Shown one piece after another: positions 1 through 64,000 of a stretch of 64,000 nucleotides of DNA. Both the position numbers and the translations under genes were made by a program. The DNA lies in contig JAHLKH010000147.1 of NCBI GenBank assembly GCA_025526915.1, positions 1 through 64,000 on the forward strand, in the 5' to 3' direction. Every line of letters starts with the position of its first letter. The stretch's first letter is position 1. A model generated the notes under the pieces. The model ran no database searches. It was not told where the DNA came from and saw only the letters and a program-made list of their open reading frames with translations. This DNA comes from Entophlyctis helioformis. Its lineage: Eukaryota > Chytridiomycota > Chytridiomycetes > Chytridiales > Chytriomycetaceae.

Positions 1-79
1 GACATATTCTCCTGGCTGTGTGGATGCCACCATTCATTCCATAACACTCACACCACAGGCCATTATTACCACGGGCACA

Positions 80-1891
80 TCACAGGCCATAGAAAGGCTG
101 GCAAACACTTTGCCACGACACGGGCACCAGCTTGACCGTCTGGTGTCGGTGAGCCTGCTTGTCAGGCACCATAAACACAATATGCGATCGGTCGACAGCA
201 CCGTACCGTCTCCACCACGCCTTGCCAGCAAAGTCTTCGGCCCACTGGCCAGACTGTCCCGGAAAGTGCAACAGCGCCGGCACCGACCCTGTGATACGAT
301 GCTTCCACACCTGCCCGCAAAATGCAGCGTCCGGTGTCATCTCGGAGGCGTACGACGTGCCGGCGGCACCGGCAGCAGCACAGAGGTCATATGCGACCAG
401 ATCGGCGCGCGAGTCGGTCATGGTCATGCACGTGCGCATGTGGAAGTCGAGCGACATGCCCCACTTGCCCGACTTGTAAATCTTGCCCAGAATGCCGCGG
501 CCAAGCTCAGCGTCGCGGTCTGCAGCCAATACACTCGCGCGGTTCTGGATAGCCGCCGGGGAAGCACTGTCATCAAAGTGGACACTCTCGTCCGCAGCGC
601 GGCGGTGGCGACGATAAACAGCGCCTGGCGGCACAAACTCGTCGCGTCGCGCGGACTTGGCGGCACTGAACTTCCATTGCAGGTCGTCGTATAGGAGCGA
701 CAAGATGCCGGCGCGGCCCTCGACAATGTCTGGATTGATGAACCGCGGCGGGATGCGGAGGTTGGACGGGTCGGCCGCAAACGACGGCGGTGGGGACTCG
801 TAGTGGTAGGCGGGATCGTGCCTGTGGGACCCACTTGCAGGGCCATGGCCGGTGAACGCCCATTTAGGAACAGACGATTCAGGGAAGCCTTCGCACTCAG
901 CGTCATTATCGTCGTCGTTGTCCATGTTGGTGTTTCTGGGACTGTTGGGACCAACGTTGTCGCTGCTGCTGCTGCCGTCCAAGTTGGTGGTGCTGCCAGT
1001 TGAAGGAGCGCGATGGCACCGCTTCTCGGCGCAAAACGACATGGGGACCCTGCGGTTCGTGAACAGACTGTAGAGCCGCTCGGCGGATGCCTGATAGTGG
1101 ACGTCGTGGGCATCGTGGATGAGCACATGCTCGTCGGGGTCAACCGTGCGCAGGAACGAGAGGATGGCAAAGAGTTTGGATTGGTACGGCGAGAAGTTGG
1201 AGCGGCGGCTGTCGTCCGGCTGCTCATCAGGCATCCTGTCGCCCCATCCGAGAACAACGAGGGTGTTGTTGTAGGCAGCGGCCGAGAGGATCGTGTCGCA
1301 GAACGGCAGCGTGGCTTGGTTGGCAAACGTCACAAGCGTCATGCGCTTGGCTGGCGAGGGGGTTGTGCCGGTGACGCGTGTGGTGGCGTCGCGAGCGTGG
1401 TCTGCAGAGGTGGCATCGGATGTGGCATCGGATGTGGGTCTGCGCTGCTGCGCTGCGGGAATAGGAAGCGCTCCAGCCTGTGCATCTGCGCGGTCTGCAT
1501 CAGCTTGCGAGCCAATGTCGCCGTGCTGCTGCTGCTGCTGGTGTTCGGTGTTGGGGTTGGACGGCTGCTGCTGCTGTGCAGGCTGCGCAGGGTGTGGACG
1601 CAGCACCTTGAGCGGCTGTGGGCGGCCAGGCGGCTTGATGACGGGCACGTCCCAGTCGCCAACGGACGCATCTGCGCCAGATTCGGGCGGCGGCGACGCA
1701 GGCGAGTCTGCCGGCGAGCCCTGTCGTGGGCTGGCCTTGCGCATCAGACGCTCGAGCTGCACATGCCAGTCGCCGAGCCAGAGCACCAGCGCAAACGGAA
1801 CGGCGAGCACGAGCACGACGGTCGCCAGGGCAAGGCGAGCGCGAGACGACTTGCGCGGGCTGCGACGTGGGGGCTGCACATGCTGGGGCAT
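80..1891 (-). CDS. Putative type II membrane glycosyltransferase with PLOD-like GT domain
   Basis: Single-exon model of 603 aa. I chose the Met at 1891 because it is followed by a basic stretch and a hydrophobic segment (about residues 20-40), a classic signal anchor. The frame is open further upstream but codes there for low-complexity sequence typical of a 5' region. After a Pro/Gln/Asp-rich stem comes a domain that starts near MTLVTFANQATLPF and carries VLIHDAHDVHY, resembling the DxD region of procollagen-lysine glycosyltransferases. It continues with MSFCAEKRCH, FINPDIVEGRAG and PALLHFPGQ, in the order seen in that family. Expected role: sugar transfer in the ER/Golgi lumen; donor and acceptor cannot be told. 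A His/Asn-rich insert lies mid-domain. It is divergent from tyrosinase 1. Family assignment is by motif recall only. Confidence 0.6.
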   Translation of the reverse strand: MPQHVQPPRRSPRKSSRARLALATVVLVLAVPFALVLWLGDWHVQLERLMRKASPRQGSPADSPASPPPESGADASVGDWDVPVIKPPGRPQPLKVLRPHPAQPAQQQQPSNPNTEHQQQQQHGDIGSQADADRADAQAGALPIPAAQQRRPTSDATSDATSADHARDATTRVTGTTPSPAKRMTLVTFANQATLPFCDTILSAAAYNNTLVVLGWGDRMPDEQPDDSRRSNFSPYQSKLFAILSFLRTVDPDEHVLIHDAHDVHYQASAERLYSLFTNRRVPMSFCAEKRCHRAPSTGSTTNLDGSSSSDNVGPNSPRNTNMDNDDDNDAECEGFPESSVPKWAFTGHGPASGSHRHDPAYHYESPPPSFAADPSNLRIPPRFINPDIVEGRAGILSLLYDDLQWKFSAAKSARRDEFVPPGAVYRRHRRAADESVHFDDSASPAAIQNRASVLAADRDAELGRGILGKIYKSGKWGMSLDFHMRTCMTMTDSRADLVAYDLCAAAGAAGTSYASEMTPDAAFCGQVWKHRITGSVPALLHFPGQSGQWAEDFAGKAWWRRYGAVDRSHIVFMVPDKQAHRHQTVKLVPVSWQSVCQPFYGL

Positions 1892-2211
1892 TGCGGTGAA
1901 GTCGGTTGGGCGGCCAACTCCAAGCTGGACGCGGTGTAAGCTTCCAGTGTTGGCGCGACGAAACTCCGACGGTGTCTGGCCATCTGATGCAAGATCAGAT
2001 GAATGGCCGGTGCACGTACGCACGCACGTAAGCACGGCCGGCCGCAGAGGTGCACGGAACATCCTCCCCGTCCAGGATAAACGCACTTGCCAACGTGACC
2101 CCGGCGGTGGCAATGAGACGCATGCTTGCAGAGGATTATTCCTTTGTTTGCTGGGGATGTTCCAGAGACGTTCCTGAGATGTTCCAGTGCTGTGTTGTGG
2201 AGTTATTCCTG

Positions 2212-2277
2212 TGCTGTGTTGTGGCGAGATGTGTCGTGATGTGATGTGTTGTGATGTGTTGTGTTGTGCTGTGCTGT
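2212..2277. repeat. TGTTG/TGATG-type simple repeat
   Basis: The sequence is built from short TGTTG, TGATG and TGCTG units. It lies in the divergent promoter and codes for nothing convincing. Confidence 0.7.
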
Positions 2278-2554
2278 GCGATCCTTGCGCCACCGCCTCC
2301 TGATGCTCGCCAGACGCAGGCGCATCGCAAGTGTGCGCATCGTCCCAAGCGTCAACAGCCAGTCGACGGCACACATCAGCGGGCATGCCGCCGCACCTAC
2401 CAAGGCTGCTCAGTGAGCCGTCGGGTCGATTGGGAGGATCCCAGTTAAACAACGGTGCCTGCACCTGTGACGCTTTCGGCACTGCGCATTCGGCCCGTCT
2501 ACGAGTGTCGGGCAGCGTCTGCAAGCTCGTCTCGTTTGAAGGCGTGCACAGCGG

Positions 2555-2586
2555 CCAATCAGCGGACGCCTCTCAATCTGGCCAAT
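2555..2586 (+). promoter_or_regulatory. Two CCAAT boxes upstream of tyrosinase 1
   Basis: CCAAT occurs at 2555-2559 and 2582-2586, both on the + strand, 27 bp apart and about 100-130 nt upstream of the ATG at 2685. In fungi such boxes are bound by the HAP/NF-Y complex. Function here is inferred from position only. Confidence 0.5.
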
Positions 2587-2622
2587 CGGCGGGCGACGCT
2601 CAAGCCCGCCACCTGTGCACCG

Positions 2623-2630
2623 TTTAAAAG
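2623..2630 (+). promoter_or_regulatory. TATA-like element TTTAAAAG
   Basis: TTTAAAAG is one of few A/T-rich octamers in this GC-rich region and lies about 55 nt before the tyrosinase 1 start codon, compatible with a short 5' UTR. Confidence 0.45.
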
Positions 2631-2684
2631 GAGCTAGAACCGAACGGTCCTCCCCTCGAGCTCCACATTTTAGAGTCGTTTTAG

Positions 2685-4954
2685 ATGCAGCCCCTGACCG
2701 CCTTCGTCGCTCTCCTGGCGGCCGCCACGTCTGTCACTGCCCAGGCAGGCGCCCAGTGCGCCAACCCGTACACCCGCTCCGAGTGGCGCCAGCTGTCGGC
2801 TGGCCAGCAGCAGGCCTACCTGCGTGCGCTCGACGGCGTCAAGAACCGCCCTCCCAGCGCCGGCGGCAACCCTGCCCAGTGGAACCTCGAGCAGTTCACC
2901 AAGCTGCACTGGGACATGCAGAACCCCACCCACGGCTTTGTAAGTCGCTGCGTCTGGCCCCCCGCCCTGCACTCTTTCCCTCCGCTCTCCCTGCCCGAGG
3001 GCCGGCTGGTGCGGGCAGACAGGCGCTGTGCACCAGGCACTGTTGGCGCTGGCTATGGTTGCGGCAGCGGCAGCGGCTCGTTGTCGCAGGGCTTGTTTCG
3101 TTTGCGGCACACGGACTTGGACGGCGCCGGGCGGCTGCTTGGCGCTGGTGCACACGGGGCCGGCCCGCCAGTCTCGAGCAGCCCGCCAGTCTCGAGCAGC
3201 CCGCCAGCCCGCCGTACGCCAGCGTCAACAGCCCACAACCAGCCTGCCAGCCAGCCCACAACCAGCCTGCCAGCCAGCCCACAACCAGCCTGCCGTACGC
3301 CACCGAAGCCGTCTGCGTGTGCGTGCGTGTGTGCGCCCGAGCCCAGCACCAATTTTGCGCCTTTGCCTGTTTGGCTTGATTGCTTCGGCTGCCCGCTCGC
3401 GGCGTCACGCAGAGTCATTCAATCTGCTTCCTTGTGCACCCGCGCCGCCCCCCTCCGCATGGCCTGCCGTGTCGTGCTGTGCTGTGCCTGGTCACGTCGT
3501 GCACGCGCCGCCACTGCAACCACCGCGACCACCACCGCGACCACAGCGACTAACCCTAACCCCACGAATGCCCCTCTGCACGACAGGCTGCCTTCTTCCC
3601 CTACCACCGTCGCTACCTCTACTGGTTCGAGCGCGCGCTCCGCACCGTCGACCCCTCCGTGTCGATCCCCTACTGGGACTGGACGCTCGACTCGCAGAAC
3701 CCCGCGGCGTCGGACATTCTCTCGCCGCGCGCATTCGGCGGCAACGGCCGTGCCAGCGACAACTGTGTCGCTGACGGTGTGACTGCCCAGTGGACGTACA
3801 CCTACCCGGCCCCCGCGCCGTGCCTCAAGCGCTGCTCGCGCTGGTCCATTCTCTGGGGCGCTGGTGCCGTGAACAACATCATCACGGGCCAGACCACGTT
3901 TGGCGGCTTCCGCTCGCGTGTCGAGGGCGGCCCCCACGCCTCGGTGCACGACCAGGGCGGTGGTGACTGTGGCTACCTCTCCCGCATGTCGTCGCCCAAC
4001 GACCCCATCTTCTTCCTGCACCACGCCATGATCGACCGTATCTGGTGGCGCTGGCAGACCAAGTGCGACGGCCAGTACCAGTACTCGTACAACAACGACA
4101 ACGCGGACCCTGCTGACCTGATGCCGTACTTTAACGAGCCCGTGTCGTCGGTCCTGGACACGCGCGCCGGCCCGCTGTGCTACGTCTACTCGGCCAGCAG
4201 ATCCGACGGCGACATCTCGACCACCTGCCCCAACAGGTCGGCCACGCTTGGCGGCCCCACCGGCACCGCTTCGCGTGCGGCTCCCACTGCGACTGCCACT
4301 GCGGCCCCCACGTCGCCGTGGCTCGTGAACGCCGTCAGAAACCTGCTTCCCAAGGTTCTCCCCTCGACGGCCGGCCGACTTGCCGCCCCCGCTCCCGCTC
4401 CTGGCGGCATTCTTGGCCCCGTTCCCGGCGCTGTTCCTGCCGGCCCCAGCCCCACTCCCGTTCGCCGCCCTGCCAAGCGTGACGGTGCCGAGGCTGCTGC
4501 TGCTGCTGCCGTGTCTGCGTACCCCAACGCTGATATTGTGTCGCGTCCCACCGAGTCTGCTGCCGACAAGGTTGCTGCCACGGCCACGGCCACCGCCACC
4601 GCCACGATGGCCTCTGGCGCGTACCCGACGACCGCGGCTCTGCCCATGCCGACGTACGTGCCGCTGGCCAACTACACGGTCAAGGCGCCGCCCGCCGAGG
4701 ACAAGAAGGACCTGGAGCACATCCGCTACCCGTCGGCCGTCTCGGACAAGTTCATTGAGATGATGCGCTACGACAAGCGCAAGATCCGCGAGTACGAGAT
4801 TGAGGCGATGCACGTTGTCGACCAGATCAACAACACGCCGGGCTACGACTCGCCGTCGGCGCTCAAGCACTTTAACGAGTACAACAAGGAGGGCCGCTAC
4901 GACCCCGTCGCTGGCGCCAACAAGAAGGCCAAGTGCCTGCCCAAGAAGCACTAA
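2685..4954 (+). CDS. Tyrosinase 1 (secreted type-3 copper phenol oxidase)
   Basis: Model: join(2685..2939, 3587..4954), 540 aa. The intron 2940-3586 (GTAAGT...ACAG, branch-like CTAAC at 3550) is phase 0. Residues 1-19 form a signal peptide. The CuA histidines are in exon 1 (KLHWDM, THGF) and exon 2 (FFPYHRRY). The core PYWDWTLDSQNP, the CuB HASVH and NDPIFFLHH...WWRWQ follow. Expected reaction: hydroxylation of monophenols and oxidation of diphenols to quinones, as in melanin synthesis. After the catalytic domain a Pro/Ala/Thr linker (about residues 285-425) leads to a conserved tail (IEAMHVVDQINN) shared with the other two tyrosinases of the window. The tail and linker are almost identical in DNA to tyrosinase 2, which lies inverted 27 kb away. 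Confidence 0.93.
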
Positions 4955-5211
4955 GTGCCGCAGCGTCTGCTCGGCTCGGCTCTGTTTGTCCTGCCCTGTT
5001 CTGTCCGTCGCGTGGCATGGCGTGGCGTGGCACGGCGTGCTGTCCAGCCCGTCACCGCTCAAGCTACCAATGCCCAACCTCCAACCTCCAACCAACAAAA
5101 CCATCTGTGCAATGAACGATCCTCTGAACGACGCGCTGTTGTAGTTGCTGAGCGTTCTCGTCGTGCTTTGCCCTACAAGACGCAAGACGCCTGCCGCTGC
5201 CCGCCGCCACA

Positions 5212-8200
5212 ATGCCCGAGGCGACCGCCGGCTCTGGCCCCGACGCCTGCGCCGCTGCAGCTCCACTTGAACAGCCGCCTGCTGCGCCAACACCACCACC
5301 ACCAGCACCAACCGCACAAACAGCAGCAACAGCACCACCAACAAGCGCCAGCTCTGCCCGGCCCCGCCCCGCCTCGAGCGCCGCCTCGCTGGTCCCGCCG
5401 CCCCACACCGGGCCTGCCGCCGCCGCCGCTGCCAGCGCATCGTCCGGCAGCCTGTCGTTCGGCTCGGCGCTAGCGTCGCTGTTCTTCAGGTCGTCCCGCT
5501 CGGCCGCTGCCCTGGCTCCATCCAGCAGCAGCAGCAGCAGCAGCAGCAACAGCAACAGCGCGCACTTGCCGCCGGCACCTGCGTCACCACAACCACAACC
5601 ACAACCACAACCGGCCTCGCCGCTCAAGCATGCTGCGTCATCCGTGCTGATCCCTGAGCGGTAAGCACCCACGCACCCACGCACCCATGCACTTACATAC
5701 GCCTGCCGCCTGCCGCCTGCCCAAGCACGCGCACAGTCTGCCCTGTGTGCACGTGCTCGCCCACTGCCTGATCTGCCGCACTCACACACCGCCACCGCCC
5801 TGTCCGCTCCGTCAAACGACCGTTGGGCGTCCCAACAACAGCTCGTCGTCGGTACACGGCATGGCCCTCGTGCAGGCAGAGGCGCACGCAGCTGCACCGT
5901 CGTCTGCATCTCTGCCCCTTGGGCCACACGACCCCCTTTCAGTCGCGTCAGTCGCGTCATCGCATCCTGCCATTGCTGCTACGGCTGCTGGTGTCGCACG
6001 GTCCGCGTCGCCTGTGCACCATCAGCAACCACACTCGCCTGAACCTGCATCGTCAGCCGACCACGAGCAGCCGCAATCGCCGCTGCGTCCCATCCCCAGC
6101 AACGCCAGCAGCGGATTCCGCATCGCAGGCATGTCCTTCTCTCGCCACAAGCCGTCCAACAGCTCTTTTGATGATCACGATCCCATCCGTGGCAACTCAA
6201 CCCGCCCGCTGTCCGGTCATGCGTCTCACGACAAGAGCGCGGCCACCCACGATGACGCGCACCAACCGCACCAACCGCACCAGACGCCGCTCGAGTCGTC
6301 GCCCTCGCGCTCCAGCTTCTCGCTGCCCAATCCGTTTGCCGCCCTTGGCCGTCGCTCCATGAGCACGTCTTCATCGCAGCGATCCAACCCAGACTTTATG
6401 GACGATCCCAGCCAGCAGCCGCCTTCCAGCCATCACGCCTCTGCGTCGTCGCCATATCAGCACCATTCTGCCTCCACAAGCTCGTTTGCGTCGTCATTCA
6501 ATGGCGGCTCCTCGCACCGGCGTCCGCAGTCGGCCATGGTGTCGCGTGGCACGTCCAACAACAGTCTGCATCTCCCACCACACCCGTCTGCATCTGGACC
6601 CGCACCTGCACCTGCCCTTGCACTCTCGCCGTCCTCCTCATTCACGAGCATGGGATCGTCATCCAGCGGCAACCACCATCACCACCACACAGCCATCCAT
6701 TCACACAGCAGCCATCCTCATCACAATCATCACCATTACCACCAGCCGCAGCATCACATTGTGCATCCAAAGCGGCCAGACCCGTCGCGTCGGCCATCCA
6801 ACCCTTTTGTTGTCGTTCCGGCAAACTTGGTAGCATCCCCTGCTACGATGGCGCCGTCTTTGCCGTCGTCATCGACGGCTGCTGCGCCGCATTCCGCATC
6901 AACAGCCACTCCTGGACACAGCCTGGTCAGCACCTTGTCGGCCACATCGCTTACACCAGTCGAGCCAGTCAAGGAGACGCGGCACATGGTGCGCGACTAC
7001 GATCCGCAGACGGGCAACAAGATGATCAACAATTACATGATGCTCGGCGAGCTGGGCCGCGGCATGCACGGAAAAGTCAAGCTCTGTGTGGATACCGACA
7101 CGGGCGAGCGATGGGCTATCAAGATTGTCGAGAAGCATGCCAAGCGGCGGCGGTTCTACGGCGAGTTGTCTGCAGCAACGCGGCTTGCTGCGGCTGCGGC
7201 TGCCGCGGCGGCGGCTGCTACTCCTGGAAACGGCAGTGGCAGTGGCGAGGGCGGCGAGAGCAGTGGCGGCGACACGGCTCTCGCACGGAACCCGCAGCTT
7301 GAAAAGATTCAGCGCGAGATTGCAATCCTCAAAAAGTGCGCACATCCACATGTCGTGCGGCTGCGCGAGGTCATTGACGATCCGCAGTCGGACAAGATTT
7401 ATCTGGTCCTCGAGTACCTGGAGGGCGGTGACATTGTCTGGCAGCGCACGGTCCGCGATGACGACGCTTCCCACGGCGCGCGTGGCGGCGGCAGTCTTGA
7501 CCCCGACGATGGTCTGCCTGCCGACAAAGGTCTCGACGGCGAACTCGGCGTCAAGACGGTGCCTGCACTCAGCGTCGACGAGGCGAGGTCCGTGTTCCGC
7601 GACCTCGTCAGCGGCGTGCAGTACCTCCACTACCAGGGCATTGTCCATCGTGATATCAAGCCGGCCAACCTGCTCTGGAGCGGAGGCGAGCCGCGCCGAG
7701 TCAAAATCTCGGATTTCGGCGTCTCGGTGTTTGTGGGGCGGAAGCGCGGCAACCGCAAGCCGCGGAACCCGGCTGTTGCGTCTGCCATGGCCGGTGCGCG
7801 GCGGCCCAAAGGTCAGCGGAATGGCGGCAGCGGCAACGGCAGGACGGGTGCTGGGTCGCCGCATGGCAAGGGCGACTTGACACAGCTCAAGGAACAGCGG
7901 CAGCAGCAGAGACTGGATGGCGAGCGCAAGCGCGTGTCGATGTCGTCGAGGCATCCTGCACGGCTGGCGCGCGATGCCAGCCTGGACCGGTCCAGCGGGT
8001 TCTTCAGCGATGGCGCTGTCGACGAGTTTGCAACCGGCAGTGGGCTGGACGATGGCGCTGGACACGACCATCCGCAGCACCGGTCAAAGAGCATCTTTGG
8101 ATACGTTCGCGGCCGCAGCAAGCATACCCTCAGTACAGATGTTGCCGATGCACGACGTGGCCGATCGGTCGACGCCAGTCGCCAGAAGTCGTTTGCTCAC

Positions 8201-10671
8201 CACGACGACATGCATGACCGTGATGGGGACGACGATCGCAACGATGGCGACGATGACGACGATGACGATGACGGCGAGGCAGAGGCAGAGGCGGACGAGC
8301 TGGAACTTGCCAAGACTGCTGGATCGCCTGCGTTCTTTGCGCCTGAGCTGTGCGGTATGGGCGAGATCGAGACAGCGGACGCAGAGGCCGACGCGGACTC
8401 TGTGTCGGTTGGAGATGCATCTACTCACGCGGTTGTCGGCACTGCGTCGCCAGTTGCTGGAGCGGACGGCACTGTGGCATATGCGCGACCAGCCGAGCCG
8501 TCGAGTCAGGGGCGTGTGCCGTCGTCTGGCAGCCACGACGCGGCTGGTGCTTATCCAGACACGCACAGCTCTGGGCCAGACATTGACATGATCTTGGCTG
8601 CTGGCGAGCAACTGGAGTCGTCGCATAGCACGCACCGCCTGTCAGTGTCGCTCGGATCACAGCCGTTGCATTCAGCGGCTGGAGCGGTGGCTGGCTCGTC
8701 GCCCTTGTCCGCATCCATGACGGCGCCATCTCCGACTGCTGCTGCTACCGACGCTCGGTGGTCTGTGCCCATCCAGCGGTCCGGATCGTTTCGCGGGCTC
8801 GGTTCGCACTCGCGTCGATCAAGCAATAACCCGTCTGCGACTGACCAAAGCCACGCCCACGCGTCTCAGACACTCGATCCTGTACAGTCCAGCCATCCGG
8901 CCAAGGCAGCGTCGATTGAGAGCCTCACGCCTGTCATGGCATCGACGACAGCAGCAAGACGCGACACGCGTCAGAGTCTGTCTATTCTTCGGCCGTCTGT
9001 AGCTGCACTTGCTGCACATGCATCTGCCCTGCCCATGACACGCCACTCGATGGACGTGAGCACGCTGGCTTCCATGGCACCTACATCACCGCGCTCCAAG
9101 GCCGCCCAAGCGGCGCTCCTCGACCGCAAGGCATCTGCGCATCTGGGCGGCGTCCTCGGCCCGCCCAGCGTCAGCACCTACGCACCACCGATCGGCGCGC
9201 CAATTGACATCTGGGCCATGGGCGTCACGCTCTACTGCCTCGTGTTTGGCAAGGTGCCGTTCATTGCCGACACCGAGTTTGAGCTGTTCAATGTGATTGT
9301 GCGGCAACCGCTGCTGTTCCCGGCGACGCCTGCCATCGCGGGGGATCTGCGGCACCTGTTCACGCGGCTGCTGGACAAGGACCCGAGCCAGCGGATCACA
9401 CTCGACGAGCTACGTCACCATCCGTGGGTCACGGGCGACCTGACTGCTGCCCAGCGTGCCGCGTGGCTCGCCGAGACGGACCCGATGTCGTATGCGTTTG
9501 GCGAGCGGCTGCATGTGTCTGACGACGATGTGCGCAAAGCCGTCACGGTCATGGACCGCATCCGCAGCCGCATCCGCAAGATCTCCAACTCGTTCTCGGT
9601 GCTCGCGTTGGCGGGGCTGTCGACATTCCGCAAACGCACACACAGCATGCCTGGTGTGGATGATGCTGCTGATCCCTCTGCACAACAGCAGCAGCAGCAG
9701 CAACTTGTCCGTACCAGCACGAGCACGCCACGCAAGGCATCGCAGACCGAGTTGCCGGCAACCCAGCACCCATTGTCTGCCGCCTCGTCATTCACGGCTG
9801 GCGGTGGCGGCGGTGTCAGCAGTATTGCTAGAGTTGCGTCGCCCACCCCGTACTCGCGTCACCGACACGCGCGGGTCTGTACGCCGTCTCGCCGCCCGCT
9901 CGCCCGTCGTTCTTCCCATCTGCATCGGCATCTGTCACGGCGCCTGCCATCCAAGTGCAGCCGGCTGCCGATGCAACGGCGTCTGGTGTTGCGCCGACGC
10001 GACCTGCGGCATGGACATCGTCGTCGTCGTCGTCCTCGTCGTCGATCCCGATTCCAAGCTCGACGCCGGCGGGCCGTGCTTCGATGGACGGCGGTATGGC
10101 GGTGTCGCCGTCGTGGATCCGCTGGGGCGATGCGGCTGACCGCAGCATCGCGACATCGCCGCCGCCACCGCGGCCGATGTTTGATGCCCGTCGTCCCAGC
10201 ACGGCGTCTGGCAATGTGGACAGAGCAGCAGTGGATGTCAACGCCAATGCTGACGCCGACGGCTACGACGACGCGCCGAGCTGGCAAGCGTGGGGATCGT
10301 TGCCAGTCGACGGCTCATTGGTCGGCGGCATGGCGGCGAGTGCACCGGCCCCGCGGCTGTCGGTCGCGACGGAGGCGTTGATGGGCAGCAGTCTCGCCAC
10401 GCCACCGCGCGCAACGTTCCAGCTGTCTGGCCCGTCACCTGAACCGTTTGACTCGCCCGTGTCGCCCGTCGCCCATGGCGACCATCTCTTTGACCGCGTG
10501 ATGCGGATGCCTGGACAGCTGGCTGCCGGTGGCGACGACGATGGCGACGACGATGGGGACGAGGATGTGCGAGCAGAGCGCGAGCGTGTTGCTGCGTGGG
10601 AGCTCGAGTACCGCAATGATGACGATGACGATGATGATGGCGTGGTTGTGCATGGGCTGGATAATGATTGA
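5212..10671 (+). CDS. CaMKK/Ssp1-type protein kinase (SNF1/AMPK-activating kinase family) with giant inserts
   Basis: Model: join(5212..5660, 5842..10671), about 1759 aa if one base is restored near 9850. Intron 5661-5841 is GTAAGC...ACAG, phase 2. A disordered Ser/His-rich N-terminus of about 540 aa precedes the kinase: NNYMMLGELGRGMHGKV (P-loop), AIKIVEKHAK (Lys), IVHRDIKPANLLW, ISDFGVS, TAGSPAFFAPELC, DIWAMGVTLYCL. The TAGSPAFFAPE activation segment and YCLVFGKVPF subdomain are typical of CaMKK and fungal Ssp1/Sak1/Tos3 kinases, which phosphorylate the SNF1/AMPK T-loop. About 200 residues are inserted between DFG and APE and about 280 between APE and subdomain IX. Around 9830-9855 the frame changes: upstream ...VASPTP and downstream VLASPTRAGLY join cleanly if one C is missing in a C run. 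The acidic tail ends at 10671. Confidence 0.85.
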
Positions 10672-10804
10672 TGTTTGGTGACGGGCGGTGGAGGGGGTCG
10701 GCGGATGCTGCACATGAGAGATACCACAGGGCGACTGGCATGGACAAGAGCATTTTTATAGGGGAGAATACATACTGTCATATTGCAATGCATACTATGC
10801 TTGG

Positions 10805-12655
10805 TCATGTACATGCAGCGGCGGAGATGGCAACGAGCGCCATGTTGCGCGGGCTGACGGTCGCATCGACTACGGGCGTGAGCACAACGCGGCAGGCACT
10901 GCATTCGCCCACGTACAGCAGCCTGTCCATCAGAATGAGGCTTTCGGCTGCATCGGCGAGCAGCGTCCTCATGCTCCACACGACGGCGATCTGGTGCTGG
11001 GCGGCGCTGTGCCACTCAAAGTATGCGGCCACGGTGCCGTCGCCGACAGTGTCCTGCGGAATGCCCAGCCGCGCGAGTGCTGCCCGCACATACGTCTCGG
11101 GCGTCGCCATGGCCGACTCGGGCAGCGTGCGGATCGCCACCTCGCCGCGATTTGTTTCGCTGAACCGTGTGTCGGCATCCGATGGCTGCGCCGACCTCAG
11201 CCGCAGATCATGCAACATCTTTTGCAGCACGGATCGGTAGTACAGTTTGCGGATGGTCTGCTGGGTAGACTCGAGCGACGTGGTGGTCCATCTCTGCGTG
11301 GCTTGGCTGGAGCAGTGTCAGACGAGTAGGCTGTGTGCGAGTGCACGCGATGGCACAAGTGGAGGCAGGTTGGACGCACCAGGCAACCATGCGCATATTG
11401 AGACCCAGATGGACGTTGAGAGACTTGACTGTCTCTGACATTGGGAACCCGGCGTGTTCCGTGCGGTTCGGGTCTGTCGGATCTGCGCACAGCAGCTTTG
11501 GCGTTAGCATGGCAAGGCATGCGGACAAGGCCAGCCGCACGGTGCTTGCTTGCCATTCTCGCTCAGGATCTGGTAGCAGCAGCCCAGATTGACGAGCGCA
11601 GCAACGCGGACATCAGACACGTGTCCCTGCTGCCGCACAAACGATCGGACCATGGTGGAAGCAAGGTCGCCGCAGGTGTGCAAGCCACAGACGATCCATC
11701 CACGCGCGTCTCGCGCATCTTCGTACTCGTCTTCAATCTCGCGTATCATGTCGACATACGACAGACCGTCGCTGTCTCTGACATGGTCGACAATAAACCG
11801 CAGGCTGCCGCTGGGTGCGGCGGTCGACTGTCGCTGGCGCTGCTTGTCGTGATGGGCACGCAGCCGCCGGATGTTGTCGGCGCGCCTCTGAGCGCCATCA
11901 ACCTGCGACTGCGACTTGTCGACCGCATACGTGTTCAGGCCGTACTGCAGCGCCAGTGCAGACGACAGGTACCCCTGCCCTGCACCCAGATCGAGCACAT
12001 GCGACGATCCGGTCTGCTGGGCAATGTGGCTGATGAGGCTCGCGGTGGACGTGACCTCTTGCAGCTTCTTGGGATTCATGCCGATGGCGATGTCCTTGTC
12101 GAGATGCGCATCTGTGCGGCGATCCAAGCGGGTCAGCACGTCAGCACCGATGCAGAGTGTGTAGCAGCAGTGCAGGCGAGCATCGGCGCATACTGGCAAA
12201 CAGAGCGTCGTGGTAGAGGCTGGAAGCCGGCGAGCGTGGAAGCGCGAGGTCGGATGCAAGCCGCACAAAGTCCTGCAGCGTCTGTGGCCAGTGGCTCTGG
12301 TCGCGGGCAGCAGGCGTCAGCACCGACCGACACGGCAGCCATGAACAGACCGCACCTCGACGTGGCCGTCGGCTACCGTGCGGCAGAGCGTGGCCAGCGG
12401 CGCCTGCTCGAGGGCGAGTGCCCAGTCGGGCGGGAAGACGCTTGTCCAGTAGTCGGTGGTCAGAAAGTCGACGGCGAAGAAGTCGGCCAGCCAGCCGTAG
12501 CGGGCCAAGAAGGCCGCCAGCCGCCGCGCGTACTCTGCATGCGCAGATGCTGCTTGTGTTGTTGTAGCTGCTGCTGCTGCTGCTGTGCCTGTGGCCGCAG
12601 CCTCTGCGCACATGGCTGGCGGCAGCACGACCTGCACCCGCTCGCTGCCCTCCAT
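10805..12655 (-). CDS. METTL25/RRNAD1-type methyltransferase-like protein
   Basis: Model: complement(join(10805..11306, 11380..11482, 11554..12111, 12194..12296, 12356..12655)), exactly 522 codons (521 aa). Conserved blocks appear in family order: WPQTLQDFVRLASDLALPR, GMNPKKLQEV, the SAM-binding motif HVLDLGAGQGYLS, VCGLHTCGDL, LVNLGCCYQ, GFPMSETVKS, then LILMDRLLYV and VSPRNMALVA at the C-terminus. The family is a predicted class I methyltransferase whose substrate is not settled. Introns: 59, 82, 71 and 73 nt. The third (11483-11553) is GC-AG with donor GCAAGC and a CTAAC branch motif. Its start shares the 12.7-13.0 kb promoter with the divergent STK32 gene; its 3' end is convergent with the CaMKK gene. 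Confidence 0.88.
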
Positions 12656-13056
12656 GGCCGGATTGCCTTCAGATGCTGCGGTCGGAGAGTGGCGGTGCAC
12701 AGCTGCGAGTTGGCCGATCCGGCGGAAGATTGGTTTTGGCACCAGCACGAGCGGCTGTAAGAGAGCGCCAGTGCCACGATGAGGACGCCACGGCTGCGGA
12801 GTAGCAGAGCGGTGACTGCGAGTGAGCTGGCGGCTGAACGTGCATCTGCTGCTCTGCGTCGCGCTGCTCAAGTGGCGCATTGCCTGCTGTGGCCCGTGTC
12901 ACCCAAGCAGCGCATGCGATCCTGAGGACCGCGAAGCTTTAAGGGATCCAGGGGGCGGGTTGCCGTTTGTGGCCATCATCGCATCCGAATTCCTCGCAAC
13001 GTGCCCATCATCACGACGACCACGACGACCACGACGACCACGACGACGGCAGCCAA
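12656..13056. promoter_or_regulatory. Divergent promoter between METTL25-like and STK32-like genes
   Basis: About 400 nt between two divergent start codons. It contains a (CGACCA)n-type repeat at about 13012-13048 immediately before the STK32 ATG. No other gene is seen. Confidence 0.45.
13012..13048. repeat. CGACCA simple repeat in 5' UTR/promoter
   Basis: Imperfect repeats of CACGAC/CGACCA directly precede the start codon at 13057. Read as protein they would give only His/Asp runs. Confidence 0.7.
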
Positions 13057-16000
13057 ATGGGCAATCGACATTCCAAACAACACGCCGCCGCCTTGGCAGA
13101 AGCAGCAGAGCAGGCCAGCGCAGCCGCATCAGCAGCAGCACAGTCGCAAACACCCATCACCCTGTCGTCCTTTACCCCGCGCAAGCTGCTCGGCAAGGGC
13201 AACTTTGCCAAGGTGGTGCTCGTCGAGCACAAGGCGACCGGCACGCTCTATGCACTCAAGTACTCGAAAAAGATAAAGGCCCGGCTGGAGAACAAGGTGC
13301 ATCACATTGTCGAGGAGCGGAACCTGCTCGAGGAGGTGTGCCACACGTACATCTCGCAGCTGCGCTACTCGTTCCAGGACGACCTGTGTCTGTACATGGT
13401 GCTCGACTACATCGATGGCGGTGATCTGCGCTCGCATATGAAGAACAGGACGTGGAGCGAGGTATGTGCGCGGTAGCTTTGCAGCACTCTTCGGGGGCGT
13501 GGTGTGGCGTGGTGACTGACGGCCGCCTTTCTCTCGCATCGTGGCATGGTGCTGGATATGGCATGACGCTTCGCGCATTGGCCTTGGTTGCATTTGCTGT
13601 GCGTGGGGACTCGCCGGCCGAACGGTGTGGCAATCTGTGCGATCTGTGCTTCCACGGATACCTACTGGCGTGCTCCGTGTGTTCCGTATCGCAACATCGG
13701 CGTATCCGACTCCGCGTTACGACGGCGTCTCTGTGGCCGCGCCGCGCTTTGTGGCGGACCCGACCCCGGCTACGGACGGCGGCCCTTGCCAAACATTGTT
13801 GCTTTCTGTGCCGTCTGCGTCAACGTGACTCTTGCTCTTGCTGCATGGCATGGCCATCGTGGTACGCAATACGGACGGTCTCGACTCTTGTGTCTCTTTC
13901 GTACGATGCGCGATGCATTTCCGCTTCATGCAACCCACACGCATCGCTGGATGCCTGCCATCCACGATGCACGGATTTTTTCGGCCGAACCCACGAACGT
14001 GCATCGATCTCGATCGTGCCGCCTGTTACTATGTTTGCACATCCGACACCGCCACGTCTCTCGGTATACTGTGTCCGAGTAGAAAGAAGCCAGGATCGTA
14101 GTGTGCGAGGTTGCATCTGCACTCACATACCTGCACAACCGTCTGATTGTACATCGCGATATCAAGCCAGAGGCAAGTCAGAGACGCGGGCATGTATCTT
14201 GCCAGCCTGGGCCATGCACTTACCACCACTCATCTTCCATGCCTTGCAGAATGTGCTTCTGGACAAGGCAGGACACGCATACGTCTCAGACTTTAATGTT
14301 GCCATCCGACAGACGCCTGGCACACCCATACGGTCCATGGCAGGCACCGAGCCCTGTGGGTACTGGCATGACAACTGGCATCACGGCCAACGTCACTGAC
14401 ATGCCCTCGCGCAGACATGGCACCCGAGATCCTCAACCGCATCGGCTACTTTGCAGCCGTCGACTGGTGGTCACTTGGCGTCGTCCTGTTCGAGCTCGTC
14501 TACGGCGAACGCCCTTTTCGCACGCGCAACCGCCGCGAACTCATCAAACGCGGCACGTTCTCGTTTCCATACCGCCTGCCGCTCATCTCGGATGTGTGCC
14601 AAGACGCGATTGCGCGCTTCATGATGATGGAGCCCTCGCAGCGCATGGGATTCGGCGAGATTGGGTACAGCCTCATGCGCGCGCATCCGTTCTTTATCGA
14701 CATTTCGTGGTTTGCAGTGGATCGCAAGGAGCAGGCTCCTGTGTACATACCGGCGAGTATGGCCAACAATGCTCTGACGGTGCCGTCCGTCGTTCCCGGT
14801 GGTGGCGGCGGCGGCAGTAGTAGTGGTGTCCATGGTGGAGGCACGTCTGCGAATCTGGTTGTGCCGGCAACAGCAGCAGCCAATGTGCCACCGCCAACGA
14901 GTCCTGGCGGCGCTGGAGCAAGCGATGCGGGCAGCCCGGCCGTCAAGAGCGGGGCTGGCGGAGTGCCCGGATTTGAGATGGACATGTTTGACGAGGACAT
15001 TGAGCGCATGCTCAAGGATCCGACCAACAACATGTCGTCTGAAGGCAACGACACCGCCTCAGACGTGGTGGAAGAGTTTCTGGCAAGTCACGACGCGCTG
15101 GCATGCTCTTGCACAGTCAATCACCTTGAAAGCTGACCATGGATGGATGCGGCATTCCAGTACTACGACTTTGATCTGCACAATGGCCGCAGTGTCGAGC
15201 AACTGGCGGCAGACACGCGAGGGCTGGCGCGCACCAAGATATCGTCTCCAGTAAGCGACTGCGAGCTGCCCGACCACATCAACAGCTTCCACGGCACGAC
15301 AAACACGAGCTACGTTGTGCCAGGAAGCCGCCGTCCGTCCTTTACGGCTGCATCCGTCCGCCAGCGACGCGCAAGTGTTGCCAGCACGCATTCGCCTGTC
15401 ACGGCGTCTGGATCGCGCGATCTGGCTGCAAACAGCACGTCGGCCGGGGGAACTGGCCGTCATTCTGACCATCTCAGCAGCATCACCAAGCTGTTCAAGG
15501 GTCTGGGCTCACGCCGTCGGTCCAAAGGCCAATCCGACTACTTTAACCAGGGCGAGCTGTCGACCACCGGCACGCCTACCGTGATGAGCGCCAGTGCGGG
15601 TGTGTCCAGCACAGGGCAGGGAGCAGGAGGGTTGAACACGAGCGGCGGCGGCATCAATGTCGCCAACGGTGGCGCAGGCGGCAACGCATACAATGGCGGC
15701 ACTCAAGCACGCCGTCGATCCAGACGATTCTCCGAGACCGAGTCATCCACGGCAACGCGCGGCCAGTTGGATCATGTGGGCTCGGTGCCAGGAGTAGCGT
15801 CGCTCGTTCTCCAGCAGCAGCTGCAGCTACTTCACTTGCAGGCACAGGCACAGACGCAGGCACAGTTACAGCAACTGCAGCAGCAGCAGCAGCAGATCCA
15901 CCAGCAGCAAGTTCAGCAACAGCAACAGCAGCAGCAACAGCAGACGCCGCGCCGCCACCATCTGCCTCTGCGATGGGCCATACGATGCGAAGACGGCACT

Positions 16001-17024
16001 CGATTGCCACACCCGCGTTTCGGATTCGGCGCATGGACAGCGCGGCCATGACATCATCCGAGGGCCTGCACCACCAAGGTGCGACGGTGCTCGCGCCAAT
16101 CTCAACAAGCAACATGCCGCCGCAGTATGGTTTGTCGCCGCATTCATCCATGTCACCAATCCCCGCGGCCCAATACGCGCAGCAGTCGCAGCCACAGCTG
16201 CCGTCTCCGCCCGTAGCCAACTCGCAGATGGCGCTCATGCACATGCTGCAGTTGCAGGCCGCCGCCGTCGCCAGCAGCAGTAGCGGCAACAACAACCAAC
16301 CCAATGCAAACGGGGCGGCACACAGCATGCAGGACACGTACCCAGCACAGGCGTACGCACGGCGGCCGTCGTTTCCACAGTCGCTGCCATCCCAGCCACC
16401 GTCCCATTCGCCATCGCCGCCGATTACCGTGCCCAACTCGTCAGGGCCAGGCAGCGGCAATATCGGCAGCAGCGGCACGCCGGCGGGCTTGGCAGCAACG
16501 ACAGCGGCGGGTCGTCCAAGCTGGACGCGAACGCGCCATACGATCTGTCCGCACTGCAGCAGCTGCACTACCAGCTGCAGTTGCAGCAGCAGCAGTCGGC
16601 TGCGGCGGGCATGCCGACAGGCATGGCACCGGCAGCGCCGCCGAGCGGAGCGAGATACGCGTACGGGCCCGGTGGCAACGCGACTGCGGGCAGTGGGCAG
16701 AGCAGCATGATGGGAAGCAGTGGGCTGGGCAACAGTCGGCCGGTGATGGTGCACGGACCGACTGCGGGAGTGCAGCATGGGCAGATGCAGGGGCCGGCGG
16801 AGCAGAGCATGCGGCCACGACGCATCTCGGAGGGCATGCCGCCAGGAGTGTATGCGGCCGCCGGCATGAGCCGGAACAACAGCAATGTTTCCAACGACTA
16901 TGGACAGCCTGTATCGGGACACGGACGCCGGCTGTCGTCTGGTGCGACGCACCTTGCCGTTCTTGGGCGTGCTGTGCCTGCTGGTCGACGCCATAGTTTT
17001 GGCAGCAGTTCCGGCGCATCGTGA
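13057..17024 (+). CDS. STK32: STK32/YANK-type Ser/Thr kinase, N-myristoylation candidate
   Basis: Model: join(13057..13461, 14083..14172, 14250..14355, 14415..15082, 15161..17024), about 1044 aa if one base is restored in each of two places. It starts MGNRHSK, a myristoylation-type Gly2 like animal YANK kinases. Kinase motifs: GKGNFAKVVLVEH, YALKYSKK, LIVHRDIKPE, and SDFNVA, where Asn replaces the Gly of DFG, a family hallmark. AGTEPYMAPEI is rebuilt across the 59-nt intron at 14356. Introns 14173-14249 and 15083-15160 are GC-AG with donor GCAAGT. The first intron (621 nt) has a 594-nt AG-free tract. Exon 5 begins YYDFDLHNG and runs into a Gln/Ser/Gly-rich tail in which the frame changes near 15900-15970 and 16485-16505. 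Both changes are explained by one missing base. Role: cytoplasmic or membrane-bound AGC-type kinase of unknown substrate. Confidence 0.88.
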
Positions 17025-18011
17025 ATGGTGCCGTGCTTTGGCGATGGTTGGTGTTGTGACGATGAGATGGACGATCTGGTGATGAAGGCTGCGTGGTGAT
17101 GACAATGGCGGTGCTGAGGATGATGAAATGAAGACTTTACGGGAGCATGCTCTTGAGGCACTGAGGGCTTGCGTGCATGGGTGGGATGTCCGAGTGGGTA
17201 CCGACGATGCACGGCATGCCGCCAATGGCGATGCAGGTGCTTGGCTCATGTCAACTGACGCTTGGACTGGGACACATTTGCTGCATTGTGGTGGCACCGC
17301 GAGGCGACCGCGAGAAAGAGCGACGCCGAAATTGTGGGAAATGCCACACTGTGGCGGTCGATGGCAGAGCAGAAGAGAGCAGAGGGGAGAAGAGCAGAGC
17401 AGAGCAGCTGCGCGAGCCGTGTGGGCTGTCGACGGCGTGCCGACCACCGACGTGTGCGTCGCAGCAGGCGCAGGGCCGCCATGTGCACACATTGGCTGAT
17501 CCAGGACCGTGGACAGCGGCGTGGGATCAACACCGCCAATGCAGGCATGTCTGCCGCCGTGCAGCCGTGCCGTCGTGTCGCCATGTCGCCTTGCAGCCTT
17601 ACTGCCTTGCAGCCTTGCGTCCACGGGAAGCCACGAGAATCCACGACAGTCCACGACAGTCCTCAAGGAACCAAAAAGTGCGAGTGGTGTGGTCCAAGCC
17701 ATTGACGGACTCGCGCAATCACCAAGCGACGACGCCGTGCCTGCCCGCTCTCGGCTCACGACCGCCTTGTCGAGTGATTTGTGGCTGCAGGCACACCGGC
17801 ACAAGGGCACACTACGAAGGCACAAGGGCACAAGGGCACCGGGGCACACCACGCAGGCACACACACACACACCACGCACCACACGCACGCACCACACACC
17901 AACGTAGCCCGCCAGTGTGAATCGTGGACACAGACACATCACTCGGCCAGCCCGTCTTTTGCAGCCCAGCGGTTTGTCGCATAGCATCTCTCTCTCTCTC
18001 TCTCCTCTCTC

Positions 18012-18045
<34 letters not shown>

Positions 18046-18317
18046 GCAGCAGCAGGCACGGGCATTTGCTTGGCTGGCAGCCTGACTGGCAGCATCACTC
18101 GCTTGACCGGCGGCCTGACCGGCAGCCTGACCGGCAATCACTGACGCCTTCCAACCCACGCCTTCCAACCCACACGGCACAGCAACCGGCACCGGCCGCT
18201 GGTAAACAAGCTCCGTTGCCCGGCCACACACCGCCTTGGCTACAAGCGCCGTCGAGCCCCGCAGCCCCGCACCCGCCTCCTGGGCTCCAAGGCCACCAAC
18301 CGTCCTTGCCGGCCGAC
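17025..18317. other. Intergenic gap with microsatellites
   Basis: About 1.3 kb between the STK32 stop and the velvet start. It holds CA- and CT-rich microsatellites and short ORFs in all frames without family signal. I see no gene; the distal part probably serves as the velvet promoter and 5' UTR. Confidence 0.5.
17987..18042. repeat. (CT)n microsatellite
   Basis: Nearly uninterrupted CT dinucleotides with a few CCT interruptions, upstream of the velvet gene. Confidence 0.9.
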
Positions 18318-21300
18318 ATGAATCCGCCCAATCATTCGCTGCAGCAACAGCCACACAGCCCACAGTCGCCGCAGCAGCACCACGACCAGCCGCAGCAGCA
18401 GCCGCAGCCGCTGGCTGGCGTTCAATTCAGCCCAAGATACCAACCGCACCACGAGCAGCAGCACCACGAGCAGCAGCAGCACCACGAGCAGCAGCAGCAC
18501 CACGACCAGCAGCAGCACCACGACCAGCATATTCCTTCGAGAGCCACGGCTGGTCTGTGGGATCCTTCAACCACAAGCTTTGGGTCTGTGGAGATTCCTG
18601 CCGCAGGCACGGCTCAGCTCGGTGGGCATTTGCCGCTTTCCTCATTGGCGCTGCTCAATAGCCGTGGCAGCACGGCTGTCCAGCGCAGCAGCCAAGCGGG
18701 CCTGGCAGGACAGCAGCACCACCAGCACCACCAGCACCAGCACCAGCACCCTCAACAGCAGCAGCAGCATCACCACCACCAGCACCACCAGCACCACCAG
18801 CACCATCCTGGCCATCTCGCCATGTCTCACCCGCACCTCAACCAGCACCACAACCAGAGGCAGAGTTTGGGGCAAAGACCGCTGGGAATCGCTCAAGGGA
18901 CGCTCGACGAGCCCGCTGTCGTGTAAGTCCACCGCCTCGCTCCTTGTGTTTGCAGGCTGCTGCGCCGGTGTGGGTATGCAGGCTTGTGCGCCGAGTGTGG
19001 GACATGCGAGCATCACAGCCCAGCATCACCAGCACGACCACCACCAGCACGACCACCACCAGCACCAGCATCGTCGGCTTCATTCGGCTGCCCGCGGCGG
19101 GCACAATCACCATTGGTCACACCTCTCCTTCCTCACTTGGCAGAAAGCACCAGAAGGATCTGCCATGCCCAGCGGATTGTGCGTGGGGGTGCGCTGGTGA
19201 TTGTGCTGGTGGTCTGCTGGTTGCCTGCCCCAACCCGACCGCCCATAGCCGCCTGCAATCTGGGCTGCAATGCGTTGAGCCACTCGAGGCCAGAGGCCAG
19301 TGGTGACCATCCTGACGCTTCCTTCCTTTCTTTGCGCCATTCGACCTTCGACGTCGTCTCGTTGCCGCCTCATTTTCGCCTCGTCGACGGCGTCCCTGAC
19401 GGCCCTGATGGCCCTGACGGTCCAACCCAACATCACCCTCACAACTTCGAACCTTGGTACCTTTGGACCCGCGGACCCATACACTCACGGACCCACGCAC
19501 CAACCAACCCGGCCTTCCTGGCCCTACCTACCCGACCTTGACGCCGTCGCCATCATCGTCACCTCATCGTCGCCCTGCAACTCTCGATTTCGCCCTTTTG
19601 ATTTCGCTGTGACCACGGGTTCGCTGCCCACGCGTCAACGGACACAATCTCGGCGACAACCACCACTTCGTCACAGGATCCCGCTTGTGCGAACGGCCCC
19701 AAACAACGGCACAGACGGCGCCATGGCACACAGGTACATGCAGCTTGCAGCCCCGTTGGAACCAGAATATTTCACCAGGCCGATGAATTATTGGGTGCCT
19801 GCGAAGATGGCCGTTTCGCAGCCTGCTGATTTGTGGCGTGTGTGGCACTGCCATGTGACGATGCCGTTTCCTGTGCCCGCCTGCATGTCTGCCCGCCCGC
19901 CTGCCTGCCTGTCTGCCCGCCTGTCTGTCCGCCTGCCCGCCTCCCTGCGCAGGCTCGTGCTAGTCTTGCCTCTGTCTGCCCGCCAGCTTGGCCGGTCACG
20001 GCTGCGCCGGTTCATTCTGGCTTGGCTCGTGACACGTGAAAGCACTGCGCTGAATTGGGGCTTGTGGAGAGGGGCAGCGCGGTGGGCGACAGAAGCACAG
20101 TCGAACCAGCCACGCTGCGGCATCTTCTCGGGTGGCTGCTGGCCCTGCCATCATTGCTGCTTTGTCGTGCCTGCATGGACTGTGGATGCGTGTCTGCGGG
20201 CAATGCCGATGGACTGGGCTGTGCTGCTGCTGCTGCCGACTCCGTTTCGGCTGATGGCTTGATGGGCTGATGGGCTGATCCGTCGCCAGCCAGACGACGC
20301 CGTTGGCCAACGACCAGCCACCAGCCAGCCACCAGCCAGCCATCGCAGGCCATCGCAGGCCATCGCACGCCATCGCACGCCTGTATAGTCAGGCTGCTGG
20401 TCGATGGCACTGCACTGCCATCGCTGGTCGCCATGGCCATTGTCTGTCGCAGTCCCTGGCTCCACAGCGATCCACCCCCACGGCTGCATCCGCCCCCGTC
20501 TGCTGCCATCCAATCACCACCATGTCCACTGCTCTTGTTCTGCGGTCCTGCGGGTCTGCCCTTTCTCCACGGGCTTGTCCACATACTGACGCTTTTGTCG
20601 ACTCTGGCCTCTGCGACCACCAACGGCGACCAACGGCGACCAACGGCGACCAACGGACACTGCTGCGACCACCAACGGCGCAACAACCCCGTGCGGCTGC
20701 ACCGACACCGACACCGACTGCACCTGCACCTGCACCTGCACCTGCACCTGCACCTGCACCTGCACCTGCCCTGCACACAATCGCTGCATCGCCTTCTGCT
20801 GATGCGGCTGCTTGCCTGCAAACAAACGCAACAATCCCCTCCAACGGCATCGTCGACTGCCACGATATCGTCCTCGAAACCGCCGGCCGTCGTCAGGCTG
20901 CGGAATGCAGGCCGCATTGGCCCTGCCATCTCGCCGCTGGTGTCCGGGCCCGACTCGCTGCCCTCCGTCACCAAGCCGCTCGCAGCGTCCCATACAAGGT
21001 CGGTCTGCCGCCCGTCCCTGATTCGTGGTTCGGCGGCAGCAGAGCGCCATGTTGGGTCCATGACGTGGCGCATTCCTGTACCATTCCCTTGCAGGCCCTG
21101 CAGCCTGTCTGGCTTCGTCTGCCAAGCGAGGCTGGGCGGGTGGGGCATGTGGGCCGGGAAGCCTGCCGTGCCGCCTGCGCCCGTGCCGTTGCATCCCTCC
21201 CCCATCCCCTCTCCCGTCGACTGCCGCCTGCACCGACCCGCACCGGCCCGCACACCCGCACGTCCGCACCGACCCATTCGCATGGCCCCCATGACCGTCC

Positions 21301-22743
21301 CTGACCATGACGCACATTTCTGGATCATGCCACGATGCGGGCAGCTGGACCGCATTCCTGCGATGGCGGCGATTCCTGTGCGGCTGGTGTGCGGCTGGTG
21401 TGCGGCTGGTGTGCGACTGGCCCATGGTTTGGCCCCACGGCCTGGCTCTGTGGGTCGGGTAGGCTGCCGTGCTGTCACGGCGGGGCCGTCCACCTCAGCT
21501 CGTTTGCCTCGGCCTTTGTCGCCCTGTGTCGTCCATACGCTGCTCCATTTCCCGCACACCACCACCACGTCCTGACTCTGGCGGACTCTGCTCTGATCGT
21601 CTGGACTCTTGTGGCTCCTTCACCTCCTGCACCTCGCAACTCGCACTGGACGCTCCCCAGCGGCATCGATCCCTTGACTGACTGACTGACTGACTGACTG
21701 ACTGCTACTGCTGCTGTAAACTGCACTGCCGACAGATTCTCCATCATCATCCGCCAAGAACCAACTCAAGGACGCAGCATCGGCTTCGCACAACCAAAAG
21801 GCCGCAGATTCATGCAAGTTGCACCTCCCTCTGGTCATGCACGTTCTCCAGGTTGACTCACTAACCTGACTCGTGTCTCTCACGAGCAGCGACCCGCCGC
21901 TGATCCTCCAATTGGTCCAGATGGACGGCGACAAGCCCACCAAGTCTGGGTAAGCTGGCCCCACCTTTGGCCTCACCTTTGGACTCTATCGCGCGCTGTT
22001 CTGTTCGTCGTCAGTGGCATGGAATCCGTCCGCCCGACCGATCGTCCCTCTTGTCCAGACCCTCACACTCTTGCCTCTGACAGGCTAGATCAAATAGAGC
22101 CCGAGCGCTTCATCTGCTTCGCGTCACTCGTCTCTGAAGACGGCACTGTTGATCAGAGCGTCATCACGCGCACACACTACGACCATATCCACCCGCATCC
22201 AACCACTGATACGCTAGCGTCGTTGGTCGGCACCACATCCGCGACCGGTATGCGTCTTATCGATCTCGACCGATCCCAAGGCACCTTTTTTGTGTTTAGC
22301 GACCTGTCCGTACGCATCCAAGGCGTGTTCCGGCTAAAGTGCCATCTCGTCAACATGGATGAGTGAGTCTTTGCAGACTTGACATGAGTGGACCGTCTGA
22401 ATAGCAACTGGCATGGACGGTTCTCTTCAATACGCGTATCTGACTGATTGACTGCCTGGCCGTCTGACTGGCAATCTGCACACCAGCTGGATGACAATGG
22501 CATCGGACGTGCCCACTGCCGTTGAGGTCGAGACGGTCATGACGGGCCCATTCACCATGCACAGCCCTCGTAACGTCCCACGCAAGCCCCGTAAGTCTCG
22601 CTGTGCACTGCTGCACAATCCCTGCCGTCCTTCCATTCTATCATCTCACTGCTTGTCCACAACATTGCCTCTCTTGCACAGCCTCGTCCCCTTTATCCCG
22701 TTGTTTTGCTGCTCAAGGTGTTCCGATACATATCTTGAATTAA
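18318..22743 (+). CDS. Velvet-domain regulator
   Basis: Model: join(18318..18922, 20897..20998, 21736..21813, 21890..21949, 22084..22362, 22487..22590, 22682..22743), exactly 430 codons. Exon 1 encodes a Gln/His-rich N-terminus. The velvet domain is rebuilt across six introns: FSIIIRQEPTQGRSIGF, GRRFIDPPLILQLVQ, FICFASLVSEDGT, then LVGT, GTFFVFSDLSVRIQG, FRLKCHLVNM, GPFTMHSPRNVP and PLSRCFAAQGVPI. The family consists of NF-kB-like DNA-binding factors that control fungal development and secondary metabolism. The intron at 21814 is GC-AG (GCAAGT). The 1974-nt first intron ends in a 427-nt AG-free tract. Exons 2-7 are well supported. Exon 1 rests on a GTAAGT donor and matching phase. The subfamily (VeA, VelB or VosA) is not resolved. 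Confidence 0.82.
18448..18532 (+). repeat. In-frame CAC/CAG repeat coding for His/Gln runs
   Basis: Units of CACCACGAGCAGCAG type repeat several times inside velvet exon 1. A second His/Gln run lies at about 18715-18820. Confidence 0.75.
20719..20768. repeat. (ACCTGC)n microsatellite in velvet intron 1
   Basis: About eight copies of a 6-nt unit inside the AG-free end of the first velvet intron. A ten-base CGACCAACGG repeat lies just upstream (about 20625-20660). Confidence 0.85.
21675..21704. repeat. (GACT)n microsatellite in velvet intron 2
   Basis: About seven copies of TGAC/GACT about 30 nt before the acceptor at 21735. Each unit contains a CTGAC branch-like motif. Confidence 0.85.
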
Positions 22744-22817
22744 TGTATAATCAGTCTATGCGCACAGGATCGTCTGAGATGACCAATGTATTGAATGACG
22801 CACTGAGAAGGATGCCA

Positions 22818-25262
22818 TCAGAAACCCTCGGCGTGGGCAGTCGCGTATTGAACGCCGTCCACTCCAGTGTCCATGTCTGGTGGCGCATCTGCCGGCGTGG
22901 CCTCAATCTCATCATCATCGCCATCATCGCCATCGCGACTATCGCCGTCACTGCTGCTGCCTTTGCTCTCATACCCCTCGTCGTCCGTACTGGCTACGGA
23001 CTCTTGCACATCCTCGGCATCCCGCTTGACTGCGTCACCGTCATCCCGTCGATCGAGCTCAATCACCTGCACCTTCTCTGCCACGCGCACACTGCCGTCG
23101 GATGCCGTCACCGGCAAGCGTTGCTTGACAACGAGGTACCGTGTCCGACGGCCGCCGCTCATCCATCTCATACCGCCCATGCCGTCTTTGTCGCCTTTGT
23201 TGTGTGTCTTTCTGCGGCTGCCCGTGTAGCGCGACGGCGATACAGGCGTCGGTGTAATGATGATCGTTGTTGTGTGGCGCGGTGTCGATGCTGACGATGC
23301 TGTGGTCGTTGGCGCTGGTGTGCGCGACACTGCCTTGCCTTGCAGTGGTGGGATGGGCGAAGCTGACGGCGTTTGACCGTATTTGGGCAGCGATGTTGTC
23401 TTGGGAGAAGCGGCAGACGCAGCCTTGGTGCTCTGTGGCTTGCTGCTGATGGCAACAGTCGTGGTCTTGGGAACAGCAGGCTTGGTGGTTGACGCGGCAG
23501 ATGCAGCCTTGGTGGTCTGTGGCCTGCTGCTTATCGCAACAGTCGTGGTCTTGGGAACAGCAGGCTTGGTGGTTGACGCGGCAGACGCAGCCTTGGTGCT
23601 CTGTGGCTTGCTGCTGATGGCAACAGTCGTGGTCTTGGGAACAGCAGGCTTGGTGGTTGACGCGGCAGATGCAGCCTTGGTGGTCTGTGGCTTGCTGCTG
23701 ATGGCAACAGTCGTGGTCTTGGCAACGGTTGGCTTGGTGGTTGACGCAGCAGACGCAGCCTTGGTGGTCTGTGGCTTGCTGCTGATCGCAACAGTCGTGG
23801 TCTTGGCAACGGTTGGCTTGGTGGTTGACGCGGCAGATGCAGTCTTGGTGGTCTGTGGCTTGCTGCTGATCGCAACAGTCGTGGTCTTGGGTGGCGATGT
23901 TGTCTTGGGAGAAGCGGCAGATGCAGTCTTGGTGGTCTGTGGCTTGCTGCTGATCGCAACAGTCGTGGTCTTGGCAACGGTTGGCTTGGTGGTTGACGCG
24001 GCAGATGCAGCCTTGGTGCTCTGTGGCTTGCTGCTGATCGCAACAGTCGTGGTCTTGACGTCTGGTGGCGGATGCCTTGGTGGTCTGTGCTGGCTATCGC
24101 AACAGTCGTGGTCTTGGGTGGCGATGTTGTCTTGGGAGAAGCGGCAGACGCAGCCTTGGTGGTCTGTGGCTTGCTGCTGATGGCAACAGTCGTGGTCTTG
24201 GCAACGGTTGGCTTGGTGGTTGACGCAGCAGACGCAGTCTTGGTGGTCTGTGGCTTGCTGCTGATCGCAACAGTCGTGGTCTTGGCAACGGTTGGCTTGG
24301 TGGTTGACGCGGCTGACGCAGTCTTGGTGGTCTGTGGCTTGCTGCTGATCGCAACAGTCGTGGTCGTGGGAACAGCAGGGGCAGGCTTGGTGGTCGACGC
24401 GGCAGATGCAGCCTTGGTGCTCTGTGGCTTGCTGCTGATCGCAACAGTCGTGGTCTTGGCAACGGTTGGCTCGGTGGTTGACGCGGCTGAAGTGACAGTG
24501 GCCTCAGGGACAGGCAGTGACACAATCGCGCGCAGATAGTTGGTCTCCATGTTTGGCGCAACTGCATCGATCTTGCAGTTGGGGAACCACCTTGAATGGT
24601 GCCATAATGGGAACAGGTCAGCGGCATTGTCCAAACAGCGTGGATATCATTCGCGTTGACTTACATGGCGCCAGGCAGATCGTACAATGGCGTGACTTGG
24701 TCGATCCAGGCATCCGCCAGTTCGACCCACTTGCGCTCGTCTTTGCAGACAGCTGTCTTATCCGACCATCCGCTCGTCTTGTACCCAGCCTTGGTCCACT
24801 CGTCCGTCGTCTGCGGCTTGTCCGTGATGACAAAGGCAGAGTTGGCCGTTCCAGTGAGCGCAACCTGTGTGCCGTCGATCGAGACATGAGCGTACACCGA
24901 GCCGTACGTGCCCGAGGCGTTGGCTTGGATAGCCAGAACCCATGGGCCATCGCCCGTCACCGTGATTGTCTTCTTGTCAATCAGATCCGTGCCGGTCTTG
25001 TCCACACCGACTTTGCCAGCCACGCGGACCTCGCCATTGACATAGGCAGTGTAGGACGTCGCACCTGTGGCGGTTCATGGCCATGGGCGGCTGGATGTGA
25101 GTAGCGGCACATTTGGGCATGCGGTGTTCGAATCGGCAGACGCTTACAGTCTTGTGCACCAGAGAAACGCAGAACAAGGTCGTGCGTGTCAGTAGCAGCG
25201 CCGTTCGCTAAAGTCGCCAGTGAGCTGGCAAGTGCGAGAGCGAGAGCCGCAAAGGAAGACAT
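22818..25262 (-). CDS. Secreted protein with 28-residue Thr/Lys/Ala/Ser repeat stalk
   Basis: Model: complement(join(22818..24590, 24665..25064, 25148..25262)), about 762 aa with one base restored near 24085. The Met at 25262 begins a clear signal peptide (SFAALALALASSLATLANG). The mature N-terminus (about 150 aa) has SYTAYVNGEV, GDGPWVLAIQANASG, GYKTSGWSDKTAVCKDE and WFPNCKIDAVAP. It looks like an extracellular beta-sandwich or lectin-like domain that I cannot name. Residues of about 185-560 are tandem 28-aa repeats (KTTTVAISSKPQ + TTKAASAASTTKP). The C-terminus is charged and acidic, without a hydrophobic GPI-type end. Both introns have GTAAGC/GTAAGT donors. It is convergent with the velvet gene. 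A cell-surface or wall role is inference. Confidence 0.72.
23395..24500 (-). repeat. 84-bp coding minisatellite
   Basis: Units recur every 84 nt (for example at about 23503, 23587, 23671 and 23755), about 13 copies. Two main variants differ in KPAVPK versus KPTVAK, and some units carry a SPKTTSPPK insert. Most units keep the frame. One irregular unit at about 24060-24105 breaks it by one base. Confidence 0.9.
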
Positions 25263-25432
25263 CTGCTTCTGCGTGTGGTTGCAGTTTGGGAAAGAGTCCA
25301 TCCATGCCTTCCAGCTCATTCCATTCTCGACAGGCCACCGTGGATCCGTCGTCGTCAAGCGGTCGCCAATCGTGGATCAGATCGCGTCGTTCACATTTTT
25401 TCTTTTTTGATCAAGAGCGTCATCAGCCGACG

Positions 25433-28400
25433 ATGGGACGGCGCGGAGAGCGATACAACGCCAAGGCCCGGTCGGCATCGCATACAACGCACACTGCGAA
25501 GCCGCATGCACAGCCGAGAACACCAGCGGCGCCAGCGGCATCCAAGGCTGCGCCGGCGGACGCATCCAGCAGCAAAACGGCGACCAAGAGCACCAAGAAA
25601 GCTCAGCCGGCAAGTCTTGCTCCAGCCGGCACAGCCGAGCCCGTGCAGACGACGGCCGCTTTGACAGGAGCAGCCGCCAGTGTCGATGCTGCCGACTACC
25701 AAGGGTGAGTGGCTGCACCGCTGCTTGTGCACCAACTCACGGTGCGGCTGTCGTCAGTCTTCTGTTGAGCTCATCCAAAGGCGATGCCGCATATGGAATG
25801 GATGCATTGGACGCATTGGATGGACAGGTCAACAACGGCCATTCCAGAGGTGCTGCCGTCCAAGGAACAGCGGCAGGCGGATGCCGCTGCCGTCGTTGCC
25901 GAGCGGATCCGAGCGCTGCCGGACCAGCCCGCCGACAAGATCACCAGCAAGAAGCGCAAGCGTCTCGAAAAGTTTATCGTGCGTGCCCTCACTCTCTCTC
26001 ACGCACTTGCTGCCGTCGCCGACTAACGCTCATGGGCATCGATCGCAGGAAAAAGAGCTCAAGAAGGAGGAGCGGGTCAAGCTGCTCGAGAAGCTCAGCT
26101 CAAACAAGTTCTCGTCCGAGCTGCTGTTTTCGAGTAAGCGGCTCGGCCAGGGCAGCATGACGGCACGCGAGCGGCTGCGCATGGCGTTGCTGGAAGAGCG
26201 GAGCGGCGTGCCGAGGTCGGATCCGTCGATTCATCTCGTGGTCGAAAAGGCCAGCGTCGACAGCAGTGCCGCTGGCATGGACATGGACGACAGCGACGAC
26301 TTTGCCGGCGACGACGACGAGGACGACGACGACGACAACGACGCCGATGCTGAGATGGATATCGACGGGGGCGACAACGACGATGGAGACGATGATCAGG
26401 CGGCTGGCGGTATTGTGTCGCGCGCGTTTGGAGCCGCGTCCGAGAAGCCAGGCTTTAAGCCTGTTGTCATGGTGTCGTCAGAGCGTGGCACAACGGCTGC
26501 TGCCGCTGCGGACGACACAGAGACGGACGGACTCAAGATGTCCGTCTCGCTACGCATGCTGAGCAGCAAGCCGGTGGTTGGCAGCGGGCTCAAGCGCAAG
26601 ACAGCCGATGGAGCGTCTGCGGATGCATCTGCAGCGGCAACAGAGCCGTCCAAGCGGCAGATCAAGAAGCTCAAGAAGGCCAAAGCCAAGGAGGAGCTGG
26701 CGACTGCTGGAGATGGCGTGTCTGCAGCCGATGAGCTGGATTCGTCCGAGTCGTCTGGCCACGAATCCGAGGACGACCGCAGCAGCACGGCCATCCAGCC
26801 GGCTGCCCCGCGCCGAGTCAAGACTATCTGGGCATCGGACATTGTTTCTGGCGAGAAGCTGGAAGGCAGCCAGCCAGCCAAGACGACATCCTCAGCTGCA
26901 GCCAGCCAGCCAGCACAGCCGCAGCCGCAGCAGCCCAAGAGGGCACCTGCTGGGCCGGTCGAGAAGGCGTTCCATGTGCCTGTGCACCGATCCGAAGCCA
27001 TGCAAGTTGCGCGCATGGCCCTCCCAGTCGTGGGCGAAGAGCAGCCCATCATGGAGTCTATTCTTGCCAACGATGTGGTTATTCTCTGCGGCGAGACCGG
27101 ATCAGGCAAGACGACGCAGGTGCCGCAGTTCCTGTACGAGGCCGGGTTTGGCGACAAGACGCACCCCAAGTTCCCCGGAATGATTGGTGTCACGCAGCCG
27201 CGTCGTGTGGCTGCCGTCAGCATGGCCAAGCGTGTCGCGGACGAAATGTCGCTCAAGAAGGGCGAGGTGGCGTACCAGATCCGCTACGACAAGGGCCTCA
27301 CGGGCACCAACACGCGCATCAAGTTTATGACGGACGGTGTGCTGCTCCGCGAGCTCAGCGGCGGCATTACGCCGACCCCACAGTCGCAGTCGCAGTCGCA
27401 GGCCAAGGCCGGCAAGAATCCCGGCAAGACCAGCTCGGACATATTGCTGTCCGACTACTCGTGCATCATCATTGACGAGGCGCACGAGCGCACGGTCGGC
27501 ACGGACGTTCTCATTGGCTGGCTCACGCGGATTGTGCGTCTGCGCAACTCGGGCAAGCTGCAGGGCGTGCACCCGCTCAAGCTGGTCATCATGTCAGCCA
27601 CGCTCCGCGTCGAGGACTTCACCGAGAACCCGGCGCTATTCCCTGCCGCCGAGGCCCGCCCGCCGGTCATCAAGGTCGACGGCCGCCAGCACAAGGTTGT
27701 GGTGCACTACAACAAGAAGACGCCGGACGTGGACTATGTGAGCGAGGCGTACAAGAAGATTTGCAAGATCCACACGCGGTTGCCGCCCGGCGGTGTGCTT
27801 GTGTTTATGACCGGACAGAACGAGGTTCAGACGCTTGTGCGCAAGCTGAAACGCGCGTATGCGGCTGAGGAGACTGGCGATGATGTGGCCAGTGGCAAGA
27901 GCGGCAAGGACGGCGGCAAGGATAAGGAGACTGCCAAGGACGGCGATGCCGAGACGGCTGGCGCTGACAATGTGTTTGGCGAAGTGGATGCCATGGCCGA
28001 TGCTGAAGAGGAACAGTCTCGGCAGGAAGCCCGTGGCCGTGGCGACCAGGCAGGCGGACTCTCTGGCACGAGCGGACGCGACGACTTCGAGGAGCTCGAG
28101 GCCGAGGAGCTCGAGATGCAGGAGGACGATGATGCCGAGGAAGAGGAGGTGCACGTGCTTGGCGGTACGATTGCCGACGAGGAGGATGACGACGAGGACG
28201 AGGCTGCGTTTGTGCCGCCCACCCAAGCCGGCCCTGTTCACGTGCTTCCGCTGTACTCGCTGCTGCCCACGCACGCGCAGCTGCGCGTGTTCGAGGCACC
28301 GCCCGAGGGAGCGCGGCTGATTGTGATTGCCACCAACGTGGCCGAGACGTCGCTCACGATCCCGGGCATCAAGTACGTGGTGGACTGTGGCAAGGTCAAG

Positions 28401-30554
28401 GAGCGGCGCTACGACACGCACACGGGACTGCAGACGTTCCAGATCACGTGGACGTCCAAGGCGTCGGCGGACCAGCGTGCGGGCCGTGCAGGCCGCATGG
28501 GGCCGGGCCACTGCTACCGGCTGTTCTCGTCGGCCGTGTTCAATGACTATTTCGACCTGTTTTCGGTGCCCGAGATCCTGCGCGTGCCGATCGAGGACGT
28601 GGCGCTGCAGATGAAGTCGATGGGGATCAACCAGGTGGTGAATTTCCCGTTCCCGACGGCGCCGGAGCGCGAGAGTCTGCGGCTTGCCGAGCGGCTGCTC
28701 AAGTTCCTTGGTGCGCTGGACACGCCTGCCAACAGCAGTGCAGCGGCTGGCTCGTCGTCTGGCGCTGTCATGCCCATGGGCGGCCGCGTCTCGGACACGC
28801 TCGCCATCACGGACACGGGCCGTCTCATGTCCAAGCTGCCCGTGTCGCCGCGGTACTCCAAGATGCTTCTGGTGGCGGCCAAGCAGTCGCAGCCGGTGCT
28901 CCCGTACATTATTGCGATCGTGTCTGGTCTGTCTGTGGGCGACCCCTTTGTTCGTGACGATGACATTATCAACGACAAGCGGCCAGACAGCGACGATGAG
29001 GGCGATGGCCGCATGGGCGATGCCGAGAAGGAAGCGCGCCGCAAGAAGCGTGGCCACTATTTCAAGGTCATGCAGGTTTGTATGCCGGCAGTCCATGTGG
29101 AGCAGAGTGCCGAAGCTTGAGACTGACGCAGCATGGTGTGTGCACGAGAGCAGGCGTTTGGCGGCACCAACCCGACGTCGGACCTGCTTCGACTGCTCGG
29201 TGCGATTGGCGCGTACACTGCGGAGCTGACACGCAAGACTGGCGGCATGTCGATTGAGCGGTTCTGCGAGCAGCACTTTTTGCGGCCCAAGGCCATGGAC
29301 GAGATTGCCAAGCTGCGCTCGCAGCTCACCAACCTCCTCAAGACGATTCTGTCCGACTCGCCGTCGCCGACGGTGCGCGCCAACCTCACGGCGCTGAGCG
29401 TCGACCCGCGCATGGCGCCGCCGTCGCAGCCGCACCAGTCGCTCATCCGCCAGATCATTCTGACGGGCTTCCCGGACAAGGTCGCGCGGCTCAGCGAGAC
29501 GGTGGTCAGCGGGTGGGGCCAGCACGCCATGCCCGTGTACCAGACGCTGTGGACGGACCTGCGGACCGAGCACCACCTCATCCATCCGTCGTCGGCGCTC
29601 TACCGCGAGCGGCCGGCACCCAAGTGGATCGTGTACAACGAAGTCATTGGCCGCGAGGAGCGGCTGACGGCCGACCGGACTGGGGTCCTCAGCGCGCGCG
29701 GCGGTGTGCTGGACGCGAACGCGGCGGCCGGATCGGCGAGCGGCGCGCCAGCCAAGCGGTGGCTGCGCGGCGTGACGAGCGTCAACGAGCCGTGGCTGTC
29801 GACGGTGTGCCCGCCGGCGCTTGTGCGCACGGGACGCGTGCTCGACCAGCCCGAGCCGCGGTACGTGCCGGATCGCGACGTGGTGGCCGGGTTTGTGGTG
29901 CCCGTGTTCGGACCGGCGCTGTGGGAGCTGGGCACCACGGAGACGACCAAGGACCTGGACGCCAACACGCAGACGATGTGGTTTGCCAAGGCGCTGCTCG
30001 AGGGGCATGTGCTTGCAGCGATTGGCGGCACGACGGGTGGGGGCAGGTGCAGGCCGGCCCGATCGGGGGCCGACGTGTTTGCGATGATGCTGCCGTTTAT
30101 GCCGACCAAGCCGTCGGTGGTCACCAAGAGCTGGGCCAAGAGCCAGGCCAAGGTGTCGCGGCTGCTGGACACGCTCGGCCGGCACCAGGTCACGACGCGG
30201 CTGCGGCTGGTTGAGCAGTGGACGGGGATATCGAGCGCGGCGCACGAGGCGGCCGGCGACAAGACGTTCCTGCTGGACGTGGTCAAGATGTGGGTGCCGG
30301 AAGAGTTCCACGCGACGCTTGGCAAGCACTGGCCGCCCGTTGTGCGGTCCAAGGCGGCCGCCGGATCTGGCAAGGCAGGACGGACCAAGGGGCCGATTGC
30401 AGGTGTTGAGCGCAACGAGGCGCTGTACAGTGCACTTGCAGCGGTGATTGCCGGCACTGCGTCTGCATCTGCATCTGGATCTGCATCTGCATCTGCGGCT
30501 GGACGGAGGGGCAGGCGGCACACTGCCAGCGACAGCGACGAGGACAGCAGCTGA
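25433..30554 (+). CDS. ECM16: DEAH-box RNA helicase, Dhr1/DHX37 family
   Basis: Model: join(25433..25704, 25828..25978, 26049..29075, 29151..30554), about 1617 aa; the last acceptor could also be at 29153/29154. The N-terminus MGRRGERYNAKARS matches the conserved start of Dhr1/DHX37, followed by AIPEVLPSKEQRQ and a Lys-rich coil. Acidic runs lie near 26280-26400. Helicase motifs: GETGSGKTTQVPQF (I), TQPRRVAAVS (Ia), IIIDEAHERT (II), SATLRVEDF (III), VFMTGQNEV (IV), VAETSLTIPG (V), QRAGRAGRMGPG (VI). The HA2/OB-fold part extends to 30554. A charged insert of about 150 aa lies between motifs IV and V. Role: nucleolar 18S rRNA maturation, release of U3 snoRNA from the small-subunit processome. 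The gene ends beside an AATAAA at 30599. Confidence 0.95.
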
Positions 30555-30598
30555 GCAAGGGGAAAGCTTGGCTCAGGTGGGCCACGTGAGTGTGCACC

Positions 30599-30604
30599 AA
30601 TAAA
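30599..30604 (+). terminator. Poly(A) signal AATAAA of the DEAH helicase gene
   Basis: AATAAA lies 45 nt after the stop at 30554. The opposite-strand signal of the convergent ACBP gene lies only 9 nt further on, so the two 3' ends overlap. Confidence 0.6.
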
Positions 30605-30612
30605 CGGAGCAG

Positions 30613-30618
30613 TTTATT
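30613..30618 (-). terminator. Poly(A) signal AATAAA of the ACBP gene
   Basis: TTTATT on the + strand reads AATAAA on the - strand, 54 nt downstream of the ACBP stop codon. Confidence 0.6.
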
Positions 30619-30671
30619 GAAGGTGGTACAGCGCAGTGCAGCGACGAGCGGAGACGAGCAGAGCAGCGCCA

Positions 30672-31436
30672 CTAGTTCTTGGCCTGGAGCGACTTGACGA
30701 GGGCAATGTACTGGGCCTGGGCATCGGCGTTGGAGGTGCCCTTGAGCTTGGTCCAGGCGTCCCACTTGGCCTTGCCCTGCAGGTCGAACATGCCGGGGCG
30801 CTCTGCGGGCGGTAACAGCGGGCGGGCGGGCGGGCGTGCGGGCGGAAGCGGCAAGTGGCGGGGGCACAAGAGCAAGCGCGCCAGGCAAGCCGGGGTGCAC
30901 ACAGAGGGGCGGCGGCAGAGGGGCGAGAGAGGCAAGCAAGCGAGAGAGGCAGGCAGGCAGGCAGATGGGTTAGACACACAGGCAGGGCAGCCAAGACGCA
31001 ACCGACGGCCACAACCGAACAGACGCACCGGTGGTGTTGTCGCCGACAATCGACTGCTTGAAGAGCGCGTAGAGCTGGAGGAGCTCGTCGTTGTTGGGCT
31101 TGTACGTGAGGCTCTTGACGTCGTTGGCGGCCTGCACGAACTCGGCCTGGTGGTTGGTGGCGGTTGTAGTAGCGGTTGTAGTAGTGGTTGTAGTAGTGGT
31201 TGGTAGTGGTTTGCAGGGTGAGACACTGGAGACACTGGCGGGCAAGCAGGCGAGCAAGCAGGCAAGCGGCCAGTCTGGCTGCCAGCCAGAGCAAGATCCT
31301 CTTGCTGCGAAGCAGGCTGCAGACACTAACAGACACAAGCAGCTGCTGCACACACAGACACTAACAGCCGACACACACAGACACACTAACAGCACACAGC
31401 ACATACGTTGCCAGTGGAAGCGGGGTCAGCAGACAT
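30672..31436 (-). CDS. ACB1: Acyl-CoA-binding protein
   Basis: Model: complement(join(30672..30802, 31029..31146, 31407..31436)), exactly 93 codons (92 aa), the usual size of single-domain ACBPs. The 10-codon first exon ([10 protein letters not shown]) is joined to [33 protein letters not shown], then [17 protein letters not shown] and [13 protein letters not shown], all in family order with the acyl-CoA-contacting Tyr, Lys and Trp positions present. Introns are 226 and 260 nt with donors GTGCGT and GTATGT and are full of short tandem repeats. Role: cytosolic binding and transport of medium and long acyl-CoA esters. Confidence 0.95.
31151..31210. repeat. GTAGTGGTT tandem repeat in ACBP intron 1
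   Basis: Short imperfect copies of GGTTGTAGTAGTGG at the 3' end of the 260-nt intron, close to the acceptor on the - strand. Confidence 0.75.
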
Positions 31437-31548
31437 GTTGTTGGTGTTGGTGATGTGGTAGTGTTCGGTCTGAGGGGAAGGAGCTGCAGTCCAGCTGCCG
31501 CAACGCAGCCTTGGGTCCACGTGCCACGTGACGCGCTGCTCGACAACC

Positions 31549-31586
31549 ATTCATTCGTCATTCGACATTCGGCATTCGACATTCGT
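31549..31586. repeat. CATTCGA/CATTCGG short tandem repeat
   Basis: Five or so imperfect copies of a 9-10-nt CATTCGAC unit between the ACBP start and the tyrosinase 2 stop. Confidence 0.7.
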
Positions 31587-31608
31587 CGGTCTCTCTTCTA
31601 TGCCACGT

Positions 31609-33368
31609 CTAGTGCTGCGTGCTGTTCTTGGCCGGCACGCACTTGCCCTTCTTGTGGCCGTTGTACTCGGCAAAGTGCTTGAGCGCCGACGGCGAGTCGT
31701 AGCCGGGCGTGTTGTTGATCCGGTCGACAACGTGCATCGCCTCGATCTCGTTGAGTCGCACCTGGTACAGGTCGTAGCCCATGCGCTTGGCCCAGCCCTC
31801 GCCCACCGACGACGGGTAGCGGATGTGCACCAGGTCCTTCTTGTCCTCGGCGGGCGGCGCCTTGACCGTGTAGTTGGCCAGCGGCACGTACGTCGGCATG
31901 GGCAGAGCCGCGGTCGTCGGGTACGCGCCAGAGGCCATCGTGGCGGTGGCGGTGGCCGTGGCAGCAACCTTGTCGGCAGCAGACTCGGTCGGACGCGACA
32001 CAATGTCAGCGTTGGGGTACGCAGACAGGGCGGCAGCAGCAGCAGCCTCGGCGCCGTCACGCTTGGCAGGGCGGCGAACGGGAGTGGGGCTGGGGCCAGC
32101 AAGCGCAGCAGCAGGAGCAAGTTCAAGAATAGCTGCCTTGACAACCACCGCGCTGCCGACCTGCACCTTGGGCAGCAGACGCTTGACCGTGTTTTCGAAC
32201 CATGGCGACGTGGGGGCTGCAGTCGCAGTCGCGGTCGCAGTCGCACGCGACGCGGTGCCGGTGGGACCGCCCAGCGTGCCAGACTTGCTCGGGCAAGAGC
32301 CCGACAGGTCGCCGTCGGATCTGCTGGCCGAGTACGTGTAGCACAGCGGGCCGGCGCGCGTGTTCATGGCCGCCGACACGGGCTCGCCAAACGACTCCAT
32401 CATGTTGTTCAGGGCCGCCGTGGTCGTGTACGCGTTCTGGTACTGGCCGTCGCACTTGGTCTGCCAGCGCCACCACATGCGGTCGACCATGGTGTGGTGC
32501 AGGAAGAAGAGCGGGTCGTTGGGCGACGCCATGGTGCCGATCTGGCCGCACGGCGAGCTGCCGCCACCGCCCAGGAACACGTGCACAAGGGCATGCGAGC
32601 CGTACTCGACCGCTCGACGAAAGTCGGCAAACGTCGTCTTGCTGGTGATGTCGTTGGTCACCGTGGCCGCACTGCGAAGAATCGTGTTGGGCTTGGCGCA
32701 GCGGGTGAGGCACGACAGCGTCAGGTCCGAGTCCTCGACGACCATCTGCCACTTGGACACAAAGCTGCCGTCGGCAACGCAGTTGTCGTTGGCACGGCCG
32801 TTGCCGCCAAACGCGCCGGGCGTCATGAGGCTCGAGGCGAGCGGGTTCTGCGAGTCGAGCGTCCAGTCCCAGTACGGCTGGCTGATGGACGGGTCGATGC
32901 TGCGCAGCGCACGCTCGTACCAGTCGATGAACCTGCGGTGCCACGGGAAAAACGCATCCTGCTCACAGCGCGCAGATCGTCAGACAACTGGTCGTGGCGA
33001 AATGGGGCTGTGTGCTTTTGGTTCAAGCCGAGTGCACACGGATCGCTCGCAGCAAGCTCACGCACAGACGAGGGCTGCAGACAGACAGCCACAGACAGCA
33101 AGACACTCACGTTGTTGTGCGCAGCACCAGTGTTGTCCATGTGCGACTGCGCAAACTGGTCCAGATTCCACTGGGCAGGGTTGCCTTCAGGACCCTTTGG
33201 ACGGGCCTTGAGGCGGTCGACAGCACGGATGTACGCCTGCTGCTGGCTGGCCGACAGCTGGCGCCACTCGGAGCGGGTCGTTGGGTTGGCGCACTGCGCC
33301 TGGGCACTGGCCGGCGTCGAGACGGAGACGGCCAGCAGCGCAACGAGAGCAGTCAGAGACAGGTGCAT
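31609..33368 (-). CDS. Tyrosinase 2 (secreted type-3 copper phenol oxidase)
   Basis: Model: complement(join(31609..32958, 33111..33368)), 535 aa. The Met at 33368 begins the signal peptide MHLSLTALVALLAVSVSTPA; an alternative Met lies at 33386. The 152-nt intron (GTGAGT...GCAG) is phase 0 at the same place as in tyrosinases 1 and 3, just before AFFPWHRRF. CuA: QSHMDN, AAHNN and FFPWHRRF. CuB: SHALVH and NDPLFFLHHTMVDRMWWRWQ. The conserved core PYWDWTLDSQNP is present. The Thr/Ala/Pro linker and tail (EIEAMHVVDRINN) are nearly identical in DNA to tyrosinase 1, whereas the N-terminal half is clearly more diverged. It lies in tandem with tyrosinase 3, which is 278 bp upstream. Confidence 0.94.
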
Positions 33369-33521
33369 CGCTGGTGTGCGGATCATAGCACGGCCGGAGC
33401 GTCAGCAGCCTGCCAGGACCACCAGAGTGCCCGTGGACGGTGCACAGCCATGCAGCCTACCAAGATTGCCTGTTTGGTCGATTACGAAAATTTGATGCTG
33501 AGCATATGGATGTCAGTCGGA

Positions 33522-33529
33522 TCACGTGA
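33522..33529. promoter_or_regulatory. Palindromic E-box TCACGTGA upstream of tyrosinase 2
   Basis: A perfect 8-bp palindrome with the CACGTG core of bHLH factors (Cbf1/Pho4 class in fungi), 154 nt upstream of the tyrosinase 2 start. Single occurrence; function is inferred. Confidence 0.3.
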
Positions 33530-33569
33530 CAGGATGGAATTGGAGGCTTCATTGGGTCAAGTTGAAAAG

Positions 33570-33572
<3 letters not shown>

Positions 33573-33604
<32 letters not shown>
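33573..33604. repeat. (GT)n microsatellite
   Basis: An almost uninterrupted GT run of about 32 nt between tyrosinase 2 and the 3' end of tyrosinase 3, followed by a GGGAGA run. Confidence 0.9.
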
Positions 33605-33607
<3 letters not shown>

Positions 33608-33645
33608 ATGTGTGTGGGAAAGGGAGAGGGAGAGGGAGAGAGAGA

Positions 33646-35821
33646 TCAGTACTTGGTGGCAGGACGCTTGCACTTCTTCTTGCCCTTGTCGCTCCCTGCA
33701 AACGAGGCAGCAGGAGCGGCAGTCGACGCATCGTCGCGCGAGTCCCTGTTGTACTTGGAGTGATACACAAGCGCTGCGGGCGAGACGTAGCCGTCCATGT
33801 TGTTGAAGCGGTCGACGACGTGCATGGCAAACACCTCCCACTTGCGCACGCTTGTGGCGTTGAGGTTGTTCATCATGAGCCACGACACGGGCATGGGCAC
33901 CGGGTGGCGGATGTGCTTGCGGTCGGTAAAGTCGTTGGCTGGTGGCGCGACGACGCCTTGCTGGAACGACGCCACGTACACGGTCGCGGTGGGCTTGCCT
34001 GGCGGCAGAATGTCGTCAAGGTTGATGGTCTTGGTCGGGGGCGGCGCGAAGCCGGCGGTTCCGGTAGCGCCAATGAAGCCGTCAGGGCCGTAGCCCTCTG
34101 GGAACAGGCCGTTGATGTCGTGGAAGCTGGCGTGCGCAGTGGCTGTGGCTTTGGACTGAAGTCCGGTCTCGGTGCGCGACGGCTTGGTGGTGGTGCTGGT
34201 TGGACGGCCAAGCGCGGCAACACCATCGGCAGCAAGCGAGTAGCCAGCAGCAGGGATCGTGGCAGTAGCTGTGGTCTTGGCATTGTCTGTCTTGACGGGC
34301 TTCTCCGGCTTGGCACTGGCATCGCTGTTCGCACCCGCATGGCGACGCTCCATGTGCTGAGCAGCCTCGCTGCCATCGTGGACATCGCGTGGCGCAATGA
34401 GGTTGGATGCCAGCTTGCTCGGAATCTGGATGCGCTTGAGCGACGTGGCGATCAGCTGGTTCGTGCCCGACAGGCCGCGGACATCATTGTACGGCACACG
34501 CGGCAGGACCGTCGAGATCAAGTGCTGGAGCCAGAACGCAGACGGCGTCGTGGTGTTGAGCACCTGCACCGTGTCGGTCGATCCAGGAACACCCGTCGCG
34601 GCAGGACCAGGAGCACTGCTGGCAGGAACGGCAACAGCCGAACCGCCGGTAGCAGCGCCTGGCGGGGTCTGCGGCGTGGCGGTCTTGGGGTTGGGGCACG
34701 ACCAGGTCAGCGGCGCGTCGCCGGCCGACGCCGAGTACTGGTAGCAGAGCACGGGCGAGTCGACCGTCGAAAACACATCAACGGTCGTGAAGCCAAACGG
34801 CGAGACGACTTCGCGCGGGTCGCCGTTGTACTTGCCCATGTTCTCGGCACATGTCGTCTGCCAGCGCCACCAGACACGGTCGACCATGGCATGGTGCAGG
34901 AAGAAGATGGGGTCGTTGGTCGAGTACATCTTGCCCATGTCACCGCACTCGCCGCCGACCTGCAGGTGCACCGATCCGTGCGGCCCGCCCTCGAGAGCAG
35001 TGCGGAATCCGTCAAACGACGTGGTCTTGCTGATGAGAGCGGCAAGCGCCTCGGGCGAGTAGAGCGTCGAAAAGTCAAAGCAGCGCGTGAGGCACGGCGC
35101 GGACGGACGCTCGGCGACCGATGGGATGGTGACTGGCCAGCCGGCAGCCACGCCGTCGGTGACACAGTGGTCTCCCGCACGGCCGTTGCCGCCGAATGCG
35201 CGCGGAGAGAAGAGGTCCGAGGCACGCGGGTTCTGCGAGTCGAGCGTCCAGTCCCAGTAGGGGAGCGTCACGGAGGGATCGATGGTGCGCAGGGCAGCCT
35301 CGAAGCCGTTGATGAAGAGTCTGTGCCACGGCAGAAAAGCGGCCTGTTGCGCAACGTCGCAAGCGTCAGCGGCACGGGACAGTCTGAATGGGCCAGAGGC
35401 AAGGCGCGCCACACGCCCAGTTGACAAAACAATGGTGCCACCGTGCAAGCCGACGAGCCGCGCGCCAAGTGCGCTGGTGCACACACAGAGAGACGGGCTG
35501 GAGGAGACAGAGCGGACAGAGCGGACAGAGCGGACATGGGAGAGCAGGAGAGGGGTCGCTTACAATGCCGTGGGCAGTGTCGACGTTTTCCAGATGGGTA
35601 ATGACAAACTGGTCGTAGTTCCACGACGCAATGCTGGCGCCGGCACTTGGGCCGCGTGGACGGGCCTTGAGTTTCTTGACTGCAGTCAGGTAGGCCGAGC
35701 GCTCCGAGTCGGACAGCTGGCGCCATTCCTTGCGCAGCGACGGGTTGCTGCAGGCAGACTGTGCATTGGCAACGAGAGGTGTGATGGCGAGCAGAGCCGC
35801 AAGCGTCTTGAACAGGAGCAT
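33646..35821 (-). CDS. Tyrosinase 3 (secreted type-3 copper phenol oxidase)
   Basis: Model: complement(join(33646..35343, 35564..35821)), 651 aa, the longest of the three. Signal peptide: MLLFKTLAALLAITPLVANA. The 220-nt intron (GTAAGC...ACAG) sits after codon 86, phase 0, as in its paralogues. CuA: ITHLEN, AHGI and FLPWHRLF. CuB: HGSVH and NDPIFFLHHAMVDRVWWRWQ. PYWDWTLDSQNP and RAFGGNGRA are conserved. The linker after the catalytic domain is longer and different in sequence from tyrosinases 1 and 2, yet the tail module (IRHP, FAMHVVDRFNN, GYVSPAAL) is kept, followed by a Lys-rich end. Same predicted phenol-oxidising role. Confidence 0.94.
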
Positions 35822-36217
35822 CGGGGTGTTCTATAATACAAGGTTGATGACTGCGAGGAAAGTACTGAATTGTTCGCCGTTTTGTAGGACCTGCGTGGCG
35901 CCACTTACAAGGCGTGAATCGGGATGAGTTGGCCGAGGAGGCCTCTTGGGCACGATACAGCACACGACGCCACAGCCACAAGACTGCCCGCCCACGGGGC
36001 ATCTGCTGCCACTCTTTGCGCACTCTGCAAGCGGATCTAAACTCGTTCAGTCTGCGTGCCGTGAGCATGATGCCGTGCACGGTATCGCACGCCTGCACTC
36101 CCACCGACCCTCCGCCGCGCAGCTGGACGGGCGGGCGTCGGAGTGATGGTGCGTCTGGCCAGCACCTGCTGCGCGGCCGTTCAGTCGGCGATTTGGACTT
36201 GGGCGTCCGAGCCCACA

Positions 36218-36266
36218 ACAGGCCGGCCCCACAAGCCGGCCCCACAAGCCGGTCCCACAAGCCGTG
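36218..36266. repeat. GGCCCCACAAGCC tandem repeat
   Basis: Three to four copies of a 14-15-nt unit in the promoter region of the downstream gene. Confidence 0.8.
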
Positions 36267-36435
36267 TGGCGGCCCTTGAAATCGTCAGCGCAGTGCCACC
36301 CGCTGACGCGCGTTTCAGAATGGCGCGCGCCACCCGCGCAAGCACGCGCAAACCCACCCGCCCAGACACGCCCAAACACACGCACGCGTGCACCACAGTG
36401 GCACGCCGTCCGTGCGGCCAAGCGCGCCACAGCCG

Positions 36436-36443
36436 TATATATT
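36436..36443 (+). promoter_or_regulatory. TATA box TATATATT
   Basis: A canonical TATA octamer in an otherwise GC-rich context, 228 nt upstream of the ATG at 36664, compatible with a leader of roughly 190 nt. Confidence 0.6.
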
Positions 36444-36663
36444 CGAGGCCCGCGCCGTCCTCGCTCTTCCCAACTATCGCCCTGCACCCTCCCGCCGACG
36501 CCTGAGCACCTACTACATACACCGCTCGCTCGCTCGCTTGCTCGCCCGCCCGCACTCGCTGTCTGTATTCTAGTCCTGCACAACACTCTTGAACTCGAGC
36601 ACCACAAACCACCAACCACCAGCCAACCAGCCAACCACCAGCCAACCAACCAACCAACCAGCC

Positions 36664-38222
36664 ATGAACACCCGCAGCCGCACCGCCAGCACCCGCCCCG
36701 TCCATTCCATCCGCTCGCTCACGACGTGGCTCGTGGCCGCCGGCCTTGTGCTGTCCGCCGGCCCCGCCCTTGTCAGCGCACAGGACGCCGCGGCCGCGTC
36801 TCCCTCGCCCGCCGCTGCCGCCCCCGTCATGCCCGGCATGGTCCCGCTCGGCTACCAGAACATCAAGCTGCCCGCCGCCGTGCCGCAGCAGCAGTCCAGC
36901 CCTGCCCAGACCGATGCTCCCGCCGCCTCCTCGGCCCCTCCCGCCCCGTCGGCCAGTGCCGCCGCCGCCGAGCCTGCCGCGTCTCCAAGCCCCGCCCCGG
37001 AGACTCCGCCATCGCCGCCTCCCGCTGCTCCTCCCGCTGCTCCTCCCGCTGCTCCTCCCGCTGGCCCCGCTGGCCCCGCTGGCCCCGATGCCCTCCCCGC
37101 GCCAGTCCCGGACGCGCCGGCTGCTCCGCTCCTGCTCCTGCTCCGGCTCCTGCTCCCGAATCTGCGCCTGCGCCTGCGCCTGCCCCTGACCAGGCGCCTC
37201 AGTGGCCCGACCAGCTCCCTGCCCCGATCCCCGCCGACGTCCCTGCTCCCGCTCCACAGCCGCCGCAGCAGCAGGAGGCCCCCAAGCAGGACGGCCCCAC
37301 CAGCAACAACCAGGACCCTGCCGGCGGCTACCAGACGCCTGCCCCTGCTGCCACGCCTGCTGGCACGCCTGCCGAGACGCCTGCTTCCACGCCTATGGCG
37401 ACCCCTTCGTCTCCCTATGGCTCGGCTGTGCGCAACAACAGAAAATTCCGCAAGTGCCGTCGCGTCCCGATGACCGTCAGCACGCCGACGCCCATCACGA
37501 CCAACAACGCGCCTTCCGCCGAGACTCCCGCCGAGACTCCCGCCGAGACTCCCGCCGAGACTCCTGCTGATGCTCCTGCCACGCCCGAGGCTACGGTCGA
37601 GCCCAAGTCCACGCCTGGCTGCGGCTGCAAGAAGCCTGCGGCAACGCCTACTCCCGAGATCACTGTTGAGCCCAAGGCGACCGAGACTCCCGCTGCCACT
37701 CCCGCCGACGTCCCCGCTGCCGAGCCGTCCAAGACGCCTTGCACAACCCCCACTGTCGCGTCCACTCCCACTCCCGAGATCAAGGTCGAGCCCAAGGCAT
37801 CGCCCACGCCCTGCGCCGAGACGATCAAGCGCATGGAGAAGGAGCGCATGGAGAAGGAGCGCATGGACAAGGAGCGCAAGATGAAGGACAAGCAGGCGAT
37901 GGAGAAGGCCCGTATGGACAAGGAGCGCATGAACAAGGAGCGCATGAACAAGGAACGCATGGAGAAGGAGCGCATGGACAAGGAGCGTATGGAGAAGGAG
38001 CGCATGGAAAAGGCCCGTATGGACAAGGAGCGCAAGTCAAAGGAGACGACCAACAGCAAGCCTGCTAACAAACCTGCCAACAAGCCCGTCTACAAGCCGG
38101 TTGTTGAGGACAAGTACAAGTACACCAGCACCGCGTCCGAGTCGTCCCCTGCTCTTGAGCCCCAGGCTCCCAAGCCCATCCCCGTCGAGTCTGGCTCTGA
38201 CAGCATCTTTATTGACAACTAA
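36664..38222 (+). CDS. Secreted Ala/Pro-rich protein with charged K/E/R/M helix repeat
   Basis: About 519 aa if one G is restored near 37118. The N-terminus has a basic stretch then WLVAAGLVLSAGPALVSA, a signal peptide. Residues of about 40-260 are Ala/Pro/Ser-rich, wall-protein like. Then come ETPAETPAETPAET repeats and two blocks around TPTPEI(T/K)VEPKA with a small Cys cluster (PGCGCKKP). Residues of about 390-460 are 5-residue units MEKER/MDKER (15-nt DNA repeats), predicted to form a single charged alpha-helix. The tail is Lys/Ser/Pro-rich. Near 37100-37130 the frame change turns a Pro-Ala run into Leu-Leu; inserting one G restores APAPAPAP. I do not recognise a family; wall or matrix protein is inference. 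Confidence 0.7.
37838..38040 (+). repeat. 15-nt coding repeat (MEKER/MDKER units)
   Basis: About a dozen imperfect copies of ATGGAGAAGGAGCGC-type units in frame, with MDKER, MNKER and MEKAR variants. Confidence 0.85.
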
Positions 38223-38392
38223 GCCGTTCCCGTGTAGTCCATCTCCCATCTTCTGTTGTTTCTTTTATAGTCGCCGCACAATGAATGCAATGAATGCCCA
38301 AGCGTTGTCGCCAAGTGCAGGGGGATCAGATCCCGTTCATTCGATCCGTGCTGGCTGGCCAGACGGCTGGCTGGCTGCTCATGCGGCTCGTT

Positions 38393-39091
38393 CTAGATAT
38401 CGTCCGCAGCAGCGCTGCTGAACCATGTGCGCACGGCCTTGCCGCGCACGGGCCCGCACAGCAGCGCGGACAGGTCTTCCAGCGCCAGCAATCCCTGCAG
38501 CAAGTGCACGGCGATATCAGCAAGTGGCTGCTGCCAGAACCTGCCAACGAGGACACATGCACGTACCTGCTGCCGTGCTGCCTGCTGCTGCATCGACCGC
38601 AACGGGCTGTTTCCGTTTCCGCTCGCAGTCGCACTCGCACTCGCATTTGCTGTGTTGCCGAACCCGCTGGCTGACGCAGATCCACTCGACGAGAACCCCG
38701 AGTGTGCGTTGAAGAACGCCGACGCCGACGCTGACGTTGACGCTGACGGTGACGTTCCTGCCCGTGACCGTGCTGACGCAGGTGTGGTTGCACTCGTCGT
38801 TGCTGTGCGTGCGGACGAGGTGCCCGCCGACGCACACGAGAAGGCTGGCCGTGCTGCTGTGGTCGCTGCTCTTGCTCTTGAAATCATGTTTGGTGATCGT
38901 GTGACGAGTGCGACGAGTGCGACCTTGCCATGCCGTGCCTTCGAAACTAGCATGCCGAGCGTGCCAAGACGGGCGGCATGTCGAGACGATCGTTGGATAG
39001 AACAGCGTGCACCTCTCTCGTGGCACGCACTTGGCTGCACTGGACGGCACGGATCGTCTCCTGAACAATGGCCCAACAGTGATGACGACAC
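38393..39091 (-). CDS. Hypothetical Ser-rich protein (doubtful)
   Basis: An open frame of 232 codons with a Ser/Ala/Gly-rich middle and the C-terminus DIAVHLLQGLLALEDLSALL. A shorter start at 38887 (164 aa) is equally possible. A GTACGT donor at about 38569 could mark a short intron that keeps the frame. I recognise no family, and overlapping + strand frames are also open, so this may not be a gene. It would be divergent from the RasGEF gene at 39204. Confidence 0.3.
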   Translation of the reverse strand: MSSSLLGHCSGDDPCRPVQPSACHERGARCSIQRSSRHAARLGTLGMLVSKARHGKVALVALVTRSPNMISRARAATTAARPAFSCASAGTSSARTATTSATTPASARSRAGTSPSASTSASASAFFNAHSGFSSSGSASASGFGNTANASASATASGNGNSPLRSMQQQAARQQVRACVLVGRFWQQPLADIAVHLLQGLLALEDLSALLCGPVRGKAVRTWFSSAAADDI

Positions 39092-39203
39092 GCCATCTCC
39101 GAGCCATCGCGATTCGGTTGGGGCTTCACGACACTGTCATCATTGCCGCGGGCAGTATCGGCCGCTTGCCAACATATACATACACACAGGGGATCTGGCA
39201 AGC

Positions 39204-42200
39204 ATGGCTTCACCGATGCCTTTCTCACTCGCAGCCGCTATCGAAGCCCCAACAGTCGCCTCACACCATGCAGATCTACCAGCATTGCCGGCCGCCGCGC
39301 TCCCCACCGTTTCCAATCACAAAGAGCAGCAGCAGGAACAACAACAGCAGCCATACACTCAATTGGTTCCGCAGGGTACGTCTGCAACCGAAGGCAGAGC
39401 CCGCCTCAAACAGGCGCTGCAACAACAGCAGCATCTGCTGCCAACGGTCACGGTCGAGCGGTCCTCGTCCCTCTCGATGATCAAGCCATCCGACCTTCTC
39501 AGCGCCAAGAAGAAACTCGTGTCGCCGGCACTGACGCCTTCGCTCGGCTCGCCCAAATGGGCCTATGTAAGTGCAGCGATTGCAGCTGCTGGCAGGTTTA
39601 CCGAGTCGGCACGGATCTGACAGATGCACATCGTACATAGGACCTGTTCCATCACCCTAAAGACGAGTCAGGCAGTGCGCGAGAACGGGCATGTATCTCG
39701 CTCTCCTTGGTTTTGAGGCTGTATAAAAGTTGACTGGGAGACTGACTGGCGTGGGCGGCTTGTGCAGACGCTGCAGGCAGACGGTGTTTCTGGCGCAGCA
39801 GATGGAGCAGAAGTATGCCTATGCGTTGCTGACTGGCTGGCTGGCTGGCATCTCGGCACGCCAACTGACACTCTCCGCGTCATGTCGTGGCAGGCTACGC
39901 ATCTCAGAGCACCTTCGCAAGGCGTGCCACGCACCAAGTCGACAAGCAAATCCGTTGAGTCGATGCACGAGTTTGCATGTGCCAAGCAATATCGTGGCGA
40001 TGTCGACTCTGACTCGCATGCATGGCAACTACAGCAATCGGCATTCAAGGATGTCGAGTACGACCCGCTACTCTTTGATATCCTGGACGTGCCTCCCAAA
40101 GAAGTCGCCGTGAGTGGTCTCTGCACCGTCTCTGGATCACAAAAGGGCGATTGACCGACCATGCCACCATGGCAGAGACAACTCACGCTGCTGAGCTCAG
40201 AGTACTTTCGCAGACTGGTGCCCGCCGAGCTCGAATCGCTTGCGTGGACAAAGCCAGAAAAGGATCGTCTGACGCCTGCGATTGTGCAGATCACCAACCA
40301 TTTCAACCAGGTCAGCGAGAGACCAGAGTGACCCGCTTTGCCAGCATGGCATGTACTCATCACGATACTGTGTGCACGAATCAGATTGCAATATGGGTTG
40401 CCCAGCAGATTTTGGACGCCAAGGCCGCCAAGCGGCGGTTCCAGCTCATCTGCTACTACATCCGCGTTGCAAAGGTCCGTGTTGCTGCACAGCATGGCCA
40501 TGTGCATCCATGCTGACGGTTTCTCGCGTCAATGGCTAGTACTGTCTCGACTACAACAACTTTGATTCAGTCAGAAGCGTCGTGGCTGGTCTGCAGTCCA
40601 CGCCTGTTCATCGACTGGAACGGACATGGGCGGTACGTGCGACCCATGATTGCATGGCCACTGCATTGCCTCAACAGCTGATGCGATGGACAGATGATCG
40701 GACGGCGGGAACGCAGTGTCTTTGACAAACTGGCCGAGCTGGCGTCGCTGGAGAACAACAACGACGTGTACCGCAGACGGCTCGCACAAGCCAAGCCGCC
40801 GTGCGTTCCATACCTGGGCACGCACCTGGGCGATCTGACGTTTGTGTTCGAGTGTCTCAAAAAGGACAAGGGGAACCCGCAGCGTGCCAAGCAGTACGAA
40901 GAGCGGCATGCACAGTTTTACGTCTTGATTGCGGATCTCGACAGGTGGCGCATGTCGTGCACGTACAACTTTACGCGCATCAAGTGCATCATTGACGCTA
41001 TCTCGCAGAACGTCATCTTGCCAGACCAGATACAAGTCACGCAGGACGATCATTACCGTCTGAGCTACATGATCGAGGCCAAGGGCAGTGGCGGTGGCGG
41101 TGGCGGTGGTGGCCATAGTGCATCGACATCAACGGAGGACGGGTCGGCAGGTGGCGACAGGAGCCGAGGGACGCACCGCAGATTCGACTTTTCTCTGCGC
41201 GCCAACAGCAGCGGCGTCATGAGGACCAGCATCAGCAGCAACAGTGGCAATGCGGGTGCCAGCGTCATGGCCAGTCCGACGACATCCACTCCGCTTGGAC
41301 CGCACAATGCAGGAATCCCGTCCAAGCGGTCGCACAATGACCGAGGCTTGAGTGGCAGCAACCACATGCTGTCCTTTACGTCCATGGGATCATCGCATGC
41401 ACTTGTTGCTGACACAGAGTTTGGCAGCAGCTCTGGCGATATTGCACGCCGTGGTTTCACATCGCCGTCAACATCGGGACGCGCAGTTGCCCCCGAGGAT
41501 GATGCGAATGCCTTGACTGGCTCTGCCGATCCAAACAATCGTTCATGGACGATGCCATCACGGCGGATCAAACGCGACCGGCCTCGTCTGGACATTCTGG
41601 TGGGGTCGGCCGAGTCGTCGGCTGGGTCCTCGGCTGCCCTGACGCCACTATCCGCACATCCGGCTGAATCGAGCGGGCAAGGGTTTGGCGACCACCGACC
41701 GACGGGCAGCCGCGTCCACACTCGCATGGCATCGTTCAACGGCGAAGCGCGCGACGAGTCTCGCATGCACCACCAGGCTCATCAAAGGCGGCATGTGCAA
41801 AGTGGGTCGATGGACAGTGACAGCAGCAATGACGACCAGCAAGACCCGGACCGCACAGCAGAGGCAGCTTTGGCAGCTTCCGGATCGCAGCCCAAGCCAC
41901 GCGTCCTTGTCAACAACAACGCTCTTGACACTGCGGACCCTGTCGAGACGGGTGCTGGGTACACCATTCTGCCGCATTATCTGAACCAGCTGCATGCGCC
42001 ATTGACGCCCATGACGCCCATGATGCCCATGACACCCATGACACCATCGCTCTTCTTTCCTCCTCCGCCCTCGCAGCCGCCTCCAGCGCCGCTCTCTCGC
42101 CCTCAGCGACAAACGCGCGATCGGTCTCTGTCATCTGGCGCAGCATCCCACAGTCCGAAACACAAATACCACCACAAACGGTCGGTCGTCAAGGGTCTGA

Positions 42201-44549
42201 TCAAGCATATCCGTCGTGGATCGCGGCCCAAAGAGCATTCGCGCGCATCGACGGGCAGTACCAACCATGACCATCACCTGGTGCGGCGGCATGCCAGCCA
42301 GGTCAGTGACGATGAGGTGGACAACGCGCTCGAGCTGGGTCTCATTGAGCTCTCAAGCAACTCTCAGTCAGACGACGACGACGCTGGTGATCAAGACGAA
42401 GGCACTGATGACGATGTCGAGGCTTGCCAACACGGCCAAAGCAGAGTTGGATCGACCGGTTGTTCGTCTGGCGGCTTGGATGATGGTGCTGATGCTGTTC
42501 CGGGACAGCTACTCGACCATGCCCTGCAACGCAAATCCTTGGACGAGTTGCTGATGGCGGCCGAAGCCATATCCAAGGAATCTGCCGCTAGTTCTGCTGG
42601 TGCACAGAGTGCAAGCCGGCCCGTGTCGCCATCACCGTCGGGGATACCGCCGCCACTCCCGCCCAAGCCGCGCAACCGGTCACTTGTGCCTTGTGCTGGT
42701 TCTGTCGGCACTGGAAGTCCAGCCACCGCTGCTGCCGCTGCTGCTGCTGCTTCTGCAACCGCGGATCTGCAGAGAAAGCAAGCCGAGCCAAGTCATACGG
42801 CGTGCACGACGGACAGCAGTTCATCAGAGTCTAGCGCCAGTGACAGCGATGCAAGCGGCAACCACAACGAGGATGCCAGTTCAGGAGGCACGCCAGCGAG
42901 TCCGTGGAGCGTGCAGCCTGACCTTGTTGAATCCCACAACGCGTTGGCCCGCTCTCCGAATCGGCTTGCGCGACACGGACGCACTCGCAGCGACGGATGC
43001 TTGCTTGGCGATACATGTGGTACAAGCTCAGGCGCTGCTGATGCTGATGCGGGCGATTGGCCAAGACAGAAGCTTTCAAGCGATTATGATGGCGACGCTG
43101 GACGAAGCGTTTCCCGTGAGCCATTGGCAGTGCGGACTGGAATACCGCCACCCGTGCCGCCCAAGCCAGGACGCACGCCAGCACAGCAACAGCAACAGCA
43201 ACAGAATAATCCGCAAATGCAGCACCAGCGACTCAAGGCAAGCCATCCAAAGATAGCAGTCGTCAAGCAGGCAGGCATGGGCCGTAATGGCAAGACAGCG
43301 CTTTTATTGCAAGGCATCCTGCAAAAGAAGGAGGAGACAGAAGACGACGGCAGCAGAGCCAAGAAACGCGACTGGGTGCGTGTGTGGGCCGTACTTGACG
43401 GGCATGTGCTCAAGCTGTGCAGATACGACAATGGCAAGGGCAGCAGCGGCAGTGGGATGCTTGATTCTGCGTCCAAGTTGACGTCCATGATGCAGACGCG
43501 ACAGCAGGCTGACAATGGCCACTATGACATCGACACGCTCTCGCACGCGAGCGAGGCGCGATCTGTGCCTTACTTGTCTGCCGTGTCGACATCTGCACTC
43601 TCATCTGCAGTCACGACGGCACACCATGAATCCTCGCCCAGGACGGGCCATTCACGCCAGCCATCAGCACAGTCGCAGTCGCAGCTGCTATCTTCACCAA
43701 ACGCTCTTGGCATAACGGGTCTGCAACCAAGAATGTCTCCGCAGAATGTGCTGCCGGACTCTCCTCAACGCTGTCCAAGTCATTCGACGCGCTCAGTTCG
43801 CCAAAGCCATGGATCAGTCCGCGGACGGCGGTGCCAGCCATCACCAGCATGCACACCATCCACATCCAACGTCTGCTACCACGACCAAGCCAGTGTTTCC
43901 ACAGCATGGGCATGGGCATCACCAGCGGCAGGCATCTGGATCCATGGGCTTCACGCACACACTCGGCAAGCAGGACAGTTTCATGAGTGCGTCCATGGCA
44001 GACGGACTGAGCAGCAAACCCCTGCAAGACCCGCTGTCCGGATCGTACCGCCAGCCATTGACGTCAAGCAACCACGCACATCTCGACATGAGTGCTGGCC
44101 ACGGCACTGGGCTGGGCGGCGGCGGTGGCGGGCAACCGGCTCGACTCGTCGCGTGTCCGCAGCATCACCGACTCTCTTGTGGATCTCAGCTTCAGCGGCC
44201 TGCGTCTGGCACCCAAGTCGCGCACCAAACCCGGCGACACGACCGACCCTGCCCAGAGCACCACCGTCCTCCACCACTCGGTCTCGTACAGCATGGATGA
44301 AGTCATTACGTTCAACACGCTCACACGGGCCGATGCTGCGCCAGACTATTCCAAGCACAAGTACGTGTTCCGCGTGCAGCCTGTGCGGGCACGGTCGTTC
44401 TTGTTGCGTGCACGGACCGGACAGGAGATGGACACGTGGATCCAAGCGCTGCGCACAAGCGTCGAAATGGTGGGTGGCGTGCTTGGCATGCTTTGCCGTG
44501 TAGTCTTCCGGCTGACCGTGTCTGTGTCCAGCTCAAGTCGTCGTTTTGA
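39204..44549 (+). CDS. RasGEF-PxxP-PH guanine nucleotide exchange factor (RalGPS-like architecture)
   Basis: Model: join(39204..39566, 39641..39720, 39777..39812, 39908..40109, 40176..40310, 40385..40474, 40540..40632, 40694..44469, 44532..44549), about 1597 aa. Exon 3 is a 36-nt microexon. The Cdc25-type catalytic domain is assembled from exons 4-8: YDPLLFDILD, RQLTLLSSEYFRRL, AIVQITNHFNQ, WVAQQILDAKAAKRRFQLI, YCLDYNNFDSV, HRLERTWA, PPCVPYLGTHLGDLTFV. A disordered region with GIPPPLPPKP and GIPPPVPPKP (SH3-binding type) follows. A C-terminal PH domain starts LLLQGILQKKEE and resumes after an insert with KHKYVFRVQPV and MDTWIQALRTSVEM. RasGEF, proline motifs and PH in this order resemble animal RalGPS. 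Role: GDP/GTP exchange on a Ras-like GTPase at membranes. The PH insert (about 43690-44120) shows several frame changes. Confidence 0.85.
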
Positions 44550-44622
44550 GGTTGCCGTGTCTGTCCTGTTGAAGCGCACAATAATACATCACATCTCACA
44601 TCCCACATCTCACATTCACCCA

Positions 44623-45727
44623 ATGGACGCTGATCGCGCATTGAGAGAGCGTTTCGAGCGACTCAAGAACGGCGGCGGCGCCAACGGAAGCAAGAGTGCG
44701 GTGGCAGCAGATGCAGCAGGCAGTGTGCCAAGGTGTGCCTGCTTGGCTGGTGTCTGTGTGTGTGTGTGTGTGGGGCATGCGACCCTTGCCACATGCCTGT
44801 AGATGCGCACACTGACACGCACGCATAGCGAGAGCGAGCTAGCCAGCCGACTCAAGGAGCTTACAGGCAAAGACCCGGTCGCAGCGCTCCCAGCCGAGGC
44901 AGCGTCCACAGCAGCCGCACTGACATCGCCCCTCCGCCCAGCCGCACGCCGGGTCTCCAACTACACGCTCCCCACGGACGACCCAACCGACGACGACATC
45001 GCAGCGCTGCTCCACGATGCGTCGTTGCTGGCCGACGTTGATATCTCGGCCTATGAAGAGGCCCACATCACAGTGCCCCAGACCCCACTGCCCCAAGTCA
45101 GCAGCCAGCCCGAACACTATATCCCATCCTCGACGTTTGTCGACTACAACGAGGTGCTGCTGACGTCGCCGCTGGGCATGCCGCCGTCCTCGACGCGCCG
45201 TGACCACGACGCCGATGACCACGATGACGTCCTGTCGCTGATCAACCAGGTCAAGGAAGAAGTCGAGCTGGAGAAACAGTACGGGGATCCGGCGCAAGTG
45301 CAGGAGATGCTGCTCGAGAAGCGTGTGGCTGGCCTCAAAGAGTTCAAGCCGTCGGCGCCAACAGCTGCACCAGCATCAGCATCAGCATCAGCATCAGCAT
45401 CTGGTGGCTCAGCAGCACCGACCAGAGCGTCAACTGATGCACCCAAAACCGCGCGTATCTGTTACGAAAGCTGGAGGCGGCTCGCTTCCAGGCGCACCGC
45501 CGCGTCCGCCGTCCATGTCAGACTTTGGCATCAAGCCACCGTCGACACGCGGCGGTGCTGGCACCGACAGCGATCCAGACAAGTGGTGCTGCATCTGCAA
45601 CGAAGACGCGGTTGTCCGGTGTGCCGACTGCGACGATGATCCGTACTGCATGCGGTGTTTCCGTGAGGGGCATCCGTCGAGCGACCGGGAAATGCGGTCG
45701 CATGTCCCTGCACGCATCGAAAAATGA
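44623..45727 (+). CDS. ANCHR/ZFYVE19-like protein (abscission checkpoint family)
   Basis: Model: join(44623..44732, 44829..45727), 335 aa if one A is removed from the AAAA run at 45445-45448; then the length is an exact multiple of three. The N-terminus has two leucine-type motifs ([26 protein letters not shown]). The middle is acidic with [13 protein letters not shown]. The C-terminus is a B-box-like zinc domain: [28 protein letters not shown]. This order matches animal ANCHR, a regulator of VPS4/ESCRT-III in the NoCut abscission checkpoint, which binds ESCRT through its N-terminal helices. The animal FYVE domain is not seen. The gene is convergent with the WD40-HEAT gene, stops 26 bp apart. 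Confidence 0.8.
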
Positions 45728-45741
45728 AGCACAGTGTCCTG

Positions 45742-45747
45742 TTTATT
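45742..45747 (-). terminator. Poly(A) signal AATAAA of the WD40-HEAT gene
   Basis: Reads AATAAA on the - strand, beginning 6 nt after the stop codon and ending close to the stop of the convergent ANCHR-like gene. Confidence 0.5.
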
Positions 45748-45752
45748 CGGTC

Positions 45753-48700
45753 TTATGCGTTGATGGATGGCGTGCTGGATGCGGCAGAGACCGGTGCCGT
45801 CACCATATCGGCGATCGATACGTGCACTGACGACGCATCTGCCACGCTGTCTTGTGTTGCCAGGGTATCTGCAGTTGGTTGCTGCTGTTGGCCATCAAGG
45901 GCCATGTCTTGCACTTGCATCTGAGAACCGTCCTGTGATCCGTCAGCCAACTTTGGTGTCTGCGTGTGTGATTGGGGCGGCGGCTGCTGGGCCAGAGATG
46001 CATCAGCAGGTACAGGCGACACGAGCCGCGACACGACAATCGTCCGTGCCGATGTTCGCGGCTGCATGGGGATGGTTGCCCCATGATGCGGTGCCCTCGC
46101 ACCATGGGTCTTTCCAGCACGTCGGCCTGTAGCTGGGCCATATTGCGGTATCGGCGGCAGATGCGCTGGCGGTTTGCGCAGCCCGAGCCGTGCACCACCG
46201 ATCATGCCAAACCCTGCTGCTGCTGTCATGGCGCCAAACCCGTTGCCGAGCAGCAATGAATGGTACGTGCGACGGCGTCCCGACTTTTTGGAAGCTGCCG
46301 GCGGCGGGTGTGCGCAGAGCGTCACGACACTCGAGTCTGGGCGTGGAAACGGCTGGCCGTACACGCGCTTGTCAATGCCGTACATCCACTTGAGGATGTC
46401 GTCGTTTAATCCGCATTGCTCCTGCTCCATCGCTCGCTTGAGCCGCGCTTCGAGATCCTGGACGGTGAGCAGGTCAGTTAGCGCCGGCTCCAGTCCTGCA
46501 CCCTCTCTGTCCAGCAGCACGGCAAGACACTCACATCCAGTGGATCGTAGTACCCGCGCCGCTCGTTTGCTGGCGGCACAATCATCCTGAAATGGATCAT
46601 GGCGTTGCGGAGCGCATAGCTACTTGATATCCCAAACATGCCGAGCGTGTTGATCGTCGCATCGACAACCCTTGGGTTCTTGTCAGCCAGCGCCACCACG
46701 AGCGCAAACACGATATCCTCATTGTACGTCTGGAACGAGGCAAGGTTGTTGATGATCTGCGTGCGGACCTGCCAGCTCTCGTCCTGCATAAAGTCGAGCT
46801 GCGGGTGGATGATCTGGTTGAGCGGGTCGGTAAAGTCTTGCTCAAACGTGTGAAAGAGGTACAAGAGGGCCTTGGCGGCCTGCACTCGCTCGGACCAAAA
46901 GCCTTCCTTGAGCACGTCAAAGACCGACTCGACCAGATTGGTAATGTTGACCTCTTTTCTCTGTGTGCATGGCTCAGTGTTAGAATGCCGCTCGCTGTCA
47001 GTGCTGGTTCAACCACATCGCTTACACCCAGACCGCGAAACCAGGTTGTGCTGCTGAGCTGGTCGAGGACGCGCTGCTCGGGGTTCCATTCGTCCCGCGA
47101 GACATATGCCGTCTTGAACAGATCCCACGACAGCTTGGACGCGATTTCCTTGGATATCTCCAGATGGTGCACAGGCTCCCACGCTGCGTTTGGATCGGCT
47201 GCCGACACGTCTTCGCCATTCCCCTGGCCTTCGTCTTCCATGATGGTTTCGTCATGGCCGCCGTCGGCGTGGTTGGCATTCAGTCCGCGCATCTGCCGCC
47301 ACCGCTGCGGTTTGGCATGCCGCACTTGGTTGGGCAGCATCACTTTGGGGTTGAATGGATGCTGGTCACGGCCATGGAACACACTGCCCTGGCGCGACGC
47401 ATCGCTCTGCTTTCCCGACGGCTTGCCAGCGGCCGGGCCGTCCAAGACGGATATGTGTGCTCCAAGCTCACGCTCGGGGCTGTTGATGCCGCGTATGTTG
47501 CTGAAACCGTTGGTGGCACTCGTGCCGGCAGTGCTGGCGCCGACTTGCTTGTTCTTGCCGACATCATTCACGCTGCCATCTGTCGCGCCGCGGTCAGAGC
47601 CCTTGGTACTCAACAGACTGCTGCTTGATTCCAGGCTCGCCTTGCTGCCGGACGCCAGCGTCGACGCTGATCCGTCAAGAGCCTGCGCCGTGCCAACCAG
47701 ATCGCTGCTTTGGTCCGAGGATGGACCGGCAGTCTCAGTACCAGCGTCCTCGCCGTCAACTGCGGCGGCAGCATTGGGATCGACAGGCTCCTCGACAGGC
47801 TCGGGCGGCGGTGTCGGTGGCGTGGGTGGCCGAAGGCGAGGGTGGATCTGTGCAGGGCCCTTGCCCGCGCGTTTCTTGGTCTTGCCACCAGCCTTGGCAT
47901 CAGCGGCCACAACCGACTTTTTGGGCTTGCCTTTCGCCTTCTTGCCCTTCTTCTTGTCAGTCTTCTTTGGGCTCTTTTCGCCTGCCGTGGCCGCATCGCC
48001 TTCGCCAGCAGGCGGCATCTCTTCCTCGGAATTCGCCTCGGACGTGTCCAGGTCAATCGAGATCTGGCTCTTGGCATCGCTGTCCTTGTCCGAATCATCG
48101 TCGTCCTTGCTGTCATTGGCACCGTTGCTGTCCGCTGTCCCAGGCGACCCATCATCGTTTCTTTGTCGTCTCCGTCTGCGCAACAGCTCTGCCGCCTCGA
48201 GTTTATCCTGTATGCGTTTCTCACGCTCCGCCTGGTCGCGCTTCCTCTGCTGGCGCACCATATCCTGCAGATGCTCAACGTCACCTGCAATGACCGAGTT
48301 GGGGGCACCACCGTACTTGGCCATGCGGTCAATGATCCACCCTTTGCGCAGCGCCATTTTCTGGTTGTGCGTGATCCGCTCTGGATGTTCCCTTTGCGCT
48401 TTCAGATCCGCGAGCCGCTGCCTCTCGAGATCGGCAGCTTCCTGTGCGAGTTTGCGTGCACGCGCACGCTCGAGGACTTCGATAACGTGCTCGCGGGAAA
48501 GAGGCTGGTTGCGTGGCTTGTCGAGCATCGAGTTGGGTCGGTCGGATGCTGGCGATTCTTCCCTGCTCACGATCGTGTGCACCGTGTCTTTGGCTGCCTC
48601 CATCGTTCTGCTGGCAGTGTCGAGGACAGCCTGGCCCGGACTGGTCTTGTCAAACGGACGCTCTCTCTTGTCGAGCCCGCCCGGCGTGAATGTGCTAAAC

Positions 48701-51700
48701 GGGTCGGATCCCGAGTTGGTTTTGCGCTGCTCGGCGACATCGTCTATGCGCTTGCGGATGCGCTCGTTGGCCGCCATGAGTGCCTCAAATGACATCTCAG
48801 GCACCTGGTACACGGTCTTGGCATCGCCCTCTTCCTCGTCAAAGAACCGCCGCTTTTGTGGCTTGATCTCGTTTCTGTCGAGTGGGGGTATGGCTGCCTC
48901 GAGCGGCTCGATGCGTGTCTGGACAGCCTCGCTGCTGCTTGGCACCTGCGGATTGAGCATCTCGTTCAGATGCATGAAATCCGTTCCCTGTCGTGTGGCG
49001 GGTGAGTGCCATTCATGCAGGCCGTGCACCAATGAGCCATAGCACACGCACATGATACCCAACGTGGTCCCGCTCAAACTTGTCCAGCTGAGACGTCGCG
49101 GCCCTCGAGGTCTTTTCAAGCGACCCACTACGCGACACCCACCGCAGTCTGCGCAGTCAGCATACTCGAGCACGGAGCAAGCCGGCACATGGAAGGCAAA
49201 CTCGCCTGTACCACCGCAAAGGCATGTTCCCATCAGGCTTAATCTTTTCGCGGTACAGCTTCCAAAAGTCCAGCGTCGCGTCAAATGTTGTGGACGACTC
49301 GATCACATCGTCGATCCAGTCGCGTTCAAGCAGTTGCAGCAACTGTTTGGCTGGCAGGTAGTCTTGGATCTGCACAAGCGCAATCTGGTCAGACAGGCCC
49401 ACCAGCAAGTCTGCTCTGGCGTTGGCAAAGCAGATGCTGGTGACTGCTTCGTTGAATTGCATTTCCCTGTCAATGAAGGAGAGTGAGTGCGACTGCGCGT
49501 GTACGCTGGCTGGTGTGGATGAAGCCCATACCTCATAAGCGTGTTGGCCAACGCGTCCCAGATCTTGACCGTGCCGTCTGCTCCTGCTGATGCAAAGAAG
49601 CACATGTTTTGTGTCTGGTAGTAGGCGATCTTGGTGATGCTTTGCGTGTGGTTTTCGTCTCTTGGATGCTGCTTGAGTTGCCCTGTTACAGCATCAACTA
49701 CGGTCAGTCAATGAATCCAGAGGTACTGATGTTTGTGCATGCACACACGCACTGATTTGCTTGCTAGACCCGATGATGAACAGTCGCACAGAATGGTTTT
49801 CCATGGCGACGGCAAGGATCCGGAATGCAGGGCTGAAGGAACAGTGCAGCGGAACGCCCTCGATCGGTGTTGTGTTGATGGTGGTGTGCGGTGTCAGCAG
49901 CAGATGGGCGATACCGCCCGTCTTGCCGTGGTACGAGTTTTCAATGGGCTTGGAGTTGCCGGCTGGAGCATCCAGATACTCGATAGTCCATATCTTGACC
50001 GTCGAGTCTGTCGAGTGTTGCTTGTCAGTGCAAATGCTCAGAATGCGGATCGCCAGCACCTCGAGACGAACCCTGAGACGCGGTGAAAATGTGCTCGCCG
50101 TTGGGGTCGACGAGGATAGAGTTGATGCTGCCCGTGTGGGCCTGTACGAGGCATTCTTGCTTTCCATGCTGCCGCACATCGCGACACACAATCTGCCCGC
50201 TCTCTGTGCCGCCCACGAGCAAGAAAATGGTAACGGGCTTGTCGTTGTGATCGGGCACGTTCATGACATCCACGCGCACAGGCACGCCTTGGATCGACGT
50301 CATCTTCTCCTGTTGCGCTGCAAGACCACATCATGTCAGCTGGTGGTCCAGCATATCCGCACGCGGAATAGACTTGCCAATGTATCGCCACTCATCGACT
50401 ATGGTGCACGGGTTTGACATTGACGAGAACACGGTGATGTCGCCATTGGTTGTGAGAATGTACACGCGATCCTGGGATATGTCGTAGATGCCATCAACGA
50501 CCATGGTGTCGGCCATGACGGGGAACGCTGTGATGAGTCGCTCGCCCGTGCGTGCCGATACCAGGCTGACAGATCCGTCGGATGCGACAGCCAAGATGCG
50601 TGCCGGAAGACCCTGAATGTGCGCTCGCGACAGTGATATAACCGGCGAGCTAAAGCCATGACGTGTTACTGCGCATGGCTTTCAGATGAACGCTGCATGG
50701 GTGTGCCACTCTTACTTGACCAGCGTGTATGTCGAGTAGAAGCGGTTGAGGTACCACACGTTGATCCGCTCAGACGAGAAACTGTAAAAGTGGCCGTCCT
50801 TCATCCAGTCCATGCCCAGACACTCTGCCTGTGTATCCATCCTGCCATTCACGCACGAGTACCGTGTCAGCAGTCAGACCTGAGCAGCCACGACCCAATC
50901 TGCGGATGCCCACTTGTAGACAAAGCGTCCGTTTTCGAGGTTCCACATGCGGATCGTGCCGTCCAGCGAGCACGAGAAGATGTACGGCGAAGGCATGCTG
51001 CCGAAACTCTTGACGTGGCACAGCCCGGTGATGGTGCTGCTATGATCCTTGAACTCGTACAGCAGGTAGTTTTGCTGGTTCCAAACGCGCACTAGCATCC
51101 CTTGGTCAGCCCAAAGATCCGTAGCGCACACCCCAGGACATCCAGCCTCACCGACAGAGTCTTTGGATCCCGTGATAAAGAACCCGAGCGGCTCGTAGAG
51201 AAGCACAGCCGAGATCGAATGCTCGTGGATGTTGCGCATGATCTCGACACGCTGCCCGGTCCTGTAATTGTAGATCTGCCATCCACACACGGATACGGGA
51301 GGTTAGAGCCAGTGCACCAGGCGACGCCAAACACGGTCAAGCCAGGTTTGGGTCAGCACCAGTGCCTGCTACAACTCACATTGACGTTGTTGTCATAGAC
51401 AGCATAGAGGAGGTCGCGCGTGCGATCGTATGCCGTGAACGTGATCCACTCGTCGATCTGGAGATCCGAGATCACGAGCCGGGGGTCGCCAAATTCGTAG
51501 ATTCCGCCCGACGAGCTGCGGCCCTTGACGAAGCGCCAGATGGTGATACTGCCGACACCGCCAGCGACCATCTCGTCGGCCGCGTCGACAAACTCGAGAC
51601 TGATGACCGGTTTGGGCGACGCGATGGCCGACAGCACCTTGAGGCCCGCGTCCAGGATCTTGAGCTCGAGATGCAGCGTCGAGATGATGAGGATACGCCA

Positions 51701-53155
51701 CTTGCGGATATACAGCCAGCGGTTGAGGCCGGTCACGGACGTTGGCTGGGTGTCCTTGTTTTGGCGGATGGCGACCTTGAGCACATGCGTAGGGCCGCGC
51801 CAGATGTGTGCAAATTGCGGATCGGCCGAGGCGAAGCGCTCAACTTCGCCAAACGGCATGTAGACGACGGACTTGAGCGTCGTTTTGGTGTGCAGCATCG
51901 TGCGCACGAGTTGGCAGCCGTGTGGGATGTTGATGTTGAGCGAGGTGGCGCCGTGCGCGGCATGGCCTCCGCTTGAGGAGAGACCGCCCATGAGGCCGGA
52001 TGTGGGCGAGGCGGCGTCTGCCATGGCTTCGTCTGCCGCGTCGATGGCGTCTTGGATGGCAAGGTTGGCCGACGAGCCTGTGATACGCCCGCGTCGCTGT
52101 GGCATCACCAAGACGGGCCGTCGTTGGCCGACATCAATCCCGCCTAGGCCACCCAGAGCGACCGAGATGCGGTTGCGGCTGACGGCTTGCTCGCCCTGGC
52201 CCTGTTGCTGCTGATGCAGCAGTGCGTTAGGCGTCCGCGTGGCGTCCAGCACTGCGCCACGACGCGATGGCACTGCCGCCACGGATGCCGCTGCCGTGTC
52301 GCCCGCACCATCGGCAGGAGGAAGATTGCCGAATCCATAGACAGACGGCCGCACGGCGCCCGAAGTCACTGCTGCAGCATTGGCGGCCGCTGCGGTCATC
52401 ATCATGCGCTTGACTTCCCGCACCTTGGCCGCACCAAAATGCCGCACAGCAATCCGCTCAATCTTGTGCGCCACGCTCTTCCAAGGCATGATGGGCGTGG
52501 CGTGGTCGCCGCCATGGTGGTGGTGGCGGTGGTGCATCTCGCCGTCATCCTCGTCGTCGCTGCTCCCAGAACCGCTGCTGCTCTCGGACTTGCCGCCCTC
52601 GTCATCGGCGTCTGCGGTGGTGGCTGATCTGACCTGCCGGTCGTTGTCATGAGCGTCCGCGTCGTAGTGGGTGCCGTGGCCGTCGTGCACCTTCTTGCGA
52701 TGCATGGTAAGTCGGCGTCGTGCATTGGGTGCACCGTTGCTGCTGGTGACGCTGTCTCTGTGGACACCAGCCTGGGAATCCCTGTGGAGCTGACGAGTGT
52801 GCTTGCTGCTGGAAAAAGCAGTGTCGTCAACCGTCTCGCTGGGCTCCTCAGTCAGCGGCGAGCTGGAGAACATGTGGGTGAACCCAGCGGCAGCCGCGCT
52901 GCTGTCTTGTGTGAGTGGCTGCGTTTGTTGATCGTGCTGCGGTTGCTGCGGTTGCTGAGGTTGTTGTGAGGAGCGGCTTGTGGACACGCCAGAGTGGCTG
53001 CGCGCGTTTGGCGGCTCTGGATTCACAGACGCACTGCCACTGTCTGCGCTGCTTGCAATGCGGACAGTGCGTCGTCGCTGCTGTCGGCCATGAGACGGTG
53101 CACCGCTCTGCTGCCGACCAACCCCGCTTGCATTGTCGTCGCCACTTGCAGCCAT
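45753..53155 (-). CDS. Large WD40-HEAT repeat protein, WDR87/WDR97-like
   Basis: Model of 12 exons: complement(join(45753..46457, 46535..46960, 47026..48987, 49202..49466, 49532..49697, 49753..50007, 50072..50317, 50363..50649, 50716..50828, 50880..51100, 51152..51275, 51380..53155)), exactly 2182 codons (2181 aa) with no frame repair. Residues 1 to about 330 are disordered (Gln/Pro, His-rich). WD40 repeats follow, for example FITGSKDSVGMLVRVWN, FSCSLDGTIRMWNLENG, IFTASQDSTVKIWT and FFASAGADGTVKIWD. A Lys/Glu-rich coiled region comes next, then HEAT-like helices (WSERVQAAKALLYLF, WQVRTQIINNLASF) and a low-complexity tail. In animals, WDR87/WDR97 are linked to sperm and flagella, so an axonemal role is plausible but inferred. 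The exon 9/10 junction (49202/48987) is the least certain. Confidence 0.85.
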
Positions 53156-53248
53156 GTGTCAACAACAGCAAGATCCAAAACAAACCCTCTTCGAAATGCA
53201 GTGGCCAGATGGCTGGAGTGGACGGCTGTGTGTATGACGGGCAGCGGC

Positions 53249-53254
53249 TTTATT
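53249..53254 (-). terminator. Poly(A) signal AATAAA of the TTC7-like gene
   Basis: Reads AATAAA on the - strand 50 nt after the TTC7-like stop and about 94 nt before the next gene's start codon at 53155. Confidence 0.5.
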
Positions 53255-53303
53255 TGCCTCGCTACCCTGTTTGCTTGCTTCAAAATGCGCCAATGAAGAA
53301 TGC

Positions 53304-56300
53304 TTACCACGCCCCCGTGCCGCCAGTGAGGTACCGAGGCAGACACTCGTACCCACGCACACAATGCATCTTTTGCAAATCCATCGCAAAGAAGATGGCC
53401 TGCTTCGCATCAGAGCGCCGGCCCGTTTCCCGGAAGACGGACGCGAGTTTGTTCCACGCGAGCCATCCCCACACACCCGTTGCGCCGCCATAGATGCTGG
53501 AGAGCCCCGACCGACCGCCGCCAGCACCGCGGAATTTGGACTGGGAGCATGCGCGCTCGAGCCAGTGTTCGGCGAGCACAAGGTCGCCCTTTTCGAGGTA
53601 GAGGATGCCGAGGTGCACGCGCGACGGCAAGTGGTCCGGGTCAAGAATGGTGATCTGCTGGGCCGATGCGATGATTTGGTCAATCTGCACGCGCGGAAGG
53701 AGCATGTACGGCGGAATAGCCGGCTGGGACTTGGCCTGTCCCTGAGACTGCGGCTGGCCAGGTTTCAGCTCGCCGTTGGCCGGCAATGTCATTGGCTGTG
53801 AGGGTGAGGTCGGCGACATGGGCACGAAGCTGTGGCGGCCCGTGGACGCGAGATCGTCGTACGAGGTCAGTACGCCCATGACGCCGTTCTCAAAGGACAC
53901 CTCGATCATGAGGCCGCCGCCAGACACGTCTTCAGAGGATGAGCGGTCGTTGGCAGTGTTGGTGACATTGGTCGTGGAGTTGGACATCGTCGAGGCGATC
54001 GACGCATTGGAGCGTGCCAGAGGCATGCGTGTGTTTTTGCGTTGCTGCGATTGCCGCTCGGCCTCGACCTTGGCAACAGGTGACAAGTAGTTGTTGTATT
54101 TGTCCACGACGGGCTTGCGGGCCTGTGCTTTGAAGATGGAAAACTGGATCATGTTTTGCTGTTGGCCCAGCGCGTCATCACAACGCACGCCATGTCAGTC
54201 GGCTGTGCTCGATCAAAGAGAAGCGACAGAATGCATGGCCGCACGTACCTCAAAGGCCAAATCAGCCAAGACACGACGGACGTTGCGGTTGGCGAATCCC
54301 CACTTGTGGGCATGGCCACGCACATCGCCCGACGGAACACGCCGCACTTTGGATTTGCTCATACGCGCGCGATTGGTAGGTCCGAGATTGGTGGTATGCG
54401 CGCTTGCCAGAGACATGTGGCTCGTCGACGTGCCAAGGACAGGGTCGCGGAACAATCTGCTGGGTGACAAGTCGATGCGTTCCTCGATCTTGGCGAGTGC
54501 ATCAACCAGCCGTTCAGCCTCCTCGGTTGCCTCGCGCGCATCGTCAAAGAGGTCGAGCTCGCGATACACTGCCGATGTCGTGAGCCAGAGGGAGATCAGG
54601 AGATCGTGCATGCGGAACCGGTGTGCAGATGCAGGGAGGTGTGTTGCTGAGCTGGACGACTTGGGGACAGGTGACTGCGACAACGAGCGGGCGTTGCCGT
54701 TGGCAGCATTGTGCGACAATGAGATGGCGCTGCCAGAATGCGCCAGCGGCCGCGGCTCGTTGCTGCCGCTATTTACATCCAGGCTCTTGCGACGCGGCTC
54801 TGACGAGTCGCTGCGTTTGCGGTCGTCAAACGAAGGAGGCAGACCGAGCACACGGCGTAACATGGTGAACATGCCAAGCAGCGTGTCGAGCGAGATGCGA
54901 GCACCGTAGCGTGCATGCTCGAGCGCAACCTGGGTGAGTCTGAGGTTCATCAGATCCTCGCGCACGTCCATGGGCACTGCATCCCAAGTAATCAACGACT
55001 CTAGATCCTTGCCATGTGCCGCGTCGCCAATCTTGATGAGCTGCGCTTTTGCAAATTCGGTGATGCAGTAGAGCCAGCCCTCGCGAATGATCTGCAGGCC
55101 GCGGAGATGCTGTCCCTTGGAGCTCAGCATGAGAGCCAGCAGATTGTACGCATTGGGATAGAGACCGTTGAGATCAATCGACTTGCGGATGGCGTCAATG
55201 GCGTCGGTGAACTCGCCGACCTCGGCCAGCTGGAGAGCAAGCTGGTAGTAGAGGAGATAGTCGCTATGCCCGAGTGCAGCCGCCTTTTGGAACATGTCGA
55301 CAGAATCGGCTTGCAGTGCACGGCCCTCTTTGCTGCTGATCATCTCCTGCGCCTGCTCTCCAAACACAACGCCAAGCCACTGGTACACGTTCTTGAGAAC
55401 GAGGTTGTAGTTGGGAAGGTGTGCCAGGTGTGCCGTGGCCAAGTGATACGCCTTGATGCCATACTCGGCAGCCAGCTCGAGCTGTTGATGTGCCGTCAAG
55501 ATTGGTGTCAGCACACAGACAGTTGAGCAAGCCAGTGACAGTGCAGTCGCTCATGGACAGACGTTGGCACACGTACCTTATTGCGATTGCCGCCATGAGT
55601 GAGCAGCAGAATGCGCATGCCTGTGAGCAGCACACCAATAGCATCGGAAGGCGACTCGCCCTCTACGCTCGTCAGAAACGCGCGGCTCTGCAATGCATTG
55701 GCCTGCTCAGAGGTGAACACGGGGCTGTCGGACGTCGGGTATGCCTCGTCATCATCCGCATTCTCGGCACTCTGGCCACTGCGGTTCGTCCGTTGCCGAT
55801 CATGGACGACTGAGGGATCGTAGCCAGTCGAGATGTCGCTCGGCATCACCGAGTTGGTGTGAAGGCTTTGTTCGCCATTGATACCAAGCAGCCCGAGCGG
55901 GGTGGTGTTGGGCGAAACGGCCGACGTGATGGCATCGGTGATGCGCTGGCGAGTGGGCGATGGCGGCGAGACTCCCTGGCCATCGCTGCCCGCTGCGACA
56001 ATCTTGACTCCGGACGGCACAGACGCCTCGTGTGGGCCGTGGATGGGGCCAGCCTGAGCGCGCTTCTCCTCGCGTAACACAAGCCGCGTCAGCTGACGAT
56101 CCAGGGCATCGGGCCGCTCGGAATTGGTGGCAGCGCGAGAAACAGCATCCTCCATCTCCTTGCGCTTGGCATCCAGCACGAGTGAGCTCTTCTTGTCCCA
56201 GTAGAAGACATAGGTTGAGACGGCACACTCTGCCTCTTTGCGCTCGTCGGGACCAATGTTGTCGCCATGCATCAGCAGGAGGCCGAGAAAGGAGTGCGCG

Positions 56301-57980
56301 ATGTAGCGCAGGATCCGCATCGACTGGAATGTGTGCTTGGTTGCCCGATACAGCGTCTCGATGAGTCTGTAGTGCCGCTCAATGACATCGCCGAGCTGTT
56401 CATCTGGACGCCGAGCGTACAGAACCTCGGCCTTGACAATCCAGTCGTAGGCTTCCATCAGACGCTTGTAGCGATCCTGTGCAAGCATCGACGAGTCCTC
56501 GCCGCGCGGGAACGGCGTAAGCGTCGTGAGCAGCTTCTCGTACTGCGGCAGAACGCGATGCAAGTCTGCATAGACGGACACGATATGGGCAGGCGGATTT
56601 GACCGAGAGGGGGAAAGGTCGAAAGTGGAAGCGACGCCCGAAAAGACGGTCCACTCGGGCAGGGACTCGAAGAGATACATGATGTGGTGGCGGAACACGG
56701 CAATCCGCTTGGCAATCTCAAATGTCGAAGGTGTGTTTGACACGAGCTGGATGTACAGACGCAGGGCTCTCCGTGCATCCTCGACCTGACTATGACCATC
56801 CGGTGCGGAGTGATGGTTTGCGGGTTAGAGCCATGCATCGTTGCCATGGAGCAGATTGGGCTTACTTTGCGCGAATGAGTGCCATGGACTGCAAGTACAG
56901 CGCGTCCTCTGCCCAGACGACCCACTGGTCCGGCTCCTGCTCGTGGATCTTGGTTTGCAGCGGCGAAACATCCAGGTCCGAGAGCGGGATGATGGACGCA
57001 ATAAAGTTTCCAGCAGCGCAAAAGGCGTCTCGTGCCGCCTCTTCTTTTCCTGTCATGGTGTAGGCCCAACCTGTCCCATGATACGCACGGCGCAGTGTGA
57101 GTCAGCGCGGCAGTCAGTCGATCTGCAGGTGGAGTCGCATTGCAGACGCGATCTCGTGACTGACCCAGGACAACCCTTCTCATGACGGCCATGGTGCGCG
57201 CATATGTGCCAGCGCCAGGAGGGAGCTGGTCCGGAAACTCTGCAAGAAGCAGTCGCTGGATGCCCTCGTGAGTTTTGCCCAGGGCAATGTCGATGCGGCC
57301 ACGGAGCACTGCCGCTTGCTGTTTGTTGGGGACATGCAAGGCGGCGTCAGTGCACGGACCGATGAGGCGATCCGGTGCGGATGCAATGCCGACCGGCCAA
57401 GGGGTTGATTACATTTGCCCAGATGGTCTGCAGGTCAGTCGCGGACGGGTTGGTGGAAGAAGCGGCCATGGCCTTGTCGAGCAGCTTGATGGCCTCGTCG
57501 ACCATCTGCGGCGAGACGGAGGGCGACGGCACATGCACGAGATCGGGGCCTTGGTCGTAGGGAACCTGCTGCTTGGCGGTCCAGCCCGAGACCGAGTTGA
57601 GCGAGATCTCTGCAAGCACCAGATACTCGAGGGCTGCCGCCGTCCAAGGGGAATGATTGGCAGTGCAGGCGTCAGCACGTCAATGTGGCGCAAGGCGTGG
57701 CAGCCGGCAAGCTTGGGTTGGCTGGGCTGGATGGGCTGGATGGCAGATCCGCAGACCACACGGACTGGGCTACTCAGCCAGCACGCAGCCAGACGCACAG
57801 GACCATGGGCATCGCAGGCAGCACCAGGCAGCACCAAGCAGCGGCCGCACACGCACCCGAGCCCGCCGTGTAGTACTTTCTGCGGTACTTGGCAACGTTC
57901 TCCCGGAGGCCGTCCCAGTTGGCGCGCTGGCGGTTCGAGTCGATGAGCGCCTCGAGCAGCTGCAGCTTCTGCACGTTCAT
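53304..57980 (-). CDS. TTC7: TTC7/Ypp1-type TPR protein (PI4-kinase complex scaffold)
   Basis: Model: complement(join(53304..54158, 54249..55481, 55577..56789, 56866..57049, 57165..57314, 57394..57633, 57857..57980)), exactly 1333 codons (1332 aa). Family blocks in order: KLQLLEALIDSNRQRANW, AALEYLVLAEISLNSV, LRGRIDIALGKTHEG, DALYLQSMALIRAK, DARRALRLYIQLVSNTPS, YNLVLKNVYQWLGVVFGEQA, DMFQKAAALGHSDYLLYYQL, AYNLLALMLSSKGQ, and C-terminal TPRs ending HLGILYLEKGDLVLAEHWL. TTC7/Ypp1 bridges PI4K-alpha/Stt4 to the plasma-membrane protein EFR3 and so controls PI4P synthesis at the plasma membrane. Ser-rich linkers are longer than in animals. All six introns are short and GT-AG. Confidence 0.92.
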
Positions 57981-58138
57981 GTCGCTGTGCGTATGTTGGT
58001 GTGTGCGTCTGTCTGTGTGTGTGTCGGTCGGCTGTAAGTTGGTCGGTCGGCTGTAAGTTGGTCTGTCGGTCGGGGGCCGCGTCAGTCAGCAGCCTGTCAG
58101 TCAGCCAGCCAGTCAGACAGTTGGGCCGGCCCGCACGT

Positions 58139-58195
<57 letters not shown>

Positions 58196-58317
58196 CGGCT
58201 CTGGATGCTCGCAGGCCGTGGCGGGTGCTTGCTTTGGCTGGCGACTTGCTTGCTGGGCGACTTGCTTGCTTGCCTGTCAACTCAACCAACCGACTTGACG
58301 GCTTGGCGACAATCTCG
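57981..58317. promoter_or_regulatory. Divergent promoter between TTC7-like and Bmt2-like genes
   Basis: 337 nt with a GT-rich stretch, two copies of a GGTCGGCTGTAAGTTGGTC unit (about 58025-58065) and a long (CAGG)n tract. No coding exon seen. Confidence 0.5.
58138..58196. repeat. (CAGG)n microsatellite
   Basis: About 14 uninterrupted copies of a 4-nt unit in the short divergent promoter region, 120 bp before the Bmt2-like ATG. Confidence 0.95.
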
Positions 58318-59451
58318 ATGGGCAAACGGCGCCAGCTGCCCAAACCGGTCACGCAGCTGACGGCTGCACGGGGCGTGTCCAAGGCCGCGGCGACGAAGAC
58401 GAAGACGACGCTCCCGGCAGACAAGATCCACTCGCTGCAGCACACGCAGCGCCTCATCTCGTCGTACCACACGCTCAACAAGGAGCTCGACAAGGCGGCC
58501 AAGGCCGGCAACGCTGCCGACATGGCCCGCATCCAGGCCGAGCTGGACGCCATGGGCGGGCTGCAGGCATACCAGCGTGCCTCGCTCAAGGGCGGCGACG
58601 GCTCCAAGGGCTGGGGTGCGACCTGCAAGTGGATCCTGCCGCATCTGCGCAAAGAGGCCGATGCCAAGAACGCCGCCTCGGCTCCAGAGGCGATCGCTGC
58701 GCTGAATGCCGATGCCTCGGCAGACACGCCCACGGAGACAGATGGCGGCAGCAGACACAGCAACAAAGCGATCAAGGCACCCAAGGCAGACAGAGTGCGG
58801 CTGCGCATGCTGGATGTCGGTGCCATCACCGGCGACACGTACACCAAGCATTCGTCGTTCCTCAACGTCACGTCCATCGATCTCAACTCGCAGTCGCCCA
58901 AGGTCCTTCGCCAAGACTTTTTCGAGCGTCCCCGGCCAGCAACGCAGAACGATCTCTTTGACGTGGTCTGTCTGTCGCTCGTTGTCAACTTTGTGGGCGA
59001 TACGGCTGCGCGAGGTGAGCGGGCCTACTCGTCTGCTTGTATGCATACAGAGCCGTCCTGTGGCCATTCGTGTCTTGCTTCAGCCCCACACGTACATCTG
59101 ACCCACAGCATCCCTCACACGACAGGAACAATGATCAGTCGTACACGGCAGTTCCTGGTCGCAAAGGGCCTGGTGTACATTGTGCTGCCGCTCCCGTGCA
59201 TCACCAATTCGCGATACATGACCCACGAACTCTTTGTCGACATGCTGGACTCGCTGGATTTTGATCTGGTCGAGCATCACCATGCACGCAAGCTCGCATA
59301 CTATCTCTTCCGCTGGCGGTCACAGACATCGCTGATCGAATCGGCAGCCAAGTCCCGGACAGGCGGCTTGACCGTGCCCAAAGCCTTTCCCAAAAAAGTC
59401 ATCCGCAACGGCGGTGGTCTGAACAACTTTTGTATCCTATTGAGTCCATAG
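58318..59451 (+). CDS. BMT2: 25S rRNA adenine-N1 methyltransferase, Bmt2 family
   Basis: Model: join(58318..59014, 59126..59451), exactly 341 codons (340 aa). The N-terminus is MGKRRQLPKPVTQ with Lys/Arg, as in nucleolar proteins. The SAM-binding core has RLRMLDVGAITGDTYTKH, SIDLNSQSPKVLRQDFF and FDVVCLSLVVNFV. After the 111-nt intron, rejoined as GDTAARGTMISRTRQFL, come LVYIVLPLPCITNSRYMT and the C-terminal FCILLS. Yeast Bmt2 makes m1A in 25S rRNA; the animal relative SAMTOR acts as a SAM sensor for mTORC1. The fungal context favours the rRNA role. Confidence 0.93.
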   Translation: MGKRRQLPKPVTQLTAARGVSKAAATKTKTTLPADKIHSLQHTQRLISSYHTLNKELDKAAKAGNAADMARIQAELDAMGGLQAYQRASLKGGDGSKGWGATCKWILPHLRKEADAKNAASAPEAIAALNADASADTPTETDGGSRHSNKAIKAPKADRVRLRMLDVGAITGDTYTKHSSFLNVTSIDLNSQSPKVLRQDFFERPRPATQNDLFDVVCLSLVVNFVGDTAARGERAYSSACMHTEPSCGHSCLASAPHVHLTHSIPHTTGTMISRTRQFLVAKGLVYIVLPLPCITNSRYMTHELFVDMLDSLDFDLVEHHHARKLAYYLFRWRSQTSLIESAAKSRTGGLTVPKAFPKKVIRNGGGLNNFCILLSP

Positions 59452-59453
59452 AG

Positions 59454-59459
59454 AATAAA
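59454..59459 (+). terminator. Poly(A) signal AATAAA after the Bmt2-like gene
   Basis: AATAAA starts 3 nt after the stop codon. The next gene begins at 59590 in the same direction. Confidence 0.5.
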
Positions 59460-59589
59460 CGTGCCCAGAGCTATATAGAGCGTCCAGTCGGATAACAGCG
59501 CGCATCTTGCAACAACCAATGCGTCGGCATCAAACTTACAACGCGTCCTCCAGCTTCCAATGCGCGTCACCGTTCGGCTCTTTGGCTAA

Positions 59590-62500
59590 ATGTCAAAACG
59601 CAAGGGCCTGAATCTGGCCATCGCGACGGGCGGTCTGCAGACATCATCAAGCTCACAGCGCTCAGCGACGCTGTCAAACAGCTCGCTCGCGCTGCCAGGT
59701 GCCGGCCAGCAGAATGATCAGCCAAGGCAGTACACGGCTGCTCCGATGACGGCGGGCGTCGAGCGGCCCAAGGGATTCAAAGCATGGGACTCGATCCAGG
59801 AAGAGAATCTGAGCGCGAGTATGGGTGCTGGCGGCCACAGCGTCATGCAGGGCCGTCGCGGTCGCAGCAGCAGCGGCGGCAATGCGACGCACGTCAGCAG
59901 CATCGGCTCGCGTCAACTGACGGCCGGCTCCAGCGGCAGTGGCTCTGGCGGCAGCTCGTCGTTTCTCAATGCCAGCGGTGCAAGCAGTGGCGGTGGCGGC
60001 CGCTTGGACATCAAGCGGTTGTCCATGATCCCTGGATCGCCCATGCCGGGACCGGATGGCTCGCACGTCGACCTGAGCGCATCGAGCACAAGCATCCGCG
60101 CGTCGCAGCAGCAGCTTGGGCAGCAGCAGCAGTCACAGCAGTCGCTGGTCGTGCCATTGAAGACGCCGGCACGGCCGAAACGATCGCAGACGCTCCCCAC
60201 GCAACCGACAGGCACGGTCCCCACACCCGTGCTGTCTTTTGACAACCTGCAGTCCGAGCCGGATGGACAGGCGATCGAGATGATGTTTGTCCCACCGACA
60301 CCCGACGATCCACGACGCATGTCGTCTGTCGTGCCTCCGCCTTCAAACAGCCACCAGAAACAACTGAAGCAGCAACAGCAGCAACAGAAGCAGGACCAAG
60401 AACCAACCCAGTCGCGGCCAGATCAAGCAAAGTGGCGCGTGCATCCTCGTTCAGAGGCATGGACACGCGCCGCAAGTCGATGGGCGGAGACGAGCCGCAT
60501 GTCAAGGCGGCTCTGGCTGGACTGCAGGCGTCCGAGTATGGCGGCAGCGATCTAGCCAGCAGCACGATGATGCTCTCGACTGCACAGAGCATATCGGGCT
60601 TTGGCAGCCGACTCGGCGACGAGTTTGCGTCCATGGGGTCCATGGTCGGCATGCAGTCGCACATGAGCGGATCTGTGGCGTCGGTGCAGCAGAGCAATCG
60701 CGGCGACAGGGGTGGGCGGAGGCTGAGTGCGGCTGACGCGCTGAGCAACAGTGGTGGCGGTGGCGGTGCTAGGAATGCTGGATCCGTGGCGAGTGTGGCC
60801 GGCATGAATGGTGGCATGGGCAGCAGACAGCGCGGCGCCACGGTCGGGTCCCAGTTTCTGGCAAGCAGCAACAACGGCGTTGTCGCGTATGTCGACATGG
60901 ACATGGACGATCAGGACGCTGGCATGGACTATGGATCGACCATGTTTGATTTTGGGAGTGCGGCGCAGCTTGGGTCTGTGATGGACATGTCATCTGACGG
61001 CGCGGGAGATGTCGGCAGCACAAGCAGCGGTGGGGGCAGCACTGGCGGCAGTGCGGGTAACGCTGCAGCGCGGCTATCATCCGATGCAAAGACAGGATCG
61101 CGTGCAGCAGTCGCCAGCCAGATGTCATCGCCCTCACAGCCGCCGCGTTCAAAGGCCGGACTGGCATCACGGCGTGCAAGTCTCAAGAGCGGCCCGGCAC
61201 CGATCACCACCACCTTCCGCCAGTCATCGGCACTCCAGTCGCAAAACTCGCTCGCAACGCCGAGCATGGACTCGCGGCCTGGGCTTACTCTGTCACATGC
61301 TAGTCTGTCGAGCGCGACAGACGGCAGCACTGCCAACATCAACCTGTCCAACACGTCGATTGCGGATGGATCGTACCGCATTGCCATGGCGTCGTCGCAA
61401 GGCGCTGCCATGCTGCCTGCCAGTGCACCACGGCCGCTTCCAGCCAAAGGAGCTCGCACGCGCGCAACAACCATGGCAGCGTCGGCGTCGGCGTCGGGAT
61501 CCATCGGATCGCCGGGCATTGCATCGCAAGGTAGCCTTGTGTTCCCAACTGCACGCCATGCCGGCAAAGGGCATCGTGGTGGCATTGCGACGGGGGCGAC
61601 AGCCATTGCCTCGAGCAGCGGCAGTTTGATGGGCAGCAGTCTATCCATGACGAGCGACTCGCGCGGTGGCTACCGCGGTCGGCAAGGCTATGACGAGCCG
61701 TCGACGCCCCAGACGCCGCTCACGCCGTCGAGCATCGCCAATGCGTTTGCACGGGCGAGCTCCAAGACAGGTGGAAGCGGAAAACGCGGTGGTGGTGGTC
61801 CGGCTGGCCCGAGTCGCCTTGGCGGGTATTCACTGCTGGCGCCAGGCCTCGACGAATCAGGTGCATCGCTCGCAAGCAGCGCTGCCTCGTCCCGCCGCGG
61901 CAGCTACCTCAACCTCGCTGCAACGGGCGGTCAAAGCCAGCAAGGATCCCGACGACCGAGCATTGACATGCACGCGTTTGATGCGCACACACCAACGCGC
62001 GGTAGAAAGCTGAGCATCGACGTTTCGGCACCCGATGGCAGCATGTCGACTGTGCAGCTCACGGTCGAGGGTCCTTCGGCGCGGGTGTCAGCTGTCGAGC
62101 CGCCCGATCTGACCGAAGCAGAGCCGCAGGGACCCGTGTACCTGCCTGCCGACAATCTAGTGGTGAACGAGCAAGGCAAGAAGATGGTGATGATCCTGCC
62201 GCCTGCTCAGCAGCTTGCACGCAAATCGGCACGGCTGCGAGCGGCCTCACCGCAACCACCGGTGCAGCCTGTGGCAGGCAGCCCAACACACCAGCTATCG
62301 CCTGGAGCCGGCGGTGGATCGCGGCCGGGCTCGTCGCGTCCACGATCAGGATCCCTTGGTGGCGCCAACATGGGAAGCACGGCCAGCATGCGGCGTGGTG
62401 GTGGTGGTGGCGGTGGTGGCGGTGGCGGCGGTGGCGGCGGTGGGACGCCTGGTGGAAATGGCCGCAGCATGACATCGCCAGACACGCCGACAAGGGGACC

Positions 62501-64000
62501 AAAGCATGCCGACAAACTACGCGATGTTGTCAACGATGTTGTTGACTCGGACTTTACGTTTCTGCTGGACATGGGCGGCAGCCAGGACCCGCTGGACATG
62601 AGCGGCAACAGCCAGATCGGCGGTGGCGACAGAGAGAGCGATGCAGCAAGTAGTCGTGGCGCATCGCCCGTGGGCAGCCGGCCCGCATCCAGCAGCGGCA
62701 TACGCCATGGCCAAGCGCGTAGCCGTCGCGGGTCAGTAGCGCCGCCGCCACAACCCGGATCATCTGCTGGCCCACAGTCGCCGCAACTGCCCGAGGCGAT
62801 GTCGGCCGCGAGTATCCAGGCGCTGCTCAACGAGGCCAAGCTTGAGAGCTTTGACAACTGGAGCTTCAAGCTGTCGGACTGGGGCGCCACGCTCGAGTCG
62901 GATCTCGACTCTAAGCTGTTCACGTCCGAGTCGATGGCGATGCAGCGGTCGCGTCGTGCACGGCGTGGCCGGATACGCACGGCTGTGGGTGCATCCGACG
63001 GGCTCGGTTGTGACGATGACGACGTTGCGGCGGATGGCGTGCCGCGACTCATGGACGCATTGACCGAGGGCGTGGGTCAGGCGAACTACGGCAGCAGCGT
63101 GGGCATCCAGGGTGCTGGCGTGGACATGTATGGCAGCTCGCTGGGCGTGGGGGCTGCTGGACGGCCGCCCCTGAATGGCGGGCTGTCGACCACGAGTGGC
63201 AGCGGCGGGAAGCTGGGATCGTCGCTCCGGCTGGACACGCCGTTCAGGATGGGCGGGAGCACGCGGCCATCAACTGCGACGCGCGGGCTGGACACGGCAA
63301 CCACGCCGCTCAGGCAATCGACCGTGTCGGCCACGCCGCGACGGTCCGTGGGGCTCGAGGGCCTCATTGACCTCACACACCAGTACATGGACATGCTCAA
63401 CGTGTCGTACGCCCCCACGTCCCGCCGCTCGTCGCTCACGGGCCGATCCACGCCCTCGACATCCCGGCACCCATCGACATCTGGTCTGAACGTCCTGGAC
63501 ACAAACACTGACCTCGGCCGGCTCTCTGGCATCTCGGCCCGCAACTCGTCGTCGCGCCGTGGCGACCAGGACGACGACGTGGAGCAGGACGTTGGATACA
63601 AGTACCCCGTGTTCGTGGAGCCAGACTACCCGATCCCGCTGCAAACGTTCCGCGACCAGGAGATGGCGCTGTTTGAAGAGTCCATTGCCAAGCGGTGGCA
63701 GCTGCAAGAAGACTGCATCGAGGTCGAGACGCTGCACTCTGAGCTCGAGCTGCACAAGGCTCACGAGAAACAGGTACACGTGCATGTGCCGTGATGCTGC
63801 CCCGCGCGTCGTTGCTTGCACTGATCACTAATGCTGCCATGCCACGCGGCACAACACGAGCAGTGCGAGAAAGCCGTGGCCGATCTGCTGACCGAATCGT
63901 TGGCGCTCGGCAACCACCTCAAGAACATTGGCATGGCCACACAAAAGGAGATGGACTACCTGCTGAGTCTGGACGAGTGCTACCGGAAACAGCAGCCCGT
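59590..64000 (+). CDS. Large Ser/Gly-rich protein with C-terminal coiled coil (5' part, runs off window)
   Basis: Visible model: join(59590..63773, 63864..64000 and beyond). Exon 1 gives 1395 codons if one base is restored near 60410, where QDQEPTQSR changes to ARSSKVARASSF. The protein starts MSKRKGLNLAIATGG and is mostly low-complexity Ser/Gly/Ala with many basic-Ser sites (RRGS, RRKS). A long Gly run lies at about 62395-62450. More ordered parts are LESFDNWSFKLSDWGATLES (about 62840-62900), GLIDLTHQYMDMLN, and YPIPLQTFRDQEMALFEE leading into a coiled coil that continues in exon 2 (CEKAVADLLTESLALG). The intron at 63774 has donor GTACAC and acceptor GAGCAG. I do not recognise the family. 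Confidence 0.7.

What the first reader, a model, noticed from the sequence alone, without database searches (positions are those of the whole stretch)
13484..14077. 594-nt tract with no AG dinucleotide before a splice acceptor (STK32 intron 1)
Read base by base, the + strand has no AG from 13484 to 14077. The first AGs after it are 14078-79 and 14081-82; the latter is the acceptor that rebuilds the kinase helix KEARIVVCEVASALTYL in frame. Such AG-exclusion zones are known to mark the span between a distant branch point and the 3' splice site. A CTGAC motif at 13516-13520 sits near the start of the tract, which would put the branch A about 560 nt from the acceptor, far beyond the usual 20-45 nt seen in the other introns here.
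Basis: partly seen in the sequence, partly recalled or inferred. Interest (0 to 1): 0.75.

Follow-up and report, generated by a model that had tools for sequence, protein, structure and literature searches.

The report
Very long AG-free splice-acceptor zone
In a water fungus, one intron of a kinase gene has almost 600 letters with no 'AG' before the real splice acceptor, which best fits a splicing branch site placed unusually far (about 560 letters) upstream; such distant branch sites are known in human genes, but this one would be longer than those mapped there.

Summary
The genome matches Entophlyctis helioformis, a chytrid. Intron 13462-14082 is well supported as a gene model: the deposited protein has this junction and paralogues keep an intron there.

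The genome's branch motif is CTRAC. The 621-nt intron holds one: CTGAC, A at 13519, 57 nt after the donor, 563 nt before the acceptor, 35 nt into the tract. The intron's longest pyrimidine run follows it. No YTNAY lies in the last 150 nt. Among 50 hand-curated introns, 33 have CTRAC; in 31 the acceptor is the first AG at least 8 nt after it. In 28 of these (finding and introns chosen for long tracts left out) AG density is 2/828 nt downstream, 43/1734 upstream.

It is a known kind, unusually long, at the end of a continuum (14-205 nt) here.

The parts
13057..13461 (+). STK32/YANK-like kinase exon 1 (135 aa, ends ...KNRTWSE)
   Evidence: Pfam PF00069 8.7e-57 for the spliced protein; identical N-terminus in deposited E. 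helioformis protein P0121
13462..14082 (+). intron 1, 621 nt, GTATGT...GTAG
   Evidence: junction TWSE|KEAR identical in P0121; ungapped against P. stewartii P0001; intron at same position in paralogues L037/L038
13516..13520 (+). predicted branch site CTGAC, branch A at 13519
   Evidence: only CTRAY and only CTNAC in the intron; CTGAC is the most enriched motif (by z) of short introns in this genome
13526..13535 (+). pyrimidine tract CCTTTCTCTC, longest in the intron
13484..14077 (+). AG-free tract (AG exclusion zone)
14078..14079 (+). skipped AG (GAG); its use would put a TAG stop in frame
   Evidence: sequence; a GAG 3 nt before the acceptor is also passed over in paralogue intron YANKp37i3
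14081..14082 (+). acceptor AG (TAG)
   Evidence: gives the in-frame kinase sequence without a stop; matches P0121
14083..14172 (+). kinase exon 2 (KEARIVVCEVASALTYL...)

Best explanation
Intron 1 of this kinase gene is spliced from a distant branch point. U2 snRNP pairs with CTGAC (branch A 13519), which with its pyrimidine tract (13526-13535) sits 57 nt from the donor, much as in a short intron. The lariat forms there, and the second step searches downstream for the first usable AG, 563 nt away. An AG arising in between would tend to be taken as acceptor and spoil the kinase, so selection has kept the whole span AG-free. The GAG at 14078-79 loses to the TAG 3 nt later. Shown: the AG-free tract, the motif positions, the junction in the deposited protein, the first-AG rule in other introns here. 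Inferred: that A13519 is the branch nucleotide, that scanning is linear, that purifying selection made the gap.
For: Unique CTRAY in 621 nt, 35 nt into the tract, none near the acceptor; 40 of the 49 other curated introns have a YTNAY 12-60 nt from the acceptor, this one has none within 150 nt. The longest pyrimidine run starts 7 nt after the branch A. AG 43/1734 nt upstream against 2/828 downstream of the 3'-most CTRAC in 28 introns (Fisher p 7e-6); 0 of 5000 random pseudo-branch placements reach that low density. First-AG rule 31 of 33. Median first AG exclusion zone 38 nt (34 of 44 introns that have such an AG) against 13 for the second (19 of 44); for all nine other dinucleotides tested the two medians differ by 7 nt or less. 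Other introns whose only CTRAC is far away: CK1 205, ACBP 167, RPL13a 167 (these three were chosen for long AG-free tracts), Ras35b 91, Ras31a 80. Cactin, Tls1/C9orf78 and SDE2 domains, whose proteins promote branch-distant splicing in S. pombe (PMC9508853, abstract and passages), are encoded. The names CK1, ACBP, RPL13a, LeuRS and AAC are my own recognition of the exons, from no search.
Against: No RNA or lariat data. A CTRAC is expected 0.88 times in 621 nt by chance, so its presence alone means little; by simple arithmetic its lying in the first 36 of about 590 positions has a chance of about 6%. Six of 44 curated introns (finding and long-tract rows left out) lack a YTNAY 12-60 nt from the acceptor, so other branch sites are used here. 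Pseudo-motif controls are mixed: TGGC and CTGC show no contrast, but CG[N]Y gave 6/902 downstream against 61/2775 upstream, and TC[AG]AC 0/320 against 4/407, so part of the contrast comes from nearness to the acceptor. AG-free tracts of 150 nt or more, taken without gene models (34 ending in YAG), showed no clear CTRAC peak at their start. AAC intron 2 and a LeuRS intron have AG-free runs of 228 and 165 nt with a motif at 66 (CTGAC) and 68 (CTCAC) nt; AAC intron 2 also has CTGAT at 218.
Confidence: 0.77

Rival explanations
1. The branch point is a non-consensus site near the acceptor, for example GTTAC (A 14028, 54 nt) or CCGAC (A 14046, 36 nt), and the AG-free span further upstream has another cause.
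For: 9 of 49 other curated introns have no YTNAY within 12-60 nt, so weaker or more distant sites are used; GTTAC differs from YTNAY at one position (sequence); AAC intron 2 shows a long AG-free run with CTGAC at 66 nt.
Against: Leaves about 520 nt without AG unexplained; in 28 curated introns AGs occur upstream of the 3'-most CTRAC (43 in 1734 nt); the paralogue introns at the same position have 5 and 3 internal AGs in 130 and 63 nt.
Confidence: 0.12
2. The gap is compositional or comes from an AG-less repeat, unrelated to splicing (as Gooding et al. saw for a human case).
For: A is low (13.8%), and other long AG-free runs occur, some apparently in coding or unassigned DNA.
Against: 0 against 23.7 expected at that composition, while GA, AC, AT and CA are not depleted; no internal repeats; a DNA search of the own genome found only this place; the tract ends at the acceptor.
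Confidence: 0.06
3. Two or more branch points are used, for example CTGAC at 13519 and TTCAT at 13928 (154 nt), giving regulated or inefficient splicing.
For: TTCAT is the only other YTNAY in the intron; several introns with long AG-free zones use more than one branch point in human (PMC2991248, passages).
Against: TTCAT departs from the genome's CTRAC consensus; an AG-free zone starting 444 nt upstream of it would still need the distant site.
Confidence: 0.05

Closest known systems
Human distant-branch-point exons with AG exclusion zones (Gooding et al. 2006, PMC1431707; Corvelo et al. 2010, PMC2991248)
   Same: AG-free zone from branch site to acceptor; branch motif at upstream end; adjacent pyrimidine tract; AGs tolerated upstream; no good motif near the acceptor
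   Different: A chytrid, not a mammal; predicted spacing 563 nt against mapped sites up to about 400 nt. The zone (594) is exceeded by the human PTP-sigma zone of 1126 nt, whose predicted branch sites include -1079 and -829 but also -288 and -171. The pyrimidine tract is only 10 nt; alternative splicing unknown
Branch-distant introns of S. pombe needing Sde2, Cay1/Cactin and Tls1 (PMC9508853)
   Same: Fungal introns with wide branch-acceptor spacing; domains of all three factors are encoded here
   Different: There 'distant' means tens of nt (for example 24 or 39 nt in the passages seen); no unusual RNA structure bridges the gap here (fold z +1.03); dependence on these factors untested
Ordinary short introns of the same genome
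   Same: CTRAC branch motif and a similar donor-branch distance (57 nt here)
   Different: Motif-acceptor distance 15-40 nt typical in short ab initio introns

Membership tests
Distant-branch-point intron with AG exclusion zone | AG-free zone of at least 100 nt upstream of the acceptor | tested here: met
   594 nt, apart from the GAG 3 nt before the acceptor
Distant-branch-point intron with AG exclusion zone | species-consensus branch motif at the upstream end of the zone | tested here: met
   CTGAC at 13516-13520, only CTRAY in the intron
Distant-branch-point intron with AG exclusion zone | no good branch motif near the acceptor | tested here: met
   no YTNAY in the last 150 nt
Distant-branch-point intron with AG exclusion zone | pyrimidine tract adjacent to the distant branch site | tested here: met
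   10-nt run 13526-13535, longest in the intron, but short
Distant-branch-point intron with AG exclusion zone | AGs not excluded upstream of the branch point | tested here: met
   AGs at 13475-76 and 13483-84 between donor and motif
Distant-branch-point intron with AG exclusion zone | branch nucleotide mapped on lariat RNA | not testable with these tools
   no RNA data
Distant-branch-point intron with AG exclusion zone | associated alternative splicing | not testable with these tools
   no RNA data; retention would meet an in-frame TAG at 13474-13476
Distant-branch-point intron with AG exclusion zone | AG-free zone conserved in related genomes | not tested
   I had no DNA of related chytrids; only their proteins were found
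Structure-bridged distant acceptor | RNA between branch and acceptor folds better than shuffled | tested here: not met
   z = +1.03, 86 of 100 shuffles fold at least as well

The most novel reading that the evidence does not exclude
This chytrid has a genome-wide class of introns in which the acceptor has drifted up to hundreds of nt downstream of the branch site, held only by an AG-free corridor; STK32 intron 1 at 563 nt would be a longer branch-acceptor spacing than any mapped one in the papers I saw, and the class would show that second-step scanning in fungi has no tight upper limit.
Probability: 0.4. Interest if true: 0.7.

Novelty: new member of a known kind. Interest (0 to 1): 0.5.

Why it matters
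How far the spliceosome can search for a 3' splice site, and whether it scans linearly, has been studied at spacings of tens of nt in yeasts and up to about 400 nt in human. A natural fungal intron with one consensus branch site, no AG for 558 nt and no unusual structure would be a clean test of linear scanning. It also suggests that methods which look for a branch site only in the last 50-100 nt will misjudge such introns.

Tried and rejected
AG-less repeat or transposon: rejected, only one match in the own genome and no internal repeats. Intronic non-coding RNA: no Rfam match in the window at gathering threshold. Structured bridge: no excess folding. Coding tract: the 164-aa open frame inside it has no Pfam match. 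Clear CTRAC peak at the start of long AG-free tracts: not seen when tracts are taken without gene models, so I turned to introns anchored by conserved exons. CTRAC followed by long AG-free runs is only mildly enriched in the fetched DNA (over 150 nt: 1.48% of 745 against 0.59% of 15330 control RAC sites; sites in one tract are counted repeatedly). The ab initio gene finder merged genes and was used only for 130 short introns to find the motif. Velvet gene: the deposited protein P0201 starts inside the tract 20468-20895, so that tract cannot be claimed as a second case. Sde2: the yeast-type model PF13019 gave nothing (whose controls did not ring either); PF22782 did.

How the 50 introns were chosen: the finding; 2 of the same gene; 5 chosen because their AG-free tract was long (out of 17 tracts printed); 20 Ras-family introns chosen without regard to AG; 6 in paralogues; 16 from loci mostly picked for long gaps between exon matches. 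Not every intron in the fetched loci is in the set: I used those whose two ends I could read. Left out are 3 listed rows with unresolved donors (L032, L047, L055), the introns of L028, L029, L049, L050, L052 and L054, several further introns in loci that were used, and L039, nearly identical to L038. Also left out: the AAC 5' tract (CTGAC 192 nt from the acceptor) and a second LeuRS intron (CTGAC 155 nt), whose donors I did not resolve. Long introns here are not AG-free in general: Prot42a (285 nt) has 13 internal AGs and CTGAC at 27 nt, and the roughly 1-kb intron of L032 holds many AGs. The AG-density tests leave out the finding and the long-tract introns.

Homologues at the junction: 7 of 8 aligned proteins read across it with a difference of at most two residues; P0015 (B. 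dendrobatidis) lacks 31 columns there, which I take for a gene-model error.

Reading: PMC1431707 passages and one section; PMC2991248, PMC9508853 and PMC10638238 passages; all other papers in search listings only. Seven paper searches were answered; by title and start of abstract none listed is about distant branch points in chytrids, which is no proof that no such paper exists.

Full report
What is there. The + strand has no AG between 13484 and 14077. This is the longest AG-free run on either strand of the window and of the further 200 kb of the same genome that I fetched. At the tract's own composition 23.7 AG are expected, and none of 5000 shuffles was AG-free. Using the much lower AG density of curated introns upstream of their branch motif, the chance of a 594-nt gap is still about 3e-7 per start. 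Markov models of the genome (orders 3 and 5) never exceeded 198 nt in 3 Mb, and an intron-trained order-2 model reached 328.

Organism and gene. The window is contig C147 of a 29.6 Mb, 482-contig genome. A deposited protein of Entophlyctis helioformis (BC831DRAFT_474826, P0121) is 100% identical to the window's kinase over 92% of my 719-aa model and lies on a 69,601-base contig; another E. helioformis kinase sits on a contig of 17,064 bases, the length of C365 here. The taxonomy tool places the species in Chytridiomycota. The gene encodes a protein kinase (PF00069, 8.7e-57) of the STK32/YANK group judging by the names of some homologues.

The intron. P0121 reads ...KNRTWSEKEARIVVCEVASALTYL... 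exactly as predicted from a junction 13461/14083; what evidence the depositors used I do not know. Polyrhizophydium stewartii P0001 aligns without a gap there; 7 of 8 aligned homologues read across it with at most two residues' difference, and P0015 lacks a stretch there. Two paralogues (L037, L038) have introns at the same place, 130 and 63 nt long, with motifs CTAAT and CTGAT 49 and 15 nt from the acceptor; so the position is old, and the long form is seen in this copy. Retention would run into TAG at 13474-13476.

Branch motif. In 130 short ab initio introns CTGAC occurs in 54, in the zone 12-55 nt before the acceptor, against 6.2 expected, and CTAAC in 14 against 0.6. STK32 intron 1 has one CTRAY, CTGAC with A 13519, and one further YTNAY, TTCAT with A 13928. 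CTGAC lies 57 nt from the donor and 563 nt from the acceptor. The longest pyrimidine run of the intron, CCTTTCTCTC, begins 7 nt after the A.

Do other introns of this genome obey the rule? I curated 50 introns by hand from conserved exons. Of 33 with a CTRAC at least 12 nt from the acceptor, the acceptor is the first AG at least 8 nt after it in 31. The two exceptions: this intron passes over GAG for TAG 3 nt later; paralogue intron YANKp37i3 passes over an AAG 8-9 nt after the motif's A and a GAG 3 nt before its CAG. Leaving out the finding and the introns chosen for long tracts, AG is found 43 times in 1734 nt upstream and 2 times in 828 nt downstream of the motif (28 introns; Fisher p 7e-6; 0 of 5000 random placements as low). 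Pseudo-motifs give mixed results: TGGC and CTGC show no contrast, but CG[N]Y shows 6/902 against 61/2775, so nearness to the acceptor explains part of it. The first exclusion zone has a median of 38 nt for AG against 13 for the second, in the manner of Gooding et al. for human; for the nine other dinucleotides tested the two medians differ by 7 nt or less.

Continuum. In the curated set the CTRAC-acceptor distance runs from 14 to 205 nt before this intron's 563. In the Ras set, picked without regard to AG, 6 of 12 introns with CTRAC exceed 50 nt. Cases chosen for long AG-free tracts with their only CTRAC far away are CK1 (205), ACBP (167) and RPL13a (167, which also has CTCAC at 131). In ACBP and RPL13a, as here, the motif is 43-58 nt from the donor; in CK1 it is 186 nt. 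Over 30 introns with a single CTRAC, intron length correlates with both spacings (Spearman 0.62 with donor-branch, 0.76 with branch-acceptor), so growth is not confined to the 3' part.

Mechanism. The simplest account is a short donor-branch module with a far acceptor found as the first usable AG, and selection against any AG between. The genome encodes Cactin, Tls1/C9orf78 and SDE2 domains, the factors that promote branch-distant splicing in S. pombe (PMC9508853, passages). There is no sign of a folded bridge. Branch use itself is inferred.

Comparison. Mapped human distant branch points lie up to about 400 nt away (PMC1431707, PMC2991248, PMC10638238, passages); AG exclusion zones as long as 1126 nt are known there by computation. 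So the kind is known; what is new is the lineage and, if confirmed, the distance.

Noticed in passing
window 30803-31028, - strand: Intron of an acyl-CoA-binding-protein-like gene is AG-free over its whole 226 nt, with its only CTRAC (CTAAC) 167 nt from the acceptor; the protein name is my recognition, not a search result.
   Followed up: partly
window 19300-19674 and 20467-20894, + strand: Two further long AG-free runs (spacings 376 and 429) upstream of a velvet-factor gene, each holding CTGAC and ending in CACAG or GTCAG; the deposited velvet protein P0201 begins inside the second, so their nature is open.
   Followed up: partly
window 14173 and 15083, + strand; C1 intron of an ADP/ATP-carrier-like gene: GC-AG introns with GCAAGT donors: two in the kinase gene and one in the carrier-like gene, whose name is my recognition.
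   Followed up: no
G000, e.g. C133/C397, C148/C195, C3/C412: Pairs of contigs give matches with identical scores, so the assembly probably holds allelic or duplicated contigs.
   Followed up: no
L022, L024, L030, L033, L035: Six of the 20 curated Ras-family introns (81-141 nt) have no AG between donor and acceptor at all; wide AG-free zones look common in this genome.
   Followed up: partly
window 23383-24634: Long tandemly repeated open frames (AASTTKP.../SSKPQTTK...) on overlapping strands.
   Followed up: no
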